From positions 62,001 through 126,000 of the forward strand of contig CANNDL010000005.1 of the NCBI GenBank assembly GCA_947503435.1: a stretch of 64,000 nucleotides of DNA, read 5' to 3'. Source of the DNA: an uncultured Kangiella sp. (GTDB lineage: Bacteria; Pseudomonadota; Gammaproteobacteria; Enterobacterales; Kangiellaceae). This document shows, piece by piece, positions 1 through 64,000 of the stretch. A program made the position numbers and the translations under genes. The notes under the pieces were generated by a model. The model searched no databases, was not told where the DNA came from, and was given only the letters and a program-made list of their open reading frames with translations. Numbering within the stretch: the first letter of the stretch is position 1; each line of letters opens with the position of its first letter.

Positions 1-124
1 GATAATAAACTTCTGCTTCTTTTTGAGCAGCCATGATTAAAATAGACACTGGGTAGCTGCTCATCAAAGCTTTTAAACGGTTAAGGTAATTCTTAGGTGT
101 TCTGTTTTCAATCGCTATTAACAT
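1..124 (-). CDS. Riboswitch-controlled protein, N-terminal fragment (cut by window edge)
   Basis: The first 41 codons are open and the gene runs off the left edge. It starts at an ATG preceded by GGAG about 8 bases upstream. The N-terminus reads MLIAIENRTPKNYLNRLKAL and continues with a hydrophobic strand (VSILIM). This alpha/beta start would suit a receiver- or ANTAR-like fold, but the fragment is too short to name. It lies behind a GEMM c-di-GMP riboswitch (213-305), so its expression is probably set by c-di-GMP. I do not recognise the family. Confidence 0.55.
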   Translation of the reverse strand, partial: MLIAIENRTPKNYLNRLKALMSSYPVSILIMAAQKEAEVYY

Positions 125-212
125 CTTAACTTCTCCTATCCTGCTACACGGATTTGATGAATTAGGACAAGTTTAGCGTTGAATCACAGATTGAGGGGTA
201 GTCCAATCTTAA

Positions 213-305
213 TATTAGATTCGGTAGCTGGCTACCTTAGTGATAACACCTTAGGTCCTTAGCTTTGCGTCATTGGCTTTAACCAACTTTGCCGTTTCGT
301 CTAAA
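213..305 (-). promoter_or_regulatory. Cyclic di-GMP-I riboswitch (GEMM)
   Basis: Read on the minus strand, the segment carries the conserved GEMM-I parts in order. These are ACGGCAAAG, a TTGG/CCAA hairpin, the invariant GACGCAAAGC, GGACCTAAGG, and a second stem closing with GGTAGCCAGCTACCG. Flanking TTAGA/TCTAA can form the basal stem. GEMM-I aptamers bind c-di-GMP. Downstream, the arm at about 164-171 (TTGTCCTA) can pair with 7 of 8 bases around TAGGAGAA, hiding the GGAG of the gene at 1-124. An inner ATCC/GGAT stem supports this fold. Control is therefore probably translational. The motif match is direct; the mechanism is inference. Confidence 0.9.
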
Positions 306-575
306 CTTGTAAAATAATTTTAGCAAAACGTTTCTTCATCACAACAAAAACGTTAAATAAGTCACATTTCATTTTTGCATAATTTTGACATCGCTTAAAA
401 AACTTGTGTAAACAATTGATTTTTAAGATTTTTAAGATTTAAGTGATATATGAGAAAACTACAAAATAGAGTTTTGATATTCAGTGGAAATTTCAATATT
501 TGTGTGAAAATCAGACAATTTTGCCACACTACTGGCAAAATTTGTCACCGCCACATCAATTCAAAAGCAAAAAAA
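306..575. other. A/T-rich intergenic stretch without a gene
   Basis: This stretch lies upstream of the GEMM riboswitch, so it should contain that transcript's promoter. I see no coding frame and no RNA family motif. It is strongly A/T rich, with several T runs that make promoter calls by eye unreliable. Confidence 0.5.
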
Positions 576-599
576 ACCCGCTTTAGGGAAAGCGGGTTA
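576..599 (-). terminator. Orphan intrinsic terminator
   Basis: A perfect 10-bp stem (AACCCGCTTT / AAAGCGGGTT) with a four-base loop is followed on the minus strand by a run of eight T. sodB already has its own terminator at 739-763 and no coding frame lies between them. This one may therefore end a small RNA of roughly 100-150 nt or act as a backup terminator. Confidence 0.8.
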
Positions 600-738
600 A
601 GTTCCATTCTCATTTTATAGACTGCCCCTCTGACTTGACAGTCGGAGAACAATGAACGGATTTATTGTGCAAATTACTGCCTTGAGCTTCAAGCTTCAAA
701 TGTAAAAGCTTTGTAAAACAAATTTTATTGAGGCAAAA

Positions 739-763
739 AAAAGCCTCTACTAAAGAGGCTTTT
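739..763 (-). terminator. sodB terminator
   Basis: A ten-bp stem (AAAAGCCTCT / AGAGGCTTTT) lies 14 bases after the sodB stop, with a T-rich tract on the minus strand. It also has T residues on the plus-strand side. Confidence 0.85.
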
Positions 764-776
764 AAAAAGTTTGCGA

Positions 777-1358
777 TTAACCTAAGTTTGCAGCAGCAAA
801 TTCCCAGTTAATTAGCTCCCAGAAGTGGTTTAAATACTCTGGACGCGCATTACGATAATCAACATAGTAAGCGTGCTCCCAAACATCAACCGTTAATAAA
901 GGAGTCATGCCTGCTTCTGTTAATGGCGTTGCTGCATTGCTAGTGTTGACGATTTCTAAATCACCAGCTGCATTTTTGCATAACCACGTCCAGCCTGAAC
1001 CAAAGTTGCCAATTGCACTTGCTGTAAATTGATCTTTAAAGTTGTTAAATGAACCAAATGCAGAATTGATAGCATCTGCTAAAGCACCAGTTGGCTCACC
1101 GCCACCATTTGGGCTTAAAGAATTCCAGTAGAAAGTGTGATTCCAAACTTGTGCAGCATTGTTGAACACACCACCTTCAGAAGTACGGATAACTTCTTCC
1201 AATGACATATCTTCCATATCTGTACCAGCTGTTAACTTATTTAAATTAACAACGTATGCGTTGTGGTGCTTGCCATAATGGAAATTAATTGTCTCTTCTG
1301 AGATATGAGGGGCTAATGCATCACGCTCGTATGGTAATGCTGGTAATTCAAATGCCAT
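777..1358 (-). CDS. sodB: Superoxide dismutase, iron type
   Basis: This 193-residue cytoplasmic enzyme converts superoxide to hydrogen peroxide and oxygen. The metal ligands of the Fe/Mn family are all visible: His27 (INFHYGKHH), His74 (VWNHTFYW), and Asp158 and His162 (DVWEHAYYVDY). Gln70 in NNAAQVWNH and the FGSGWTWL segment favour the iron form. The frame is open further upstream. The ATG at 1358 is chosen because it has an AGGAG 8-12 bases upstream and gives the family start MAFELPALPY. A Fur-box-like sequence lies in the upstream divergent region (1486-1504), as often seen for sodB genes. Confidence 0.97.
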   Translation of the reverse strand: MAFELPALPYERDALAPHISEETINFHYGKHHNAYVVNLNKLTAGTDMEDMSLEEVIRTSEGGVFNNAAQVWNHTFYWNSLSPNGGGEPTGALADAINSAFGSFNNFKDQFTASAIGNFGSGWTWLCKNAAGDLEIVNTSNAATPLTEAGMTPLLTVDVWEHAYYVDYRNARPEYLNHFWELINWEFAAANLG

Positions 1359-1485
1359 TGTTATGCTCCTGATGAATAACGCTAAACTAAAGCGCATAAT
1401 TTTAGCATGAAGCCTGCGACTACCCAATACAATTTATGATTCAAACTAAGGAATATAGCTAATTGTAAACTTGTGTTAGAGCCCT

Positions 1486-1504
1486 AAAAATGATAATTAT
1501 TAAC
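1486..1504. promoter_or_regulatory. Candidate Fur box
   Basis: The 19 bases centred on TGATAATTATTA match 15 of 19 positions of the classical Fur consensus. The site sits between divergent sodB and the membrane-protein gene at 1554, about 130 bases from the sodB start and 50 from the other. Either gene could be the target. In an A/T-rich genome such matches arise by chance, so confidence is limited. Confidence 0.4.
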
Positions 1505-1553
1505 TGGTAGGATCATTTTAGATACAGACACTCCTATATAGAGGTCAAGGATT

Positions 1554-2081
1554 ATGAGCTCAAAGACAATTTACTCACAAGGCAAGTTACTCGTCGATTG
1601 GTCAGCTGTAGCTTGGGCTGGCACCATTGCAGGGATATTATCGCTTCCTTTTTTATTATTGCTGTTACCAAGCTTATTAGACTTAAGTGTCAATAGTATT
1701 ATTCAGTATTGGGCATCCATGATTTTAGGACAGGATGTTATTACTGTTCCCGCAACTTTTTCAATATGGCTATTGTTAGTAGCGATTTTAAGTCATGTCC
1801 TACTGACATTAATCTTGGCTTCTATCATAGCTACAATATTCCACCGTTTTGGTACTCTGGTTGGAGTTATGGGCGGCGCCTTGATCGGCCTAGCTTACTA
1901 TTTCATTAATATCTATAGCATGACTTATTTTTTCAACTGGATGTTCTTGTTCGAAGGCCCAGTATTCTTATTATTTAATATGTTAGTTGGCGGAATGACT
2001 GGTTTCTTCTATGAATCATTAGAAATGGAGCAGTGGGACGACCCTAAAGACTATAATAGCAGTATTCAAACAAGTCATTAG
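1554..2081 (+). CDS. Integral membrane protein, unknown function
   Basis: This 175-residue protein has about four hydrophobic segments: residues about 17-41, 60-90, 97-118 and 122-147. The third is glycine rich (GTLVGVMGGALIGLAYYF). The C-terminal tail is short, acidic and cytoplasmic-looking. I see no catalytic motif and do not recognise the family. The M48 protease gene starts 14 bases downstream on the same strand, so the two are probably co-transcribed. The start is an ATG with AAGGATT just upstream. A Fur-like site lies 50 bases before it. Confidence 0.8.
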   Translation: MSSKTIYSQGKLLVDWSAVAWAGTIAGILSLPFLLLLLPSLLDLSVNSIIQYWASMILGQDVITVPATFSIWLLLVAILSHVLLTLILASIIATIFHRFGTLVGVMGGALIGLAYYFINIYSMTYFFNWMFLFEGPVFLLFNMLVGGMTGFFYESLEMEQWDDPKDYNSSIQTSH

Positions 2082-2095
2082 GAAATCATTATAGT

Positions 2096-2950
2096 ATGCG
2101 CATAGGGAATCGACGCTTCGGAAATAAGGTATTGCCCCTAAGGAATGCAGGATTTCGCGGCGCTGGTAAATTTCGATTAATTATCGCGCTAGCTATTGGT
2201 GGCTTTGCACTGCTTTCTTATTGCTCTTCTGCAACTTACAACCCAGTTACTGGTGAAAAACAATACCTATCCATAACTCCGAGCCAAGAAATTGCCATGG
2301 GTTTACAAGCAGTCAATCAGATGGCCGCTCAGCATGGCGGTCTTCACCCTGATCCACGCTTGCAAGACTTTGTAGACGACGTTTGTTGGAACATCATTAA
2401 TAATAGCCAAGCTCAAGAAACAGATTGGCAATTTGACTGCCACTTGCTAGCCGATCCGAATACGGTTAATGCGTTCGCTTTGCCTGGCGGACAGATGTTT
2501 ATTACCTATGCCTTATTTCGCCAACTGGAAACCGAAGGCCAACTAGCAGGCGTGCTGAGTCATGAAATAGGACATGTGGTAGCACGTCATTCCGCTCAAA
2601 GAATGGCTAAATCTCAGCTCACTCAAGGCATAATCCAAGCCATCCTAATGGGCTCTGAAAGTCAAAGCACAGGCCAAATTGCGGGTATGGTCGGAAACAT
2701 GGTCAATATGAGTTATGGTCGTGAAGATGAACTTCAGTCCGATAGCATAGGAGTCCAATTCATGAGCCAAGCGGGTTACGACCCAAATGCGCTAAAGGGT
2801 GTTATGACTATATTGGCTAATGCCACTGGCAGTCGCAAATCTCCAGAATTTTTTAGTACTCACCCAAATCCGGAAAACCGTATTGAGAAAATCAATGAGG
2901 CCATTAAAAAGCATTTCCCCGATGGAGTTCCTGCGAGTTACAAGCCTTAG
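2096..2950 (+). CDS. M48 family zinc metalloprotease, envelope-anchored
   Basis: This 284-residue protein has the zinc motif HEIGH at residues 156-160 and the downstream glutamate ligand and Asp in YGREDELQSD (E212, D216). It is the LoiP/YcaL/BepA type of periplasmic peptidase, usually involved in outer-membrane protein quality control. A hydrophobic segment (27-42) ends in LLSYCSS. The Cys fits a lipobox, but Tyr at -1 is unusual, so it may be a signal anchor rather than a lipoprotein. The 25-residue basic N-terminal extension is longer than normal and no better internal start exists. It lacks the TPR region of BepA. Confidence 0.9.
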   Translation: MRIGNRRFGNKVLPLRNAGFRGAGKFRLIIALAIGGFALLSYCSSATYNPVTGEKQYLSITPSQEIAMGLQAVNQMAAQHGGLHPDPRLQDFVDDVCWNIINNSQAQETDWQFDCHLLADPNTVNAFALPGGQMFITYALFRQLETEGQLAGVLSHEIGHVVARHSAQRMAKSQLTQGIIQAILMGSESQSTGQIAGMVGNMVNMSYGREDELQSDSIGVQFMSQAGYDPNALKGVMTILANATGSRKSPEFFSTHPNPENRIEKINEAIKKHFPDGVPASYKP

Positions 2951-3056
2951 CGGCAACTCCCTAAAATAAGACAGCAATTCTCTCACTAATCCGACTGGTT
3001 TAACGCAGCCAAATCCCCTATGATTGGTGTCATTAAAATTAACAATCAATAATAAT

Positions 3057-3662
3057 ATGAAGTTTCTAGTTCTAACTTGTGCCTTTATTTGTGGCTTTTG
3101 CATAATGACTGTTGAGCTTTTAGGTGGCAAAATCTTGTCTCCCTATTTCGGCGGTAGTGTTTTCGTTTGGGGCAGCATCATCACTGTCTTTATGTTAGCG
3201 CTTTCTATCGGCTACCTATTGGGTGGCAGATGGTCATTAAATCAACCTTCCACTAGAAAATACGGTAGCTTGTTTCTAGCATCAGCATTAACTATTTTAC
3301 CGCTGATTATCGGCCACGATGCTATTTCCGACTGGGTTTTCGAGCTAATTGAAGATCCTCGTTATGGTTCATTAGTTGCATCAATAATCTTATTTTTCGT
3401 TCCCACGACAATCTTAGGCATGATAGCGCCCTACTCGGTTCGTTTATTAGTATCCTCGGCTCAGTCGAGCGGACAAACAGCAGGTTTTTTATATTTCGTA
3501 TCCACGCTGGGTAGCGCACTAGGCACCTTGGCCACATCCTTTTATTTTGTAAAGTACTTTGAACTTAATAGTATTTTGTACGGTGTAATTGTTGCTCTAA
3601 CTTTAGCTGGCATAGCAGCCATCTTGTTGGGCAAAAACGATTTAATCTCTGATCAAGAGTAA
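3057..3662 (+). CDS. Membrane domain of fused MFS/spermidine-synthase-type protein
   Basis: This 201-residue protein with about six membrane helices begins MKFLVLTCAFICGFCIMTVELLGGKILSPYFGGSVFVWGS. That E-x-x-G-G-x-x-x-x-P-Y-x-G signature belongs to the N-terminal membrane half of fused spermidine-synthase-like proteins. Here the catalytic half is a separate gene beginning 11 bases later (3674). The frame could start at a TTG at 3024, but that codon overlaps a good -10 (TATGAT, 3019-3024), so the ATG at 3057 is preferred. The role is probably as membrane partner of the next gene product. The substrate is unknown. Confidence 0.8.
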   Translation: MKFLVLTCAFICGFCIMTVELLGGKILSPYFGGSVFVWGSIITVFMLALSIGYLLGGRWSLNQPSTRKYGSLFLASALTILPLIIGHDAISDWVFELIEDPRYGSLVASIILFFVPTTILGMIAPYSVRLLVSSAQSSGQTAGFLYFVSTLGSALGTLATSFYFVKYFELNSILYGVIVALTLAGIAAILLGKNDLISDQE

Positions 3663-3673
3663 GGAGCAAACTA

Positions 3674-4570
3674 ATGACTAAACTCTTATCACTTATAATT
3701 AGCATTGGCATAGCAACCTTTGCTTTTTCTATTGATGCAAAGACTATAGAAAAGAAACGCTCACTTTATCAAAATGTTTACGTTGTTGAAGAGCAAGGTA
3801 TGCGCTGCTTACGATTTCGTAAGAAAAACAAAAATGATTTAAGCCAGTCTTGTATTTTTCTAGAAAATCCAGAGCGTTTAGTTTTCACCTATTACAAGCA
3901 AGCCATGGGCGTCACTTATTTTGTCGACAATCCCAAAAACATACTAATTATAGGGCTAGGTGGCGGCATATTGGCCAATACATACGCAGAAATTTATCCA
4001 GAAGCGCATATCACATCGGTTGAAATTGATGAGGTAGTCGCAGATATGGCTAAAAAGTATTTTGGTTATGATGACAATTCAGCTAATAAAGAAACCCATG
4101 TACGTGACGGCCGTGTTTTTGTTAAACGCGCTATTAAGAAAGGGTTACAGTATGATCTGATATTACTCGATGCTTTCAATAGTGATTATATTCCAGAGCA
4201 TATGATGTCGAAGGAATATCTAGAAGAAGTTAAGCAATTAGTCACTGATGATGGGATCATAATGGCTAATACTTTTAGTAGTAGTAAATTATTCGATCAT
4301 GAATCAGCAACCTATCACCATGTTTTTGGTGATATGTACCAAATCATGTTCCATAAAGGAAAAACGAACCGTGTCATTATCGTCAACAAAGGCGACTTGC
4401 CGAGCAAGCAAGAATTGTTAGCTAAAGCCAATAAGATGAGAAATGAATTAAATTACTATGGTGTTGATTCGCTAGCGTTGTATGAAGCTATTAGTGACGA
4501 AGTGAATTGGGACACTAAAGCGAAAATTCTAACGGACCAATTTTCTCCCGCCAACCTCTTAAAAGACTAA
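3674..4570 (+). CDS. Exported spermidine-synthase-like protein
   Basis: This 298-residue protein has a clear signal peptide (residues 1-22, cleavage likely after SIDA) followed by an aminopropyltransferase-type Rossmann domain. It shows ILIIGLGGGILANTYAEIYPEA (SAM/dcSAM loop, about 96-117), SVEIDEVV (acidic ribose ligand) and DGRVFV, and YDLILLDAFNSDYIPEH near 160-176. A strong ribosome site (AAGGAGCAAACT) precedes the ATG. Signal peptide plus SpeE fold is paradoxical for an enzyme using a cytoplasmic cofactor. It may be a periplasmic protein with another ligand, or anchored by its partner at 3057-3662. True spermidine synthase activity is not established. Confidence 0.82.
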   Translation: MTKLLSLIISIGIATFAFSIDAKTIEKKRSLYQNVYVVEEQGMRCLRFRKKNKNDLSQSCIFLENPERLVFTYYKQAMGVTYFVDNPKNILIIGLGGGILANTYAEIYPEAHITSVEIDEVVADMAKKYFGYDDNSANKETHVRDGRVFVKRAIKKGLQYDLILLDAFNSDYIPEHMMSKEYLEEVKQLVTDDGIIMANTFSSSKLFDHESATYHHVFGDMYQIMFHKGKTNRVIIVNKGDLPSKQELLAKANKMRNELNYYGVDSLALYEAISDEVNWDTKAKILTDQFSPANLLKD

Positions 4571-4576
4571 CGATAA

Positions 4577-4598
4577 AAGAGGTTCTATTGAGCCTCTT
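4577..4598. terminator. Bidirectional terminator between convergent genes
   Basis: A nine-bp stem (AAGAGG plus T-G, T-A and C-G pairs) with a TATT loop lies between the convergent stops at 4570 and 4611. T-rich sequence follows on the minus strand (TTTTAT) and a weaker pyrimidine run on the plus strand. Confidence 0.65.
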
Positions 4599-4610
4599 CT
4601 CTTATATTAC

Positions 4611-5672
4611 TTACTCTTCTAGCTCAATCCCTTTATTTTTAGCTTTTAGTTTCCACTTTAATTTAGCCAATCGTTGCATATCTTCCACTCGATCAACTTC
4701 ATCCATAATCTCAACTCCTAGTAATGTCTCGACAATATCCTCAAGAGTTACTAAGCCTTGAGTAGCGCCATATTCATCGACCACTAGTGCCATATGTTGT
4801 TTATGCTCGATCATGGACTGCAAAAGTTGAGCAAGATTTTTATTGGCAAATATTACTTCCATGTCTCTTTTTATCTCTGAGACTAAAGTGTCTGCTTGTC
4901 CTTCACTTTGCAGACGATAAATATCATCTTTTAAGGCAAAGCCATTAATTTGGTCAATATCTTCGTCATAAAGCGGGAATCGAGAAAATGGCGCTTTTAA
5001 AGCTTCTTGATATGCTTGCTTAATGGTCGCTTTTTCAGATATCCCCGTCATCACCGTTCTTGGTGTCATTACGTTTTCAGCCGTTAAAGATTCAAAACGA
5101 AATAAATTTTTGATCACTCGTAATTCATAATCCTCTAAATCACCAACTTCTTCGCCAACATCTGCCATGGCAATAAATTCGTCGCGATTAAATAAAGGAA
5201 CTTCTTTGTCTCGTGCAATCAAGCGAGTGATTTTTTCCGATATCCATATTAATGGATAAAGCAGTCTAATAATCCCATTAATAAAAATGGCCACTGAAGG
5301 TGCTAGTTTTTTCCAATACACGGCGCCGATAGTTTTAGGGATAATTTCAGACAATAATAAAATGGCCAAAGTCATAGCCGCTGAAAAAGCACCGATCCAA
5401 GCACTACCAAAAACTTGCGTCGCCTTCGCCCCCGCTACAATGGCACCAACCGTATGGGCAATGGTATTTAAAGTCAGAATGGCCGCTAAAGATTGATCAA
5501 TGTTCTCCACTCGAACTTTAGCTAGTAAAGTCGCCTGCTTAGGGTTATCTTGCTTACGATGCTCAATATAGCCAGGGCTAATACTTAATAGCACAGCTTC
5601 TGCGATCGAACAGATAAAAGATACGCCTATAGAAAGGACGATAAAAATAATTAAAAGGTAAACGTCAGACAT
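4611..5672 (-). CDS. CNNM/CorC-type transporter (DUF21 plus CBS pair)
   Basis: This 353-residue inner-membrane protein has an N-terminal DUF21 domain (about 1-170) with four hydrophobic segments, including FICSIAEAVLLS and the SEIIPKTIGA motif. Two CBS domains follow (about 195-320), with TAENVMTPRTVM and LVVDEYGATQGLVTLEDIVETLLG. The family is linked to magnesium or cobalt efflux or homeostasis in bacteria (CorB/YhdP-like, CNNM in animals). It lacks the C-terminal CorC_HlyC domain found in longer members. It is divergent from the lipoprotein gene at 5744 with only 71 bases between them. Confidence 0.88.
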   Translation of the reverse strand: MSDVYLLIIFIVLSIGVSFICSIAEAVLLSISPGYIEHRKQDNPKQATLLAKVRVENIDQSLAAILTLNTIAHTVGAIVAGAKATQVFGSAWIGAFSAAMTLAILLLSEIIPKTIGAVYWKKLAPSVAIFINGIIRLLYPLIWISEKITRLIARDKEVPLFNRDEFIAMADVGEEVGDLEDYELRVIKNLFRFESLTAENVMTPRTVMTGISEKATIKQAYQEALKAPFSRFPLYDEDIDQINGFALKDDIYRLQSEGQADTLVSEIKRDMEVIFANKNLAQLLQSMIEHKQHMALVVDEYGATQGLVTLEDIVETLLGVEIMDEVDRVEDMQRLAKLKWKLKAKNKGIELEE

Positions 5673-5743
5673 TAATTTTTGTCTTGATTTAAGAAATTGA
5701 TTCGATTATATCTAATCTAGATTCACTTTAAAAATATAGAAGA

Positions 5744-6229
5744 ATGAAATTATTTATAATAATAGGTTCAGTACTAGCATTATTATCTTGCTTATCACTG
5801 CCTATACAACCCATTAAAGATGAGCATCTCAATAATTTTTCAAAATATTGCTATACAAATATGGAAAATGACATTAAGCAGTTCTCAGGGAAAGTAGTCA
5901 TGAACTGCGGCTTTTATGATTGGTATGATAAAGGCACTACAAATTTAGATTTAGAAAATGGGATAAAGTGCGCCAAAGAAGCTTATAAAAAAAATATGCC
6001 GTTCAAATTTGGTGATTTCAATATTTTAGGTGATAGTTATATATGTGAGGCTTATGCCTCAAATTTTGATGGAAGCATACTTAAAATATTTGTAGACCAT
6101 GATTCTAGTGGAGCCTTAAGATTTAATAGTGACTCAATGATATTATATAAAAAGAAATGTAAGGACCCAGAGTTCTTGGAGTTAGGGGTTTATGTAAAGA
6201 AAGAAAATTGCACAAACTTAAAAAATTAA
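5744..6229 (+). CDS. Small putative lipoprotein, unknown function
   Basis: This 161-residue protein starts MKLFIIIGSVLALLSC, a good signal peptide with a lipobox (LLS-C16). The mature part is Cys-rich for its size (seven Cys including YCYTNM, MNCGFYDWYD, IKCAKEA and KKCKDPE), which hints at disulfides in the envelope. AGAAG precedes the ATG. It is noticeably more A/T rich than its neighbours, and an 8-bp tandem repeat lies just after the stop. Both would suit recent acquisition or relaxed selection. I do not recognise a family. Confidence 0.7.
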   Translation: MKLFIIIGSVLALLSCLSLPIQPIKDEHLNNFSKYCYTNMENDIKQFSGKVVMNCGFYDWYDKGTTNLDLENGIKCAKEAYKKNMPFKFGDFNILGDSYICEAYASNFDGSILKIFVDHDSSGALRFNSDSMILYKKKCKDPEFLELGVYVKKENCTNLKN

Positions 6230-6232
6230 AGA

Positions 6233-6270
6233 TTCAAAAATTCAAAAATTCAAAAATTCAAAAATTCAAG
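6233..6270. repeat. 8-bp microsatellite (TTCAAAAA) about 4.7 copies
   Basis: Four perfect copies and one partial copy of TTCAAAAA are in tandem, starting 4 bases after the stop of the lipoprotein gene. It is noncoding on both strands as far as I can see. Slippage here would not change a protein but could alter the 3' end of the mRNA. Confidence 0.95.
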
Positions 6271-6366
6271 ACTCAATATACACTCAATCTAAGCCAAACA
6301 TTTACAGCAGTAAATAACGACCATTAAATTGAGTTTGCAACAAAATTAAAGAATTATAAGAGCATT

Positions 6367-6642
6367 CTAGAACTTTGGTTTATTCTTCTCTTCCCATTTT
6401 TTTTGCTGCTGCTTCACTAACTTATAGGCTTGAAATAACTGCTTATGGAATGGAACCATCATCGCTACCCCAGCAATAATCATTACCCATGGATAATAAG
6501 GCCAGCTAATTAGGTTTGTCAGCATTGCTTGACCAGTTTCATGAATACTATACATTTCGTAGGCGGCAAACATAATGACAATCATGCCAGCAATATTCAT
6601 CAACATTTTCAATGGCGAAATTTTTGGTTGCTCATAACTCAT
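6367..6642 (-). CDS. Small two-helix membrane protein downstream of cysteine synthase
   Basis: This 91-residue protein has two hydrophobic segments (about 16-32 and 45-62) and a basic, coiled tail (KLVKQQQKKWEEKNKPKF). The start ATG overlaps the stop of the cysteine synthase gene as TAATG, so translation is probably coupled. I see no conserved motif. A role linked to the upstream enzyme is only suggested by the coupling. Confidence 0.75.
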   Translation of the reverse strand: MSYEQPKISPLKMLMNIAGMIVIMFAAYEMYSIHETGQAMLTNLISWPYYPWVMIIAGVAMMVPFHKQLFQAYKLVKQQQKKWEEKNKPKF

Positions 6643-7607
6643 TAGATAAAACCTTTCTCTTTCATCCACTCATCGTTATACATTTTAGACAAATAACGAT
6701 TACCTGTATCCGGTACGAGTGTCACTACTCGCTTAGGCTCAGTTTGTTCTTGGCAGTATTTTAAAGCCGCAGCTAACAAGGTTCCCGTTGACGAGCCCCC
6801 CATAATCGCTTCTTTTTGCATTAAGCTTCTAGCGGCAACTAAAGACTCTTTATCTGAAACATAGTAGGCCTTATCGAATAATTTCATCTCACAAATATCA
6901 GGAATAAAATCTTCGCCAATGCCTTCTACCACCCAAGAGCCAGCTTCAACCATCTCGCCAGTATTATGGTAATGGGCTAAAATAGAACCTTCTGGATCGG
7001 CTAAGACCATTTCCATATCAGGGTTTTGTTCTTTTAAATATCGACCTAATCCAGTCACAGTACCGCCAGAACCCACGCCAACGACCATAGCGTCAATGTT
7101 CCCATCCATTTGTTGCCAAATTTCTGGGCCGGTTGTTTTGTAATGAGCCGCGAAATTGGCTGGATTCGCAAACTGATTGATATAATACCAATCATTTTCT
7201 TGCGCTAAACGCTCAGCCATATCTTGATAGTACTCAGGATGCCCTTTCATTACATCAGAACGAGTCCAAATCACTTCAGCGCCTAAGGCTTTCAAATTAT
7301 AAGCTTTTTCTTGGCTCATCTTATCTGGTAGTACAATTTTTAGCTTATATCCTTTTTGCGCCGCGACTAAAGCTAAACCTAGCCCGGTATTACCAGCCGT
7401 CGCTTCAATTAATGTATCACCAGGTTTTATATTGCCAGCTTCTTCTGCCGCATTAATCATACTAATCGCAATGCGATCTTTAATAGAGCCGCCTGGATTT
7501 TGAGATTCTAGCTTGCCAAACAGCTGGCAAACACCGGTATCCAGCTTAGTGAATTCCATCATTGGTGTGTTGCCAATCATGTCTAGAACATTGTTAAAAG
7601 TATTCAT
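6642..7607 (-). CDS. cysM: Cysteine synthase, PLP-dependent (CysM/CBS-like)
   Basis: This 321-residue fold-type II PLP enzyme makes cysteine from O-acetylserine (or an activated serine) and a sulfur donor. It shows the GNTPM substrate loop (12-16), the PLP lysine in GGSIKDRIA (K43), TAGNTGLG binding the cofactor and substrate, the GSGGTVTG phosphate-binding loop, and GGSSTGT near the C-terminus. The length and the 20-residue C-terminal part (YLSKMYNDEWMKEKG) resemble CysM and bacterial CBS-like enzymes more than CysK. The symbol is the best guess within that group. The start ATG has AAGG upstream. Confidence 0.85.
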   Translation of the reverse strand: MNTFNNVLDMIGNTPMMEFTKLDTGVCQLFGKLESQNPGGSIKDRIAISMINAAEEAGNIKPGDTLIEATAGNTGLGLALVAAQKGYKLKIVLPDKMSQEKAYNLKALGAEVIWTRSDVMKGHPEYYQDMAERLAQENDWYYINQFANPANFAAHYKTTGPEIWQQMDGNIDAMVVGVGSGGTVTGLGRYLKEQNPDMEMVLADPEGSILAHYHNTGEMVEAGSWVVEGIGEDFIPDICEMKLFDKAYYVSDKESLVAARSLMQKEAIMGGSSTGTLLAAALKYCQEQTEPKRVVTLVPDTGNRYLSKMYNDEWMKEKGFI

Positions 7608-7799
7608 AAGGAAATGCTAATGTAAGCCTGTTTAATAGGACGATTTCGATGGCCGCTACTTTAGCATAAAGCCAATAAAATTGGTGCAAAAAGATCTGCT
7701 CCAACCAGTTGTTGGCTAAGTGACATATCCTAAGGGTTACCGCATACTAGGCGCACTTTTTTTAGGCCAAACCCCACAGCTAATAAGCTAAGAATAACA

Positions 7800-10019
7800 A
7801 TGTTAGATCGCGCTAGCGTCATAGACGAAAACTTCCAAATTGCAGTTAAAACTTCCAAATTCCCTGAGAAACTCAGCAACATTGCAGCGGCAGTAACCCA
7901 ATTATCTCCAAGCGAGTTTGTCGAATTATTCGAATCGCAAGTAATTAGTCGCCATTTAGACCTGCGTGCACGCAAGCTAAAAGATCAAGGGATTGGATTT
8001 TACACCATTGGCTCTAGTGGTCATGAAGGGAATGCGGTCTTGGGCAAAGTATTTCGTCATACCGACATGGCTTTTTTGCATTATCGTTCTGGCGCTTTAA
8101 TGGTACAACGCTCACGTCATTTACCAAATATCGATCCTATCCGCGACCAGATTTTATCTTTAGTAGCAGCCAAAGAGGATCCGATTTCGCAAGGCCGGCA
8201 TAAAGTATTTGGTAGCAAAGAGTTATTTGTTCCACCACAGACTTCAACTATCGCATCGCACTTACCTAAAGCAATGGGCACTGCCTGGTCATTAGGGCGT
8301 GCTGAGCGTGCAGATTTTAAAGCCAACATCCCGAATGATAGTGTGGTTTTGTGTAATTTTGGGGACGCTAGTTTTAATCATGCCACTTCGCAAGCTGCTT
8401 TTAATACCGCACAATATCTAGCTTATAAAGGTGAACCATTACCTCTGGTATTTATTTGTGAAGATAATGGTATTGGTATTTCTGTATCTACTCCAGACAA
8501 CTGGGTAGAAAACAATGTTAAGAATCGTCAATCCATTGAATATATTCAAGCTAATGGATTGCACCTTCCTGATGCCTATTTAGCGGCACAAGAAGCAGAG
8601 GAAATTGCTCGTATTGAACGTCGGCCTGTTTTCTTACATTTGAAAACCGTGCGCTTAATGGGCCATGCCGGTAACGACACCGAATCGATGTATCACTCGA
8701 TGGATAGAATTGAAAAAGCAGAAGCACAAGATCCACTGTTGCACACTGCTCGTATTTGTATTGAATCAGGTTATTTATCAGTAGGAGAAATTTTAGATTT
8801 ATACGATAAAACTCGTGACACAGTAGAAGCAACTGCTAAGCAGTGTATCGAACTACCAAAACTTTCTAATGCCGAAGAAGTGTGCGCCGCTATTGCGCCC
8901 GAGCTGCCGAGTAAAGACAAGCCTGAAATTGCGAAAATTAATAGACGTAAAGAGATATTCGATATTGGTCGTCAATTTAAGTTTTTAGATAAACCTAGAA
9001 GCATGGCACAACTTATCAATTACTCATTAACGGATTTAATGGAGCAATATCAAAACATAATCATGTTTGGTGAAGATGTCGGTAAAAAAGGTGGTGTTTA
9101 TAGTATTTCGACCAACCTGCAAAAACGCTTCGGTGAAGCGCGCGTTTTCGATACTTTATTAGATGAAACCAGTATTTTAGGGACTGCTATTGGTGCTGCG
9201 CATTTAGGTTATTTACCCATGCCAGAAATTCAATTCTTGGCATATACGCATAATGCAGAAGATCAGATCCGAGGCGAAGCTGCCACCCTATCGTATTTTT
9301 CAAATAATCAATTCACTAACCCAATGGTTATTCGAATTGCTGGCCTTGCCTACCAAAAAGGGTTCGGTGGTCATTTCCATAATGATAATAGTTTTGGGTT
9401 CTTACGCGAAATTCCAGGAGTGGTTGTAGCTTGTCCATCTAATGGCTTAGATGCGGCAAAGATGATGCGTGAAGCTGTACGTTTAGCAGATGAACAAAAA
9501 CGCGTAGTTGTATTCTTAGAGCCCATCGCTTTATATCACACCAAAGACTTACATGAAGCTGGTGACAATGGTTGGTTATGTGAATACCCGCATCCTAGTG
9601 AAACTATTGATTTTGGCCAGTTTGGTTTAACTTCAGCGGAGAATAAAAACTCTAAAGAAACCTTAATAATCACTTACGGCAACGGTAATTATTTATCACA
9701 GCAAGCACAAAAAATATTAGCGGAAAAACATAAAACCGACGTAACCGTTATGGATTTACGTTGGCTTGCACCTTTAAACCATAAAGCTATTGCTGAAGAA
9801 GCAGCAAAATATAACAAAGTATTAATTGTGGATGAATGCCGTAAAACAGGCTCCGTTTCAGAAGAGTTAATTACTGGCCTAGTGGAGCATCTAGAGAGCC
9901 CGCCAAAAATCAAACGAATTACCGGTCATGATACCTTTATTCCAATTGGTGTTTCCTGGGAGTTCGTATTGCCTAGTAAAGACGATATAGTTAATGCGGT
10001 TTTGGAATTGAAAAAATAA
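7800..10019 (+). CDS. Branched-chain 2-oxoacid dehydrogenase E1, alpha-beta fusion
   Basis: This 739-residue thiamine diphosphate enzyme joins E1 alpha (about 40-345; GIGFYTIGSSGHEGNA, FGDASFNHATSQ, EDNGIGISVST) to E1 beta (about 400-739; MFGEDVGKKGGVY, RVFDTLLDETSILGTAIGAA, IRIAGLAYQKGFGGHFHNDNS). It would decarboxylate branched-chain 2-oxoacids and pass the acyl group to a lipoyl E2. Most bacteria use two separate subunits. No E2, E3 or other bkd gene is next to it, so it must work with components encoded elsewhere. The start is an ATG with a poor ribosome site. A strong terminator follows. Confidence 0.88.
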   Translation: MLDRASVIDENFQIAVKTSKFPEKLSNIAAAVTQLSPSEFVELFESQVISRHLDLRARKLKDQGIGFYTIGSSGHEGNAVLGKVFRHTDMAFLHYRSGALMVQRSRHLPNIDPIRDQILSLVAAKEDPISQGRHKVFGSKELFVPPQTSTIASHLPKAMGTAWSLGRAERADFKANIPNDSVVLCNFGDASFNHATSQAAFNTAQYLAYKGEPLPLVFICEDNGIGISVSTPDNWVENNVKNRQSIEYIQANGLHLPDAYLAAQEAEEIARIERRPVFLHLKTVRLMGHAGNDTESMYHSMDRIEKAEAQDPLLHTARICIESGYLSVGEILDLYDKTRDTVEATAKQCIELPKLSNAEEVCAAIAPELPSKDKPEIAKINRRKEIFDIGRQFKFLDKPRSMAQLINYSLTDLMEQYQNIIMFGEDVGKKGGVYSISTNLQKRFGEARVFDTLLDETSILGTAIGAAHLGYLPMPEIQFLAYTHNAEDQIRGEAATLSYFSNNQFTNPMVIRIAGLAYQKGFGGHFHNDNSFGFLREIPGVVVACPSNGLDAAKMMREAVRLADEQKRVVVFLEPIALYHTKDLHEAGDNGWLCEYPHPSETIDFGQFGLTSAENKNSKETLIITYGNGNYLSQQAQKILAEKHKTDVTVMDLRWLAPLNHKAIAEEAAKYNKVLIVDECRKTGSVSEELITGLVEHLESPPKIKRITGHDTFIPIGVSWEFVLPSKDDIVNAVLELKK

Positions 10020-10041
10020 ATTCTATTTCAACCAACCATTA

Positions 10042-10067
10042 AAAAAGCCCTCAAGTGAGGGCTTTTT
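10042..10067. terminator. Bidirectional intrinsic terminator
   Basis: A twelve-bp stem (AAAAAGCCCTCA / TGAGGGCTTTTT) with a two-base apex lies between convergent genes ending at 10019 and 10084. T runs flank it on both strands. Confidence 0.92.
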
Positions 10068-10083
10068 AATTTCTATAGGCTGG

Positions 10084-11640
10084 TTATCCAGCAGGATAAA
10101 CATAGCTAGATTGTATACCAAGGGGTAGTCCATAACCCAACTCAGCTAAACCCCAATAACCTAATAAGAACAATGTCCAGCCGATTAAGAAAGCAATCGA
10201 GAATGGAAGCATCATTGCTACTAATGTGCCGATACCCGTGTCTTTAACGTACTTCTGGCAGTAAACCACTACCAATGGGAAATACGGCATTAATGGCGTG
10301 ATAATGTTGGAGCTTGAGTCACCTACACGATAAGCCGCTTGCGTTAAGTCAGGCGAAATTCCTAATTGCATTAACATGGGTACAAAGATTGGAGCTAATA
10401 ATGCCCATTTACCTGATGCTGAACCTACGAATAAATTCACAAAAGCCGTTAAGAAAATAATACCTACGATAGTAACTGCACTTGGTAATGCCAATGCTTG
10501 CAATCCTTGAGCGCCTTTAATCGCTAACAATGCTCCTAAATTTGAATTAGCAAAAGCAGCAACGAATAAAGCACAGAAGAACGCCATTACGATGTAATAA
10601 GCCATACCGCCCATCGCTTTGCTCATAGCATCAATCATATCTTTGGTTTTCTTAAAGGTACCTACAAAGAATCCGTAAATCGCGCCAGGGATCCAGAATA
10701 ATAAGAAAATCAATGGCACAATCGATTGCATGATTGGTGCTTTGAAATTAGTTAATTCGCCGTTATAACGCATCGCCGAATCCGCTGGCAATGAAACATA
10801 AGCCAACAGGCCTAAACCTGCTAGCATCACAGCTGTGGCTATATAAAAACCTTTCTTTTCTTTAGATGTAATTTCATCAAACTTTGGTAAATCATCGGTA
10901 TCGCCATCTACCGCAGTTTTCTGTAAGCGAGGTTCGATAATTTTATCCGTGATATACCAACCCACTAAAATAATGAAAATACTGGAAATCGAAGTGAAGT
11001 AATAATTATTTAAAGGGTTCACTTCCATCACAGGGTTAATTAGTTGAGCGCCTGTTTGGGTAAAACTTTGTAATAAAGGATCGATACCAGAAGGTACAAA
11101 ATTAGCACTAAAACCACCACTCACACCAGCAAAGGCTGCTGCGATACCTGCTAATGGATGACGCCCCATTGAGTAATAAATAACGCCCGCTAATGGAATT
11201 ACTAACACATAACCAGCGTCAGTTGCGGTATGACTCACAATGCCCACTAAAATCACCACTGGCGTTAATAAGAACTTTGGAGTTCTTTTTAACATCAGCT
11301 TAATACCTGTATTGATATAGCCAGAGTGTTCCGCTACTCCAACACCTAACATCGCGACAAGTACTACCCCCAGCGGTGCGAAACCAGTAAAGGTTTTGAC
11401 CATACTAGAGAGGAAGTTGGCCAGTGAATCACCTGAGAGCATATTTTTAATTTGAATTGCTTCACCAGTTCTTGGATCGACGGCATCAAAGCTAGTACCT
11501 GAAAATAGCCAAGACAAAATCCAAACGACTACTAAAGCGAATAAGAAGATAATCGCAGGATCCGGTAATTTATTACCGACCCTTTCAATCATATTTAAAA
11601 ATCGGGCTATAGCGCCCTGTTTTTCTGTTGTGGTTGTCAT
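10084..11640 (-). CDS. AbgT family transporter
   Basis: This 518-residue inner-membrane protein has about 12 hydrophobic segments. Family signatures include VLVAMLGVGVAEHSGYI, HTATDAGYVLVIPLAGVIYY, GGFSANFVPSGIDPLLQSFT and a helical hairpin with SGKWALLAPIFVPM. The family includes AbgT (p-aminobenzoyl-glutamate uptake) and MtrF/YdaH-type exporters of sulfonamides, so substrate and direction remain open. The frame opens at 11652, but an internal ATG at 11640 has GGGGA 6 bases upstream and is preferred. No aminobenzoyl-glutamate hydrolase gene (abgAB) is nearby, which weakens an uptake role. Confidence 0.9.
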   Translation of the reverse strand: MTTTTEKQGAIARFLNMIERVGNKLPDPAIIFLFALVVVWILSWLFSGTSFDAVDPRTGEAIQIKNMLSGDSLANFLSSMVKTFTGFAPLGVVLVAMLGVGVAEHSGYINTGIKLMLKRTPKFLLTPVVILVGIVSHTATDAGYVLVIPLAGVIYYSMGRHPLAGIAAAFAGVSGGFSANFVPSGIDPLLQSFTQTGAQLINPVMEVNPLNNYYFTSISSIFIILVGWYITDKIIEPRLQKTAVDGDTDDLPKFDEITSKEKKGFYIATAVMLAGLGLLAYVSLPADSAMRYNGELTNFKAPIMQSIVPLIFLLFWIPGAIYGFFVGTFKKTKDMIDAMSKAMGGMAYYIVMAFFCALFVAAFANSNLGALLAIKGAQGLQALALPSAVTIVGIIFLTAFVNLFVGSASGKWALLAPIFVPMLMQLGISPDLTQAAYRVGDSSSNIITPLMPYFPLVVVYCQKYVKDTGIGTLVAMMLPFSIAFLIGWTLFLLGYWGLAELGYGLPLGIQSSYVYPAG

Positions 11641-11751
11641 TATGTTCCCCATTAAAAATTACGCTTGATAAGCTTCATTGTTTATACTGAATAACCGCAC
11701 TGGATTCAAGACACTAGTAGCTAACATATTGAAAATACTAAGTTTAAACTG

Positions 11752-12417
11752 CTAATTAATAACATTTGTTTGTTTTTTCACTAAATCGTGATAATTGATA
11801 AAGGTCTTAATCAAAACCAATAAAATAACAATCGCTAATTCAAAACCAAATTTCATTACAATAATAGCGCCGAATAACAGCACCAGGTGAGCTATCACGA
11901 TGCGTGAATAAGGTTCCATCATTTGCTTGCCAGCTTCTTTATCTTTGCGCTCCTTAAGCCAAAATTGAATAAAGTCGAACAGCCAATATGCAATCATGGC
12001 TATCACCGCTAACCATAGAACCCCTTCTGTATTTTGAAACCATTGATAAACCCAGTTCCACACATCCCAAGGTTCACCCGTAAAGTCTTGCTCAAAAATC
12101 TTCAGCACAATCATTCCATGAGCGCTGGTAAAAAAACCATAATGAACCAAAAAGAAAATCGCTAATCCTAAATTGCTATACCACTTTATGGCTTTACCTT
12201 TATTATTTTTACTACCACGGCAAGCTAAAATTTTTGTACAATTAAAAACCCCAATAACCGCATTTTCTAACCAGAACAATAGAATCACGGTGAAAATATC
12301 CCATTGCCAGTAAAGCACTCCAATAAGCGGAATCACATTAAGCGCAATCAGCAATAATAAACGCTGATAACCAATCTTTTGGAGTTTCTGTAAAGAAATC
12401 GAATTGTTAAATGACAT
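11752..12417 (-). CDS. DUF6498-like membrane protein
   Basis: This 221-residue protein has five or six hydrophobic segments. The early motif NVIPLIGVLYWQWDIFTVILLFWLENAVIGVFN, with its FWLEN core, is typical of the DUF6498 family as I remember it. Function is unknown. The ATG at 12417 is chosen over an upstream TTG. It is divergent from mtfA (12491), with 73 bases between. The call rests on the motif alone, without a search. Confidence 0.75.
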   Translation of the reverse strand: MSFNNSISLQKLQKIGYQRLLLLIALNVIPLIGVLYWQWDIFTVILLFWLENAVIGVFNCTKILACRGSKNNKGKAIKWYSNLGLAIFFLVHYGFFTSAHGMIVLKIFEQDFTGEPWDVWNWVYQWFQNTEGVLWLAVIAMIAYWLFDFIQFWLKERKDKEAGKQMMEPYSRIVIAHLVLLFGAIIVMKFGFELAIVILLVLIKTFINYHDLVKKQTNVIN

Positions 12418-12490
12418 GCCCAAGCCTATTTTCTTGAAATTTTTTTCGTTAGCCCAATGTTGTAATGAAACAACCTAACTATAACATCAT

Positions 12491-13318
12491 ATGGATTATT
12501 TGATTTATTCCATAATTCTTATTATCAGTGGCATTGCAATTTACTGGATTGCCAGCAGCAATAAGCGAAAAGCACGTAAGCGACAATCGATCGCCAACAT
12601 TCCTTTTCCGGCTGAGTGGCGCAAAATATTGCGGAAAAACCTTCCCTTCTTTTACAAAATGCCTGCTGACTTGCAATTACAGCTGAAAGATAAGATGCAA
12701 ATATTCTTATCAGAGAAGCAGTTTATAGGCCGTAAAGGGCAAGGAATTAATGATGAAGTACGAGTCACCATTGCAGCGCAAGCTTGCTTATTATTACTGA
12801 ATAGAAATACTGACTTTTACCCCTTTTTAAAAACCATCGTTGTTTACCCCGCTGCTTTTATTACTCGTCATGCGCAAGTTGACCATAATGGTGTGAAAAC
12901 TCAAGATGCAAGAGTTTTACTTGGTGAATCCTGGACTCGTGGCCAGGTGGTTTTATCTTGGCGCGATTCTGCATCAGGCGGTGCAGATTTTGATGATGGT
13001 CATAATTTAGTGATTCATGAATTTGCTCATCAGCTTGATGGCGAATCAGGAGTAACCAATGGTGCTCCACCATTAAATAAAGACCAATCATACCAAGAGT
13101 GGTCTAGAATCCTTTCTGGAGAATTTAATCGATTACAAATGCAAGCGAGAACAGGTGCAGAAAGCTTTCTAGATAAGTATGGAGCCACTAATCCTGCTGA
13201 ATTTTTTGCTGTTTCATCAGAAGTTTTTTTTGAAAAGCCCGAAGAATTGAAAAAATATCACTTGGAGCTATTTAGTCAACTAAAGGCCTATTATCAAATA
13301 GACCCGGCTCAATGGTAA
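12491..13318 (+). CDS. mtfA: MtfA-like zinc peptidase (M90)
   Basis: This 275-residue protein has one N-terminal membrane segment (2-20) followed by the MtfA domain. PFPAEWRKIL near 32-42 and the zinc motif VIHEFAHQLDGESG (HEFAH at about 176-180) are diagnostic. In enterobacteria MtfA binds the glucose-phosphotransferase regulator Mlc and has aminopeptidase activity. Mlc itself is not in this window. The membrane anchor is common in homologues outside enterobacteria. The gene ends 9 bases before the convergent yhiN stop. Confidence 0.92.
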   Translation: MDYLIYSIILIISGIAIYWIASSNKRKARKRQSIANIPFPAEWRKILRKNLPFFYKMPADLQLQLKDKMQIFLSEKQFIGRKGQGINDEVRVTIAAQACLLLLNRNTDFYPFLKTIVVYPAAFITRHAQVDHNGVKTQDARVLLGESWTRGQVVLSWRDSASGGADFDDGHNLVIHEFAHQLDGESGVTNGAPPLNKDQSYQEWSRILSGEFNRLQMQARTGAESFLDKYGATNPAEFFAVSSEVFFEKPEELKKYHLELFSQLKAYYQIDPAQW

Positions 13319-13327
13319 TTCGTACAT

Positions 13328-14515
13328 TCAAGTATATTGCCCTGCGCAGTGGCCAGAAGCCCAAGCCCACTGGAAATTGAAACCGCCTAAATGGCCAGTA
13401 ACATCTAAAACTTCGCCAATAAAATAAAGGCCTTTGACTTTCTTAGCTTCAAAGGTCTTTGAAGATACCTCATCAGTATTTATTCCACCCATGGTAACTT
13501 CCGCGGTTCTATAGCCTTCTGTTCCGGTTGGCTTAAGCTGCCATGCCTGTAGTGAGTCTGCCACCTTTTGCAAGTCGACATGCGAAATATCGGCTATTGG
13601 TTTATGCACTAATGACTCAAACCATAACTGGCTAAAACGCTCAGCGAGATTCTTAGTTAATTGCTCAGAAAGTAGCGTTACTAAGTGACTCTTAGACTTA
13701 TCCGACTGCCATTGCTTTAATTGCTCGAACAAATCCACATCAGGAAATAGATTTATCTCAACCGTATCGCCTGGCTGCCAATAAGACGATATTTGCAATA
13801 TCGAAGGACCTGATAAACCTCGATGGGTAAAGAGGATATTTTCTCTAAAAGACTGACCATTACAGCTGACCAAAGCATCTGCTGACACACCGGAAAGCCC
13901 ATCAAATTCTTCTAGCATCTTGGGGTTTAAGGTAAATGGTACCAAAGCTGCCCATGTGGGATAGAGGCTTAAGTCAAACTGCTTTGCGATATCATAGCCA
14001 AAGCCTGTCGCGCCCATAGTAGGAATAGACAAGCCGCCAGTAGCAATCACCAAGGATTCACATTGCCATTTACCTTGATTGGTAGAAACAATAAAACCAT
14101 CATCAATTTTTTTTACTGACTCAACGGAGCACTTAATACGAACTTCCGCGCCCTTTTCATCACACTCAGCCAGTAGCATATTGACGATATCTTTGGCCTT
14201 GTTATCACAAAATAGTTGCCCGAGTTTCTTTTCATGGTAAGGAATACCATGTTTTTCTACTAGTGCGATGAAATCCCACTGAGTATAACGACTTAAAGCT
14301 GACTTACAGAAATGATCATTATGCGAAAGGTAATTTCCAGGTTCGGCATAGTAGTTGGTAAAATTACAACGACCACCACCCGACATTAGGATCTTCTTGC
14401 CTACTTTATTGGCATGGTCAAAAACCATAGTCGAACGACCACGAGTGGCTGCGCTAATTCCGCACATCAAACCCGCCGCACCGGCGCCAATAACTAAAAC
14501 ATCAATGGATTGCAA
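13328..14515 (-). CDS. yhiN: HI0933-family flavoprotein (YhiN-like)
   Basis: This 395-residue NAD(P)/FAD-dependent oxidoreductase begins with the dinucleotide motif VLVIGAGAAGLMCGISAA (6-23). The family block GKKILMSGGGRCNFTNY lies near 39-55, LVIATGGLSIPTMGATGFGYDIA near 155-177, and the C-terminal GLYFIGEVLDVTGHLGGFNFQWAWASG completes the FAD site. The family's reaction is not firmly known. No ATG is available at the N-terminus, and TTG at 14515 gives the standard start. Confidence 0.92.
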   Translation of the reverse strand: MQSIDVLVIGAGAAGLMCGISAATRGRSTMVFDHANKVGKKILMSGGGRCNFTNYYAEPGNYLSHNDHFCKSALSRYTQWDFIALVEKHGIPYHEKKLGQLFCDNKAKDIVNMLLAECDEKGAEVRIKCSVESVKKIDDGFIVSTNQGKWQCESLVIATGGLSIPTMGATGFGYDIAKQFDLSLYPTWAALVPFTLNPKMLEEFDGLSGVSADALVSCNGQSFRENILFTHRGLSGPSILQISSYWQPGDTVEINLFPDVDLFEQLKQWQSDKSKSHLVTLLSEQLTKNLAERFSQLWFESLVHKPIADISHVDLQKVADSLQAWQLKPTGTEGYRTAEVTMGGINTDEVSSKTFEAKKVKGLYFIGEVLDVTGHLGGFNFQWAWASGHCAGQYT

Positions 14516-14629
14516 AAGAGTACCTTATAATTTTGAAGCACGGAGATTATATCAGCAGATAGAATAATTGTTCTTATAAATTAAGCTGTTACAATCGTTT
14601 TTATTATCGCATTGTAACTGGCACAAACG

Positions 14630-15220
14630 ATGTTCCAACAAGCCTTCAAAATATTTGGGAAACACTCATTCCAACACGCCATTTTCTATAACAACAATAA
14701 GAGCCTTCGATTTGAGTTAGCGGAAGGAGGAACTAGAACATCCCGATTTATTAGTGCATTAGAAAAATCAATGAAAATTACCAAAACTCTATTTCATGAA
14801 TCCAAAGTACTATCTGTATGTCTTGCATTTCCAGGCAACAATTACTTAACTAATTTGAGTGTATTCAGAAACCTGTCTGACTTAGAAATCAAAATTCCCT
14901 CGAAAAGCGACAAATACAACGAATGGATAGAAGATGACGAATGGAATAGAAACTATATTTTCTATTCCATCAAGCCTCACGAAATAGAAAAATATTTATT
15001 TGGTAAGCTAGGTGCTGAACTAGGGGTCAGTCCTTCTTTTTGGTTTGATCTTTACATTTTCGATACAGATCTTGGCGTTTTGGTTCACCCTTACGATGAC
15101 AGAGGTATGGATGTTGTAGGCCCAAATCAAAATCTGATCAAGAGCCTCTATGATCAATATAGCTCTTTGCTATTAAACCACGACAAAGAGATTATGGACA
15201 ACTGGTTCGACACTAACTAA
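14630..15220 (+). CDS. DUF3885-like protein
   Basis: This 196-residue soluble protein resembles the DUF3885 group. An early LRFELAEGGTRTSRFISALEKSM stretch is followed by the C-terminal block VHPYDDRGMDVVGPN, LIKSLYDQYSSLLLNHDKEIMDNWF. These proteins are often encoded near toxin-immunity loci, but nothing here supports that role. It is isolated between two minus-strand genes. The ATG is the first possible start, and no clear ribosome site is seen. Confidence 0.72.
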   Translation: MFQQAFKIFGKHSFQHAIFYNNNKSLRFELAEGGTRTSRFISALEKSMKITKTLFHESKVLSVCLAFPGNNYLTNLSVFRNLSDLEIKIPSKSDKYNEWIEDDEWNRNYIFYSIKPHEIEKYLFGKLGAELGVSPSFWFDLYIFDTDLGVLVHPYDDRGMDVVGPNQNLIKSLYDQYSSLLLNHDKEIMDNWFDTN

Positions 15221-15279
15221 CAAACGGGATCCACATCGACTTGACAGGTCAGCGTTCTAAGCATCCATGCAATACGGAA

Positions 15280-16335
15280 TTAACTAACTTCTATAGACTT
15301 AGACCCTTCCAATCTTTCCACAAAATTTGCACCCATAATTTGAGAGGGAGTTGCTGAGCCAGCAGCAATATCGTTTTGCATAAAGTGTTCTACGATAGCA
15401 ACTGCGCCGAAAACTGTGACATCATAACCACTCGCGGTTTCTACTCGTGCCGTGACCGACTTGCCATTGGCATCGATTGCTTTACCCCAGACAAAAGTTC
15501 TTAAGGTGTCACGTTTGGCTTTATTTGGACCTCGAACTCTTTTATCAATTTGTTTCTTTAAAAAGTTCTGCACAAAGCCTAACCCTAATAGCGGTCTAAA
15601 CCAATTCATGCGCTTCATTTTTTTCACGAGCTTTGGTGAAGCAGGAATATAGGTTTTAATATTAGGAATACCCGTACTATGGTAAGCGGTAGAAACGTCA
15701 CCCCACGGAATGGTCATAGCAAGTTTTTCACCATCACCAAAGTTAATTTTCTCAACACTATGGGCAAAGCCAACTGAAGTAATGTTGCCATTTTGTCGTA
15801 CTTTACCGCCTTCTTTTAAACCTTCTACCGAAGTTTTAGCCGTTCCTGGGCTTAAGCCTGAGCGTGAGTCAAAACCAAGCTGCAAAGAAACCGCCTCTGG
15901 AAATGCTTGCTTTAAAGTGGCTGCAATACAATCCGTTGGGATTACGTCAAAACCCACTCCTGAGCAGAATACAACATCAGCATCTTTGGCATGTTTATCG
16001 AAAGCTTGGCACATTTCAAATACATTAATTTCGCCAGTAATATCGATGTAATGGGCTTTTTGAGATAAGCAAGCTTCCATCATTGGTTTCGCTGTTTGCG
16101 AAAAAGGCCCCGCGCAGTGCAATACTAGATCCACTTTAGCTATTTCTTGTTCTACAGCTTTAGAATCGGCTAAATCAAAAGCACAGTATTCTAGCCCGTA
16201 TTGTTCTGCTATTGGCTTTAGCTTGGCTTCACTACGACCAGCAACCACTGGTTTCAAACCTTTTTTTACTGCTTCTTCCACCATTAACTGCCCGGTGTAA
16301 CCCGTAGCGCCATAAATCATCCAGTTCTTAACCAT
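15280..16335 (-). CDS. Saccharopine dehydrogenase-like NADP-binding protein
   Basis: This 351-residue protein starts with an NAD(P)-binding Rossmann motif (WMIYGATGYTGQLMVEEA, 5-22). AGPFSQTAKPMMEAC and HYIDITGEINVF follow, the arrangement seen in the saccharopine dehydrogenase/trans-acting enoyl reductase group. C-terminal GYDVTVFGAVAIVEHFM suggests a substrate-binding part. The true substrate is not predictable. The family includes lipid-modifying reductases. It is monocistronic by position. Confidence 0.85.
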   Translation of the reverse strand: MVKNWMIYGATGYTGQLMVEEAVKKGLKPVVAGRSEAKLKPIAEQYGLEYCAFDLADSKAVEQEIAKVDLVLHCAGPFSQTAKPMMEACLSQKAHYIDITGEINVFEMCQAFDKHAKDADVVFCSGVGFDVIPTDCIAATLKQAFPEAVSLQLGFDSRSGLSPGTAKTSVEGLKEGGKVRQNGNITSVGFAHSVEKINFGDGEKLAMTIPWGDVSTAYHSTGIPNIKTYIPASPKLVKKMKRMNWFRPLLGLGFVQNFLKKQIDKRVRGPNKAKRDTLRTFVWGKAIDANGKSVTARVETASGYDVTVFGAVAIVEHFMQNDIAAGSATPSQIMGANFVERLEGSKSIEVS

Positions 16336-16608
16336 TGCGAACCCCAGCTGTTATTCAGTTAAAAATAATATCACAGCATCCATTGCTCGATAGTCATTAT
16401 CGGGCTCATTAGTTGCATTTGCATCAAAAAAAATCAAAGTTATCTTAAGGTTAAGAAAATGGACATTAACTTTTTATTACAAAAAATAGAGTGTTACAAT
16501 CTAACTCATGCAAAAACATTGCAGTTTTGCGGTAAATAATAAGCAACAATACTTATAAAATTATCGAACTCGCTAAGCTAAACATTGATTAAAACCTCAA
16601 AAGAAGTC

Positions 16609-17523
16609 ATGACAAAGCTATTCAATTCAACTCTCTTCCTCTATGCCTTTACCGTAATCGTTTGGGGTAGTACCTGGTTTACTATTGAGTATCAGCTTGG
16701 AGTTGTTCCGCATGAGTACTCCAGCTTCTATCGATTTGGGTTGGCCAGCTTATTGTTATTTGTTTATTGCTTTTATAAAAAGCTTAATTTGAGTTTCAGC
16801 ACTAAACACCATTTGTGGATGGCTTTATTGGGTTTAACGCTTTTTTGCCTGAACTATTTAATGGTCTATGAAGCTCAAGTTTATTTAACCTCTGCTATGG
16901 CTTCGGTCATATTCTCTTCAATCTTAATCGTTAATATCTTTAACTCTTGGCTCTTCTTTAAAACACCAATCAACAAAGAAGTCATTGTTGGCGCGGTCAT
17001 TGGCTTGGTTGGAATTGTTTGTATTTTCTGGAAAGACTTAGAGATTTTAAGCTTTGAAAATAAAATGCTCTATGGCCTCGCTATTTCATTGTTAGGAGTG
17101 CTAGCAGCATCTATTGGAAATATGGTATCAGTGCAAACTCAGAAGCATGAGTTACCGGTAATACAGATGAACGCTTATGCCATGGGCTATGGTGCTTTAT
17201 TGAGCTTGATTATCGGCTTAGTGCAAGGCAAGCCAATCATTTACGATACGGCACCTTCTTACAGCATCAGCATGCTTTATCTATCGTTATTCGGATCAGT
17301 ACTAGCCTTTGGAGCTTATTTGACGTTATTGCGAAGAATTGGCATCCACAAAGCGACTTATATAGTAGTTTTATTCCCAGCAGTAGCCTTACTAATCTCA
17401 ACATTCTTCGAAGATTTTGTTTGGACTTGGCCAATAGCCATTGGCATTATCCTAATTGGAGTTGGCAATGTGTTCGTAGTGAATCGAAAGGACTTATCTA
17501 AGAAAGAAGCTCAAGATACTTGA
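16609..17523 (+). CDS. DMT family (EamA) transporter
   Basis: This 304-residue inner-membrane protein has about ten helices in two EamA repeats. VIVWGSTWFTIEYQLG and the later SLFGSVLAFGAYLTLLRRIG are typical. Such proteins export or import amino acids and other small metabolites; the substrate is unknown. The frame opens at a TTG (16585), but the ATG at 16609 has AGAAG upstream and is preferred. The 3' end overlaps the convergent small basic protein gene by 30 bases. Confidence 0.88.
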   Translation: MTKLFNSTLFLYAFTVIVWGSTWFTIEYQLGVVPHEYSSFYRFGLASLLLFVYCFYKKLNLSFSTKHHLWMALLGLTLFCLNYLMVYEAQVYLTSAMASVIFSSILIVNIFNSWLFFKTPINKEVIVGAVIGLVGIVCIFWKDLEILSFENKMLYGLAISLLGVLAASIGNMVSVQTQKHELPVIQMNAYAMGYGALLSLIIGLVQGKPIIYDTAPSYSISMLYLSLFGSVLAFGAYLTLLRRIGIHKATYIVVLFPAVALLISTFFEDFVWTWPIAIGIILIGVGNVFVVNRKDLSKKEAQDT

Positions 17524-17688
17524 ATAGATAAAAGAAGAGCGGCTTGCCCACTCAGAAACCTTCTTTCTGGTTTCTTGTTTGCTTGCCGCCCTTTTTGCTT
17601 TTTTAGATTTTTCGTGGACTCCACCTCTATTTTGATAGAGATTTCGTGCCACCGGATTTCTCCTTCTAGGTCTTACTAGTTCGGGCAT
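17494..17688 (-). CDS. Small basic protein with NPVAR motif
   Basis: This 64-residue, very basic protein begins MPELVRPRRRNPVARNLYQN. About 16 of its first 47 residues are Lys or Arg. It has an excellent ribosome site (GGAGG, 6 bases before ATG), supporting a real gene. The NPVA-R/K-N core resembles a group of short basic proteins in gammaproteobacteria (DUF7230-like, from memory) that look like RNA- or ribosome-binding proteins. It is the last gene of the rtcB strand and starts 12 bases after the stop of the gene at 17701. Its last ten codons overlap the DMT transporter gene on the other strand. Confidence 0.7.
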   Translation of the reverse strand: MPELVRPRRRNPVARNLYQNRGGVHEKSKKAKRAASKQETRKKVSEWASRSSFIYSSILSFFLR

Positions 17689-17700
17689 AATAGCCTCCTA

Positions 17701-18630
17701 TTAAAATTGCATTTGAAACCATGATTGCTGTTCTATCTTTAGCTTTTTTACCTTTCTTTTAACGTAGTAATCTTCAGCAATAAAACTCGGCGCTTCATAA
17801 ATCTTTTTAAAACCAAATTTTCTAGGTAATTTAGTATATAAAGATTTAGGAGGCCTACCACAATCCAGTTCTTTTAATTTACAACCAGTCTCAAAGTCAT
17901 AGTAAAAAATATTTTTCACGCCTATTTTCTTAACTAAAAACTCCAAACTTGCTGTTAATATAGCCTCATCCCATAACTTCTTATAGCTATACATTGATTC
18001 AACATAAGCCTTAAACTGCTCTTTGTAAGGTTTAATTCCATACCTTTCATAATCACAAACATCATCAAGCTTTTGCAAATATTTATAGGTTGAATCCACT
18101 TCCCTTAACCAATCAGTTTGCACTTCTTCAATCAAGGCTTCTGAAAAGTCATCGCTAATATCTATTCGGGACCATGCTAAAGTATTTCGACTACCCTTAT
18201 GAACTGGATGCATTCCATATGCAAAAGGATCGTATTCTGTATCTGCAACCTTTTCAAAAACCCTATCATGTGATTTTGAGAAATTTAATTGCAATACAAG
18301 GTTATACCCTTTTCTGCAAGTTTGTTGCCAGCTAGGGCAATCACCGCCCCATTCATCTAAACTTAAAGAAAAATGTTCCATTTCTGTAGACCATAATTCT
18401 TGTAACCGGATGCTATCGATATATTTATTACCAATATTAGATAACCATTCTCTGATTACTGGCTTAGTACATAATTGAGATAAATGGCTTTGTTTTAATT
18501 CACTGATAGTTTTACCTTCGCCAATAAACTGTTCTAATAAAAACATGCAGTATTTATCTTTAAAGTAGTGAAAAACCATTCTCTCTTCTTTAAAGCAGGC
18601 TAATACCTCCTTTAATAACTTGTGCTCCAT
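17701..18630 (-). CDS. Unknown protein with EVQTDW motif, next to rtcB
   Basis: This 309-residue soluble protein has no assigned function that I recognise. It contains AWSRIDISDDFSEALIEEVQTDWLREVD (about 160-187) and a C-terminal PKSLYTKLPRKFGFKKIYEAPSF. Both resemble the E-[IV]-Q-S-D-W and L-Y-x-K-x-P...K-x-G pieces of domains found in large phage polyvalent proteins. This one is a stand-alone chromosomal copy. The ribosome site AAGGAA lies 6 bases before the ATG. It follows rtcB by 98 bases and precedes the small basic protein gene by 12, suggesting an RNA-repair-linked unit. That link is inference. Confidence 0.75.
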   Translation of the reverse strand: MEHKLLKEVLACFKEERMVFHYFKDKYCMFLLEQFIGEGKTISELKQSHLSQLCTKPVIREWLSNIGNKYIDSIRLQELWSTEMEHFSLSLDEWGGDCPSWQQTCRKGYNLVLQLNFSKSHDRVFEKVADTEYDPFAYGMHPVHKGSRNTLAWSRIDISDDFSEALIEEVQTDWLREVDSTYKYLQKLDDVCDYERYGIKPYKEQFKAYVESMYSYKKLWDEAILTASLEFLVKKIGVKNIFYYDFETGCKLKELDCGRPPKSLYTKLPRKFGFKKIYEAPSFIAEDYYVKRKVKKLKIEQQSWFQMQF

Positions 18631-18715
18631 AATATATTCCTTTAATACATTTTTTTGATTCGTAAATAATTAATTTTTTGAGATTTATCATCTTTACCTC
18701 TTAGTAAGTTAAATA

Positions 18716-18735
18716 GGGTTAACTTTCGCTAACCC
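18716..18735 (-). terminator. Hairpin overlapping the rtcB stop, weak terminator or mRNA stabiliser
   Basis: The eight-bp stem GGGTTAGC/GTTAACCC has a GAAA tetraloop, and the TAG stop of rtcB lies inside it. Only a short A/T-rich tract follows, so read-through to the gene at 17701 is likely. Confidence 0.45.
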
Positions 18736-19925
18736 TTTACACAAACGACTTGTTTTAAAGTATGTACTACTTCAACCAAGTCCTGTTGGTTATCCATAAC
18801 CACATCAATGTCCTTATAAGCCGCAGGGATTTCATCAATCACTCGACTATCCTTACGACATTCAACGCCTTTGGTTTGTAACTCCAAGTCTGAACGTTTA
18901 AACAGCTTTTTGGCCGCCGTACGACTTAAAGTTCGACCTGCACCATGTGAACATGAACAAAAAGACTGTGGATTACCTTTTCCACGAACAATAAATGACT
19001 TGGCGCCCATTGAGCCCGGAATAATCCCCAAATCGCCTTCACGCGCACGAATCGCACCTTTACGGGTTAAGTAAACGTTCTCGCCAAAGTGATTCTCCAT
19101 CTCCACATAGTTATGGTGACAGTTAATCGCTTCTTTGGTCACGCTAAATTCTGGCAGATGCTCAGTAAGTGCTTCTAATACCAAAGCCATCATTTTCTGA
19201 CGGTTTTTATAGGCATAGTCTTGCCCCCATTTCACAGCAAACCAATAATCATCGAAAGACTCTGTGCCCTCGCTTAAATAAGCCAAATCTTTATCCGGCA
19301 AATTAATATGGTGCGTTTGCATCTCTTTCTTTGCCAATTGAATAAAGTATTGACCAATTTGATTACCAATTCCGCGCGATCCTGAATGCAGCATCACCCA
19401 GACGTCATTATTTTCATCTAGGCATAATTCTATAAAATGGTTTCCTCCACCAAGGGTACCCATTTGAATAATTGGCGTTTTATGCGGTGCTTTCATACGC
19501 TTAATAATCGCAGGATGTTTCGCAATAATTTTATCCAAGCCGTCCATCAATGGCCGAGAATACTTATCGTCAAAACCAGTCCACTTATGCGCAGCAAACC
19601 CAACCGGAACTTTATCCTCAATCGCCAACCGAATAGGCTTTAAGTTATCCGGTAATTGATAAGCTTTTAGCGATAAACGTACCGCGTTCATACCACAACC
19701 AATATCCACACCAACTGCAGCAGGAATAATCGCGTTCTTAGTTGGGATCACCGACCCAACCGTTGCACCTTTACCCAAATGCACATCTGGCATTGCTGCT
19801 ATATGCGAATGTATGAATGGCAAATGCGATATATTTTCCAACTGTTGTATTGCTTTTGGATCAATATCATCGGTATAAACTTTTACTGGCACTTTGCCTT
19901 TTTTAAAAACTCTTTGAATAGGCAT
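18729..19925 (-). CDS. rtcB: RNA-splicing ligase RtcB
   Basis: This 398-residue GTP-dependent ligase joins RNA 2',3'-cyclic phosphate or 3'-phosphate ends to 5'-OH ends and repairs cleaved tRNA or rRNA. Manganese ligands are in place: AAVGVDIGCGMN with D74 and C77, GGGNHFIEL, and HSGSRGIGNQIG. The guanylylated histidine is in CSCSHGAGR (about residue 327). Length matches the family (E. coli 408). No rtcA or rtcR gene is adjacent. Instead, the transcript begins at a strong promoter 340 bases upstream and passes through a leader with a terminator (20071-20106). Confidence 0.97.
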   Translation of the reverse strand: MPIQRVFKKGKVPVKVYTDDIDPKAIQQLENISHLPFIHSHIAAMPDVHLGKGATVGSVIPTKNAIIPAAVGVDIGCGMNAVRLSLKAYQLPDNLKPIRLAIEDKVPVGFAAHKWTGFDDKYSRPLMDGLDKIIAKHPAIIKRMKAPHKTPIIQMGTLGGGNHFIELCLDENNDVWVMLHSGSRGIGNQIGQYFIQLAKKEMQTHHINLPDKDLAYLSEGTESFDDYWFAVKWGQDYAYKNRQKMMALVLEALTEHLPEFSVTKEAINCHHNYVEMENHFGENVYLTRKGAIRAREGDLGIIPGSMGAKSFIVRGKGNPQSFCSCSHGAGRTLSRTAAKKLFKRSDLELQTKGVECRKDSRVIDEIPAAYKDIDVVMDNQQDLVEVVHTLKQVVCVKG

Positions 19926-20070
19926 AATTTTCTACCTTTATTTCCTATATTCGTCAGTATCACTACTGTCTTAAACTAATTAGCCAAATAACTAAATAGC
20001 TCTCCTTATCCCATGCCACTTGATCACCTTAGCTGCATAAATTACGAATAACCTATACATACAGGCATAA

Positions 20071-20106
20071 AAAAACCCTTAGACTCTTTCGAGGCCAAGG
20101 GTTTTT
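20071..20106 (-). terminator. Intrinsic terminator in the rtcB leader
   Basis: An outer stem (AAAAACCCTT / AAGGGTTTTT) is extended by GGCCTC / GAGTCT pairing around a GAAA tetraloop. A run of seven T follows on the minus strand. It lies 146 bases upstream of rtcB. It could end the upstream leader RNA constitutively or act as the terminator of an attenuator, because its CCTCGA arm can also pair with TCGAGG just upstream. Confidence 0.88.
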
Positions 20107-20118
20107 AGGATTCTTGGC

Positions 20119-20140
20119 TCGAGATAATAATTACCTCGAG
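20119..20140 (-). promoter_or_regulatory. Leader hairpin competing with the terminator
   Basis: The minus-strand RNA forms GCTCGAG / CTCGAGC around a GTAATTATTAT loop. Its TCGAGGT arm can instead pair with ACCTCG at the end of the 13-codon ORF, or with CCTCGA in the terminator. These are three mutually exclusive folds, as in classical attenuators. Pairing potential is read directly from the sequence; use in regulation is inference. Confidence 0.5.
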
Positions 20141-20164
20141 CGCAAACAATAAGGTGCCCGAGGT

Positions 20165-20206
20165 TTAGCTTTGTTCTAAACTCCAATCATAATTTACTGG
20201 TTTCAT
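20165..20206 (-). CDS. 13-codon leader ORF upstream of rtcB
   Basis: The short ORF MKPVNYDWSLEQS has a textbook ribosome site (GGAGG, 6 bases before ATG). It starts about 55 bases after a predicted transcription start. Its stop codon lies just before ACCTCG, which can pair with the next hairpin. A stem GAGTTTAG/CTAAACCTC forms inside its 3' half, so ribosome position would decide the folding. It has no run of one amino acid, unlike biosynthetic leader peptides. It may instead respond to stalling at a particular tRNA, to a bound ligand, or be a genuine microprotein. Confidence 0.45.
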   Translation of the reverse strand: MKPVNYDWSLEQS

Positions 20207-20237
20207 CGGGAACCTCCAAAATTCGTTCGTAATATTT

Positions 20238-20257
20238 AGTTAGCACTATTGCTAACT
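20238..20257 (-). promoter_or_regulatory. 5'-end hairpin of the rtcB leader transcript
   Basis: A perfect inverted repeat AGTTAGCA / TGCTAACT with a four-base loop begins about 4-5 bases after the predicted transcription start. It could protect the RNA 5' end or serve as an operator for a dimeric repressor. Confidence 0.55.
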
Positions 20258-20266
20258 TGGCTGACG

Positions 20267-20294
20267 ATTATAGTGATTAATTTTTAAACTGCAA
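20267..20294 (-). promoter_or_regulatory. Sigma70 promoter for the rtcB leader
   Basis: TTGCAG and a perfect TATAAT are separated by 16 bases, with a start predicted near 20261. It lies between slyX and the leader ORF, so the leader and rtcB form a transcription unit independent of the rdgC-slyX genes. Confidence 0.8.
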
Positions 20295-20311
20295 ATTTTA
20301 TTTATTACATT

Positions 20312-20539
20312 TTAAAAATGTGGCGGTAATTCATCCGCAGGGTTAAATCCCTTATTTGGCATTTGGGATTCCATATCCTGGAGCTTTTCGCCCAGTAGAA
20401 CAAATCGCTGTTCCATTTTTCTGATAAGTGAATCTTGCTTGGTTATAACTTTATTTAACTGTTCGATTGTATCTTCTTGAAAGGCTACTTGAGTTTGTAG
20501 GTCTTCAAGTTGTTGCTCGATTAGTTTTATCTTATCCAT
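20312..20539 (-). CDS. slyX: SlyX family protein
   Basis: This 75-residue protein is an almost continuous coiled coil (heptads through about residue 60). It ends in the SlyX signature PADELPPHF. The function of SlyX is unsettled; the gene is often near FKBP isomerase genes, and one (fklB) is 3 kb away here. The ATG at 20539 is preferred to the preceding TTG. It starts 12 bases after ychJ and is the last gene of the rdgC strand. Confidence 0.93.
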   Translation of the reverse strand: MDKIKLIEQQLEDLQTQVAFQEDTIEQLNKVITKQDSLIRKMEQRFVLLGEKLQDMESQMPNKGFNPADELPPHF

Positions 20540-20551
20540 CAATATTTCTCA

Positions 20552-21025
20552 CTATTTTAAATGGCATTTCTTTGCTTTTAAGCCGCTTTGACAGGGGCAA
20601 GGATCATTACGTGAAATTTTATCTATTGTTTTAGGCTGGTATTTGCCATCGGTATAAAACCATTGTTCCTTATCAAGGATAAAATTAGAAATTTCATGTA
20701 AACAATGTAATTTACCCTTTTCCAAAAAGTAAGCTTTGAAATTTACTTTACCAGAAACATTGTCATATTTTGATTCTAAAACTTCGAGCCGGCACCAATC
20801 TGTTAATTGGGCGCTTTGCTGATAATCATCTAAAGTTCCATTCCTGAATTCTGGATGATGCGTATCAAAGATATACTGTCCTAACCTTAATTCAAAAGCA
20901 CTATATCGAGAACGCATCAATAATTCTGGGCTTTGCGCTTTTACCTTTCCAATATGTAGTGGCTCACAACATTCCGTATATAACTTGCTGATATCGGCCA
21001 GTTTATCTTGGCAAGGACAGATCAT
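20552..21025 (-). CDS. ychJ: YchJ family SEC-C protein
   Basis: This 157-residue protein of the UPF0225 group has Cys-rich motifs at both ends. The N-terminus is MICPCQDKLADISKLYTECCEPLH, and the C-terminus is the SEC-C zinc motif RNDPCPCQSGLKAKKCH. The central RSRYSAFELRLGQYIFDTHHPE block is diagnostic. Function is unknown. The frame opens at a TTG overlapping the upstream stop; the ATG at 21025 gives the usual family start. It is in one operon with the 486-residue gene upstream. Confidence 0.92.
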   Translation of the reverse strand: MICPCQDKLADISKLYTECCEPLHIGKVKAQSPELLMRSRYSAFELRLGQYIFDTHHPEFRNGTLDDYQQSAQLTDWCRLEVLESKYDNVSGKVNFKAYFLEKGKLHCLHEISNFILDKEQWFYTDGKYQPKTIDKISRNDPCPCQSGLKAKKCHLK

Positions 21026-21030
21026 TAAAC

Positions 21031-22491
21031 TCAACTTTCACTCTGCGGTAGCTCACAATAGCCGAACATACACTTATCTTTAATTTCGTTGCGAATGGCT
21101 TCTGGCAACTGCTTTTCCCATTCGCCTTGTCCGAGTGGAATTTCTTCTGCAATATTTTTTGCGGATATATGTAAGTTTTCATCATTCCAAGTTTCTGTGG
21201 CAACCAATAGCTTATTGTCTTTTAAGTGTTGCAATAAATAATGAGTATTCTCAGAAACCTTTACGTTATCAAGCGTTATCAAACCGCCATTAATACGTGT
21301 TGGGTATACATAAACATTGGTATTGCCTGAGAACAATTTACCCATGGCCTCTAAAATCCCACCTTCTAAGCCTTCGTAATATTTTTCATTAAATAACTGA
21401 TCAAAATCTAAAATACTTAAAACAATACCAATTCGATTTTGGGTATAACGACGCATCCATGAGCGCAGACGGAAAAAACGTAAGTAATCCGAAATTAATA
21501 CGTTGTAGCCAAGCTTATTCAATAAATCGACCCGAGCTAAGAAACTCGCATCACTTTCATCGCCATCCGTCGCTAACTCAGCCATGGTAATTTCTGCAAC
21601 AGTACATACCTTTTCAGGATTAATCCCATCTTCTTTTAAGAACTGCTGCATAGCAGCTTCGGTCATATCCACATGAACTTTTGTGGGCGGTTTAAAGGAA
21701 CCTCGTATAACCATAACGTCCTTTTTACGTAATAAGCTACCAGGAACTTCTGAGTCACCCTGCTCGCCAAACATAACCGCACGACAACACCAAGAACGAA
21801 CTAGGTGTAAGTTCATTAGGCGATTTTCAACTTCAGAAAATTTATTTCCCGTAAAGTGAATTAGATCCACTTCCATTCGTTTTTGGCCAAAGCCATCAAC
21901 CAAGTTATCCAACAACGACTCAATAAAAACTTTTGGATTATCTGCATAATGAAATGCACCATAAACCACGTTAACACCGAATATACCCAGTGCTTCTGAT
22001 TGCTCACGATTAGTATCATCAAGCATCCTAACGTGCATAATGATTTCGCTAGCTTCCGATCCTGCTTCAGGCTGCAACTTAATGCCTATCCAGCCGTGAC
22101 ATTCATTTTTTTGCGAATAACTTCTGGCAGTAACCGTAGCCGCATAACTAAAGTATTGAGTACCTTCGGAACGAACTTCACCTAACCGTTTATGTAATAG
22201 TTCATACTCATGACTTAGCATTTGCTCCAAGCGCTCACGACTTACATAACGGCCTGCTTTACCATAAATATCGTCACTAACTTGCATGTCGTATGCTGAC
22301 ATGGTCTTAGCCACGGTTCCTGCTGCTGCACCGGCGGCGAAAAATTGACGAGCAACTTCTTGCCCAGCACCAATTTCAACTAAAGTGCCGTATTGATTTT
22401 TGTTAAGGTTAACCGCTAGAGCTTTTTGCTCTGTACTTAAACTCTTATCATGGATAACTTGGTCGTTGGTCTGGTTGTTTATGTCGCTCAC
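21031..22491 (-). CDS. Conserved protein of unknown function (about 480-residue family)
   Basis: This 486-residue soluble protein belongs to a widespread family recognised by YGTLVEIGAGQEVARQFFAAGAAAGTVAKTMSAYDM near 33-68 and GIFGVNVVYGAF near 168-180. From memory, homologues are often labelled TonB-dependent receptor or nicotinate-nucleotide adenylyltransferase. Neither fits, since there is no barrel, plug, signal peptide or HxGH nucleotidyltransferase motif that I can see. The start is GTG. It lies 19 bases downstream of rdgC and overlaps the ychJ frame, suggesting a shared operon. Confidence 0.85.
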   Translation of the reverse strand: MSDINNQTNDQVIHDKSLSTEQKALAVNLNKNQYGTLVEIGAGQEVARQFFAAGAAAGTVAKTMSAYDMQVSDDIYGKAGRYVSRERLEQMLSHEYELLHKRLGEVRSEGTQYFSYAATVTARSYSQKNECHGWIGIKLQPEAGSEASEIIMHVRMLDDTNREQSEALGIFGVNVVYGAFHYADNPKVFIESLLDNLVDGFGQKRMEVDLIHFTGNKFSEVENRLMNLHLVRSWCCRAVMFGEQGDSEVPGSLLRKKDVMVIRGSFKPPTKVHVDMTEAAMQQFLKEDGINPEKVCTVAEITMAELATDGDESDASFLARVDLLNKLGYNVLISDYLRFFRLRSWMRRYTQNRIGIVLSILDFDQLFNEKYYEGLEGGILEAMGKLFSGNTNVYVYPTRINGGLITLDNVKVSENTHYLLQHLKDNKLLVATETWNDENLHISAKNIAEEIPLGQGEWEKQLPEAIRNEIKDKCMFGYCELPQSES

Positions 22492-22510
22492 AATTAATCC
22501 TAATGTTTAC

Positions 22511-23416
22511 TTAGTTATTCTCGGAATTTATTTTAAATATTGATTTAAGCTCAGCAATAAACTCTGCCAAAGTTTGACTCATCAATACAAAATCTGCATC
22601 AAAACGGGCATAGTCTTCCGATTTATCTATATTATCATTCTCTGCCACTAACTCATCACTGTATTTAATACTTTTGATCTGCAAATCATGCTGAATAACC
22701 GCAGTAAGCGCATCTTGATATTGAATACCCAGTTTTTGTAACCAGTATCCATCTTCAATCAAATCAGTCACTACACTATTGTTTGCTTCATTGTCTTTAA
22801 ACTTAGCAATTCGCTCATCTTTTGGATCTTTAAGTTCATATTGACCCGTTAAGGACCAATTGGCAGGCAAACCGCCTAATAGCCATTGATTCATGATCAT
22901 ACTCGGGTTTTCTTCACCGATTATTTTAGCGGCTCCTAAGCTACCCAATGAGTCAATCAAGAGCTGAACAAATGTATCGGCCACGGCATTAGAACCCGCA
23001 TTAACCACCAGTAAATTATTGCGGAAATCAAAATAACCAAAAGTATGACTCGATTTAGTCAAGGCATTAGGTTTGAGTAAACTTAAAATATCGTCTTTTA
23101 AGGCGCTTTTTTCTTTGCCGTAGACTTTACGCCCCTCTACATCTTCAATAGCTTTAACTCGGTCTTCAATGCGTTCTTTGAGCATGCTGGCCGGAATGAC
23201 CTTCTGCTCTTTGCGCAAACAAAGCAAATGACAACCATTAGCAGTATGCACTAATGGCTCTAAATTCCGATTTAGCGGCGATACCCAGCCTACACGCTCA
23301 GATTCTTGTCGCCCTACTTCCGAAAAACGATGGCTTTCTAACTTTTCCGTTAATGAATCACTAGTTTCTTGCGTATCTTCACTCAGAAGATAAATATGGC
23401 AATTTTTAAACCACAT
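22511..23416 (-). CDS. rdgC: Recombination-associated protein RdgC
   Basis: This 301-residue cytoplasmic protein belongs to a family that binds double-stranded DNA as a ring-shaped dimer and limits RecA activity at replication forks. It begins MWFKNCHIYLLSED and contains GWVSPLNRNLEPLVHTANG, DFRNNLLVVNAGSNAVADTF and the C-terminal DADFVLMSQTLAEFIAEL, all typical. Length matches the family (about 300). It is the first gene of a four-gene minus-strand unit ending with slyX. Confidence 0.95.
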   Translation of the reverse strand: MWFKNCHIYLLSEDTQETSDSLTEKLESHRFSEVGRQESERVGWVSPLNRNLEPLVHTANGCHLLCLRKEQKVIPASMLKERIEDRVKAIEDVEGRKVYGKEKSALKDDILSLLKPNALTKSSHTFGYFDFRNNLLVVNAGSNAVADTFVQLLIDSLGSLGAAKIIGEENPSMIMNQWLLGGLPANWSLTGQYELKDPKDERIAKFKDNEANNSVVTDLIEDGYWLQKLGIQYQDALTAVIQHDLQIKSIKYSDELVAENDNIDKSEDYARFDADFVLMSQTLAEFIAELKSIFKINSENN

Positions 23417-23598
23417 AACTGTCTACTTCTTATAAATTTGCGGGCATTATCGCTAAATTCCATAGTGAAAACACTAGAGTTTACTAATTTTTTGTAATTC
23501 TTTAAGGAATTGCTCCAATTGGCCTTTAATAATCCTAATCAGCCCCAAGATACTAGCCTATCGAGATTTTGAACTTACTTTAAAACTAAGAGAATACT

Positions 23599-24213
23599 AT
23601 GTCTGATTTTAATACTACTGAAGCAAAAGCTTCTTATGGCATTGGCATGCAAATGGGCCAACAAGCCTATGGCGCATTCAAAGGTGTTGAGCTAAACGCT
23701 TTAGTTGCAGGTCTTCAAGATGCATTTAATGGTCAAGCTCCTCAGGTTGACCCAAATGATATCAATACTGCTTTCCAAGAAATTCAACAACAACTTCAAG
23801 CACAGCAAGCTGAAGATGCTGACAAATTCGCCGCAGAAGGCGAAGCATTCTTAGCCGAAAATGCTAAGCGCGATGAAGTAACCGTATTAGAGTCTGGCTT
23901 ACAGTATGAAGTTATTGAAACTGGTACTGGTGAAACGCCAACGGCTGCTTCAACAGTAAAAACTCACTATGCAGGTACTTTAATAGATGGTAAAGAGTTT
24001 GATAGCTCGTATCGTCGTGGCCAACCCGCTGAATTCCCAGTTGGTGGCGTAATCAAAGGCTGGACAGAAGCACTACAACTTATGCCTGTAGGTTCTAAAT
24101 GGAAACTTTATATCCCTTATGATTTAGCTTACGGCGCACAAGGCGCTGGTGGCGATATCGGCCCTTACCAAGCCTTGGTTTTTGATATTGAATTATTAGA
24201 AATCGTTGCCTAA
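23599..24213 (+). CDS. fklB: FKBP-type peptidyl-prolyl isomerase
   Basis: This 204-residue protein has an N-terminal dimerisation helix region (1-105, ASYGIGMQMGQQ) and a C-terminal FKBP domain (about 110-204; VKTHYAGTLIDGKEFDSSYRRGQPAEFPVGGVIKGWTEAL). It catalyses cis-trans isomerisation of prolyl bonds. The absence of a signal peptide favours the cytoplasmic FklB type over FkpA. AAGAGAATACT precedes the ATG. A strong terminator follows, so it is a single-gene unit. Confidence 0.93.
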   Translation: MSDFNTTEAKASYGIGMQMGQQAYGAFKGVELNALVAGLQDAFNGQAPQVDPNDINTAFQEIQQQLQAQQAEDADKFAAEGEAFLAENAKRDEVTVLESGLQYEVIETGTGETPTAASTVKTHYAGTLIDGKEFDSSYRRGQPAEFPVGGVIKGWTEALQLMPVGSKWKLYIPYDLAYGAQGAGGDIGPYQALVFDIELLEIVA

Positions 24214-24232
24214 GTAACCAATAGCACTTCCT

Positions 24233-24256
24233 AAAAGCACCTTCCTAGGTGCTTTT
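24233..24256 (+). terminator. fklB terminator
   Basis: A ten-bp stem (AAAAGCACCT / AGGTGCTTTT) with a TTCC loop is followed by TTAT and a T-rich tract on the plus strand. Confidence 0.9.
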
Positions 24257-24323
24257 TTATTTTTGAACTTCTTTCCTTATTTAGTGCCTACTTTTTAACA
24301 CAATAATTAATTATAAGTATGGC

Positions 24324-25166
24324 ATGAGTATAAAGCGGATTCTTATCATCCTAGTGGCAGTATTTTTCCTGCAATCTTGCGGTTTCAAATTTTGGTATAA
24401 CCGACTCGACTGGGCTGTCAGTTGGCGGGCTGATGATTATGTCGAGCTGACTAATCAGCAAGAAGATGAATTAGAAGCCTTAGTTAGAGAAAAACTTAAA
24501 TGGCACAGAAGAACTCAGCTATCTAGATATGTGGTTTTAATTTCTGAATTAGAGTCTGATTTAGGCACTGCAGCGATTGAGCAAAAATACGATTACTACC
24601 AAGATAATTTTATTGATTTTTATCAGAGTGTTACTCAGAAAATAACCCCTGAACTTGTCGAGTTAATAGCAAAATTAGATGATGACCAAATCAAACAGCT
24701 TATTAAAAACATTAATGACAACGCAAACGTACGACTGCAAGAGTTTAACAAATCCAAACCTGGAAAACGCTTAATGAAAGTCAAAGAAAATATTGAGGAT
24801 GGCTTTGCTGAATGGACAGGAAGGTTAACAAAAAGCCAGAAAGGACTGGTTTCACAATGGGTTGACGAAATGCAGCCTACCGCTGAATTAAGATTCGCCT
24901 ATGGCAATCAGTGGCGTGTCGCTATGGAATACGCGTTAGTCGATAGAGCATCCCCCGAAGGGAAAGCAGCCATAAAAAGTTTAATATTAAACCCTACCGA
25001 TTTACAAAGCCCAGAACTGAAAAGTCGAACTGACGCAAATCAGGAGCTAGAAAAGCAATATATTTTAATGTTGCACGAAACCATGACCAAAAAACAGAAA
25101 AAGCGCTTTCTGCGCAAGTTAAAAAGCTATCGAGAAGACTTCCAAGATCTTATCAATGATGAATAG
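24324..25166 (+). CDS. DUF6279 family lipoprotein
   Basis: This 280-residue protein starts with a signal peptide and lipobox (FFLQSC19). The mature N-terminus GFKFWYNRLDWAVSWRADDYVELTNQQEDEL is the family hallmark. The rest is helical and strongly charged, without catalytic motifs. It is probably anchored to the envelope by lipid. Function is unknown. It ends 9 bases before the convergent radical SAM gene. Confidence 0.88.
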   Translation: MSIKRILIILVAVFFLQSCGFKFWYNRLDWAVSWRADDYVELTNQQEDELEALVREKLKWHRRTQLSRYVVLISELESDLGTAAIEQKYDYYQDNFIDFYQSVTQKITPELVELIAKLDDDQIKQLIKNINDNANVRLQEFNKSKPGKRLMKVKENIEDGFAEWTGRLTKSQKGLVSQWVDEMQPTAELRFAYGNQWRVAMEYALVDRASPEGKAAIKSLILNPTDLQSPELKSRTDANQELEKQYILMLHETMTKKQKKRFLRKLKSYREDFQDLINDE

Positions 25167-25175
25167 ATATATTTT

Positions 25176-26129
25176 CTAAGTTATTGAGATAGGGATTTTA
25201 CTCTCACTAAAGCGCTCTATATATTGACACTTTTGACAAAGTTTTTCGACTAGCTGGCGCTGTTTAAAGCCTCTTAAAATGGCTTGGGCGCGACTGGATG
25301 CTAAAATTGATTCTATAGATTCTTGATTGGCATTTCCTAAAGGAATTGCTGCTTCTTTATCAAGGCAGCAAGGAACTACCGTTCCATCTGCTAGAATGCC
25401 AAAGTGGGAAGAAAGACCATAACAAGTTCCGTTGCTTCCAAGAGTTGGCAAATCTAGACTAGGCCAAGTAAACTCAGTATCAAAATGTAAATAAAGTCGC
25501 TCTTTAATTCTTATACTTTTCTTTTGACGAACATCCACTTGGCTTGGAGCTTCGAAATCAAACCTTTCGCAAATCTTTGCCAACATCTCAGTGTTAGGGG
25601 TTTGGCTTCCTAAGGGATCATTCAAGTTCCATAGTCGATAATTGAGATAAAGCTCTGGCCTTTCTTTTAATGCCTTTTCAGTATAACTAAATACCCTTTC
25701 TAAATACTTATTAGGATCTTTTTCTGGGAAGTTATCAAAAAAGCTGTGCAGAGAGAAATTAACTTGATAAAAACGAGGGTGCAGCAATAAACCAAATTTT
25801 TCAGGGCGTATTAAAACCCCGTTAGTTACTAGGAAAATATTGGCATCATACTCATCACAAATTTCTACCATTTCTTCCAATTTTGGATGCACCAATGGAT
25901 CACCCATTAAGTGCAAACAAACTAACTCAGTCATTGGCGCGACTTGTTTTATTAGCTCTCTAAACAAGTCTATATCCATCATTTTATTATCACGCACCAC
26001 TGGCGGACAAAAACTACACTGTAAATTGCAGATATTGCTAATTTCTATATTAACTTTATGGAAGCGTTTTCTTTGCTTGCGACTCAATGAATACTCTCTT
26101 GATAAGTGTACAGCTGCATTATAAAGCAC
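25176..26129 (-). CDS. Radical SAM protein with SPASM-like C-terminus
   Basis: This 317-residue protein has the 4Fe-4S motif CNLQCSFC (CxxxCxxC, about 34-41). The C-terminal cysteine cluster (CYGLSSHFG...VVPCCLDKE...CQKCQY) resembles SPASM auxiliary cluster sites. Such enzymes modify peptides, cofactors or enzymes by radical chemistry; no precursor peptide gene is seen here. The start is GTG and overlaps the end of recQ by 11 bases, so translation is probably coupled. The substrate is unknown. Confidence 0.85.
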   Translation of the reverse strand: MLYNAAVHLSREYSLSRKQRKRFHKVNIEISNICNLQCSFCPPVVRDNKMMDIDLFRELIKQVAPMTELVCLHLMGDPLVHPKLEEMVEICDEYDANIFLVTNGVLIRPEKFGLLLHPRFYQVNFSLHSFFDNFPEKDPNKYLERVFSYTEKALKERPELYLNYRLWNLNDPLGSQTPNTEMLAKICERFDFEAPSQVDVRQKKSIRIKERLYLHFDTEFTWPSLDLPTLGSNGTCYGLSSHFGILADGTVVPCCLDKEAAIPLGNANQESIESILASSRAQAILRGFKQRQLVEKLCQKCQYIERFSESKIPISIT

Positions 26130-28239
26130 TAATGATGCATTTTAACTCGCCATAACTATATTGCCCATCAAATTCCTCGAACAATGGCTTTAACGAAGAG
26201 TCAGCGCTTATATCGAGAAAGTTAGCTGTTTGAATAATTTCTTCAATATCATCGGCTTCTAAATCCAAGACTTGCTCACACTCTAACAATCCAACGGCAA
26301 TTGCTTGTGCTAAATGGCTATATATGGAGGACTCGGTTAACCCTCTTTTATCTGCAATTTCCTCTGTGCTTAATTCTTGTAAATAGAGCTCTAAAGTATC
26401 ATTCACTGTATCTGATAATTGATTATTTAAAACGTCGGGCCTTGGAAACTGCTTAATCACAGTTAAAAATTCTTTTCCGTAACGAGCTAGCTTACTTTCA
26501 CCTACCCCATTGATGTACTGAAGTTCGGTGGGTGAAGAAGGTCTATCAGCAATCATTTGCTCTAAAGTGGAGTCATGGAAAATCATATAAGGTGGTAATT
26601 CTTGCACTTCCGCTAATTGCTTTCGTAAGCTCTTCAAGGCTTCGTATAAAGGCTCGTCACTAGGCCTTATTTTCTTACTGATTTTCGCATTACCTTTTTT
26701 ACTGACCTTTTGTGGTGCCACATATTTACGCGCAAAGAAATCTTCTAGTCCCTTTAATAATGGCCTAGCTTTCTCAGTCAATTCTAGAGCGCCATAACGT
26801 TCAACATTGGTATGAAGGTAGTTTTGTGCAATCAGCTGTCGATAAATGCTTCGCCACTCAGCAGTAGTAAGCTTTTCTCCTATGCCCCAGGTGCTTATTT
26901 TATCGTGTTGATTCTTCTCAATTCTGTCATCAAGTTTTCCCAGTAATATTTTGGTTAAATATTCCACGCCAAAACTTTGACCACTTCTATAAGCAGTCGA
27001 TAAGGCTTTTTGTGCTTCCACTGTAGCATTCCATGTTTCCGGCGGATTCATGCAGTTATCGCAATTACCACAAGGCTCAGAGAGTTCTTCAGCAAAATAT
27101 TTAAGTAGCGGTTGGCGCCTGCAGGTCACTAACTCGCAAAGACCGAGCATGGCATTAAGTTTATGCTGAGTGATTCGCTTATACTCTTCACTACCAGAAC
27201 TTTGTTGCATCATTTGACTTAGAGTGATGACATCTTGTAAACCGTAGTTCATCCAAGCATTAGCAGGTTTACCATCACGACCTGCACGGCCAGTTTCCTG
27301 GTAATAGGATTCTATATTCTTAGGCAAATTTAAGTGGGCGACAAATCTCACGTCAGGTTTATCAATACCCATACCAAAAGCAATGGTTGCCACGATAATG
27401 ATGCCCGACTCTTGTAAAAATCGTTTTTGATTGTGATGCCGTAACTGATTACTCAATCCCGCATGATAAGGTAAAGCTGTAAAACCTTGATTGGTCAGAT
27501 GTTCTGCTACGGACTCTACTTTCTTTCGTGATAAACAATAAACAATTCCCGAGTCTTTGGAGTGATTTTCTTTAATAAAACTGACTAACCTTGCCCGGCC
27601 ATTGGTAGCCTCTTCAATGGTGTAATGAATATTTTTACGATCAAAACTATCAATATAAACCCCTGCACTACCCAATCCCAAGATATGAGCCATTTCATCA
27701 CGCGTTCGCTGATCGGCGGTTGCAGTTAATGCCATTCGAGGGGTATCGGGAAAACGCTCTGCAAGGATTGAAAGCTTTTGATATTCGGGACGAAAATCGT
27801 GTCCCCATTGCGACACACAATGAGCTTCATCGATAGCAAATAAAGATATCTCTGCTTGCGATATAAGATTCAAACTATACTCACTTAGTAACCGCTCAGG
27901 AGCGATATACAAAAGCTCTATAGCATTATCCAACAATTGTTGCTCCACAATTTGTTGCTCATCACGGCTCATTGTCGAGTTCAAAAAAGCCGCTTTAATG
28001 CCTAATTGATTAAGCGCATCGACTTGATCCTGCATTAAAGCAATCAATGGAGATACGATTACGCCAGTACCCTTACGTAATATCGCAGGTATTTGATAAC
28101 ACAGGGATTTTCCCCCGCCTGTGGGCATAAGCACCAAAGCATTTTCACCAGCGATAAGATCCTCAATGATCTCCATCTGATTGTTTCTAAACTCTGAGTA
28201 ACCAAAGGTATTACGCAATAACTCCAGGGCTTGTTGCAT
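26119..28239 (-). CDS. recQ: ATP-dependent DNA helicase RecQ
   Basis: This 706-residue 3'-5' helicase serves recombination and fork repair. Walker A is in MPTGGGKSLCYQ (about 38-49) and the DEAH box is in FAIDEAHCVSQWGHDFRPEY. Motif VI is QETGRAGRDGKPA. A zinc-binding RQC region is seen in CRRQPLLKYF...CGNCDNC, and an HRDC domain spans about 520-600. It is about 100 residues longer than E. coli RecQ because of a C-terminal helix-turn-helix-like domain (LSTEEIADKRGLTESSIYSHL). The ATG start is clear. Confidence 0.96.
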   Translation of the reverse strand: MQQALELLRNTFGYSEFRNNQMEIIEDLIAGENALVLMPTGGGKSLCYQIPAILRKGTGVIVSPLIALMQDQVDALNQLGIKAAFLNSTMSRDEQQIVEQQLLDNAIELLYIAPERLLSEYSLNLISQAEISLFAIDEAHCVSQWGHDFRPEYQKLSILAERFPDTPRMALTATADQRTRDEMAHILGLGSAGVYIDSFDRKNIHYTIEEATNGRARLVSFIKENHSKDSGIVYCLSRKKVESVAEHLTNQGFTALPYHAGLSNQLRHHNQKRFLQESGIIIVATIAFGMGIDKPDVRFVAHLNLPKNIESYYQETGRAGRDGKPANAWMNYGLQDVITLSQMMQQSSGSEEYKRITQHKLNAMLGLCELVTCRRQPLLKYFAEELSEPCGNCDNCMNPPETWNATVEAQKALSTAYRSGQSFGVEYLTKILLGKLDDRIEKNQHDKISTWGIGEKLTTAEWRSIYRQLIAQNYLHTNVERYGALELTEKARPLLKGLEDFFARKYVAPQKVSKKGNAKISKKIRPSDEPLYEALKSLRKQLAEVQELPPYMIFHDSTLEQMIADRPSSPTELQYINGVGESKLARYGKEFLTVIKQFPRPDVLNNQLSDTVNDTLELYLQELSTEEIADKRGLTESSIYSHLAQAIAVGLLECEQVLDLEADDIEEIIQTANFLDISADSSLKPLFEEFDGQYSYGELKCIISAL

Positions 28240-28415
28240 AAATTGCCGACTGAGAAAAATTTATAGATGGAGCGACTCTAAGCTATTAATCCCACCCTGT
28301 CACCAGAATTACCATAAATAACTCACTGTCTATTAGTAAACCCATTAAAACTTTCACTTTCTGTTTAGTATCAAACTTAAGCTATGATAAAATCGGCACA
28401 AATAATTACCTCAAT

Positions 28416-28982
28416 ATGCACATTATGGCTGGCTCACTTCAAGATCAACTACTTAGTAAAGGATTAATTAATAAAAACAAAGCTAAGAAAATTCAGCGCG
28501 AGCAGCAGCACCAGAAGCGTGTAAGTAAAAAGCATAAAACTGAACTGGTTGATGAAGCAAAAGTAGCCGCAGAACAAGCGCAAAAGAATAAAGCCGAGCA
28601 AGATAAGAAATTAAATCAAGAGCTTAAAGCTAAAGCAGATGAAAGAGCCATAGCTGCACAAATAAAGCAATTAATCTCAAATAATAATATATCTGTTAAA
28701 TCTAAAGATGTTGCATTTATTTTTCACCACCAGGGTAAGTCACAAACGTTGGTTGTAGAACGGGCTCAAGAAGAGCAAATTAAAAAAGGTCGTTTAGTAG
28801 TCGTTCAGCAAGTTGAAATTAAAGATTCTCATAAATATCAGTTAGTTCCTAGCCAAATAGCCGATAAAATTGCTAGTCGCAATACTAATTATATTGCGTA
28901 CCAAGCAGATTTGCAGCAGCTCGCACAAGACGAAGAAGACCCTTATGCAGAATATGAAATACCAGATGATTTAATGTGGTAA
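28416..28982 (+). CDS. DUF2058 (YaiL-like) protein
   Basis: This 188-residue protein begins with MAGSLQDQLLSKGLINKNKAKKIQREQ, the DUF2058 signature. A lysine/glutamine-rich coiled coil (about 20-80) and a small C-terminal domain ending DPYAEYEIPDDLMW follow. E. coli YaiL was described as a nucleoprotein; the function is not known. A second ATG three codons in (MAGS) could be the real start. Confidence 0.9.
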   Translation: MHIMAGSLQDQLLSKGLINKNKAKKIQREQQHQKRVSKKHKTELVDEAKVAAEQAQKNKAEQDKKLNQELKAKADERAIAAQIKQLISNNNISVKSKDVAFIFHHQGKSQTLVVERAQEEQIKKGRLVVVQQVEIKDSHKYQLVPSQIADKIASRNTNYIAYQADLQQLAQDEEDPYAEYEIPDDLMW

Positions 28983-29171
28983 TTGGTATTTCATTATCAT
29001 AAGTTTTTAATTCTTTGATTCGGTTTGAGTGATCTATTCGCCATACCATTCAGGAAAAATTATTAAATATCCTGTATCATCTTTGCCGTATTTAAAATTA
29101 ACTTCTTAAGCAAGTTAACTAGATATAGACCAATTAAATAGATATCCATTTGCATTATAAAGAGTATAAAT

Positions 29172-29933
29172 ATGAGCCAAAACGAGCAAATCATTTCTTC
29201 AGATTGCCCTTTATGTGATTCAACCGAAGCTTATTTTGTAGGCAGCAAAGATGCTTGGGAATTACAGCATGAATACCACAAATGTGCTGACTGCGAATTG
29301 ATATATTCTCCTGTGCTTCCTACTCAAGAATTATTCGATAAAGCTTACGCCGGCGGTTTCACTATTCGAAATATTCATCGCAAAACGCTAAAGTTAGTAC
29401 CCTTAATTAGCTACATCAAAATCAAGAGGTTCTTTCAAAGAAAGAAACAGCCCATTAGATTTCTTGATATTGGCTCGAATGCTGGATATTTTACAGAAGG
29501 CGCCCGACGTCTAGGTTGCGACGCTCACGGCTTAGAACTAAACGCCGACGCAGTTGCTTTAGCAAAGAGCCGCTATCCTAAGAGTCACTATCACAATGAA
29601 ACCATTCAAGATTTTTCTATTTCTTCCGAAAAGTTTGACGTTATCTATTGTAGTGAGGTCATTGAGCACGTCCCGGATATCCACTCTTTTGTTGAAGCTA
29701 TCGAGCGGGTTTCGCACAAGGATACCATTTTATTTATCACCACTCCTGATACGGGGCATTATAAGGTGCCGAAAGATCTAATGAGCTGGAGAGAAGTTAT
29801 TCCAGTCGAGCACTTAAGATTGTTTAATAAATCCAACTTAGAAAAGCTGCTTGCTGACCATAACTTTAAGATCCACTTTAGCTTCCCAATGCTTAGAGCG
29901 AATCAAAGACATTTCTGTAAATTAAAAAAATAG
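29172..29933 (+). CDS. SAM-dependent methyltransferase with N-terminal zinc ribbon
   Basis: This 253-residue protein combines a CxxC...CxxC zinc ribbon (CPLC 13-16 and CADC about 42-45) with a class I methyltransferase fold. Motif I is FLDIGSNAGYFTEGARRLG (about 97-115), and FDVIYCSEVIEHVPDIHSF follows. Similar proteins methylate sugars or small molecules in surface polysaccharide pathways, but no such cluster is here. AGAG lies 9 bases before the ATG. It is a single-gene unit. Confidence 0.85.
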   Translation: MSQNEQIISSDCPLCDSTEAYFVGSKDAWELQHEYHKCADCELIYSPVLPTQELFDKAYAGGFTIRNIHRKTLKLVPLISYIKIKRFFQRKKQPIRFLDIGSNAGYFTEGARRLGCDAHGLELNADAVALAKSRYPKSHYHNETIQDFSISSEKFDVIYCSEVIEHVPDIHSFVEAIERVSHKDTILFITTPDTGHYKVPKDLMSWREVIPVEHLRLFNKSNLEKLLADHNFKIHFSFPMLRANQRHFCKLKK

Positions 29934-29983
29934 TGACTAAGCATAGGAGCCTTTCATTTAATTTTTGTGCTGGTATTTGCTTA

Positions 29984-30844
29984 CTATAAACTACTAATAA
30001 TATAGCTTAGTTCAGCGCTAATACTCTCCCTAAGAAACTTAATGTTTTCGGTTGAGTTCTCTCCCTTTGATACTACTATCAAAGGGACTTCTTGATGCTT
30101 GGTAACACCCGGTACATCAGCAATATTAAGCAACCCACTTTCCAATTCCGACTTAACCATGCAAACAGGAACCCGCCCCCAGCATATACCGCTCTTAATC
30201 AACACTATCTTTTGCTCCAAATCTCTAATGTAGTAACAGTTATTTTCAATTACATTAGAGCTAGCCCCTAGCTCATTCATATCTGACAATACGGCTTGAG
30301 GCATAGTGTTCCAGAACTCTTTTGGCGCTCTTGTGGACACTACATTTGCAACATCAATGCTGCCTACAACTTGGGTTAATAAATTCCCACCTATTTTTTC
30401 CATAGCCACCAAACCCAAATCAGCCTCACTAAGCTCAACCATTCGGTAACCTTCGTCTAGCAGTTTAGTATGAATATAGAGATTCGAGGTTGGATATTCT
30501 TGAGAGTATTTGCTTATTATCGGGGCCAATAAGCGGAAAGGGATAATTCTATCCAAGACTATTGATAGGTTAGGTTTATAGCCATCCTGAAGCGACTGTA
30601 TAGTTTGGGTGAGCTCCAATTGCATTGATGAAAGATTTCTAGTTTGGAGCTCAATACTTTTACCGGCTTGTGTCAGTATAAGCCTGTAACCATCTCTATC
30701 AAAAAGTTTAATGCCCAATTGTTTTTCTAATTTCTGAATAGATTTTGTTACCGTGGGCTGAGTTTTGAACAAAGCTTCAGCAGCTTTACTTACCGTTCCA
30801 TTATCAATAATGGCATGAAAACACTTGTACAACTCTATATTCAT
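29984..30844 (-). CDS. LysR family transcriptional regulator
   Basis: This 286-residue regulator has an N-terminal winged helix (MNIELYKCFHAIIDNGTVSKAAEALFKTQPTVTKSIQKLEKQLG) and a periplasmic-binding-protein-like effector domain (about 90-286). The ATG at 30844 is chosen over an upstream TTG, because the TTG lies at the predicted transcription start of the promoter at 30874-30902. It is divergent from the secreted hydrolase gene at 31003, the natural candidate target. The effector is unknown. Confidence 0.9.
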   Translation of the reverse strand: MNIELYKCFHAIIDNGTVSKAAEALFKTQPTVTKSIQKLEKQLGIKLFDRDGYRLILTQAGKSIELQTRNLSSMQLELTQTIQSLQDGYKPNLSIVLDRIIPFRLLAPIISKYSQEYPTSNLYIHTKLLDEGYRMVELSEADLGLVAMEKIGGNLLTQVVGSIDVANVVSTRAPKEFWNTMPQAVLSDMNELGASSNVIENNCYYIRDLEQKIVLIKSGICWGRVPVCMVKSELESGLLNIADVPGVTKHQEVPLIVVSKGENSTENIKFLRESISAELSYIISSL

Positions 30845-30873
30845 AATTGGAATAGTGCTAGAGCGAAACAATC

Positions 30874-30902
30874 ATTATACTTAATCTCGTTCAGAATGTA
30901 AT
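30874..30902 (-). promoter_or_regulatory. Sigma70 promoter of the lysR-type gene
   Basis: ATTACA and a perfect TATAAT are separated by 17 bases, predicting a start near 30867 and a 23-base leader to the ATG at 30844. The 159-base divergent region is the likely operator zone for the regulator. Confidence 0.65.
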
Positions 30903-31002
30903 CATAGGATAACACCTATTAAGAACCACCCTGTGTGATTGAAAGTACTTAAGCCTATATTCCATAAGAGAATATAGATTTGACATTAGACCCGGAGTGT
31001 TT

Positions 31003-32469
31003 ATGAAATTAGTTATCCTATTTATTGCTTTTGCCCTATTTGTTCCAGCTAGCCTAAAAGCCGAACCAGCCTTAAAGGTTGAACAATACTGCTTAAATGG
31101 AGAATTCAACATTGGTGCTAGGTATCAGGGCCAAAATATAAACGCAGATGAGTTTCATCCAACTCTTTGGTGTATCACCTACGATAACCAAACTAAAAAA
31201 GTTGAATTTAAAATTTCTGGTCACTTCAATTCTGATATGGGGGGTGAAAACATTATAAAATATATCCCTCCTTCAACCGTAGAGCTTTTAGCTCAAAATG
31301 GTAATGTAAACGCAGTTTTTCAAGGCGCACTTATTGGCGATGATGCAAGAACTCATAGACGTATTGATCCAAATTTTTTATTGCACGAAATAAACAGTAA
31401 CCCTAGCTGGATTGTCTCTGAGACAATTAATGGCAATACTAAAGAATACAAAGTTCGCTATCCTAACAGTGGCTTTATTACTGAAGTTTCAGTAATAAAC
31501 AATAAGCTTAAATTGTTAAAGACTTGGGCGGATTTACCTTTACGTGGCAGAGTTCCAATTTCTTGGCATTGGGACTGGTCCAATCCCAATGAATTAGTAA
31601 CGATTCATGTTGAAGACGATGTTTTATTCAAGGCAACGGCATCACGAAGGTCTGGCCTTAACCCTGCTAGCTGGTTGAAAACACCATCCGAAACTACACC
31701 CGTAATTCCAGGCAAAGCTTGGCCTGCTCGGCAAGCCATGTCTTTGACAGAGATTGGATCAAATACCTTTCTAGTATCCAATGTCCGTACGGGGTTCCAT
31801 CACTTAGTGGTAAACACCGATAAGGGACTGATTATTGCTGATGCTCCGTCTGGCTGGGTAGAAATACAGCAGATACCGCCAAAGGACATGGCGCCAGGAT
31901 TAGGAGTCAGTGGTTTATCTGAAATGCTCATCGATTTTTTATTGCAACAATGGCCAAACAAACCTATTCACGCAGTGGTGTTAACTCACTTCCACGATGA
32001 CCATGCTGGTGGAGCGAGAGCCTTTTCAGCACATGGTGCAAAAATATACAGCCATTTCAAACATCAGCAATTTCTACAGGACGGCCTGAACAGTAATGCC
32101 ATGCCAACAGATCAACTCAGTATGAAAGGAACACATGCAATCATTTCACCAATAAAAATTAAAACAGAATTGGGCACAACACCTGAAGTAATACTGCATT
32201 CACTATCTAACAACCCCCACACTGACGGAGCTTTAGCTTTAGAGGTTCCATCAATTAATATTTTATTTGTATCGGATATCCACGTACCATCAAATGACAA
32301 GCCAGAACCCAATCCGAATAAGGTTGCTACAGACTGCTGGTTTGCTAAGTGGGCTACCCAAAACCTTACTGAATCGACAATGGTTCATAATAGTCACAAT
32401 AATACTGTAAGCCCCACATGGAGATTGGGAAAATATTTAGCTACTGAAGAGTGCCGAAATTTAGAGTAG
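31003..32469 (+). CDS. Secreted metallo-beta-lactamase-fold hydrolase
   Basis: This 488-residue protein has a signal peptide (MKLVILFIAFALFVPASLKA, cleaved before EPALK). A beta-rich N-terminal region of about 240 residues precedes a metallo-beta-lactamase domain with the metal motif VLTHFHDDHAGG (HFHDDH about 329-334). Other metal ligands are probably in YSHF, NPHTDGAL and FVSDIHVP. It would act in the periplasm. The long N-terminal part is not one I recognise. GGAG is 5 bases before the ATG, so the earlier GTG at 30997 is rejected. A divergent LysR gene probably controls it. Confidence 0.82.
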   Translation: MKLVILFIAFALFVPASLKAEPALKVEQYCLNGEFNIGARYQGQNINADEFHPTLWCITYDNQTKKVEFKISGHFNSDMGGENIIKYIPPSTVELLAQNGNVNAVFQGALIGDDARTHRRIDPNFLLHEINSNPSWIVSETINGNTKEYKVRYPNSGFITEVSVINNKLKLLKTWADLPLRGRVPISWHWDWSNPNELVTIHVEDDVLFKATASRRSGLNPASWLKTPSETTPVIPGKAWPARQAMSLTEIGSNTFLVSNVRTGFHHLVVNTDKGLIIADAPSGWVEIQQIPPKDMAPGLGVSGLSEMLIDFLLQQWPNKPIHAVVLTHFHDDHAGGARAFSAHGAKIYSHFKHQQFLQDGLNSNAMPTDQLSMKGTHAIISPIKIKTELGTTPEVILHSLSNNPHTDGALALEVPSINILFVSDIHVPSNDKPEPNPNKVATDCWFAKWATQNLTESTMVHNSHNNTVSPTWRLGKYLATEECRNLE

Positions 32470-32500
32470 ATATATGCATCGCTGCATATTCTATAGGCAG

Positions 32501-32533
32501 AAAAAAGCCTTGCAATTCATTGAATGACAAGGC
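32501..32533 (-). terminator. tRNA-Leu terminator
   Basis: GCCTTG / CAAGGC pair around a 15-base partly self-paired loop, followed by TTTTTT on the minus strand. It lies directly after the tRNA-Leu gene. Confidence 0.85.
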
Positions 32534-32541
32534 CTTAAATA

Positions 32542-32628
32542 TGGTACCAGAGGCCGGACTCGAACCGGCACACTATCACTAGCGGGGGATTTTGAATCCC
32601 CTGTGTCTACCAATTTCACCACTCTGGC
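32542..32628 (-). tRNA. tRNA-Leu, anticodon CAA
   Basis: The 87-nt class II tRNA folds completely. The acceptor stem GCCAGAG pairs with CTCTGGT(ACCA), and the anticodon stem GGGGA / TCCCC encloses the loop TTCAAAA with anticodon CAA. A long variable arm (CGCTAGTGATAGTG) and GCCGGTTCGAGTCCGGC for the T arm complete it. CCA is encoded. It reads UUG codons, which are common in this A/T-rich genome. Its promoter is at 32707-32734. Confidence 0.97.
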
Positions 32629-32638
32629 TAAATTAGAA

Positions 32639-32660
32639 TGCTAGTGTATAACCACTAGCA
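32639..32660 (-). repeat. Inverted repeat in the tRNA-Leu leader
   Basis: A perfect 8-bp stem (TGCTAGTG / CACTAGCA) with a six-base loop lies 10 bases before the tRNA 5' end. It could be a processing signal in the precursor. Confidence 0.7.
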
Positions 32661-32706
32661 AGTGCTAATACTCTATGGTCGCAGTTTGCTCCCAAAAGTG
32701 CGTGGC

Positions 32707-32734
32707 ATTATAAACAATATAGGTGCATTTGCAA
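32707..32734 (-). promoter_or_regulatory. Sigma70 promoter of tRNA-Leu
   Basis: TTGCAA and a perfect TATAAT lie 16 bases apart, predicting a start near 32700 and a 70-nt 5' leader. There is no gene between 32629 and 33028. The rest of that gap (32735-33028) holds only the upstream region of the moeB-like gene, and I see no other element in it. Confidence 0.75.
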
Positions 32735-33028
32735 GATGGAACTTACCGCTTTATAAGATTAGCTAGAGGTCTTTTTTCCATTGCTGATGTTAGAATTCTA
32801 AACGTTGTTAGTCGACAAGATTTTGATAATCATTAAAGTTAACCTGAGGCTTTATTCCAACTAAGTCTTCATAAAAAGCGAGATCTATTCTAAGCAGTCT
32901 ATACGTCATTGATTTGACAAAGAGTAGAGGTAAATTTTAGCTTCGCATATAGGCATCATTGGGTAAGCTCATGATTTATGACATACTAAAGCCCATTAAT
33001 TATATATTTAGTTCTACCTTAAATTTAC

Positions 33029-33775
33029 ATGCTAACTGAACAAGAACTTATCCATTATAGCCGACATATCATTTTGCCGCAGATCGATGAAATGGGTCAG
33101 CAAAAACTTAAACAGGCCAAAGTCCTTATCGTTGGGATTGGTGGTTTGGGTGCTCCGGTAGCTATTTACCTTGCAGCGGCTGGCGTTGGGCACTTGTATT
33201 TAGCCGATCACGATACGGTTGAGCGTTCAAACCTTCAAAGACAAATCATTCATCAATTAGATGGTGTTGGTAAAAATAAAGTTGACTCCGCTAAAGCAAC
33301 TATTAACGCACTAAATCCCTGGACACAAACCACATTGATTCCCTATAAATTATTGGCGGAAGATTTAAAGCTAAAAGTTTCGCAAGTGGATATAGTGATC
33401 GATTGCAGTGATAATTTTGAAACTCGATTCGAGTTAAATCAAGCTTGTGTCCAATCCAATAAACCGCTAGTTTCAGGAGCTGCAATCCGATTTGAAGGCC
33501 AGTTAGCAGTATTTAATTTAAAAACTGACTCTGCGTGCTACCAATGTCTCTATAAGCCAGACACTCATTTAGATGAAAACTGCTTCGATCAAGGCATTTT
33601 ATCCCCAGTTGTAGGCACTATAGGTACTTTACAAGCAACCGAGACAATCAAAATTATCACTGGAGCAGGAACGGTCTCCGATAGCCAGTTACTTATTTAC
33701 GATGCATTAAACACCGACTTTAAAAAAATTCAGATCGCCAAAGATCCAAGCTGCTTAATTTGTAATCAGTACTGA
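33029..33775 (+). CDS. moeB: MoeB/ThiF family adenylyltransferase
   Basis: This 248-residue protein activates the C-terminal glycine of a ubiquitin-like sulfur carrier (MoaD or ThiS) by adenylation. Family signatures are SRHIILPQIDEMGQQKLKQAKVLIVGIGGLGAPVAIYLAAAGVG (about 10-53), the arginine finger RSNLQRQIIH, and DCSDNFETRF. Zinc-binding CYQC and CLIC pairs lie near 169-172 and at the C-terminus. No rhodanese domain is present. Moco or thiamin partners are not adjacent, so MoeB versus ThiF cannot be settled. Confidence 0.85.
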   Translation: MLTEQELIHYSRHIILPQIDEMGQQKLKQAKVLIVGIGGLGAPVAIYLAAAGVGHLYLADHDTVERSNLQRQIIHQLDGVGKNKVDSAKATINALNPWTQTTLIPYKLLAEDLKLKVSQVDIVIDCSDNFETRFELNQACVQSNKPLVSGAAIRFEGQLAVFNLKTDSACYQCLYKPDTHLDENCFDQGILSPVVGTIGTLQATETIKIITGAGTVSDSQLLIYDALNTDFKKIQIAKDPSCLICNQY

Positions 33776-33793
33776 GTTTGCATCCATGGCAAC

Positions 33794-33814
33794 CTCGCTT
33801 TAAGCGAGTTTTTT
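33794..33814 (+). terminator. moeB terminator
   Basis: A CTCGCT / AGCGAG stem with a TTA loop is followed by a run of six T on the plus strand. Confidence 0.85.
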
Positions 33815-33845
33815 AGTCAAATAGCTGCTTGGAATGCTTTACTGC

Positions 33846-35621
33846 TCAGTCCTTTTCAGCGTATTCCTTTTGCTGCTCTAAAATAAAATCATTAATTTGA
33901 GCTTCTAAAACAGATAATGGTACCGACCCTTGTCCTAGTACTGCATCATGAAACTTGCGAATATCAAAATTTTCGCCTAACTCTTTTTCAGCTTTAGCTC
34001 GCAGCTCACGAATTTTAATTTCACCCAGTTTGTACGATAAAGCCTGGCCTGGCCAACTTATATAACGGTCTATTTCTGTGCGAACATTATGAGTCGATAA
34101 AGCCGTATTTTCTTGCATAAGTTTAATCGCTTCATCGCGACTCATACCCATAGCATGCATACCAGTATCCACCACTAAACGCATAGCACGCCACATTTCA
34201 TAGGTTAAGCGTCCAAAGTTTGAATAGGGATCAGTGTAAAAGCCTGCTTCTAAACCTAATCGTTCAGAATAAAGTCCCCAACCTTCACCAAAAGCTGAAA
34301 TATAAGTATTTTGACGGAATTTAGGCAAGTCAGTTAATTCTTTTGAAAGCGCTATTTGCAAATGATGGCCTGGTACCGCCTCATGCAACGACAGTGCTTC
34401 TAGGTTATATAGTGGGCGTTTGTCTAATGCATAAGTATTAACCCAGTATTCTCCGGCTCTATCGCTATCAAGTGGCGCTCCGGAATAACGACCAGTAGTA
34501 TATTTAGGTGCAATTTCAGGAGCAACAGCCACAACCCCATACGGTTGACGAGGTAACTTGCCAAAAAACTTAGGTAACTGATGATCCATACGCTTAGAGA
34601 TATACGCTGCTTCTTTTAAGAGCTCTTCCGGTGTTTTCGCGTAAAATTGTGGATCAGTTCGTAAAAAGTGAAGAAACTCAGCGAAAGTGCCTTTGAAACC
34701 TGTTTCTTCAATCACTTGCTCCATTTCTGAGCGAATGCGTTTAACTTCCTTCCAACCTATCTCATGAATTTCTTGAGGCGTTAAATCTAAAGTGGTGTAT
34801 CGTTTAACTTGCGTCTGGTAGAAATCTTTGCCATTAGGATAGTCAGTCGCAGCAATGGTCTTTTTTGCATTGGGGTAATACTCATTCTCAAAGAAATTTT
34901 TATAGTTCTCGAACTCGGTAATCATTGAAGTTTTAATCACTTCCTTCGCTACTGATTTCAAACGCTTTGCATCCTCAGCAGAAATTGATTCAGGCATATT
35001 TTCAAAAGGCCTAAACCAAACACTTTGCGTTGGGTCTTCTTTGATGTATACAGCAATACCGTCGCTATAACCGTCTAGTACCGCTTGTGGAACCGTGAAA
35101 TTACGAGCCATACCCGCTTTCATATTATCAATATTTTGCTGAAAGACTTTCGGGGCTTGCTTCAATAACGTTAAGTAATTTTCGTAATCATCTAAGTTTT
35201 TAAAGCTTAACAGGTTAGCAAAAGATGCTGCCTGCGCATGAAAACCGTACTCAGCCGTTAATGGCATCTCATAGGTGCGATATTTGGCATCTGAAATCAC
35301 TATTCCTAAATTTCGTGCCATCATCTGATAACTGACTTGATCGGTTTTTGACAAGCTTGAGTAATCTATAGTTTTTAATTGTTTTAAAAAAGCTTTATGG
35401 CGTTCTGCCATCTCTAGTATAGCTTTAGGGCTTACATCTCCAACCTTCCCTTTTGCAGATTTATCGCCTTGGTTAGCTGCAGCAATTGGGTTTAATGACA
35501 ATTGGTAAGCTGAAACTTGATCAAAAAGCTTATGCAACTCATTAGTGGAGTTTGTTTCTTTGGATATTCCATTTGTTGATAGAAATATAGTCAAAAGAGC
35601 AACCAGGATTTTTTTATTCAT
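33846..35621 (-). CDS. DUF885 family exported peptidase-like protein
   Basis: This 591-residue protein has a signal peptide (MNKKILVALLTIFLSTNGISK) and a large helical DUF885 domain. The conserved zinc-like motif LSLHEAVPGHHLQIALSKE lies near 415-433, and GEGWGLYSERLG (about 455) and YISWPGQALSYKLG follow. DUF885 proteins resemble M3/M32-type metallopeptidases and are thought to be periplasmic or exported dipeptidyl carboxypeptidase-like enzymes. The substrate is unproven. It is monocistronic. Confidence 0.88.
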   Translation of the reverse strand: MNKKILVALLTIFLSTNGISKETNSTNELHKLFDQVSAYQLSLNPIAAANQGDKSAKGKVGDVSPKAILEMAERHKAFLKQLKTIDYSSLSKTDQVSYQMMARNLGIVISDAKYRTYEMPLTAEYGFHAQAASFANLLSFKNLDDYENYLTLLKQAPKVFQQNIDNMKAGMARNFTVPQAVLDGYSDGIAVYIKEDPTQSVWFRPFENMPESISAEDAKRLKSVAKEVIKTSMITEFENYKNFFENEYYPNAKKTIAATDYPNGKDFYQTQVKRYTTLDLTPQEIHEIGWKEVKRIRSEMEQVIEETGFKGTFAEFLHFLRTDPQFYAKTPEELLKEAAYISKRMDHQLPKFFGKLPRQPYGVVAVAPEIAPKYTTGRYSGAPLDSDRAGEYWVNTYALDKRPLYNLEALSLHEAVPGHHLQIALSKELTDLPKFRQNTYISAFGEGWGLYSERLGLEAGFYTDPYSNFGRLTYEMWRAMRLVVDTGMHAMGMSRDEAIKLMQENTALSTHNVRTEIDRYISWPGQALSYKLGEIKIRELRAKAEKELGENFDIRKFHDAVLGQGSVPLSVLEAQINDFILEQQKEYAEKD

Positions 35622-35773
35622 AATCTGTATCTTCTAAACAAAGTTCACTCTTTATAACAAGAAAACAGCCTGATCGAAAGCCATAAGCCTTGATAAACAA
35701 GTAAGAATCTTGCTAGTTAGAAAAGATATCATTTGTTAAACTATCGCCAATTTTTATAGTTGCTAACTTTCTT

Positions 35774-36244
35774 ATGAGCCAATCTATTGTTACTACACCT
35801 GCTCCTCTTGGCAAAAAACTAGGTGCTTGGTTATATGATGCACTAATAGGCATCGCCATTTACTTTTTGTGGGTGGCTTTTACTTCTCCCTTAATTCGCT
35901 GGATTATAGGTGGCAACAAGGATTGGTTGGCAGACACTAGTTGGCGAGAACACGCTATTTATCCGTACTACATGATAACGCCTTGGATTTTAGTGTTGCT
36001 TTATTTTGTCTATAACCATGTTAAAAGTGGGCAAACCGTAGGGATGAGCGCATGGAAGTTACGTTTAGTAAAAATTGATGGGACTAAAGTAACTTGGTTG
36101 CAAGCTACAACGCGATCAATATTATCTATTTTTGGAGCAGGAATCCTCTCGAGCGTTTTCAATACTCAAAAACGTGGTTGGCATGATTTGATCACTGGTA
36201 CTCGTGTGGTACTCATGCCCGATCCTAAAAAACACTCAAAATGA
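35774..36244 (+). CDS. RDD family membrane protein
   Basis: This 156-residue protein has three hydrophobic segments and the RDD pattern. Arg/Asp-type residues flank the first helix (KKLGAWLYDALIGIAIYFLW), GQTVGMSAWKLRLVKIDGTKVTWLQATTRSI is central, and RGWHDLITGTRVV closes it. The function of most RDD proteins is unknown; some affect ion balance. Its stop overlaps the start of the next gene as ATGA. Confidence 0.88.
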   Translation: MSQSIVTTPAPLGKKLGAWLYDALIGIAIYFLWVAFTSPLIRWIIGGNKDWLADTSWREHAIYPYYMITPWILVLLYFVYNHVKSGQTVGMSAWKLRLVKIDGTKVTWLQATTRSILSIFGAGILSSVFNTQKRGWHDLITGTRVVLMPDPKKHSK

Positions 36245-36492
36245 TTGGTAAAACTCTAGAGCAAGCCATAGTACTTATTGGGGAAGCTCATTGCCCTGTG
36301 ATATTAAAATCTGAAAGCGATGCATTAGAAGCGGCAGTTTGCCTGAAAAAAACACCAAGTGGCTACCTATTAGGAGTAAGTGATAAAAACCATGAGTTAT
36401 GTTTTTTCTTTGGCACGAGCTTATTGGAAGCCAAACAACTATACGTTCAGTATCAAGCGGTTATGCAAAAAACTGGTAGCCCTTTTGCATAA
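36241..36492 (+). CDS. Small protein translationally coupled to RDD gene
   Basis: This 83-residue protein (MIGKTLEQAIVLIGEAHCPVILKSESDA) is soluble, with a possible mixed alpha/beta fold, and is unknown to me. Its ATG overlaps the RDD stop by four bases, so it is probably translated by coupling. It ends 12 bases before the convergent lptG stop. No motif supports a function. Confidence 0.65.
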   Translation: MIGKTLEQAIVLIGEAHCPVILKSESDALEAAVCLKKTPSGYLLGVSDKNHELCFFFGTSLLEAKQLYVQYQAVMQKTGSPFA

Positions 36493-36504
36493 AGCTAACT
36501 AATT

Positions 36505-37569
36505 TTAACCCGCCTTTTTCAATAGGTACCAAGCAATTCCTGCAAAAATAATCGGCGGTAATAAAGCACCCATAATGGCAGGTAAGCCAAAGACTAGACT
36601 CACAGGTCCAAAAGCTCTAACCGTAAAGAAGTAAATTAAGCCGGTAATTACACCCACCAAAACTCTCGCTCCCATGGAAACACTACGCATAGGCCCAAAA
36701 ATAAAAGAAGCTGCTAACAAGATCATCACCGCAGTACTTAAAGGCTGAAATATTTTACGCCAAAACTCTAAATCGTAATTAGTGGTATCTTGACCATTAG
36801 CGTCTAAATAGCTTGAATATTCGTACAAACTCAAGGCGTTAAAATTCTCGGGTTTAAGCCTTAAAACAGCCAAATGTTCCAAAGAGATTTGGGTATTCCA
36901 ATGCCAAGCATCGAAGCTTTCCGTACGTATTTGTTGCTCACTGATATAAGAATGCTTGCCATTGGCTAATTGCCAAGCTCCATCTATTAGCGTTGCTGAA
37001 GCGGCTTCAGTAATTCGTGTTAAAGCTTGTTTCGAATCCATCAAATAAATAGTTACGCCTTTAAGCTTACTTTCACCAATCAGCTCTTCCAAATGAATCA
37101 TTTGACGAGCATCTTTTAACCACATCCCTTGATTACCTTTAAACAAAGCATCGCCATGAATTGCTCGGTTGCGTAACGATTCTGCGGCATGCGTCGATTT
37201 TGGCGCAACAAATTCACCTATAAAAATAGCAACCGCAATCAATATCAATCCATAGCTCAGTGCAGACCCAACAATTTGTCCGGTAGTCTTTCCTACCGCG
37301 CGCATCACGGTTAACTCCGACTTAGAAGCCAGTAGCCCCAAACCAGCAACCGAACCAATCAAAACAGCCATTGGGAAAAATTCGTAAATGTATTTTGGGG
37401 CGAGCATTAAAGAATAAACTAGGCCATCCATGAACTCATAGCTGCCCTTCCCCAAATCATTCATTTCATCAATTAAAGTAAATAAAACTCGTATGACCGC
37501 TAATGCAAATAGCGTAATTAAAGACATGGTAAGAATAGTCTTACCTATATAAAAACGAAGAATGTTCAT
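36505..37569 (-). CDS. lptG: LPS export permease LptG
   Basis: This 354-residue inner-membrane protein has three helices near each end and a periplasmic beta-jellyroll between (about 130-260). Signatures are LIDEMNDLGKGSYEF, AVGKTTGQIV and the C-terminal FIFGPMRSVSMGARVLVGVITGLIYF. With LptF and the LptB ATPase it extracts LPS and feeds LptC-A-D. Its ATG overlaps the lptF stop (ATGA), the standard lptF-lptG arrangement beside pepA. Confidence 0.95.
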   Translation of the reverse strand: MNILRFYIGKTILTMSLITLFALAVIRVLFTLIDEMNDLGKGSYEFMDGLVYSLMLAPKYIYEFFPMAVLIGSVAGLGLLASKSELTVMRAVGKTTGQIVGSALSYGLILIAVAIFIGEFVAPKSTHAAESLRNRAIHGDALFKGNQGMWLKDARQMIHLEELIGESKLKGVTIYLMDSKQALTRITEAASATLIDGAWQLANGKHSYISEQQIRTESFDAWHWNTQISLEHLAVLRLKPENFNALSLYEYSSYLDANGQDTTNYDLEFWRKIFQPLSTAVMILLAASFIFGPMRSVSMGARVLVGVITGLIYFFTVRAFGPVSLVFGLPAIMGALLPPIIFAGIAWYLLKKAG

Positions 37570-38681
37570 GCAGACTCCTCGTTTTTCGCGAGCTTTTTAT
37601 TATTATGGGTATTTGCCCTACTGTGTAAAAATAACAAGCGAACTGCTAATAAAGCCATAATTAAATAGATAGGAATATAGCCAACCCAGCCAGGAATTTT
37701 TTCATCTTCAACCCAGCGTCGAAAAATAACAATAAGAATGATATAACCGATATAAATTAATAAAGCCGGCAAAATCTTGGCAAACTTGCCTTCTCTTGGC
37801 CTAACGCGACTTAAGGGAATAGCTAACAATAATAGAAAAGGCACCGATAAGGGAACTGCTAAACGCCAATTCAACTCAGCCCAACTTAACGGGTCTTTTG
37901 ACCTCCATAATTGCAAAGTAGGCGTTGCTGAAATTTTTCGGCGAGAAGTGATACTTTGTTCTGCATCTAATCGCGCATAGTAATGTTCAAACTGGGTAAC
38001 TTTTCTAACTTGATTATTGCCATCTAATTCATAAACGTAACCATCATTAAGCTGCAAAAAGTTCTTATCTTGTGCCTCATCATAAAATCGCTGAGCACTC
38101 TTAGCCGAAACCAGTCGAGTTTTGCCATCTTCATCTACTGGCAACTCAGCCAAGAAAAAATTTCCTAACGCAGATTCAGAATCTTCGGTAGCTTCATCAA
38201 CATAAACCACCCCATTAGCTTTTTGAAAAGTTTGGAATCTGCCTGGGGTTAGCATACTCAGTTCAAGTTTGCTGGCTTGCTCGTCCCTTAATTGATAAGT
38301 AGTTTCATTTGCCCAAGGTGAAATCCATAGAGTTACGGCGCCGCCAATCAAAGCAATAATCACCGCTATCGGTAAAAGCATTTTGATTAATTGATATTCA
38401 CTGATTCCTGAAGAGCGTAAAACAGCCATCTCACTATCGACATAAAGTCGACTAAATGCCAGTAGACAACCTAAGAAAAAAGCTAAGGGCAATAAAAAAC
38501 CAATCAAAACTGGTGAAAATAAGCCCACCATTTGCCAAACCATTAAACCAGATATGTCACCGCTAGCAGCCTGTCCAAGATATTTAACGATTCTTTGGCT
38601 AATGAAGATAGCGAATAACACGCCCAAAATAGCCGTGGTACTGGTGAAAACTTCGCGATTGAGATAGCGGCTTATGATCAA
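37566..38681 (-). CDS. lptF: LPS export permease LptF
   Basis: This 371-residue partner of LptG has the family start MIISRYLNREVFTSTTAILGVLFAIFISQR, LYVDSEMAVLRSSGISEYQLIKMLLP, and C-terminal membrane segments (about 275-345). The start is TTG with AGGG upstream, and no ATG is available. It is divergent from pepA with 136 bases between, as in most gammaproteobacteria. The last 20 residues are hydrophilic and basic. Confidence 0.95.
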   Translation of the reverse strand: MIISRYLNREVFTSTTAILGVLFAIFISQRIVKYLGQAASGDISGLMVWQMVGLFSPVLIGFLLPLAFFLGCLLAFSRLYVDSEMAVLRSSGISEYQLIKMLLPIAVIIALIGGAVTLWISPWANETTYQLRDEQASKLELSMLTPGRFQTFQKANGVVYVDEATEDSESALGNFFLAELPVDEDGKTRLVSAKSAQRFYDEAQDKNFLQLNDGYVYELDGNNQVRKVTQFEHYYARLDAEQSITSRRKISATPTLQLWRSKDPLSWAELNWRLAVPLSVPFLLLLAIPLSRVRPREGKFAKILPALLIYIGYIILIVIFRRWVEDEKIPGWVGYIPIYLIMALLAVRLLFLHSRANTHNNKKLAKNEESA

Positions 38682-38817
38682 ACTTTAGACCCTGCTAATT
38701 TAAGCATTTTTAATATATTTAATCAGACAAGAGAAACTGGAATTAATCCCAATTTCAGTTAAACTAATCCAACTTTTAAGGCATTATAACCAAAAATCAA
38801 TAATTTGCAGGTGTAGT

Positions 38818-40317
38818 ATGGAATTCTTTGTCAAAAGTGGCAGCTCAGATAAGCAAAAAGCCGGTTGCTTAATTTTAGGTATATTCGACTCAAGAAAATT
38901 AAGCCCCCAAGCTCAATTAGTTGATGAACTCAGTGAAGGCTACTTAAGCGGCATTCTTCGCCGTGGCGACATGGAAGGGAAACTAGGGCAAACGTTATTA
39001 CTTCACTCAGTACCAAACAGTAATTGTGATCGAATTTTATTGGTAGGATGTGGCAAAGAGCGTGAGTTTAGCGTTAGCAATTACCAAAAAATCTCTAAAA
39101 AGATCATTAAGATTTTGCACGAGACTGGAACTACAGATGCCTTGAATTGTTTAGCCATGCTTAACGTAAAAGGACAGGATTTATATTGGAAAATTCGTTT
39201 TGCAATCGAAGCTGCAAATGACTCTCTATATAGCTTTGACCAGTTGAAAAGTAAGAAATCTGAAACCCGTAGACCTTTACGCAAAGTAACCTATTTAATC
39301 GATTCTCGTGCGGATTTACCGCAGTCAGAAATGGCCATAAACCATGCTGAAGGCGTGAGTAAAGGCCAAAGTTTAACCAAAGATTTGGCCAACTTACCGG
39401 GCAATATTTGCCACCCAACTTATTTGGCTGAACAGGCACAAGCAATGGCTGAAGAGTACGAGCCTATGGGTGTCGACATTCTCGATGAATCTGAATTAAA
39501 AGAAATGGGTGCGGGTGCATTTGTATCGGTTTCACAGGGTTCAGCTCAACCGGGAAAAATGATTGCCATGGAATACATGGGCGGCAAAGATGGCGAAAAA
39601 CCCCTGGTTTTCGTGGGCAAAGGAATAACTTTTGATACTGGTGGTATTTCATTAAAGCCTGGCGCGGCTATGGACGAAATGAAATTTGATATGGGTGGTG
39701 CTGCTTCAGTGTTTGGTTTAATGAAGTCTATTGCTGAAATGGAATTACCGATTAATGTCATTGGCTTTGTTGCCGCGGCAGAAAACATGCCTGCCAGTAA
39801 CGCTACTCGTCCAGGCGATATTGTCACCACACTTTCAGGTCAAACTGTTGAAATACTTAATACAGATGCTGAAGGTCGTTTAGTTCTTTGTGATGCTTTA
39901 ACTTATATTGAAAAATACGATCCTGAGATTGTGATTGATGTAGCGACTCTAACCGGAGCCGTCATCATCGCGTTAGGCCATCAAGCTACTGGTTTAATGA
40001 GTAACAATAATCCTCTGGCGCATGAAATAGAAAATGCCAGTGATATGACTCAAGATCGCGTATGGCGCTTACCTATTTGGGATGAGTATCATAGTCAATT
40101 AAAATCTAACTTTGCAGATTTCAGCAATTTAGGTGGCCGTCCTGCAGGCTCAATCACTGCGGGCTGTTTCTTAGCAAAATTCACTAAGAAGTACCGTTGG
40201 GCTCATTTAGATATTGCCGGTACAGCTTGGAAAAGTGGTGCCCAGAAAGGTGCAACTGGTCGTCCTGTACCACTATTAAGTCAAATTGTATTGAATCGTG
40301 TTGAGAAAGCGTCTTAA
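38818..40317 (+). CDS. pepA: Leucyl aminopeptidase (aminopeptidase A)
   Basis: This 499-residue M17 peptidase removes N-terminal residues. It contains the metal and active-site block VGKGITFDTGGISLKPGAAMDEMKFDMGGAA (about 264-294) and the family signature NTDAEGRLVL (about 345-354). In E. coli PepA also binds DNA at cer and carAB sites, so a second role is possible. The position between lptF and holC is the conserved one. A short gap (9 bases) separates it from holC. Confidence 0.97.
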   Translation: MEFFVKSGSSDKQKAGCLILGIFDSRKLSPQAQLVDELSEGYLSGILRRGDMEGKLGQTLLLHSVPNSNCDRILLVGCGKEREFSVSNYQKISKKIIKILHETGTTDALNCLAMLNVKGQDLYWKIRFAIEAANDSLYSFDQLKSKKSETRRPLRKVTYLIDSRADLPQSEMAINHAEGVSKGQSLTKDLANLPGNICHPTYLAEQAQAMAEEYEPMGVDILDESELKEMGAGAFVSVSQGSAQPGKMIAMEYMGGKDGEKPLVFVGKGITFDTGGISLKPGAAMDEMKFDMGGAASVFGLMKSIAEMELPINVIGFVAAAENMPASNATRPGDIVTTLSGQTVEILNTDAEGRLVLCDALTYIEKYDPEIVIDVATLTGAVIIALGHQATGLMSNNNPLAHEIENASDMTQDRVWRLPIWDEYHSQLKSNFADFSNLGGRPAGSITAGCFLAKFTKKYRWAHLDIAGTAWKSGAQKGATGRPVPLLSQIVLNRVEKAS

Positions 40318-40326
40318 GTTCTTTCC

Positions 40327-40755
40327 ATGACTCAAATTGAATTTCATATAATGGATGAAACCACTGGCGATAAGGCCTACCTACAACTGGTAGGCCAACA
40401 AATACAAAAACTATATCGCCAATCTCGTAAAATATACATTCATGCTAACTCTGAGCAGCAAGCAAAAGCCATTGATGAGTGGCTTTGGACTCAAGATTTA
40501 GAAGACTTTATACCCCATAACTTAGTTGGTGAAGGTCCGAATAAAACTCCTCCGGTACAAATTGGTTTTCAAGAACCACCTCAAAACCAGCACGATTGTT
40601 TAATCAATTTATCGGGTGAAATACAAAATTTCTTTAGCTATTTCTTATCCTGTCTTGAAGTGGTTCCTAATCAAGATGAGGCTAAAGAAAAAGCTCGCGA
40701 ACGCTATAAATTTTATCGCAGTCACGGCTACCCTTTGAAACATCACAAGCACTAA
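40327..40755 (+). CDS. holC: DNA polymerase III chi subunit
   Basis: This 142-residue clamp-loader accessory protein links the replicase to SSB. The family block KIYIHANSEQQAKAIDEWLWTQDLEDFIPHNLVGEG (about 36-71) and the C-terminal ARERYKFYRSHGYPLKHHKH are diagnostic. It is directly downstream of pepA. In most relatives valS follows at once; here a methyltransferase gene intervenes. Confidence 0.95.
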   Translation: MTQIEFHIMDETTGDKAYLQLVGQQIQKLYRQSRKIYIHANSEQQAKAIDEWLWTQDLEDFIPHNLVGEGPNKTPPVQIGFQEPPQNQHDCLINLSGEIQNFFSYFLSCLEVVPNQDEAKEKARERYKFYRSHGYPLKHHKH

Positions 40756-40792
40756 TGAGTCCAATAAGACTTGCCTTAGGTGCAGCACTTCA

Positions 40793-41332
40793 ATGAGCCG
40801 AATATTTACAAAAAATGCGATCAGCAATCTAAAAAGCACGGGGACTTTTTTCCCAAGTTCACGCTTTTTGGCAAATAAAATTAGTCAATTAATGCCCTCT
40901 GAAGCTAAAACAGTAGTTGAACTCGGCGCCGGAAACGGTGCAGTCACCAAAAGCTTATTGACATATTTACCCCCTGACGGGCAACTCAGTTGTTATGAGA
41001 TTAACCAAGAGTTCATCAAACTACTCAAAGATAACGTTGATGATTTAAGGCTCTCGGTATTAGAGCGTTCAGCCCTAGAAATTTCCAATGATTTTGCAAC
41101 TAACTCAGTAGATATGGTGGTCTCTTGCTTACCAATGGCTTTATTCAAAGATTCCATGAAGCAAGAGTTGATGGAAGCTATACATAAATCGCTAAAGCCT
41201 AATGGTCTCTTTATCCAATATCAATATTCACTTAAAGACCGAAAATTTATCAATCAATATTTTTCACGCAATAAGCTAAAATTTGTATTACGTAATGTGC
41301 CTCCTGCCTTTATTTATATTTGTAGAAAATAG
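40793..41332 (+). CDS. PmtA-like SAM-dependent methyltransferase
   Basis: This 179-residue protein begins FTKNAISNLKSTGTFFPSSRFLANKIS, then has SAM motif I VVELGAGNGAVTKSLL (about 42-57) and SVDMVVSCLPMALFK. The N-terminal G-x-x-x-PSSRFLA block is the mark of phospholipid N-methyltransferases (PmtA) and related proteins. A lipid substrate is plausible but unproven; rRNA dimethyltransferases share the fold. It is inserted between holC and valS, which are usually adjacent. Confidence 0.8.
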   Translation: MSRIFTKNAISNLKSTGTFFPSSRFLANKISQLMPSEAKTVVELGAGNGAVTKSLLTYLPPDGQLSCYEINQEFIKLLKDNVDDLRLSVLERSALEISNDFATNSVDMVVSCLPMALFKDSMKQELMEAIHKSLKPNGLFIQYQYSLKDRKFINQYFSRNKLKFVLRNVPPAFIYICRK

Positions 41333-41434
41333 TTCTTGTTAGATTCCAATAAAATATAGATAAATCCCCTGCAAGCGTTATAATTCAAGGTTTTAAGCTA
41401 TAATCTAAATATACCAATTAGGCCAGAAAACCCA

Positions 41435-44209
41435 ATGGATAAAGCATACGATCCTCAAGCCATCGAGCAAGACATTTATAAGCAATGGGAAGACAAAAAT
41501 TATTTTGCTTCTAGCGCGGTCAATAAAGACGGTCAAGACAGCTATTGCATCATGATCCCGCCACCGAATGTCACGGGCAGCTTGCACATGGGACATGCTT
41601 TCCAACACACCATTATGGATGCACTAACCCGTTATCATCGTATGAAGGGTGACAACACTCTATGGCAACCAGGTACCGACCATGCTGGTATCGCCACGCA
41701 AATGGTAGTCGAGCGATTACTTGGCGCTAAAAACGTCAGTCGCCATGATTTAGGCCGTGAAAAATTCATTGATAAAGTTTGGGATTGGAAAGCCGAATCA
41801 GGTGGCAATATCACCCGCCAAATGCGTCGCTTGGGTGATTCTTGTGATTGGTCACGTGAAGCCTTCACTATGGACGATAACTTATCGGAAGCAGTACTCG
41901 AGGTTTTCGTTCAATTGCATGAAGAAGGGCTTATCTATCGCGGCAAGCGTTTGGTTAACTGGGATCCGGCATTATTAACTGCCGTTTCTGACTTAGAAGT
42001 TATTTCTGAAGAAGCTGACGGTCATTTATGGCACTTACGCTATCCGCTGGCCGATGGCTCAGGCCATTTAACCGTTGCCACTACCCGTCCGGAAACCATG
42101 TTGGGCGATACCGCCGTTGCAGTTCATCCTGAAGATGAGCGCTACCAGCATTTGATCGGTAAAATGATTGCCTTGCCGCTGACTGGCCGCGAAATCCCAG
42201 TCATAGCTGATGAATATGTAGAAAAAGATTTTGGCTCAGGTTGTGTGAAGATTACTCCAGCACACGATTTCAATGATTACGAAATGGGCAAACGTCATGA
42301 TTTGCCTATGATCAATATTCTTACCGATAATGCGCATATCAATGATGATATGCCTGAAGCTTACCGTGGCATGGAGCGCTTTGCCGCTCGTAAGCAGATC
42401 GTAGCCGACTTTGAAGCGGAAGGATTGCTTGAAAAAATAGAGCCTCATAAATTACAAATACCAAAAGGCGATCGCTCTGGCGTAGTGATTGAGCCTTACT
42501 TAACCGACCAATGGTATGTAGCGGTTGAATCTCTGGCCAAGCCTGCGATTGAAGCAGTGCGCTCTGGTGAAATTAAATTTGTTCCAGAAAACTGGTCGAA
42601 TACTTACTATCACTGGATGGAAAACTTGCAAGACTGGTGTATTTCACGCCAATTGTGGTGGGGTCACCAAATTCCAGCTTGGTATGATAACGATGGAAAT
42701 GTTTTTGTTGGAAGAAGCGAGCAAGAAGTACGTGAAAAACATAACTTAGGCGACATCGAGTTAAAGCGCGATCAAGATGTTTTAGATACTTGGTTCTCAT
42801 CAGCCCTATGGCCTTTCGCTACTCTAGGTTGGCCAGAGAAAACACCTGAATTAAACACGTTCTTACCTACCAATGTTTTAGTTACTGGCTTCGACATTAT
42901 TTTCTTCTGGGTAGCCAGAATGATCATGATGACCAAGAAATTTACTGGCCAAGCACCATTCAAAGAAATCTACATTACTGGTTTAATTCGAGATGAAAAC
43001 GGCCAAAAAATGTCGAAGTCTAAAGGCAATGTTCTTGATCCAATAGACGTTATCGATGGCATTGATTTAGAAGATTTGGTCAACAAGCGTACCTACGGCA
43101 TGATGAATCCGCAAGATGCCAAGAAGATTGAAAAGCGCACTCGAAAAGGTTTCCCAGAAGGTATTAATGCATACGGTACAGACGCTATGCGTTTTACTTT
43201 CTGCGCCATGGCTTCGACTTCTCGCGATATTAACTTCGACTTAAACCGCGTTGAAGGCTACCGTAACTTCTGTAATAAAATTTGGAATGCGACCCGCTAT
43301 GTATTAATGAATACCGAGGAGCAAGATACAGGCCTTGGAAATGAAGAGAACATACTCAGTGTCGCTGATCGCTGGATTATCAGTGAACTGCAAAATGTCA
43401 TTACAGAGTTTGAATCAGCAGTTGCACAATATCGCTTCGATATCGCTGCTAATGCGCTTTATGAATTCACATGGAATACATATTGCGATTGGTACTTAGA
43501 GCTCTCAAAGCCTATTTTATATGGCGATGACTATTCTGACGCTGAGAAGCGCGGTACTCGCCATACCTTGGTGAGCGTACTGGAGCAATTATTACGTTTA
43601 CTCCACCCTTTCATGCCATTTATAACTGAAGAAGTGTGGCAAAAGGTGGCACCATTAGCTGGCGTTAGCGGTGAAAGCATTATGCTTGAATCATTCCCTC
43701 AACACGATAAAGCCTTTATTGATTCAGAAGCAAACGATGACATTGAGTGGCTTAAAAGCGTCATTGTTGGTATTCGTAACATTCGCGGCGAAATGAACAT
43801 CGCGCCAGGCAAACCATTAAGTAGTTTATTTAAGAATGGTACTGAGCAAGATCAATCTCGTTTGAAAGCTTATAATAATTTCTTAAGTAAGCTAGCCAAA
43901 TTAGAGTCTATCCAATGGCTTTCAGAAAACGAAGAAGCCCCTATGTCGGCAACCGCTTTAGCGGGCTCAATGGAAATCTTAATTCCAATGGCTGGCTTAA
44001 TTGATGTCGAACAAGAAATGGCTCGATTGAGTAAAGAGTTAGAAAAGCTTGGTAAAGAGCAAGCTCGAATTTCAGGTAAGCTTTCTAACCCAAACTTTAC
44101 CGATAAAGCACCAGAAGCTGTAGTTGCTAAAGAAAAGGCCAAGCTTGAAGAAGTGGAAGTGACCCTTACTAAAGTGAATAAGCAAATAGATAGTTTAAAA
44201 ACACTTTAA
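41435..44209 (+). CDS. valS: Valyl-tRNA synthetase
   Basis: This 924-residue class I synthetase charges tRNA-Val and edits threonine. It shows the HIGH-type motif [15 protein letters not shown] (about 36-50), a CP1 editing domain (about 190-330) and [15 protein letters not shown]-terminal arm of coiled coil (about 855-924, rich in Lys and Glu) completes it. Length is normal for the family. The stop overlaps the next gene's start as TAATG. Confidence 0.98.
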
Positions 44210-44574
44210 TGAAAACTTCATTAGTAGTTATATCAACGGTTTTGCTAGCTTCTTGTCAAGCTAGCAAAATAACGACTGATGCTGAAGCTAATATTCACCA
44301 TGGAATTATCAAGTCGGGTAAAGATCAAATAGCAGAAATTTGTCCGGAACTAAAAACAGGGCAAACTTTGAATTTTCAACTGGATGCTAGCTTACCAATC
44401 TTGTTTAACCTCCATTATCATCAAGGTAAAAAAGTTGCCTACCCTATCCCTGAAAAGAACCTCACTAAGATCAATCAGCAATTTACAGCGCCTGTTGACA
44501 ACACTTATTGTCTAATGTGGAAAACCCATTTAGACAAGACAAAAGTTAAGTATCAATATTCTATTACGCAATAA
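44209..44574 (+). CDS. Small lipoprotein coupled to valS
   Basis: This 121-residue protein starts with a lipobox (VLLASC16). The mature part (about 105 residues) has two further cysteines (ICPEL, YCLMW). GQTLNFQLDASLPILFNLHYHQGKKVAYP suggests a small beta domain. I do not recognise the family. The TAATG overlap with valS means translation is probably coupled, though a functional tie is unlikely. Confidence 0.72.
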   Translation: MKTSLVVISTVLLASCQASKITTDAEANIHHGIIKSGKDQIAEICPELKTGQTLNFQLDASLPILFNLHYHQGKKVAYPIPEKNLTKINQQFTAPVDNTYCLMWKTHLDKTKVKYQYSITQ

Positions 44575-44600
44575 AAAGCCCACATCAAGTGGGCTTTTTA
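44573..44600. terminator. Bidirectional intrinsic terminator
   Basis: A strong stem (AAAAAGCCCAC / GTGGGCTTTTT) with a six-base loop lies between the convergent ends at 44574 and 44615, with T runs on both strands. Confidence 0.92.
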
Positions 44601-44614
44601 TTTAAACAAGTTAA

Positions 44615-44902
44615 TTAGCCGTCATAAGACTGTACTTGAGCAGCATTAGCACGATCAACGTAACCTTGGTAAGCTGGTATTGCGATTGCAGCTAAAACAC
44701 CTACCACCATTAATACAGGCGCTACTGTCGCTCCAATCCAGTGGATAGTTTTATAAGGCTCGGGCTTATAACCAAACTTATTTTCACCTTTAGTGCCTGG
44801 AATAAACCAGAAGATTAGTGGAACAAGCGGTACTATTAACAATAATGCTAACCAACCAGATGCATCAAAATCATGACAGCGTTGAATTATTATTGTGTGC
44901 TT
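44615..44902 (-). pseudogene. 5'-truncated DUF805 gene remnant
   Basis: The frame encodes only the second half of a DUF805 protein. It begins with TIIIQRCHDFDASGWLALLLIVPLVPLIFW, continues with PGTKGENKFG, and ends with a pilin-like helix (VGVLAAIAIPAYQGYVDRA). It reaches an in-frame TAA at 44903 with no ATG, GTG or ribosome site before QRCHDF. The region should carry three more membrane segments. The intact neighbour at 44969 has the matching TIQRVHDFGAKGLLAFLVFIP, which suggests a tandem duplicate that lost its 5' part. Expression from a TTG at 44842 is possible but unlikely. Confidence 0.75.
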
Positions 44903-44968
44903 TTATATTTATATAGCTATAAAGCAAGGATGATTAAATAAGCTTTACAAGCTTTTGGCAATATAGCT

Positions 44969-45499
44969 TTAGTAGCGTAAATAATTCATGAATATAACTA
45001 TGAACACCCAATAAAAAAACGCTAATCCCAGTATTCCAAGCCAGCCGGAAATTTTCACAAATAGTGATTCGTTTTTGGGAGGAGCGCCATAAAAATTCTC
45101 TTCAAGCTCTCCAGGCACCAGAAAAAGCGCCAAATTTATAATAGGGATAAATACTAAAAAGGCTAGCAATCCTTTAGCTCCAAAATCATGCACTCTTTGA
45201 ATAGTAAGCCACAGCCAATTTAGCAAACTTGCAATCAGGATAATAATAATTCCTACACCCCAAATCCATGCCATACTACCAGTAGCTACAGGCTTAGGCC
45301 CAGAATTAGTAATGTATAAGTAAGCAACCATCATAAGAATAAAGCTAATAAAAACTAACAATGGAAAAAAAAAGGTCATTTGTAAGTATTTCAATCGACC
45401 AATCCTTGCTCGCCAATTGGTATATTGAAACTTATATGAGTTTGCTTCTGCTTTAACCTCTAAATCTGCAATTGGAGCTTTATATGCAGTGTTATCCAC
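44969..45499 (-). CDS. DUF805 membrane protein
   Basis: This 176-residue protein has a hydrophilic N-terminus followed by ARIGRLKYLQMTFFFPLLVFISFILMM. The DUF805 core WLWLTIQRVHDFGAKGLLAFLVFIPIINLALFLVPGE and one more C-terminal helix follow. Four or five membrane segments are expected. Function is unknown. The start is GTG, overlapping the tadA stop (TAGTG), so it is coupled to tadA. A truncated relative lies immediately downstream. Confidence 0.85.
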   Translation of the reverse strand: MDNTAYKAPIADLEVKAEANSYKFQYTNWRARIGRLKYLQMTFFFPLLVFISFILMMVAYLYITNSGPKPVATGSMAWIWGVGIIIILIASLLNWLWLTIQRVHDFGAKGLLAFLVFIPIINLALFLVPGELEENFYGAPPKNESLFVKISGWLGILGLAFFYWVFIVIFMNYLRY

Positions 45500-45966
45500 T
45501 ATGTTGCTCTTTTCTTTCTAAAGAATTGTTTTAATTGTTGGCTGGCAATATCTTTTAACAAACCTAGTTTAACTTCACAATGATGATTAAACTCACGTTG
45601 CTGCAAAATATTCAATACTGAGCCAGCGGCACCTGTACGCGGATCTTCAGTTGCAAAAACTACTCGATTTACACGAGCATGAATCAAAGCCATTGCGCAC
45701 ATAGCACAAGGCTCTAAGGTGACGTATAAAGTGGTATCTACTAGGCGGTAGTTTTGGAGTTTCTGCCCTGCTTGTCGTAATGCCATGATTTCAGCATGAG
45801 CAGAAGGGTCATGATTTAGAATCGGTTGGTTATAGCCTTCAGCAATTATCTCGTCATCCTTTACTAACACAGCACCAACTGGCACTTCACCTTTTTCTTC
45901 AGCTAATGCAGCAAGCTCTAAGGCCCGCTGCATAAACTGATTATCTAATTCTGAAAACTTATCCAT
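45499..45966 (-). CDS. tadA: tRNA adenosine(34) deaminase
   Basis: This 155-residue zinc enzyme converts A34 to inosine in tRNA-Arg(ACG). The catalytic motif is HAEIMALRQ (about 57-65) and the zinc cysteines are in EPCAMCAMALIHARV (about 86-100). The C-terminal tail (QQLKQFFRKKRAT) is the usual RNA-binding helix. It follows guaA by 15 bases on the same strand, so it is probably in that transcript. Confidence 0.95.
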   Translation of the reverse strand: MDKFSELDNQFMQRALELAALAEEKGEVPVGAVLVKDDEIIAEGYNQPILNHDPSAHAEIMALRQAGQKLQNYRLVDTTLYVTLEPCAMCAMALIHARVNRVVFATEDPRTGAAGSVLNILQQREFNHHCEVKLGLLKDIASQQLKQFFRKKRAT

Positions 45967-45981
45967 AAGTTTTACTAGAGA

Positions 45982-47553
45982 TTATTCCCACTCAATAGTT
46001 GCAGGTGGCTTTGACGAAATATCATAGGTTACGCGCGATATACCATCCACTTCATTAATAATACGGCCTGAAACATGCTCTAGAAACTCATATGGCAAGT
46101 GAGCCCAACGTGCAGTCATAAAGTCGATCGTTTCTACCGCTCTTAAAGCAACTACATAGTCATATTTACGGCCATCACCCATCACACCAACCGAGCGAAC
46201 TGGTAAGAATACAGTGAACGACTGGCTAGTTTTATGGTAAAGATCCCACTTATATAATTCATCAATAAAGATCGCATCGGCTTTACGCAATAAATCGGCG
46301 TATTCTTTTTTAACCTCGCCAAGAATACGAACACCTAAGCCAGGTCCTGGGAAAGGATGGCGATAAAGCATGTCATACGGCAAGCCTAGCTCTAGGCCAA
46401 TCTTACGAACTTCATCTTTGAATAATTCGCGTAGGGGCTCAACTAATTTAAGCTCCATATCTTCAGGCAGGCCACCAACATTATGGTGTGATTTAATCAC
46501 GTGCGCTTTACCGGTTTTAGCACCTGCAGATTCAATTACGTCTGGATAAATAGTGCCTTGGGCTAACCACTTCGCATTGACTAATTTTTTTGATTCTTCG
46601 TCAAAAATATCAACGAATACTTTACCAATAATTTTACGCTTAGCTTCCGGCTCGTCTTCACCTTTAAGCTCACCTAAGAAACGGTCTTCCGCATCTACCC
46701 GGATGATGTTTAAGCCAAATTTACCTGAGAACATGTCCATCACTTGATCGCCTTCATTTAAGCGAAGCAAGCCGTTATCAACAAATACACAAGTTAACCT
46801 GTCGCCAATCGCTTGATGCAATAACATTGCTGTAACAGAAGAATCCACACCACCTGATAGACCTAAAACCACTTCATCATCACCAACATCTTGCTTAATT
46901 TTTTCGATTGCATCTTGGATGATATTGGCTGAAGTCCATAACTTTTCACAACCACAAATATCAGCAACGAAACGCTCTAATATACGGCCTCCTTGTTTAG
47001 TGTGGGTTACTTCAGCGTGGAATTGAATACCGTAAAAAGGTTTTTCTTGATGCGCCATTGCTGCGATAGGTGCATTTTCACTAGAAGCGATTACTTCAAA
47101 AGTACTAGGTACTTCAACTACTTTATCTCCATGGCTCATCCAAACGTCTAAGATAGCTTTACTGCCTTCGATACGATCTTCGATGCCATTAAATAGCACG
47201 TTATCAACCGCCGAAACTTCTGCGTATCCAAATTCTTTCTTATCGGAGGTGCCAACCTTGCCGCCCAACTGATGTGCCATGGTTTGCATGCCATAGCATA
47301 TACCCAAAACTGGTACGCCTAATTCAAATACAAGTTCAGGTGCACGTGGAGTATCATCTAAAGTAACGGATTCAGGACCACCCGAAAGAATAACTCCTTT
47401 AGGATTAAATTCACGAATAAACTCATCGCTAATATCAAATGGAACCAACTCACAATAAACCCCAATCTCACGTACACGACGAGCAATCAATTGAGTGTAC
47501 TGCGAACCAAAATCTAAAATTAGAACTCGATGGTCATGAATATTCGCTTGCAT
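45982..47553 (-). CDS. guaA: GMP synthase (glutamine-hydrolysing)
   Basis: This 523-residue enzyme makes GMP from XMP, ATP and glutamine. The N-terminal class I amidotransferase ([17 protein letters not shown], nucleophile in [16 protein letters not shown]) leads to an ATP-pyrophosphatase domain with [16 protein letters not shown] (about 226-241). The dimerisation domain ends [15 protein letters not shown]. Length is normal. The gap to guaB is unusually large (240 bases) and contains a terminator and a palindrome. Confidence 0.98.
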
Positions 47554-47599
47554 CAGCTTTACCTTCTTAGGTTAGATGTAACTGTCTAAATAAAATCAA

Positions 47600-47637
47600 A
47601 AAACCGCAGACTATCTTCATATTTAGTCCACGGTTTT
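47600..47637 (-). terminator. Intrinsic terminator between guaB and guaA
   Basis: On the minus strand AAAACCG / CGGTTTT pair around an inner TAGTC.../GACTA... stem, with a symmetric two-base mismatch, followed by seven T and GATTTT. It lies 46 bases before the guaA start, so most guaB transcripts may end here unless it is overridden. Confidence 0.75.
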
Positions 47638-47682
47638 AGTACAACGCTTGCACAACTTGTTTGTTGCACTTGAGAGAAACGG

Positions 47683-47788
47683 ATAGATTTATTGAGATCG
47701 AGGCAGAGTTTTATGAAGCTGCGTAGTGTACAAGTCAGTACACGAGCATGACTGAATAAAACTCTAACGAAGAGTTCGATAAATCTAT
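47683..47788. repeat. Nested palindrome, copy 1 (guaB-guaA spacer)
   Basis: Three inverted repeats are nested: ATAGATTTAT/ATAAATCTAT (outer), AGAGTTTTAT/ATAAAACTCT (middle), GTGTAC/GTACAC (inner). The core GCGTAGTGTACAAGT...GTACACGAGCA resembles the core of copy 2 at 60320-60421. It is probably a dispersed intergenic hairpin element. The RNA form would be a long cruciform-like stem. Confidence 0.85.
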
Positions 47789-47793
47789 ACAGT

Positions 47794-49254
47794 TTATCTC
47801 CTGTAGTTTGGAGCTTCTTTCGTAATAGTAACGTCATGCACATGGCTTTCATTCATGCCCGCATTAGTCACTCTCACAAATTCCGCTTTATTGCGCATCT
47901 CATCGATCGTGCCGCAGCCCGTTAAGCCCATGCTTGAACGTAAGCCACCCATCATTTGATGGATAATTTGGTTCATAGCACCTTTATACGGTACTCGACC
48001 TTCAATACCTTCAGGTACTAATTTGTCCGCAGCATTGGAACTTTGGAAATATCTATCTGCAGAGCTATTCTTTTGGCTCATAGCACCAAGTGAGCCCATA
48101 CCTCGATATGACTTGTAAGAACGGCCTTGATATAACTCAACTTCTCCAGGCGCTTCTTCTGTGCCTGCTAGCATCGAGCCAACCATCACACAATAAGCTC
48201 CAGCAGCTAAAGCTTTACAGATATCACCAGAGAAACGAACACCACCATCTGCAATAAATGGAACTCCTGAATTTTGTAATTCTCGAGCCACATTTGAAAT
48301 AGCAGAAATTTGCGGAACCCCTACACCAGTTACAATACGAGTAGTACAAATTGAACCGGGACCAATTCCAACTTTCACTGCATCGGCGCCAGCATCTACT
48401 AATGCACGAGCACCAGCAGCCGTTGCTATATTACCGCCAATCACTTGAATATCCGGGAATTTTTGCTTAACCCATTTAACTTTATTTAATACGCCTTGCG
48501 AGTGGCCGTGAGATGTATCAACCAAAATTATATCTAAACCTGCATCTACTAATGCTGTAACGCGGTCTTCTGTATCAGCGCCAGTCCCAACTGCTGCACC
48601 AACCCGTAAATGGCCATAACGATCTTTACAAGCATTCGGCTTGTTTTCGGCATTTCGAATATCTTTAACTGTGATCAAGCCTTTTAGATCAAAAGCGTCA
48701 TCGACTACCAGCACTTTTTCAATTCGGTACCTGTGCAATTTCTCTAAGACTTCTTCGCTGGAAGCATTTTCTTTGACCGTCACCAATTTATCTTTTGGTG
48801 TCATCACGTTTGAAATTGGTTGTTCTAAATTAGTTTCAAAACGAATATCGCGGTTAGTTACAATACCGACTAGCTGATCACCGTCTACCACTGGCATACC
48901 GGAAATACCATGACGTTCAGTCATCGCTTTTACTTCGCCAATCGTAGTATTAGGTGGAATAGTAATTGGATCTTTTACGATACCGCTTTCGAATTTCTTA
49001 ACACGGCGAACATTATTTGCTTGTTCTTCGATGGTCATATTTTTATGAATAAAACCAATACCGCCTTCTTGGGCCAAAGCAATCGCTAAACGTGCTTCAG
49101 TTACCGTATCCATTGCGGCAGAAACTAATGGAATATTCAAAGAAAAGTCGCGCGTGATTTTGGTGCGTAAGTCCGCATCCGCAGGTAGTACGGTCGAATG
49201 ACCAGGTACTAATAAAACGTCGTCAAAGGTAAGAGCTTCCTCTATAATGCGCAT
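47794..49254 (-). CDS. guaB: Inosine-5'-monophosphate dehydrogenase
   Basis: This 486-residue NAD-dependent enzyme makes XMP, the first step to GMP. It is a TIM barrel with the catalytic loop [17 protein letters not shown] (Cys about 302), and two CBS domains are inserted near 90-200 ([34 protein letters not shown]). The ATG at 49254 ([15 protein letters not shown]) is chosen over an upstream GTG. It reads from a good promoter (49336-49365) and is divergent from xseA. Confidence 0.98.
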
Positions 49255-49335
49255 ATCGTATACCACGTATTATGTGCCAGTATATGGGTCTAGATGTTAT
49301 TATCCGAACCCTGCTCTGGCTTTGTGAAGCGCGTT

Positions 49336-49365
49336 ATTATACCTTTTCTTTTAACTTTAGGTAAA
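49336..49365 (-). promoter_or_regulatory. Sigma70 promoter of guaB
   Basis: TTTACC and a perfect TATAAT are 18 bases apart, predicting a start near 49329 and a leader of about 75 bases. I see no PurR-type operator in the region. Confidence 0.65.
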
Positions 49366-49401
49366 TAACTAATTACATAAGAATAGTAAATAAAATAATC
49401 C

Positions 49402-50763
49402 ATGATTCAACCTCTTTTACAGCCTCAAAAAGCGTCAAAAGCTCCTGGAGAGCAACGAAAAGTATTCTCAGTTTCCGAAATGGCACTGACTATTCGTCGC
49501 CAATTAGAACGTGAAATAGGACAAATCTGGATAACCGGCGAAATTTCTAACTTCATGCAGCCCGCTTCTGGCCATTGGTATTTCACACTCAAAGATGCCA
49601 ATGCTCAGTTGAAATGTGCCATATTTAAGAATCGTAATCGGTCGGCACGCTTTACCCCAGAAGATGGTCAGCAAGTGCTTATTCGAGCAAAACTCAGTCT
49701 GTATGAACCACGTGGTGATTTGCAGCTAATTGGCGAATATATCGAGCCAGCTGGAGAAGGTGCTCTACAGATTGCCTTTAACCGCCTTAAAGAAAAACTG
49801 AATGCTAAAGGCTTATTTGAGCAGGTACATAAAAAGCCGATCCCACAAGTACCGGAAAAAATTGGTATTGTTACTTCAGCCAGTGGCGCAGCAATTAGGG
49901 ATGTATTAACGGTACTAAAACGCCGTATGCCGCAAATACCTGTGGTGATATATCCAAGTTTGGTACAAGGAGATAGCGCTGCCCAAAATATGATTAAACA
50001 AATTGAACAAGCTAATCAAGATAACACTTGTGATGTTTTACTGGTTACTCGTGGTGGCGGCTCTTTAGAAGATATGTGGTGCTTTAATGATGAAGCATTA
50101 GCCGAAACCATATTTGCCAGTGAGTTACCTGTTGTCTCGGCTGTTGGTCATGAGGTTGATATATCCATTAGCGATATGGTGGCGGATTTGCGCGCCCCTA
50201 CCCCATCAGCTGCTGCAGAATTACTGGTTCCCGATCAATCTGAATATCGGCAAAAGCTTAACCAATTCAAAAGACGTTTGGTTAATGAAACCGAGCATAA
50301 GCTCGAAGTAGCTCAAGCTTTGCTGGATCGTCTCATTGCACAAATCGTCCACCCTAAAGAAAAACTGGTTGAATCTCGTGCTGAGTTAAGAGAGTTAATC
50401 CAGAATCTATTAGTGGCTTTTAGGGAAACTGTATCAGAGCGCTCAACTGACTTAATTGATTTGCAATATCGTCTTAAGTCATTTGATCCTCAGTTTGAAC
50501 TAGAACAGAGACAAGATGAACTAGTGGTATCACAAGGTAATTTAGTTAAATCCTTTCAAGACTTACTAAAAGGCAAGCAACAACAAATGGCGCTATCCAT
50601 GCAACAACTCAATGACTTTAGCCCATTAGCCACTTTAAAACGCGGTTATACCATTACTGAAGATGAATCTGGCAAGACCCTTACTTCGGTAAAGCAAGCT
50701 AAAAAGGCCAAAGAACTAACTACAAAATTTATTGATGGTTCGCTAAACAGCACAGTGAACTAA
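49402..50763 (+). CDS. xseA: Exodeoxyribonuclease VII large subunit
   Basis: This 453-residue subunit of the single-strand DNA exonuclease has an N-terminal OB fold (FSVSEMALTIRRQLEREIGQIWITGEISNF, about 22-51). The catalytic region is in PEKIGIVTSASGAAIRDVLTVLKRR, VTRGGGSLEDMWCFNDE and SAVGHEVDISISDMVADLRAPTPSAAAE, and a long coiled coil spans about 285-420. Its stop abuts the der stop with no gap on the opposite strand. The small subunit XseB is not in the window. Confidence 0.96.
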   Translation: MIQPLLQPQKASKAPGEQRKVFSVSEMALTIRRQLEREIGQIWITGEISNFMQPASGHWYFTLKDANAQLKCAIFKNRNRSARFTPEDGQQVLIRAKLSLYEPRGDLQLIGEYIEPAGEGALQIAFNRLKEKLNAKGLFEQVHKKPIPQVPEKIGIVTSASGAAIRDVLTVLKRRMPQIPVVIYPSLVQGDSAAQNMIKQIEQANQDNTCDVLLVTRGGGSLEDMWCFNDEALAETIFASELPVVSAVGHEVDISISDMVADLRAPTPSAAAELLVPDQSEYRQKLNQFKRRLVNETEHKLEVAQALLDRLIAQIVHPKEKLVESRAELRELIQNLLVAFRETVSERSTDLIDLQYRLKSFDPQFELEQRQDELVVSQGNLVKSFQDLLKGKQQQMALSMQQLNDFSPLATLKRGYTITEDESGKTLTSVKQAKKAKELTTKFIDGSLNSTVN

Positions 50764-52164
50764 CTACTTCTTACCAAACTTCTTAATTGCTCTTTTGCGT
50801 TTAAGTCTTTGACGGCGAGTGATTTCGTTCTTACGACCTTTGAAAGGATTATCGCCTTCTTTTAACTCTAAACGAATTGGGGTGCCAATTAGTTTTAATT
50901 TATTGCGGAAGAAATTAATCAGATAGCGCTTATAACTTTCTGGTAATTTTTTGCACTGATTACCGTGGATAACGATAATTGGAGGGTTATGACCACCTGG
51001 GTGGGCGTAACGTAATTTAACGCGACGACCAGATGCCATAGCGGGTTGGTGTTTTTCGTAAGCCTCTTCAAGTAAAGCAGTTAGTTGCGAAGCTGACATT
51101 TCAACTTGCGCCGACTCCCAAGCTTCGTCTACAGATTCCCACAAGTGGCCAACGTTAGAGCCATGCAGTGCAGAAATAAAGTGGATCTTAGCAAAATCGA
51201 TAAAACCTAAACGTCGATCAATTTCGCTTTTCACTTCATCGCGATCTTCTTCGGTCATACCATCCCATTTATTAATGGCAATAACCATTGAGCGACCTGC
51301 ATCCACAATATAGCTAATTAAACTTAAATCTTGATCAGTAATTGGCTCACGGGCATCCATCACCATAATAGCGACGTTAGAATCATTAATAGCTTGTAGC
51401 GTTTTTAAAACCGAGAATTTTTCTACGGCTTCTTTAACTTTACCGCGTCGGCGTACACCAGCTGTATCAATTAAAGTATAGTTTTTATCGCGGCGCTCCA
51501 TTTCGATATAAATCGAGTCGCGAGTAGTTCCTGGCATATCATAAACCACTACTCGATCTTCACCTAAGAAACGGTTTACTAAGGTTGACTTACCCACATT
51601 GGGTCGGCCAACGATGGAAAGTTTAACGCCCTTTGCTATCTCTTCAGGTTCAGCATCAGGATCGACTTCTTCAAGCTCAAGTTGCTCAAAGATATTCTCA
51701 ATAACGCCATTTACGCCGCGACCATGTGCCGCAGCCATGGGTAACACATGCTCATAGCCTAAGCTGAAATATTCAGCCATAGCCGCTTCTTCGTGTACAC
51801 CATCAACTTTATTGACTAGCATCAAAACAGGCTTGTTTTGGCGACGTAGATGTTCAGAAACGAATTCGTCAGCACCAGTCATGCCGGTGCGCGCATCGAC
51901 TAAAAATAGAACAATATCGGCTTCTTCAATTGCCTGTAACGATTGTTCAGCCATCAAACCGTCAATACCCTCTTCATCACCTGCAATACCGCCCGTATCG
52001 ACCACAATAAACTTCTGGCCTTTTAGTTTGGCTTGCCCATATTGACGATCACGAGTAAGCCCGGGTAGATTTGCTACCAAGGCATCACGAGATTTGGTTA
52101 ATCGATTAAAAAGTGTCGATTTACCGACATTAGGACGGCCAACTAAGGCAATTACAGGTAACAT
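50764..52164 (-). CDS. der: Ribosome biogenesis GTPase Der
   Basis: This 466-residue protein has two tandem GTPase domains, each with GRPNVGKST (about 8-16 and 184-192), DTAG-type G3 and NKxD motifs, and a C-terminal KH-like domain (about 360-466). Der is essential for 50S assembly. The basic C-terminal tail ([17 protein letters not shown]) is usual. It is the last gene of the ndk-to-der cluster, 38 bases after bamB. Confidence 0.98.
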
Positions 52165-52202
52165 ATAAAGAGTACCGAGAAATTAATAAGCTTATCTTGA
52201 AT

Positions 52203-53411
52203 CTACTCTGAGTCCATTACGGCTTCAGTATCGATTTCTTGATAATTAGGGTTCTTGATGGCATATAAATAGCCGTAACGACTAGTCGCATAAATCATTT
52301 CAGGGGTAACGATTGGCGTTCCAGCCACTCCATAATCATCTAAATGAGTACGGGCAACCACTTCCCCAGTGGATTTATCTAGCCAATGCAAATAACCTTC
52401 AAAATCACCCAATATAATGGTATTTCCATTATCGGCGGCAGCGGTAGGATTTCGGTATTTCAAGCCTTCAGCTTTCCAAACCAATTCGCCACTTAATCTA
52501 TCTAAAGCTTCAACTACACCATCTGTATTTACTAAATAAACGTGACGGGTATCCACTAAAGGATCACGTAAAACTGAAGTAGAATGGCGCCATAAGAAGC
52601 GGCCATTTTGCAAATCAAGAGCAATGGCAAAACCATCATAGCCAGCTGCATAAAGGTTAGAGCCATAAATCACTGGACTTGCGTCTACATCCACAATTCG
52701 AGAGATATCTGAACTTCCTCGTGGAGACGATAGACGTTGCTCCCACAACAAATCGCCGTTTAATACATTGAATGCACCAATTTTACCATTGGCAAATCCA
52801 GTCACCGCAATACCGCCTGTTGCTAATGGAGCAGATGTTCCGCGCAAAGTTAGCTTTGGTAATACACGATCGTAAAACCAGTCTTGTTTGCCAGATTGCA
52901 AATCTAAACCAAATATTTGACCGTCTGCGGTTCGCACCACTAGCTTACCTTCATCGATTGCTGCCGGCGCTAATACTTCACTACTAACTTCCGTGCGCCA
53001 CTGTTCCGAGCCATCATTTACATCCAGTACTATTATTTCAGCGTCTTTAGTACCAATTGCAATAACACCAGCATCAGCAGTAACACCACCTGATAAAGGA
53101 AGTTCTAATTTCTTTTCCCAGATCAAGTCACCAGTTGTTTTATCAAATGCTGAAACTAATCCGGTTGGATCTGCAGCAATAATTTTCTCTTCCCAAATAG
53201 CAGGTTTTAAACTATTAAACTGTTTGTTATCACTGTCGCCAACAACTTCGCGCCACTCACGATCTATTTCAAATTTTTCCTGAATATCTACCAATTCAGT
53301 TGGTTCATTCAATGGTGCTTCAGCGCATGCGGCTAAAAGAGCAATCGAACTAACCATGGCTAATTTCGAAAATAAGCTCATACGAGTAACTAATTGTTTT
53401 TGTTGTGACAT
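52203..53411 (-). CDS. bamB: Outer membrane assembly lipoprotein BamB
   Basis: This 402-residue protein has a lipobox (IALLAAC29AEAP) and an eight-bladed PQQ-like beta propeller (repeats such as LVSAFDKTTGDLIWEKKL and VEALDRLSGELVWKAEG). It is an accessory subunit of the BAM complex. An internal ATG at codon 11 (MSLFSK) gives a shorter, more typical signal peptide and could be the true start, but AGGA precedes the first ATG. It is in the conserved yfgM-bamB-der order. Confidence 0.95.
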   Translation of the reverse strand: MSQQKQLVTRMSLFSKLAMVSSIALLAACAEAPLNEPTELVDIQEKFEIDREWREVVGDSDNKQFNSLKPAIWEEKIIAADPTGLVSAFDKTTGDLIWEKKLELPLSGGVTADAGVIAIGTKDAEIIVLDVNDGSEQWRTEVSSEVLAPAAIDEGKLVVRTADGQIFGLDLQSGKQDWFYDRVLPKLTLRGTSAPLATGGIAVTGFANGKIGAFNVLNGDLLWEQRLSSPRGSSDISRIVDVDASPVIYGSNLYAAGYDGFAIALDLQNGRFLWRHSTSVLRDPLVDTRHVYLVNTDGVVEALDRLSGELVWKAEGLKYRNPTAAADNGNTIILGDFEGYLHWLDKSTGEVVARTHLDDYGVAGTPIVTPEMIYATSRYGYLYAIKNPNYQEIDTEAVMDSE

Positions 53412-53439
53412 AAATTTTTCCTAATCTTTTGGGTGCTGA

Positions 53440-54066
53440 CTACTCAATACCAAATTCTGTTAAGCGCATTGCCAACAAAGGCTCAATTGCACCATCAGCA
53501 GCTTCTTTTGCTTGCTTATATAATGCAATCGCTTCTTCTTGTTTTTCTTGACCTAATAAAGCTTCACCCTGTAATAATAAGCTTGTCGCTTTATGAGCAT
53601 CGAATTCAATCGCTTTAGCAACAGCTTCGGCTTCGACATATTGATCCAGTTGTAACAATACTCGAGCCAGACGAATCTGTGCCAATGCTTTAAAGGTACT
53701 ATTACCTTTGTCCGCTACCCAGCGTAATTGTTCCGCAGCTTCTGCATATTTATTTTGCTCAGCATATTGTTGCGCTAGCTTAAGAGCCGCTAAACTGGCA
53801 TAACTAGTTTCAGGGTGGTTTTTAATAAGCTCGTTCGCTTTAGTTACAAACTCAGGGTTTTCTACCTGGCCAGCAACAATCGACGCCAATGCTTGGTTGT
53901 AACTTTGAGATGCAGCTTCAGCCTGTTCTTTTTGGTAGCTTTGGTAATATTTCCAACCAAATAAACCTCCAAAACCAATGATGGCGCCTAAAATAATAGC
54001 GTTACCATTCTCTTTCCAAAAACTCTTAATCGCTTCTACTTGTTGTTCTTCGGTTTCATAAGCCAT
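53440..54066 (-). CDS. yfgM: YfgM family SecYEG-associated TPR protein
   Basis: This 208-residue inner-membrane protein has a short cytoplasmic N-terminus (MAYETEEQQVEAIKSFWKENG), one membrane segment (about 22-40, GNAIILGAIIGFGGLFGW) and a periplasmic TPR domain. YfgM works with PpiD at the Sec translocon. Position between hisS and bamB is canonical. Spacing to both neighbours is short, so co-transcription is likely. Confidence 0.94.
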   Translation of the reverse strand: MAYETEEQQVEAIKSFWKENGNAIILGAIIGFGGLFGWKYYQSYQKEQAEAASQSYNQALASIVAGQVENPEFVTKANELIKNHPETSYASLAALKLAQQYAEQNKYAEAAEQLRWVADKGNSTFKALAQIRLARVLLQLDQYVEAEAVAKAIEFDAHKATSLLLQGEALLGQEKQEEAIALYKQAKEAADGAIEPLLAMRLTEFGIE

Positions 54067-54080
54067 GAATGGCCTCCTAC

Positions 54081-55355
54081 TTACTTCTCTATAATTTTTT
54101 GTAATTGATTAACGATTTCAGACTGTGAAACCATTAGCTGTTCTTTGTGTTCACGCAAAAATTTCACGCCAACAGTTTTATCATTGGTTTCTTGCTCACC
54201 AATAACCAGAGCAATCGAAGCGCCGCTTTTATCAGCACGTTTAAATTGCTTTTTAAAATTACCGCCACCAAAATTTGTTCTCACACGTAAACTTGGCAAC
54301 CCAGTTCGAATAGCCTCCGCTAATTGCATAGCATTAATTTCAGCGATATCGCCGAGCGCCACCATAAAAATATCGGCATCACTCATTTCTATCGGCGAAG
54401 TATCTTCCATTAAAGAGACAATGCGCTCGATACCCATAGCAAAACCGCTAGCAGTAGTTGCATGGCCACCTAGCTGTTCCGTTAGACCATCATAACGACC
54501 GCCAGCACATATAGTACCTTGTGCACCTAATTTATCCGTAATCCACTCAAAAACCGTCCGGTTGTAGTAATCTAAACCGCGTACCAACTTTTGATTAACT
54601 TGATACTCAATACCGTTCGCATCCAATATTTGGCATAAACGTGCAAAATGTTCTTTCGATTCAGTATCTAAATAGTCAGCAAGCTTAGGAGCATCAACAA
54701 CCAATTCTTGCGTATTTGGATTTTTGGAATCCAAAATTCTTAGTGGATTGGTCGCCAATCGCTTTTGGCTGTCCTCGTCAAGCTGATCTTTAATTGGCGT
54801 TAAAAATGCCACCAATGCATCACGATATTCAGCTCGCGCTTCATTCGAACCAAGCGAGTTAATTTCTAATCGAACCGTATCGGCAATATCTAACGCATTC
54901 CATAAGCGCGCTGTCATTAAGATCAATTCAGCGTCCACATCTGGAGTTGCGATACCAAAAGTTTCAACACCTAATTGGTGGAATTGACGATATCGACCTT
55001 TTTGCGGGCGTTCATGACGGAACATAGGGCCCATATACCAAAGACGTTGTTCTTGGTTATATAAAAGACCATGCTCAATTCCAGCACGAACACAAGGAGC
55101 TGTGCCCTCTGGACGTAAGCTTAAGCTATCACCGTTTCTATCATCGAAAGTGTACATTTCCTTTTCAACAATATCGGTCACCTCACCTACAGCTCGCTTG
55201 AAAAGAGTAGTCTTTTCAACAATTGGCATACGAATTTCGTTAAAGCCATAGGACGCCAGTAGCTGACGCAATATTGCTTCCAACTTCTGCCAGTAGGGGG
55301 TTCTCTGCGGCAAAATATCGTTCATGCCGCGAATAGCTTGAATTTTCTGACTCAA
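54081..55355 (-). CDS. hisS: Histidyl-tRNA synthetase
   Basis: This 424-residue class II synthetase has motif 1 ([19 protein letters not shown]), motif 2 ([19 protein letters not shown]...[21 protein letters not shown]), histidine-specific [15 protein letters not shown], and motif 3 ([13 protein letters not shown]). The C-terminal anticodon-binding domain follows. The start is TTG, because no ATG lies before the family start (M)[15 protein letters not shown]. It is not adjacent to ispG: two small genes intervene. Confidence 0.97.
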
Positions 55356-55464
55356 GGCGCTGATCGCTCGAATTTATAAATTTCTCAAATAAGAGCGAGA
55401 TTATAGCGGATTTCTAGGAAAACAGTAGGGTTTTCAGGTAATAACTGGCTTATTTACAGAGGAA

Positions 55465-55842
55465 TTAATCGATTTGATATTCCAGCACATAAAAGTGCTG
55501 ACCATCTTTGATAATGATATCCATTGTGCCTTTGATTCCGGCAAGTTCGCCTGTGCCCGAATCAGCAACAATATTGATTTCCAAAGATTGTGTGCCTTTG
55601 TCCATTAAGCCTTTATGTACGAGGGAAAAGCCGCCTTTTTTTCCATCTAGTACACCTGCAAAATGTTCAAGTGCAACATAAGCAGCTGAACCTTGCACTT
55701 GAGTTCGATGACTTAACATCTGCCCCTTGGCCGTACCTGACAAAGGGCCGGAATAGGTCTTATCCAGTAACATTCGCCCCATATCAATATCATCCTTAGC
55801 TGGGCTTATATTAACTTCAAAACTTCCTTCGTTTTTTTTCAC
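55465..55842 (-). CDS. DUF3224-like protein
   Basis: This 125-residue soluble beta-rich protein has the family features FEVNISPAKDD near the start, GQMLSHRTQVQGSAAYVALEHFAGVLDGKKGGFSLVHKG in the middle, and GTGELAGIKGTMDIIIKDGQHFYVLEY at the end. This lipocalin-like fold has no assigned function. The start is GTG with GAGG upstream. It sits between the 82-residue membrane protein and hisS, interrupting the common ispG-hisS order. Confidence 0.85.
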   Translation of the reverse strand: MKKNEGSFEVNISPAKDDIDMGRMLLDKTYSGPLSGTAKGQMLSHRTQVQGSAAYVALEHFAGVLDGKKGGFSLVHKGLMDKGTQSLEINIVADSGTGELAGIKGTMDIIIKDGQHFYVLEYQID

Positions 55843-55909
55843 TTTATGGTCCTCGCTGGTGGCAGTCTCAGAATGAGTAATTAGTCAGATAGTGATATAA
55901 CCATTAACC

Positions 55910-56158
55910 TCATTCAGTCCTCTTTTTTAAAGCTCCCGAAACTAACCATGAGACGAAAAATGAAATGCCGAGCATAATCATCCATGGGAATGGTAAAAAT
56001 CTTTTATAAAATGGAACAAAGTCATTAGGCGCAGAATGACAAGAGAGTCCAAAATTTGACCATAGACCACCAGCATCTGCACACTTATCGATACTATTAA
56101 ATACAATTAAAACGAAGAGCACGAAAAGAAATGTTACTGTTGGCAATAATTTCTTCAT
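55910..56158 (-). CDS. Small membrane protein coupled to ispG
   Basis: This 82-residue protein has two hydrophobic segments (about 7-19 and 58-74) and a periplasmic-looking loop with two Cys ([15 protein letters not shown]). The first segment also resembles a signal sequence. Its ATG overlaps the ispG stop by four bases (ATGA), so it is likely co-translated. I do not recognise the family. Confidence 0.7.
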
Positions 56159-57291
56159 AGCTCCTTTACTGGCAAAGTTTCTTCACCCTTAGTAATGCCA
56201 TCTTTTTGCGCTTGTTTTGCTGCGATTTTATCGCGAATTTGTTTTTCTAATTCATCAACCAGATCTTCATTGGCGACTTTATGGCTTTTCTCGCCATTGT
56301 TATAAAGCATGGATTTTTTATGGCCGCCGGTTAAACCAACTTCCACTTCTTTCGCTTCCCCAGGCCCATTAACCACACAACCGATAACCGCCACATCCAC
56401 ATGCTCGTTCACATCTTCTAAGCGCTCTTCCAATGCATTAACAGTTTTAATTACATCAAACTGCTGGCGCGAACAAGATGGGCAAGCAATCAAGTTAATA
56501 CCGCGTTGACGCAAACCGAGGCTTTTTAAGATGTCGTAACCGACTTTAACTTCTTGCACCGGATCAGCAGCTAAAGAGATACGAATAGTATCGCCAATAC
56601 CTTCAGCCAATAACATGCCCAAACCCACAGAGGATTTGACGGTACCTGAGCGGAATGAGCCCGCTTCAGTAATACCTAAATGCAATGGATTATCAATTTC
56701 TTTAGCCAGAATACGATAAGCTGAAACCGTCATAAATACGTCGGAGGCTTTAAGACTGATTTTATAATCTTTAAAATTATATTTTTCTAAGAATTCAATA
56801 TGACGATATGCAGACTCCACCAAAGCTTCTGGGGTTGGCTCACCATATTTTTCTTGTAAATCCTTTTCTAAAGAGCCGGCATTGACACCAATGCGAATAG
56901 GAATGTTTCGTGCTTTTGCCGCGTCTACGACCGCTTTCACACGAGCCTCCGCACCAATATTGCCAGGGTTAATTCTTAAACAATCAACACCATATTCTGC
57001 CACTTGCAAAGCTATTCGATAATCAAAATGAATATCAGCAACCAAAGGTACAGGAGATTGCTCTTTGATTAACTTAAAAGCCTCTGCGGCTTTCATCGTC
57101 GGAACAGATACCCGTACAATATCAGCCCCTGTGTCAGCTAATGCTTTAATTTGCCCCACCGTCGCTTCTACATCGCAGGTTTCAGTATTAGTCATACTTT
57201 GCACTGCAATGGGCGCATCACCACCTACAGGTACATTACCTACCATTATTTGACGCGATGGACGTCTTTGAATCCAAGAATTATTGTTCAT
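56155..57291 (-). CDS. ispG: 4-hydroxy-3-methylbut-2-enyl-diphosphate synthase
   Basis: This 378-residue 4Fe-4S enzyme of the MEP isoprenoid pathway converts MEcPP to HMBPP. Cluster cysteines are in [15 protein letters not shown] and [10 protein letters not shown]. The N-terminal barrel signature [27 protein letters not shown] is clear. It lies 34 bases downstream of rodZ, as in most relatives. Confidence 0.97.
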
Positions 57292-57325
57292 AAAAATTGA
57301 TTATACTGCTGTGCTTAGGGCTATT

Positions 57326-58246
57326 TTATGCGCCTAAAACTAATTTTGCTATCTTAGTATTAGAATAAGCTGACAAGTCGACTTCTTCACCTTGGTATTG
57401 AATGGTGACGCTGGAAACCTTGCCAATGGTTAATTGATACGGTGGCTGACCTGAAACATTCGAAACATGCCCAGTAGTTTTAGTACCGGACACTAATATT
57501 TTTCCTGTAGCATCAACGACTTGTAGCCAGCAATTACCTGAGAAGGAGAGGAATAAGTCAGCATTGCTATCGGAAATTTTCAAAGGCTCAGAGTCGATTT
57601 GAACTTTCGATTGCTCTGGGATAGTAGCTGGAGCAGCAGTCTCGGCCACAATAGCTAATTCAGATTGAGTTTGTAAATCTATACTTTCATTTAAAGTTTG
57701 ATTCAGCTCCAACTGACCAGAGGGATCATTTTCAGGGATCAATTCACCTTCGTTCTCATCCGTGTCTAAAGGTTGTTCTTGAGTAGTATCGGATTTATCA
57801 AAACTGTTGATAAACTTATTCCAGTATCCTTTCTCTGCTAACAAATAGTAAATCGAATAAACAATGCCTAACACGATTAAAAAAGAAACGAGTTTAACAA
57901 AGAGTCTGGCAGCTTTAATATTTCTTTTGCGGCTTGCAGACTCATCCTTATATGCAGAAGTTACTAACTTAGGGTTTTCAAGTCCGTGTTTTTGTGAGAA
58001 TTGGCTAAAGCTTTCACTTGCTTTATCCGGATCGATACCCAATAGTTGAGCATAATTTTTTATATAGCCCTTATAAAAGGTGATCGGAATATCTTTGTAA
58101 TCATCGGCTTCGATATTTCGAACCGACTGCTCCATCAATTTCAGCTTATCCGCTACATCAGCAACGGATAAGTCTTGTTGTTGCCGTAGTTCTTTTAATA
58201 AAGAGCCAGGGCCTAATTCAGATACTTCAGGTTCAGTATTGCTCAT
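57326..58246 (-). CDS. rodZ: Cell shape protein RodZ
   Basis: This 306-residue bitopic protein has a cytoplasmic helix-turn-helix (GSLLKELRQQQDLSVADVADKLKLMEQSVRNIE, about 14-46). One membrane helix lies near 117-138, an acidic linker near 150-215, and a periplasmic DUF4115 domain (DLFLSFSGNCWLQVVDATGKILVSG) follows. RodZ links MreB filaments to the wall machinery. It lies between pilF and ispG, the usual order. Confidence 0.93.
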   Translation of the reverse strand: MSNTEPEVSELGPGSLLKELRQQQDLSVADVADKLKLMEQSVRNIEADDYKDIPITFYKGYIKNYAQLLGIDPDKASESFSQFSQKHGLENPKLVTSAYKDESASRKRNIKAARLFVKLVSFLIVLGIVYSIYYLLAEKGYWNKFINSFDKSDTTQEQPLDTDENEGELIPENDPSGQLELNQTLNESIDLQTQSELAIVAETAAPATIPEQSKVQIDSEPLKISDSNADLFLSFSGNCWLQVVDATGKILVSGTKTTGHVSNVSGQPPYQLTIGKVSSVTIQYQGEEVDLSAYSNTKIAKLVLGA

Positions 58247-58258
58247 AATAATTTAAGG

Positions 58259-59053
58259 TTAGCTATTCATTCTACGATATATCATGGCCTGCTCAGAATT
58301 TGGAAACAGCTGAGTTAACTTTTCACCATAAGATTCCATAGAAAACCGGTCATTTAAACGGCGACCAATTTTATAACCTAACAATAAACTATCTGGAGTA
58401 GGTTTAGATTTCCCTTCAAATCGTAATAAATAAGATTCTGCTTTATTGTATTGCCCTTGCTCAAATGACATTAAAGATAAGCCATATAAAGGACGTGTCA
58501 ATCGTGGATTAAAGGTCATGGCTTTTTGGAAATATAAGCCGGCGTTATCAAAGTCTTGAGCTTCTAAAGTACAAAAGCCTGCATTTTCATAACTTTCTGC
58601 AACCGCAGTATATTCTGGTTTATCCACCGCTTTTAAGAAATACTCAACAGCCCCAGCATAATCTTTCTTGGAGGTGCATAAAAATGCGCCATAAGCATTT
58701 AAATAATCAGGGTTGTTTGGCTCTTTTTTAATCGCTTTCTTATAGTAGGATTCTGCTTTTCCAATCTCTAGAACTTTTTGATAGTAATAAGCTAGTCCAA
58801 ACATAACATCGGGGGAATCAGGAGAGTATTCCTCTGCCTTTAAAAGATTTTTCTTAGCTCGCTCATAAAGTCCACGTTCAATATAACCAAGGCCTAAAGC
58901 CAAACGTTTCTCGGCTGCCGCATCATAATTGGCCGTACGAGAGCCGACTTCGATTTGGTCATCGGTGGCATTTTTAATATTAGTCTTTGTAGTTGTTTCA
59001 CAGCCCATTAACAGTGTTAACGTTAATAACGAGGTTACGGCGACTAATTTCAT
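58259..59053 (-). CDS. pilF: Type IV pilus biogenesis lipoprotein PilF/PilW
   Basis: This 264-residue protein has a lipobox (LLMGC18ETTT) and about six TPR repeats (ALGLGYIERGLYERAKKNLLKAEEYSPDSPDVMFGLAYYYQK). It is the pilotin that places the PilQ secretin in the outer membrane. Position between rlmN and rodZ is canonical. Presence implies the organism makes type IV pili. Confidence 0.92.
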   Translation of the reverse strand: MKLVAVTSLLTLTLLMGCETTTKTNIKNATDDQIEVGSRTANYDAAAEKRLALGLGYIERGLYERAKKNLLKAEEYSPDSPDVMFGLAYYYQKVLEIGKAESYYKKAIKKEPNNPDYLNAYGAFLCTSKKDYAGAVEYFLKAVDKPEYTAVAESYENAGFCTLEAQDFDNAGLYFQKAMTFNPRLTRPLYGLSLMSFEQGQYNKAESYLLRFEGKSKPTPDSLLLGYKIGRRLNDRFSMESYGEKLTQLFPNSEQAMIYRRMNS

Positions 59054-59070
59054 TGTTATTTGATCCTTTG

Positions 59071-60210
59071 CTAGTTGCTAATCTCCACCGGTATTTGTTT
59101 CTTATAAGAGCCAGCTGGAGCGTTTTCTTCTCGGCGTGATTGACGTTTAGTTTTATCATTAATTTTGCCTGCAAGTTGCCCGCAAGCCGCATCAATATCG
59201 TCACCACGCGTTCTACGTGTTACCACAACATACCCTTTCTTGATCAAAAAATCACTAAATAAATCAATGCTTTGTGGGGTAGAAGTCTCATAATCCGATT
59301 GTGGAAAAGGATTGAATGGAATTAGGTTAATTTTGCAAGGAGTATCCTTTAAAAGTGCAGCTAATTGTTTTGCATGCTCTAAGCTATCATTGATTCCTTT
59401 TAGCATCACATATTCGATGGTCACTTTGCGCGCAGCATTAGAATTATCAAGATAATGATGAATGGCTGGCATCAGCTCATTAATGGGATATTTTTTATTA
59501 ATCGGCACTAAGACATCTCGCAGTGAATCGTTAGGCGCATGCAATGAAATGGCCAAAGCCACATCGATATCTTCAATCAGTCGTCTTAATTGCGGCACCA
59601 TACCTGACGTACTTAGAGTTACTCGACGTTTCGATAAGCCATAAGCATTATCTTCCATCATTAAATTCATTGATTTAACTACTGGCTCGTAGTTTGCTAA
59701 TGGCTCGCCCATGCCCATCATCACTACATTTGTGATCACACGATCATCAGACTTATGCTTGCCATTTAAATGTCGAGCGGCATGCCAAACCTGGCCGATA
59801 ATTTCAGCGGTAGTAAGATTTCGATTGAACCCTTGGTAGCCAGTGGAGCAAAAAGTGCACTCCAAAGCACACCCAACTTGCGAGGAAACGCATAAAGTTC
59901 CACGCTTTCCATCAGGGATAAATACGGTTTCTATGGCTTGACCGCCAGGAATGTGTAGCGCCCATTTAATAGTGCCGTCGGCAGATTCTTGAACCCCAAC
60001 CACTTCCGGACCTTTAATTTCAGCGACTTCTTGTAGCTTAGCTCGGCAAGCTTTGCTGATATTGGTCATTTCTTCGAAGTCTTCAACTCCGAATTGGTGG
60101 ATCCATTTCAAAACCTGAGTGGCACGAAATGGTTTTTCACCAAGTTCTTGAAAGAACTCCACCATTCCATCGCGCGTCAGGTTGAGTAAATTAATTTTCT
60201 CTGCACTCAT
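59071..60210 (-). CDS. rlmN: Dual-specificity RNA methyltransferase RlmN
   Basis: This 379-residue radical SAM enzyme methylates C2 of A2503 in 23S rRNA and A37 in some tRNAs. The cluster motif [15 protein letters not shown] (CxxxCxxC, about 116-123), [12 protein letters not shown]-type [13 protein letters not shown], and a conserved C-terminal Cys in [11 protein letters not shown] are all present. The basic C-terminal tail is slightly longer than usual. It lies between ndk and pilF. Confidence 0.97.
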
Positions 60211-60264
60211 TACTGATACCTTTTTGCGATTAAATTCATTAAATCGATTGTATTTTACACTAAA

Positions 60265-60295
60265 AAAGGCTTTCTAGCAGTGCCAGAAAGCCTTT
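60265..60295 (-). terminator. ndk terminator
   Basis: An eleven-bp stem (AAAGGCTTTCT / AGAAAGCCTTT), extended by GC pairs towards the loop, is followed by a T-run on the minus strand. It lies after the nested palindrome and before rlmN, so ndk is probably a separate transcript. Confidence 0.88.
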
Positions 60296-60319
60296 AAAAA
60301 CACTTTTAAAAATTTAGGA

Positions 60320-60421
60320 TTTTTGAGCTTAGTTCAAGGCGAAAGCTTTTCGAGTACCGCAGTTTACAAGTGTAAATGAGGACACGAAGACAAAGCTTTC
60401 AACACCGAAATAACTCAAAAA
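60320..60421. repeat. Nested palindrome, copy 2 (after ndk)
   Basis: Nested inverted repeats are TTTTTGAG/CTCAAAAA (outer), GAAAGCTTT/AAAGCTTTC (middle) and TTTACA/TGTAAA (inner). The core GCAGTTTACAAGTGTAAATG matches the layout of copy 1 (47683-47788) closely. It begins 8 bases after the ndk stop. Overall length (102 bp against 106) and the three-tier design agree, although the arms differ in sequence. Confidence 0.85.
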
Positions 60422-60429
60422 GACAAATT

Positions 60430-60861
60430 TTATCGAGTTCTTGGGCAAATTTCGTCTGCAGAGAAGAAATAAGCAATTTCACGTGCCGCTGAATCTGAGC
60501 TGTCAGAACCGTGAGCAGCATTTTCGTCAACCGATACTGCGTAGTCTGCACGGATTGTACCGCGTAACGCTTCAGCAGGGTTAGTAGCGCCCATGATTTC
60601 ACGGTTAGCTTTGATTGCGTTTTCGCCTTCTAGTACTTGAACCATAACTGGACCAGACGTCATGAAATCAACTAAAGCACCAAAGAATGGACGCTCAGCG
60701 TGCTCAGCGTAAAAGCCTTCTGCTTTTTCGCGCGATAAGTGCATCATTTTAGAAGCAACGATACGCAGACCAGCACGCTCGAAACGGCTGTAGATTTCGC
60801 CAATTACGTTTTTCGCAACTGCGTCAGGTTTTACGATAGAAAAAGTACGTTCGATAGCCAT
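60430..60861 (-). CDS. ndk: Nucleoside-diphosphate kinase
   Basis: This 143-residue enzyme transfers the gamma phosphate from ATP to other nucleoside diphosphates through a phosphohistidine. It starts [21 protein letters not shown] and carries the active-site histidine in [21 protein letters not shown] (His about 117). Length is normal. AGT/GGAG-type sequence precedes the ATG. It heads the conserved cluster leading to der. Confidence 0.98.
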
Positions 60862-60986
60862 TTCGGACTCCGTTTAATCAATATCAATCAAGAAAATAAA
60901 AGGCTAGCCATGGCTAACCCAGAAATTGCGCGGAATTATACTGGAAGCCTATAAATTAGGCAATCGATACTAAGAACATGAACTAA

Positions 60987-61475
60987 CTAATCAAATATTT
61001 TATGCTTTTTCCTATGGCGGTATTCAGACTCTAACTCAGCATGCTTAAGTTTATGCTCTCCAAACAACGCAGCGCCATTAATAAAAGCAATCAAACCTAA
61101 ACCGCCCAATAAGGTTCCAAGAGGAATAAGAAAAAGGCTTAATACGCAGAGAATTATTCCAATCCATCTAGAATAATTAGGTCTCCAAGTTAACGTTATC
61201 GAAGTGATTAATAATATCGAAAAAATTACCCCATAAAGCTGCCAGGCTGTAATGTTAGACATATTTACTTGAGAGCCTGCAAAGGTCATGAATACGCTAT
61301 AGATCGCAAACAGACCTCCGATAAACCAAACAACATTTAATGCCCGAATTGAATGAGAATGATTCCTCAATGACTTTAACTGCTTATAGCTTAATTCTTT
61401 GAAGTTTTCTGCAACCTCTAATCGCGTGTCCGATTGTGGTGCTTGATAAGGGTTATCTCTTTCTATTTTTGTCAT
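60987..61475 (-). CDS. Small multi-pass membrane protein downstream of queC
   Basis: This 162-residue protein has a hydrophilic N-terminus with [14 protein letters not shown], a sequence common at the start of several unrelated small membrane families in this group, including DUF805 relatives. About four hydrophobic segments (47-66, 80-95, 108-124, 126-140) and a basic tail follow. The start overlaps the queC stop as ATGA. Function is unknown. Confidence 0.78.
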
Positions 61476-62155
61476 TGATATTTTGTGGGGTCGGTCATGT
61501 TTTGATTTGTAAAGCCTTGCGCTCGCAAGTTACAAGAGTCACATTCACCACAGGCTAAACCATCATCGGTAGCTTTATAGCAAGATACAGTATGACTGTA
61601 ATCAACACCCAGACGAAGACCTTCGGCAATTATTTGCTCTTTAGTCATATCAATTAGCGGAGCAGCAATAGTAAGCTTCTGTCCTTCTACTCCTGCTTTA
61701 GTCGCTAAATTCGCCATATCCTCGAAAGCTTTTACAAATTCAGGGCGACAATCTGGGTAGCCTGAATAATCGACTGAATTCACACCTACAAAAATATGGC
61801 TAGCTTCAAGCACTTCAGCCCAACCTAATGCAATTGATAGGAAAACCGTATTTCGGGCCGGAACATAAGTAACTGGGATAGCTTCTTGTTGTTCAATTTG
61901 TTCGTTAACTGGAACATCAATCGAATGATCAGTTAATGCCGAACCACCAATTTCCGTCATATCCAAATTCACTTCGATATGCTTTATAACTTCAAATAAT
62001 TTAGAGATTTTCTTAGCAGCATTAAGCTCAGCTAAACTACGTTGCCCATAATTAAAGCTCATGGTGTAGCAGTCAAACCCCTGTTCTTTGGCCATAGCCA
62101 ATGCGGTGGTTGAGTCTAACCCACCTGAAAGTAAAACAACGGCTTTCTTAGACAC
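61472..62155 (-). CDS. queC: 7-cyano-7-deazaguanine synthase
   Basis: This 227-residue ATP-dependent enzyme converts CDG to preQ0 in queuosine synthesis. The PP-loop [17 protein letters not shown] (about 6-22) and the zinc cluster [14 protein letters not shown] near the C-terminus are diagnostic. The start is GTG, overlapping the queE stop by 8 bases, so the two are coupled. QueD and QueF are not in the window. Confidence 0.97.
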
Positions 62156-62789
62156 CGGTCTTCTCCCCCCAAATGATCTTATGCAGCTGCACTTGCATAC
62201 GAACTTTTAATTTACCCTTCAAAATCCATTCTGCTAATTTTTGGTACTCCACTTGGCCATAGCTGGGCGAAAAGAGCACTTCACATTTATCCGTTAAGCC
62301 ATGCTGTTCGACTGTCATCTTGGCCCAATCAAAATCCTTACGACTACAAATTACAAACTTAACCTGATCGGTAGCTTTAAGATGATCGATATTTGAGTAT
62401 AAATTTTTTGACATTTCGCCAGAATCCGGTGTTTTAAGATCCATCACTGTCATAACACGTGGATCCAAAGGCTCAATATCATTGGCTCCGCCAGTTTCAG
62501 TAGAAACTTGGTAGCCTTTATCACAAAGCATGGTAAAGAAATCAAAAACTCTTTTCTGCGCTAAAGGTTCACCACCTGTGATACAAACATTGTCACAGCC
62601 GTATTTCGCAATTTCATTAAGAATTTCTTCGTAAGTCATCCACTCACCTCCGCCAAAAGCGTAATCGGTGTCACAATAGATACAGCGAAGCGGGCAACCC
62701 GTCAGACGCACGAATACCGTCGGCAAGCCAACGGTTAGGCTCTCACCTTGAAGAGAATGAAAAATTTCAGTGATTCTTAATTTGCTCAA
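62148..62789 (-). CDS. queE: 7-carboxy-7-deazaguanine synthase
   Basis: This 213-residue radical SAM enzyme makes CDG from carboxytetrahydropterin. The N-terminal [36 protein letters not shown] contains the CxxxCxxC-type cluster site, and [11 protein letters not shown] binds SAM. The only in-frame start is TTG at 62789, giving the family start (M)[12 protein letters not shown]. It lies after the cpoB terminator, so it probably has its own promoter. Confidence 0.95.
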
Positions 62790-62853
62790 AACATACAGCC
62801 AATATAAATAATTGCGCGAATTATAGTCGATTACACATCGTTAAGACAAAGAA

Positions 62854-62873
62854 AAAGGCGCCTTAGCGCCTTT
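62854..62873 (-). terminator. cpoB terminator
   Basis: An eight-bp stem (AAAGGCGC / GCGCCTTT) with a four-base loop is followed by a T run on the minus strand, 19 bases after the cpoB stop. It ends the tol-pal-cpoB transcript. Confidence 0.85.
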
Positions 62874-62891
62874 ATTATTTCTCAGTATAAT

Positions 62892-63623
62892 CTAAATCGT
62901 TTCTAATTTTGCCTTGGCTAACTTACCCGCCGTAGTATCAGGAAACTCTTTTGCTGCTTGCTGATAATAAGCTCTCGCAGCGTTCACATTTCCTCGCACC
63001 TCTTCTAACTGACCTAGTTTTAAAATCGCCACATCGGTCTTGTTGGCGCCGGGGAATTCGGCATAAACAGCTTTGAATTGAGCTTCAGCTTGCTCATATT
63101 CACTATCTTTCATGTGAAGTTGACCAAGCCAAAAGTGGGCATTGGAAGCCAATGGTTCTTGCGGATAAGCTTCTAGAAAGCTTTTAAAAGAGCTTTTTGC
63201 AAAGGCAAACTGTTTATCTTTATATTGAGTAAATGCCTTGTTGTATGCATCTTGCACCTCAGAGCTTGCAGTCGCAGGATTGGTATCTCCATTTTCTGCA
63301 ACTTCACCCGTTTCATCTACTGGCTGAGCTACGCCTGCAGCTTGAATACGTTTATCCAAATCGATATAAAGATCTCTTTGTTGCTTAGATAATTGATTCA
63401 TACGGTAGTCTTGCTCTTCAAGTTGTCCCCGCAATTGTCGAACTTCTTGTTGAAGTTGATTTATTTGTAGCACCAATTCTGCAATCAACTGGCTTTGTTG
63501 ATTATTACGAGCTTGTTGTTTAGCACGTGCATCTTGAGCATCAACGACAGGAGCCGCTGCATAAAGCCCGTTTACCCCAAATGATAAACCCAACAACACA
63601 ACTGCAAAAATTTTCAACTTCAT
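62892..63623 (-). CDS. cpoB: Cell division coordinator CpoB
   Basis: This 243-residue periplasmic protein has a signal peptide (MKLKIFAVVLLGLSFGVNGLYA), a trimerising coiled coil (about 37-88, QLIAELVLQINQLQQEVRQLRGQLEEQ) and TPR repeats (about 123-243). CpoB (YbgF) coordinates peptidoglycan synthesis with outer-membrane constriction through Tol-Pal and PBP1B. The frame opens at a TTG (63644); the ATG at 63623 gives the signal peptide directly. It follows pal. Confidence 0.95.
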   Translation of the reverse strand: MKLKIFAVVLLGLSFGVNGLYAAAPVVDAQDARAKQQARNNQQSQLIAELVLQINQLQQEVRQLRGQLEEQDYRMNQLSKQQRDLYIDLDKRIQAAGVAQPVDETGEVAENGDTNPATASSEVQDAYNKAFTQYKDKQFAFAKSSFKSFLEAYPQEPLASNAHFWLGQLHMKDSEYEQAEAQFKAVYAEFPGANKTDVAILKLGQLEEVRGNVNAARAYYQQAAKEFPDTTAGKLAKAKLETI

Positions 63624-63674
63624 AAAAATACCGTATGACTTCAATTTGTTCTATTTAACAATAATATAGACGAA

Positions 63675-64000
63675 TTATTTGTAGCTAAGTTCTACACGAC
63701 GATTTTTCGCCCAAGAAGCTTCTTCATGGCCAGTCACCGCAGGAGATTCCTCACCAAAACTGACCACTTCAATTTGGCTATCAGCAACACCAAAAGTACG
63801 TAACAATTGCGCTACGGCTTTGGCGCGACGTTCACCTAAGGCTAAGTTATATTCTGGCGTACCACGCTCATCGGCATGGCCTTGCAATATAACGCTACGA
63901 TTCTCATCCACCATACGATCAGCGTGTAATCGCAACATTTCAGTATACTCAGAATCAATCACATCTTGGTCAAACCCAAAGTAGATAGTAGTGCTATCTA
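63675..64000 (-). CDS. pal: Peptidoglycan-associated lipoprotein Pal, 3' part
   Basis: About 107 residues of an OmpA-like domain run off the right edge. The frame stays open to base 64000 (DSTTIYFGFDQDVIDSEYTEML). Peptidoglycan-binding residues are seen in ILQGHADERGTPEYNLALGERRAKAVAQLL, and the C-terminus is AKNRRVELSYK. Pal is part of Tol-Pal, needed for outer-membrane invagination. The lipobox and N-terminus are outside the window. Confidence 0.97.
   Translation of the reverse strand, partial: DSTTIYFGFDQDVIDSEYTEMLRLHADRMVDENRSVILQGHADERGTPEYNLALGERRAKAVAQLLRTFGVADSQIEVVSFGEESPAVTGHEEASWAKNRRVELSYK

Follow-up and report, generated by a model that had tools for sequence, protein, structure and literature searches.

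We asked how the RNA ligase RtcB might be induced in a bacterium that shows no sign of its known regulator. RtcR, acting with sigma54, induces RtcB upon damage to tRNA (PMC7790460), and for bacteria that lack RtcR the literature that we searched offered no explanation of RtcB induction. The window, a 64,000-nucleotide stretch of a contig from an uncultured Kangiella sp., carries rtcB on its minus strand. An earlier note on this DNA had stated that RtcR and sigma54 play no visible part here, and our searches bear this out: RtcR was found in 0 of 20 Kangiella genomes by a search that was positive in an E. coli control, and the sigma54 -24/-12 promoter had no match with up to three mismatches at 19841-21102, around the rtcB start. 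The note had proposed instead that the progress of a ribosome along a short leader ORF decides whether transcription terminates ahead of rtcB. Comparative and folding evidence supports this proposal, and we put the probability at about 85% that the rtcB leader, with its six segments A to F, is a his-type attenuator of transcription under ribosome control.

The promoter, 5' hairpin, GGAGG, 13-codon ORF and terminator that had been described for the leader were all found in place on the minus strand (Table 1). A promoter tool placed the same site one base away, matching the consensus at 10 of 12 positions. Since promoter-like sites were no commoner in the region than in shuffled sequence (9 compared with 9.6), the call of the leader promoter depends on the fact that both relatives carrying the leader conserve it. 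The leader as a whole folded at -67 kcal/mol compared with -40.2 kcal/mol in shuffles (z = -6.55), and 0 of 200 shuffles were as stable. The arms of the intrinsic terminator (20106-20091 and 20086-20071) lie about 146 bases ahead of rtcB; this terminator was found by the fold, detector and pairing analyses, while a simple terminator scan did not list it. Rfam gave no match to the window leader at gathering score. Elsewhere in the window, a c-di-GMP-I riboswitch was observed at 220-303 on the minus strand (71.8 bits).

Table 1. Features of the rtcB leader and of the genes behind it, in window coordinates
Feature	Position	Strand	Basis or remark
Sigma70-type promoter TTGCAG-16-TATAAT	20267..20294	-	Sequence; -35 at 20294-20289, 16-nt spacer, -10 at 20272-20267; kept in both relatives, DNA upstream of it differing
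5' hairpin of leader transcript	20238..20257	-	8-bp arms 20257-20250 / 20245-20238, 4-nt loop
Ribosome binding site GGAGG (20217-20213) and segment A, GGUUCCCGA	20206..20217	-	A lies between SD and start codon; able to pair with B
Leader ORF, 13 codons, MKPVNYDWSLEQS, and stop	20165..20206	-	Sequence, conservation, detector
Segment B, ACCUCGGGC	20156..20164	-	Directly behind stop codon; pairs with C in early-stall fold
Segment C, GCUCGAGGUAAU (also written GCUCGAGGU)	20130..20141	-	Pairs with B or D
Segment D	20113..20128	-	Partner of C, or of E as antiterminator
Segment E, terminator 5' arm	20089..20106	-	Alternative partner of D
Segment F, terminator 3' arm and U-run	20069..20086	-	Sequence, pairing list
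Untranslated spacer, terminator to rtcB	19926..20068	-	No promoter-like site listed
rtcB, 398-aa RNA ligase, RtcB family	18729..19925	-	Family models
309-aa conserved gene after rtcB	17701..18630	-	No family or PDB match

The segments can pair in alternative ways. The pairing of ACCTCG with CGAGGT that the earlier note had read is present and extends to the 9-bp B:C helix, in which ACCTCGGGC (20164-20156) pairs with GCTCGAGGT (20141-20133). The C:D hairpin has arms at 20141-20130 and 20128-20117 (11-12 bp). As letters, the note's third pairing (TCGAGG with CCTCGA) is there, but it joins the wrong partners: the stronger antiterminator is the D:E helix of UCGAGCCAAG (20122-20113) with CUUGGCCUCGA (20099-20089), with 10 bp and one bulge, which is present in the early-stall fold. 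The A:B helix of the window was no better than in shuffles (p = 0.59).

On this arrangement, a ribosome that finishes the 13-codon ORF would cover B, leaving C to pair with D and E with F, so that the terminator would form and rtcB would be off. A ribosome stalled early in the ORF would leave B free to pair with C; D would then be free to pair with E, the terminator would be pre-empted, and RNA polymerase would continue into rtcB and perhaps into the next gene too. An RNA-repair enzyme would thus be made when decoding fails. Such an early stall might be caused by a cut or uncharged tRNA or by a damaged or drugged ribosome. In an untranslated transcript A could pair with B; the prediction for this state is an intermediate outcome.

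Within the genus, rtcB is present in 3 of the 20 genomes, and the full-length leader occurs in the same three, each time directly upstream of rtcB; the other genomes gave only short matches of 16-29 bases. The leaders of the two relatives are 88% identical to that of the window, and both the ORF and the stems, whose conservation the note had proposed to check, are kept in them. The gene adjoining the leader differs among the three genomes: in the window it is a gene on the same strand that we take to be SlyX-like, in one relative it is a 429-codon ORF that comes after the SlyX-like gene, and in the other it is a 184-codon ORF running in the opposite direction. The leader and rtcB therefore look like a unit that starts at the -35 box. 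The leader peptide is MKPVNYDWSLEQS in the window and MKQFNYDWSLEQS in both relatives, between which a Gln codon varies synonymously. In the 5' hairpin a double change from A-T to T-A in both relatives preserves the stem, and the loop between B and C varies in letters and length among the three leaders. Segments B to F are identical in all three, so that no covariation is seen in them within Kangiella. The -35 region (AAATTTGCAGTT...) also matches two loci from two other families of the order (L004, 1501-1538, and L005, 1501-1536); neither resembles the leader, and these matches may be due either to chance or to a shared promoter element.

Whether this architecture extends beyond Kangiella was assessed at rtcB loci gathered by an RtcB protein search, which gave 42 loci with named records, and from further genomes. 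The detector called an SD and start codon, an ORF of 5-35 codons and a strong intrinsic terminator 25-130 nt downstream of it and no more than 230 nt from rtcB. Outside the 161 loci scored were six with less than 150 nt of upstream DNA, loci L001-L038 except L006 (same-genome repeats or weak BLAST matches) and L205-L207. A leader was detected at 58 of the 161 loci, a terminator alone at 19 and neither at 84, while the detector gave 0 hits in 483 dinucleotide shuffles, on 161 reverse strands and at 275 other ORFs of the same loci (here ORFs of at least 150 codons, not annotated genes). Because the detector was written after many of the loci had been viewed, the 58 of 161 was not counted blind; the three controls were run at the same thresholds. 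The positives include near-identical species, so that they are not 58 independent events. Those of the present leader class fall in seven families (codes f1, f49, f83, f91, f121, f142 and f211) and in Moraxellaceae; in one order 28 of the 30 loci fetched were positive, or 29 when a GTG start was allowed. By computation, then, the parts of the leader co-occur with rtcB, and the same architecture is found in many families, Acinetobacter included. Between groups the letters of the segments differ and similar pairings recur, with not all four in every locus. The terminator ended no more than 50 nt from the called rtcB start at 31 of the 58 loci, which therefore leave little room for a promoter behind it; at 14 loci the true rtcB start may lie further on, since the terminator abuts the called start there.

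No recognisable leader was seen at 22 of the 24 Psychrobacter loci with enough upstream DNA; two Psychrobacter loci (L048 and L051) and a near relative (L169) have a 26-30 codon ORF and a common hairpin upstream of rtcB. In a FastTree-only RtcB tree, which carries a long-branch warning and was used only to show clustering, the RtcR-type clade, named for the annotated rtcR beside L204, held 3 leaders in 34 rows. These three (L171, L172 and L174) belong to a different class, in which an ORF of 28 codons and a terminator precede rtcB; they were omitted from the peptide statistics and are possibly an independent attenuator. No leader was found at the plasmid-borne rtcB genes of Thiodictyon, Methylomonas and Allochromatium or at three rtcB loci on phage contigs. 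Upstream of rtcB at another locus (L074), inspection by eye showed an apparent tRNA gene end followed by decayed tRNA-like sequence.

The dependence of the fold on ribosome position was examined by masking ribosome footprints, cutting the transcript before segment F and scoring how far the E arm was sequestered. Fifty-one of the 58 leaders were folded (all but L048, L051, L169, L171, L172, L174 and L203), and shuffle statistics were computed on 38 representatives, one per peptide cluster. In the window, sequestration of the E arm was 0.00 for a ribosome at the stop codon, 0.60 for one stalled early and 0.40 when no ribosome was present, and the difference between early stall and stop was reached by 4 of 100 shuffled spacers (p = 0.04). 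The representatives gave means of 0.14 at the stop, 0.67 with an early stall and 0.28 without a ribosome, compared with 0.39, 0.46 and 0.37, respectively, for shuffled spacers. The early-minus-stop difference was thus 0.53 compared with 0.07 in shuffles, and 0 of 100 shuffle sets reached it (largest set mean, 0.18). Taken singly, 21 of the 38 representatives were at p <= 0.05; five had no state difference (L045, L145, L153, L163 and L170) and four more were under 0.3, and the A. baumannii leader had a state difference of 0.50 with p = 0.17. An antiterminator that depends on ribosome position is therefore found by computation. When full-length transcripts were folded at equilibrium, the terminator formed in nearly every state, and antitermination must therefore be kinetic.

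Two further comparisons concern the helices themselves. Pairing between the stretch ahead of the start codon and sequence past the stop codon scored a mean of 16.6 in the 38 representatives compared with 13.3 in shuffles (largest shuffle-set mean, 14.6) and was singly at p <= 0.05 in 11 of them; L168, with 14 bp, is one of these and the window leader is not. The B:C and D:E pairs were kept at every column in 13-14 of 14 leaders of one order, these 14 having been chosen for a common pattern among the 30 positive loci of that order.

The RtcB of the window falls below the cut-offs of PRK09588 (172.7 compared with 407 bits) and TIGR03073 (135.8 compared with 271.8 bits), the models for PrfH-linked RtcB2/ArmZ, and is 29% identical to E. 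coli RtcB2. A protein of about 310 residues is encoded behind rtcB not only in the window but in 11 other loci (L041, L043, L044, L047, L081, L085, L086, L094, L111, L112 and L134); these 11 homologues are 32-43% identical to the window copy and share the invariant motifs LVLQLN and LIEE.Q.D. The protein had no significant match in Pfam, PHROGs or the PDB, and the window copy had none in NCBIfam. It lacks GGQ and no release-factor domain was found in it, so that it is no release factor; it is a possible operon partner of rtcB or partner of RtcB. At five loci (L133-L137) the rtcB frame is 544-726 codons long and database matches begin near residue 65; NCBIfam includes intein-containing RtcB families, and these frames possibly hold inteins.

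One of the positive leaders coincides with a catalogued RNA. The rtcB leader of A. baumannii (L199) has the ORF MPTLQGKTQ and a terminator at 37-59 nt from rtcB. A full-length match to the Rfam family AbsR28 (RF02606; 219.6 bits, cut-off 50) encloses this leader; the model extends about 16 nt beyond the terminator U-run, and an Acinetobacter sp. leader (L045) also matches it (60.4 bits). When 14 leader loci other than the window were compared with Rfam, only these two Acinetobacter ones gave a gathering-score match. Like the window leader, AbsR28 covers the region before rtcB, here with a 9-codon ORF, a pre-start region that pairs behind the stop codon, then a hairpin and a terminator; the Kangiella leader differs in having no Rfam match to RF02606, and AbsR28 is filed in Rfam as an sRNA gene. 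AbsR28 was reported as an RNA of about 180 nt by northern blot and RACE, nearly equal across the growth phases tested; it is flanked by a lysine permease and a hypothetical gene, and strain AB0057 conserves it at 99% (PMC3976366). It was also detected by RNA-seq (PMC5320573). For A. baylyi ADP1, one study used the Rfam model and reported a homologue of AbsR28 (PMC11426457), while a BLAST search in another had given none (PMC3976366). The hypothetical gene would be rtcB, since the order at locus L203 is permease, leader, rtcB. Our literature search found no paper naming both AbsR28 and RtcB.

Under tigecycline, in a study that uses AB57 locus tags, rtcB and the gene behind it were the most induced, 252-fold, a rise about which the authors speculate (PMC7652931), and half-MIC minocycline raised rtcB 2.6-fold in ATCC 19606 (PMC9741440); another rtcB, linked to RtcR, lies on an A. 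baumannii plasmid, and the drug-induced rtcB may be either copy. An RtcB-family gene was lower, at 0.40, in an A. baumannii mutant for a tRNA methyltransferase (PMC10653896), the opposite of what a sensor of tRNA defects might suggest. Attenuation predicts a pattern in which the short transcript is steady and the gene past its terminator is strongly inducible.

This last point bears on the possibility that the leader is a stand-alone, trans-acting small RNA whose end merely happens to fall ahead of rtcB, a role that others have proposed for AbsR28. Such a reading could draw on the separate transcript of about 180 nt (PMC3976366) and on the report that AbsR28 represses a type VI secretion system, in which it is treated as trans-acting (PMC11796373; the words rtcB, leader and terminator are absent from the main text). 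However, a strong SD, a closed ORF and a switchable terminator recur ahead of rtcB in families that are unrelated and in sequences that are unrelated too, whereas a trans-acting sRNA would be expected to keep its seed in preference to its location ahead of rtcB. We regard this reading as quite improbable, although both roles could coexist. Still less credible, in our judgement, is that the leader consists of the ordinary terminator of the upstream gene and a chance ORF, with rtcB served by its own promoter in the 146-nt spacer. The SlyX-like gene does lie upstream on the same strand, and parts of the spacer are conserved among Kangiella species, but the conserved unit starts at the leader's own -35 box, behind neighbours that change from genome to genome and in one relative are reversed. 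The signature was absent from the 275 other ORFs, and the short distance from terminator to rtcB elsewhere also argues against it. The note had named a separate rtcB promoter as a finding that would speak against attenuation; no promoter-like minus-strand site was listed at 20070-19926, where a promoter of another type could go unrecognised.

The attenuator might alternatively be codon-specific, sensing cleavage of the tRNAs with GUN (queuosine) anticodons for Asn, Tyr, His and Asp, which are the targets of colicin E5 (PMC9223846). The window ORF has NYD at codons 5-7, and at least one NAY codon occurs in 34 of the 38 representative ORFs. The earlier note had seen no amino-acid run in the window peptide, and this is true of the other leader peptides as well: in the 38 representatives the ORF is 8-14 codons long, or 31 in a single case, and none holds a run. 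In 3000 simulations that kept the position-specific base make-up of these representatives, Asn (15.9% compared with 10.7% expected) was matched in 0, Phe in 2 and Gln in 9, while Ser (49) and Gly (72) were raised less clearly. The NAY group as a whole was not enriched (24.8% compared with 23.6%, 502 of 3000), nor were His, Tyr and Asp, and the A. baumannii peptide contains no NAY codon at all. The simulations thus reject a NAY or queuosine-codon trigger as a general rule, and we consider the codon-specific reading unlikely. Since Asn, Phe and Gln are raised but the NAY group is not, no single tRNA explains the leader family, for which a sensor of stalling in general is the better fit.

Taken together, we infer that the leader acts as an attenuator in Kangiella and that its natural trigger would be damage to tRNA or to the ribosome. 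Such an attenuator would tie an RNA-repair enzyme directly to ribosome stalling and offers a concrete answer to how RtcB might be induced where RtcR is absent. For the wider family, we lean towards the view that in at least eight gammaproteobacterial families a mini-ORF attenuator on RtcB senses general decoding failure rather than one amino acid, that the ribosome binding site pairs behind the stop codon in a good part of them, and that AbsR28 is one such attenuator and not primarily a trans-acting sRNA. If true, this would re-read AbsR28 and offer a mechanism for the rise of rtcB under tigecycline, explaining why it is the gene most raised by that drug in Acinetobacter. Literature searches found no paper joining rtcB, transcription attenuation and tRNA, and for rtcB with attenuation and leader peptide found only a MexXY review. 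Attenuation itself is known; what would be new here is a general stall-sensing attenuator on RtcB that is spread over many families.

Several known systems can be set beside the window leader. In his leaders, six segments pair as A:B, C:D and E:F against B:C and D:E. The match of the window to the his leader model (RF00514) is weak and sub-threshold (21.9 bits compared with a cut-off of 49, E 0.24), and the his leader differs in its run of control codons, which the window leader lacks, and in its target gene. RtcR with sigma54 controls rtcBA by activation, whereas the window leader would act by transcription termination. Upstream of E. coli rtcB2-prfH (L206, 381-428) we observed a strong SD and a 15-codon ORF, MTNPLSMTLCRPFQD; the SD and 15-codon ORF persist in K-12 as well, ahead of the ykfJ-prfH remnant. 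This upstream region folds better than shuffles (z -3.3), and no standard terminator was seen in it by eye.

The closest known system is PA5471.1-armZ of P. aeruginosa, which like the window has a 13-codon leader ORF and a terminator upstream of an RtcB-like gene, PA5471.1 being compared here by its description and not by its DNA. In the PA5471.1 leader, ribosome stalling has been proposed to prevent the terminator, the promoter is constitutive and ribosome-targeting drugs induce (PMC12057347, PMC3516279). Loss of Cca, the enzyme that repairs tRNA ends, raises armZ via this leader (PMC13041342), so that damage to tRNA is a plausible trigger. The known role of ArmZ is to relieve a repressor of an efflux operon; the protein belongs to PRK09588 (PMC3516279) and lies beside a release-factor gene, whereas the window RtcB is of another clade and has no release factor behind it. 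Together with PA5471.1-armZ, the rtcB leaders described here suggest that leader-peptide control is common for RtcB enzymes, in two separate clades.
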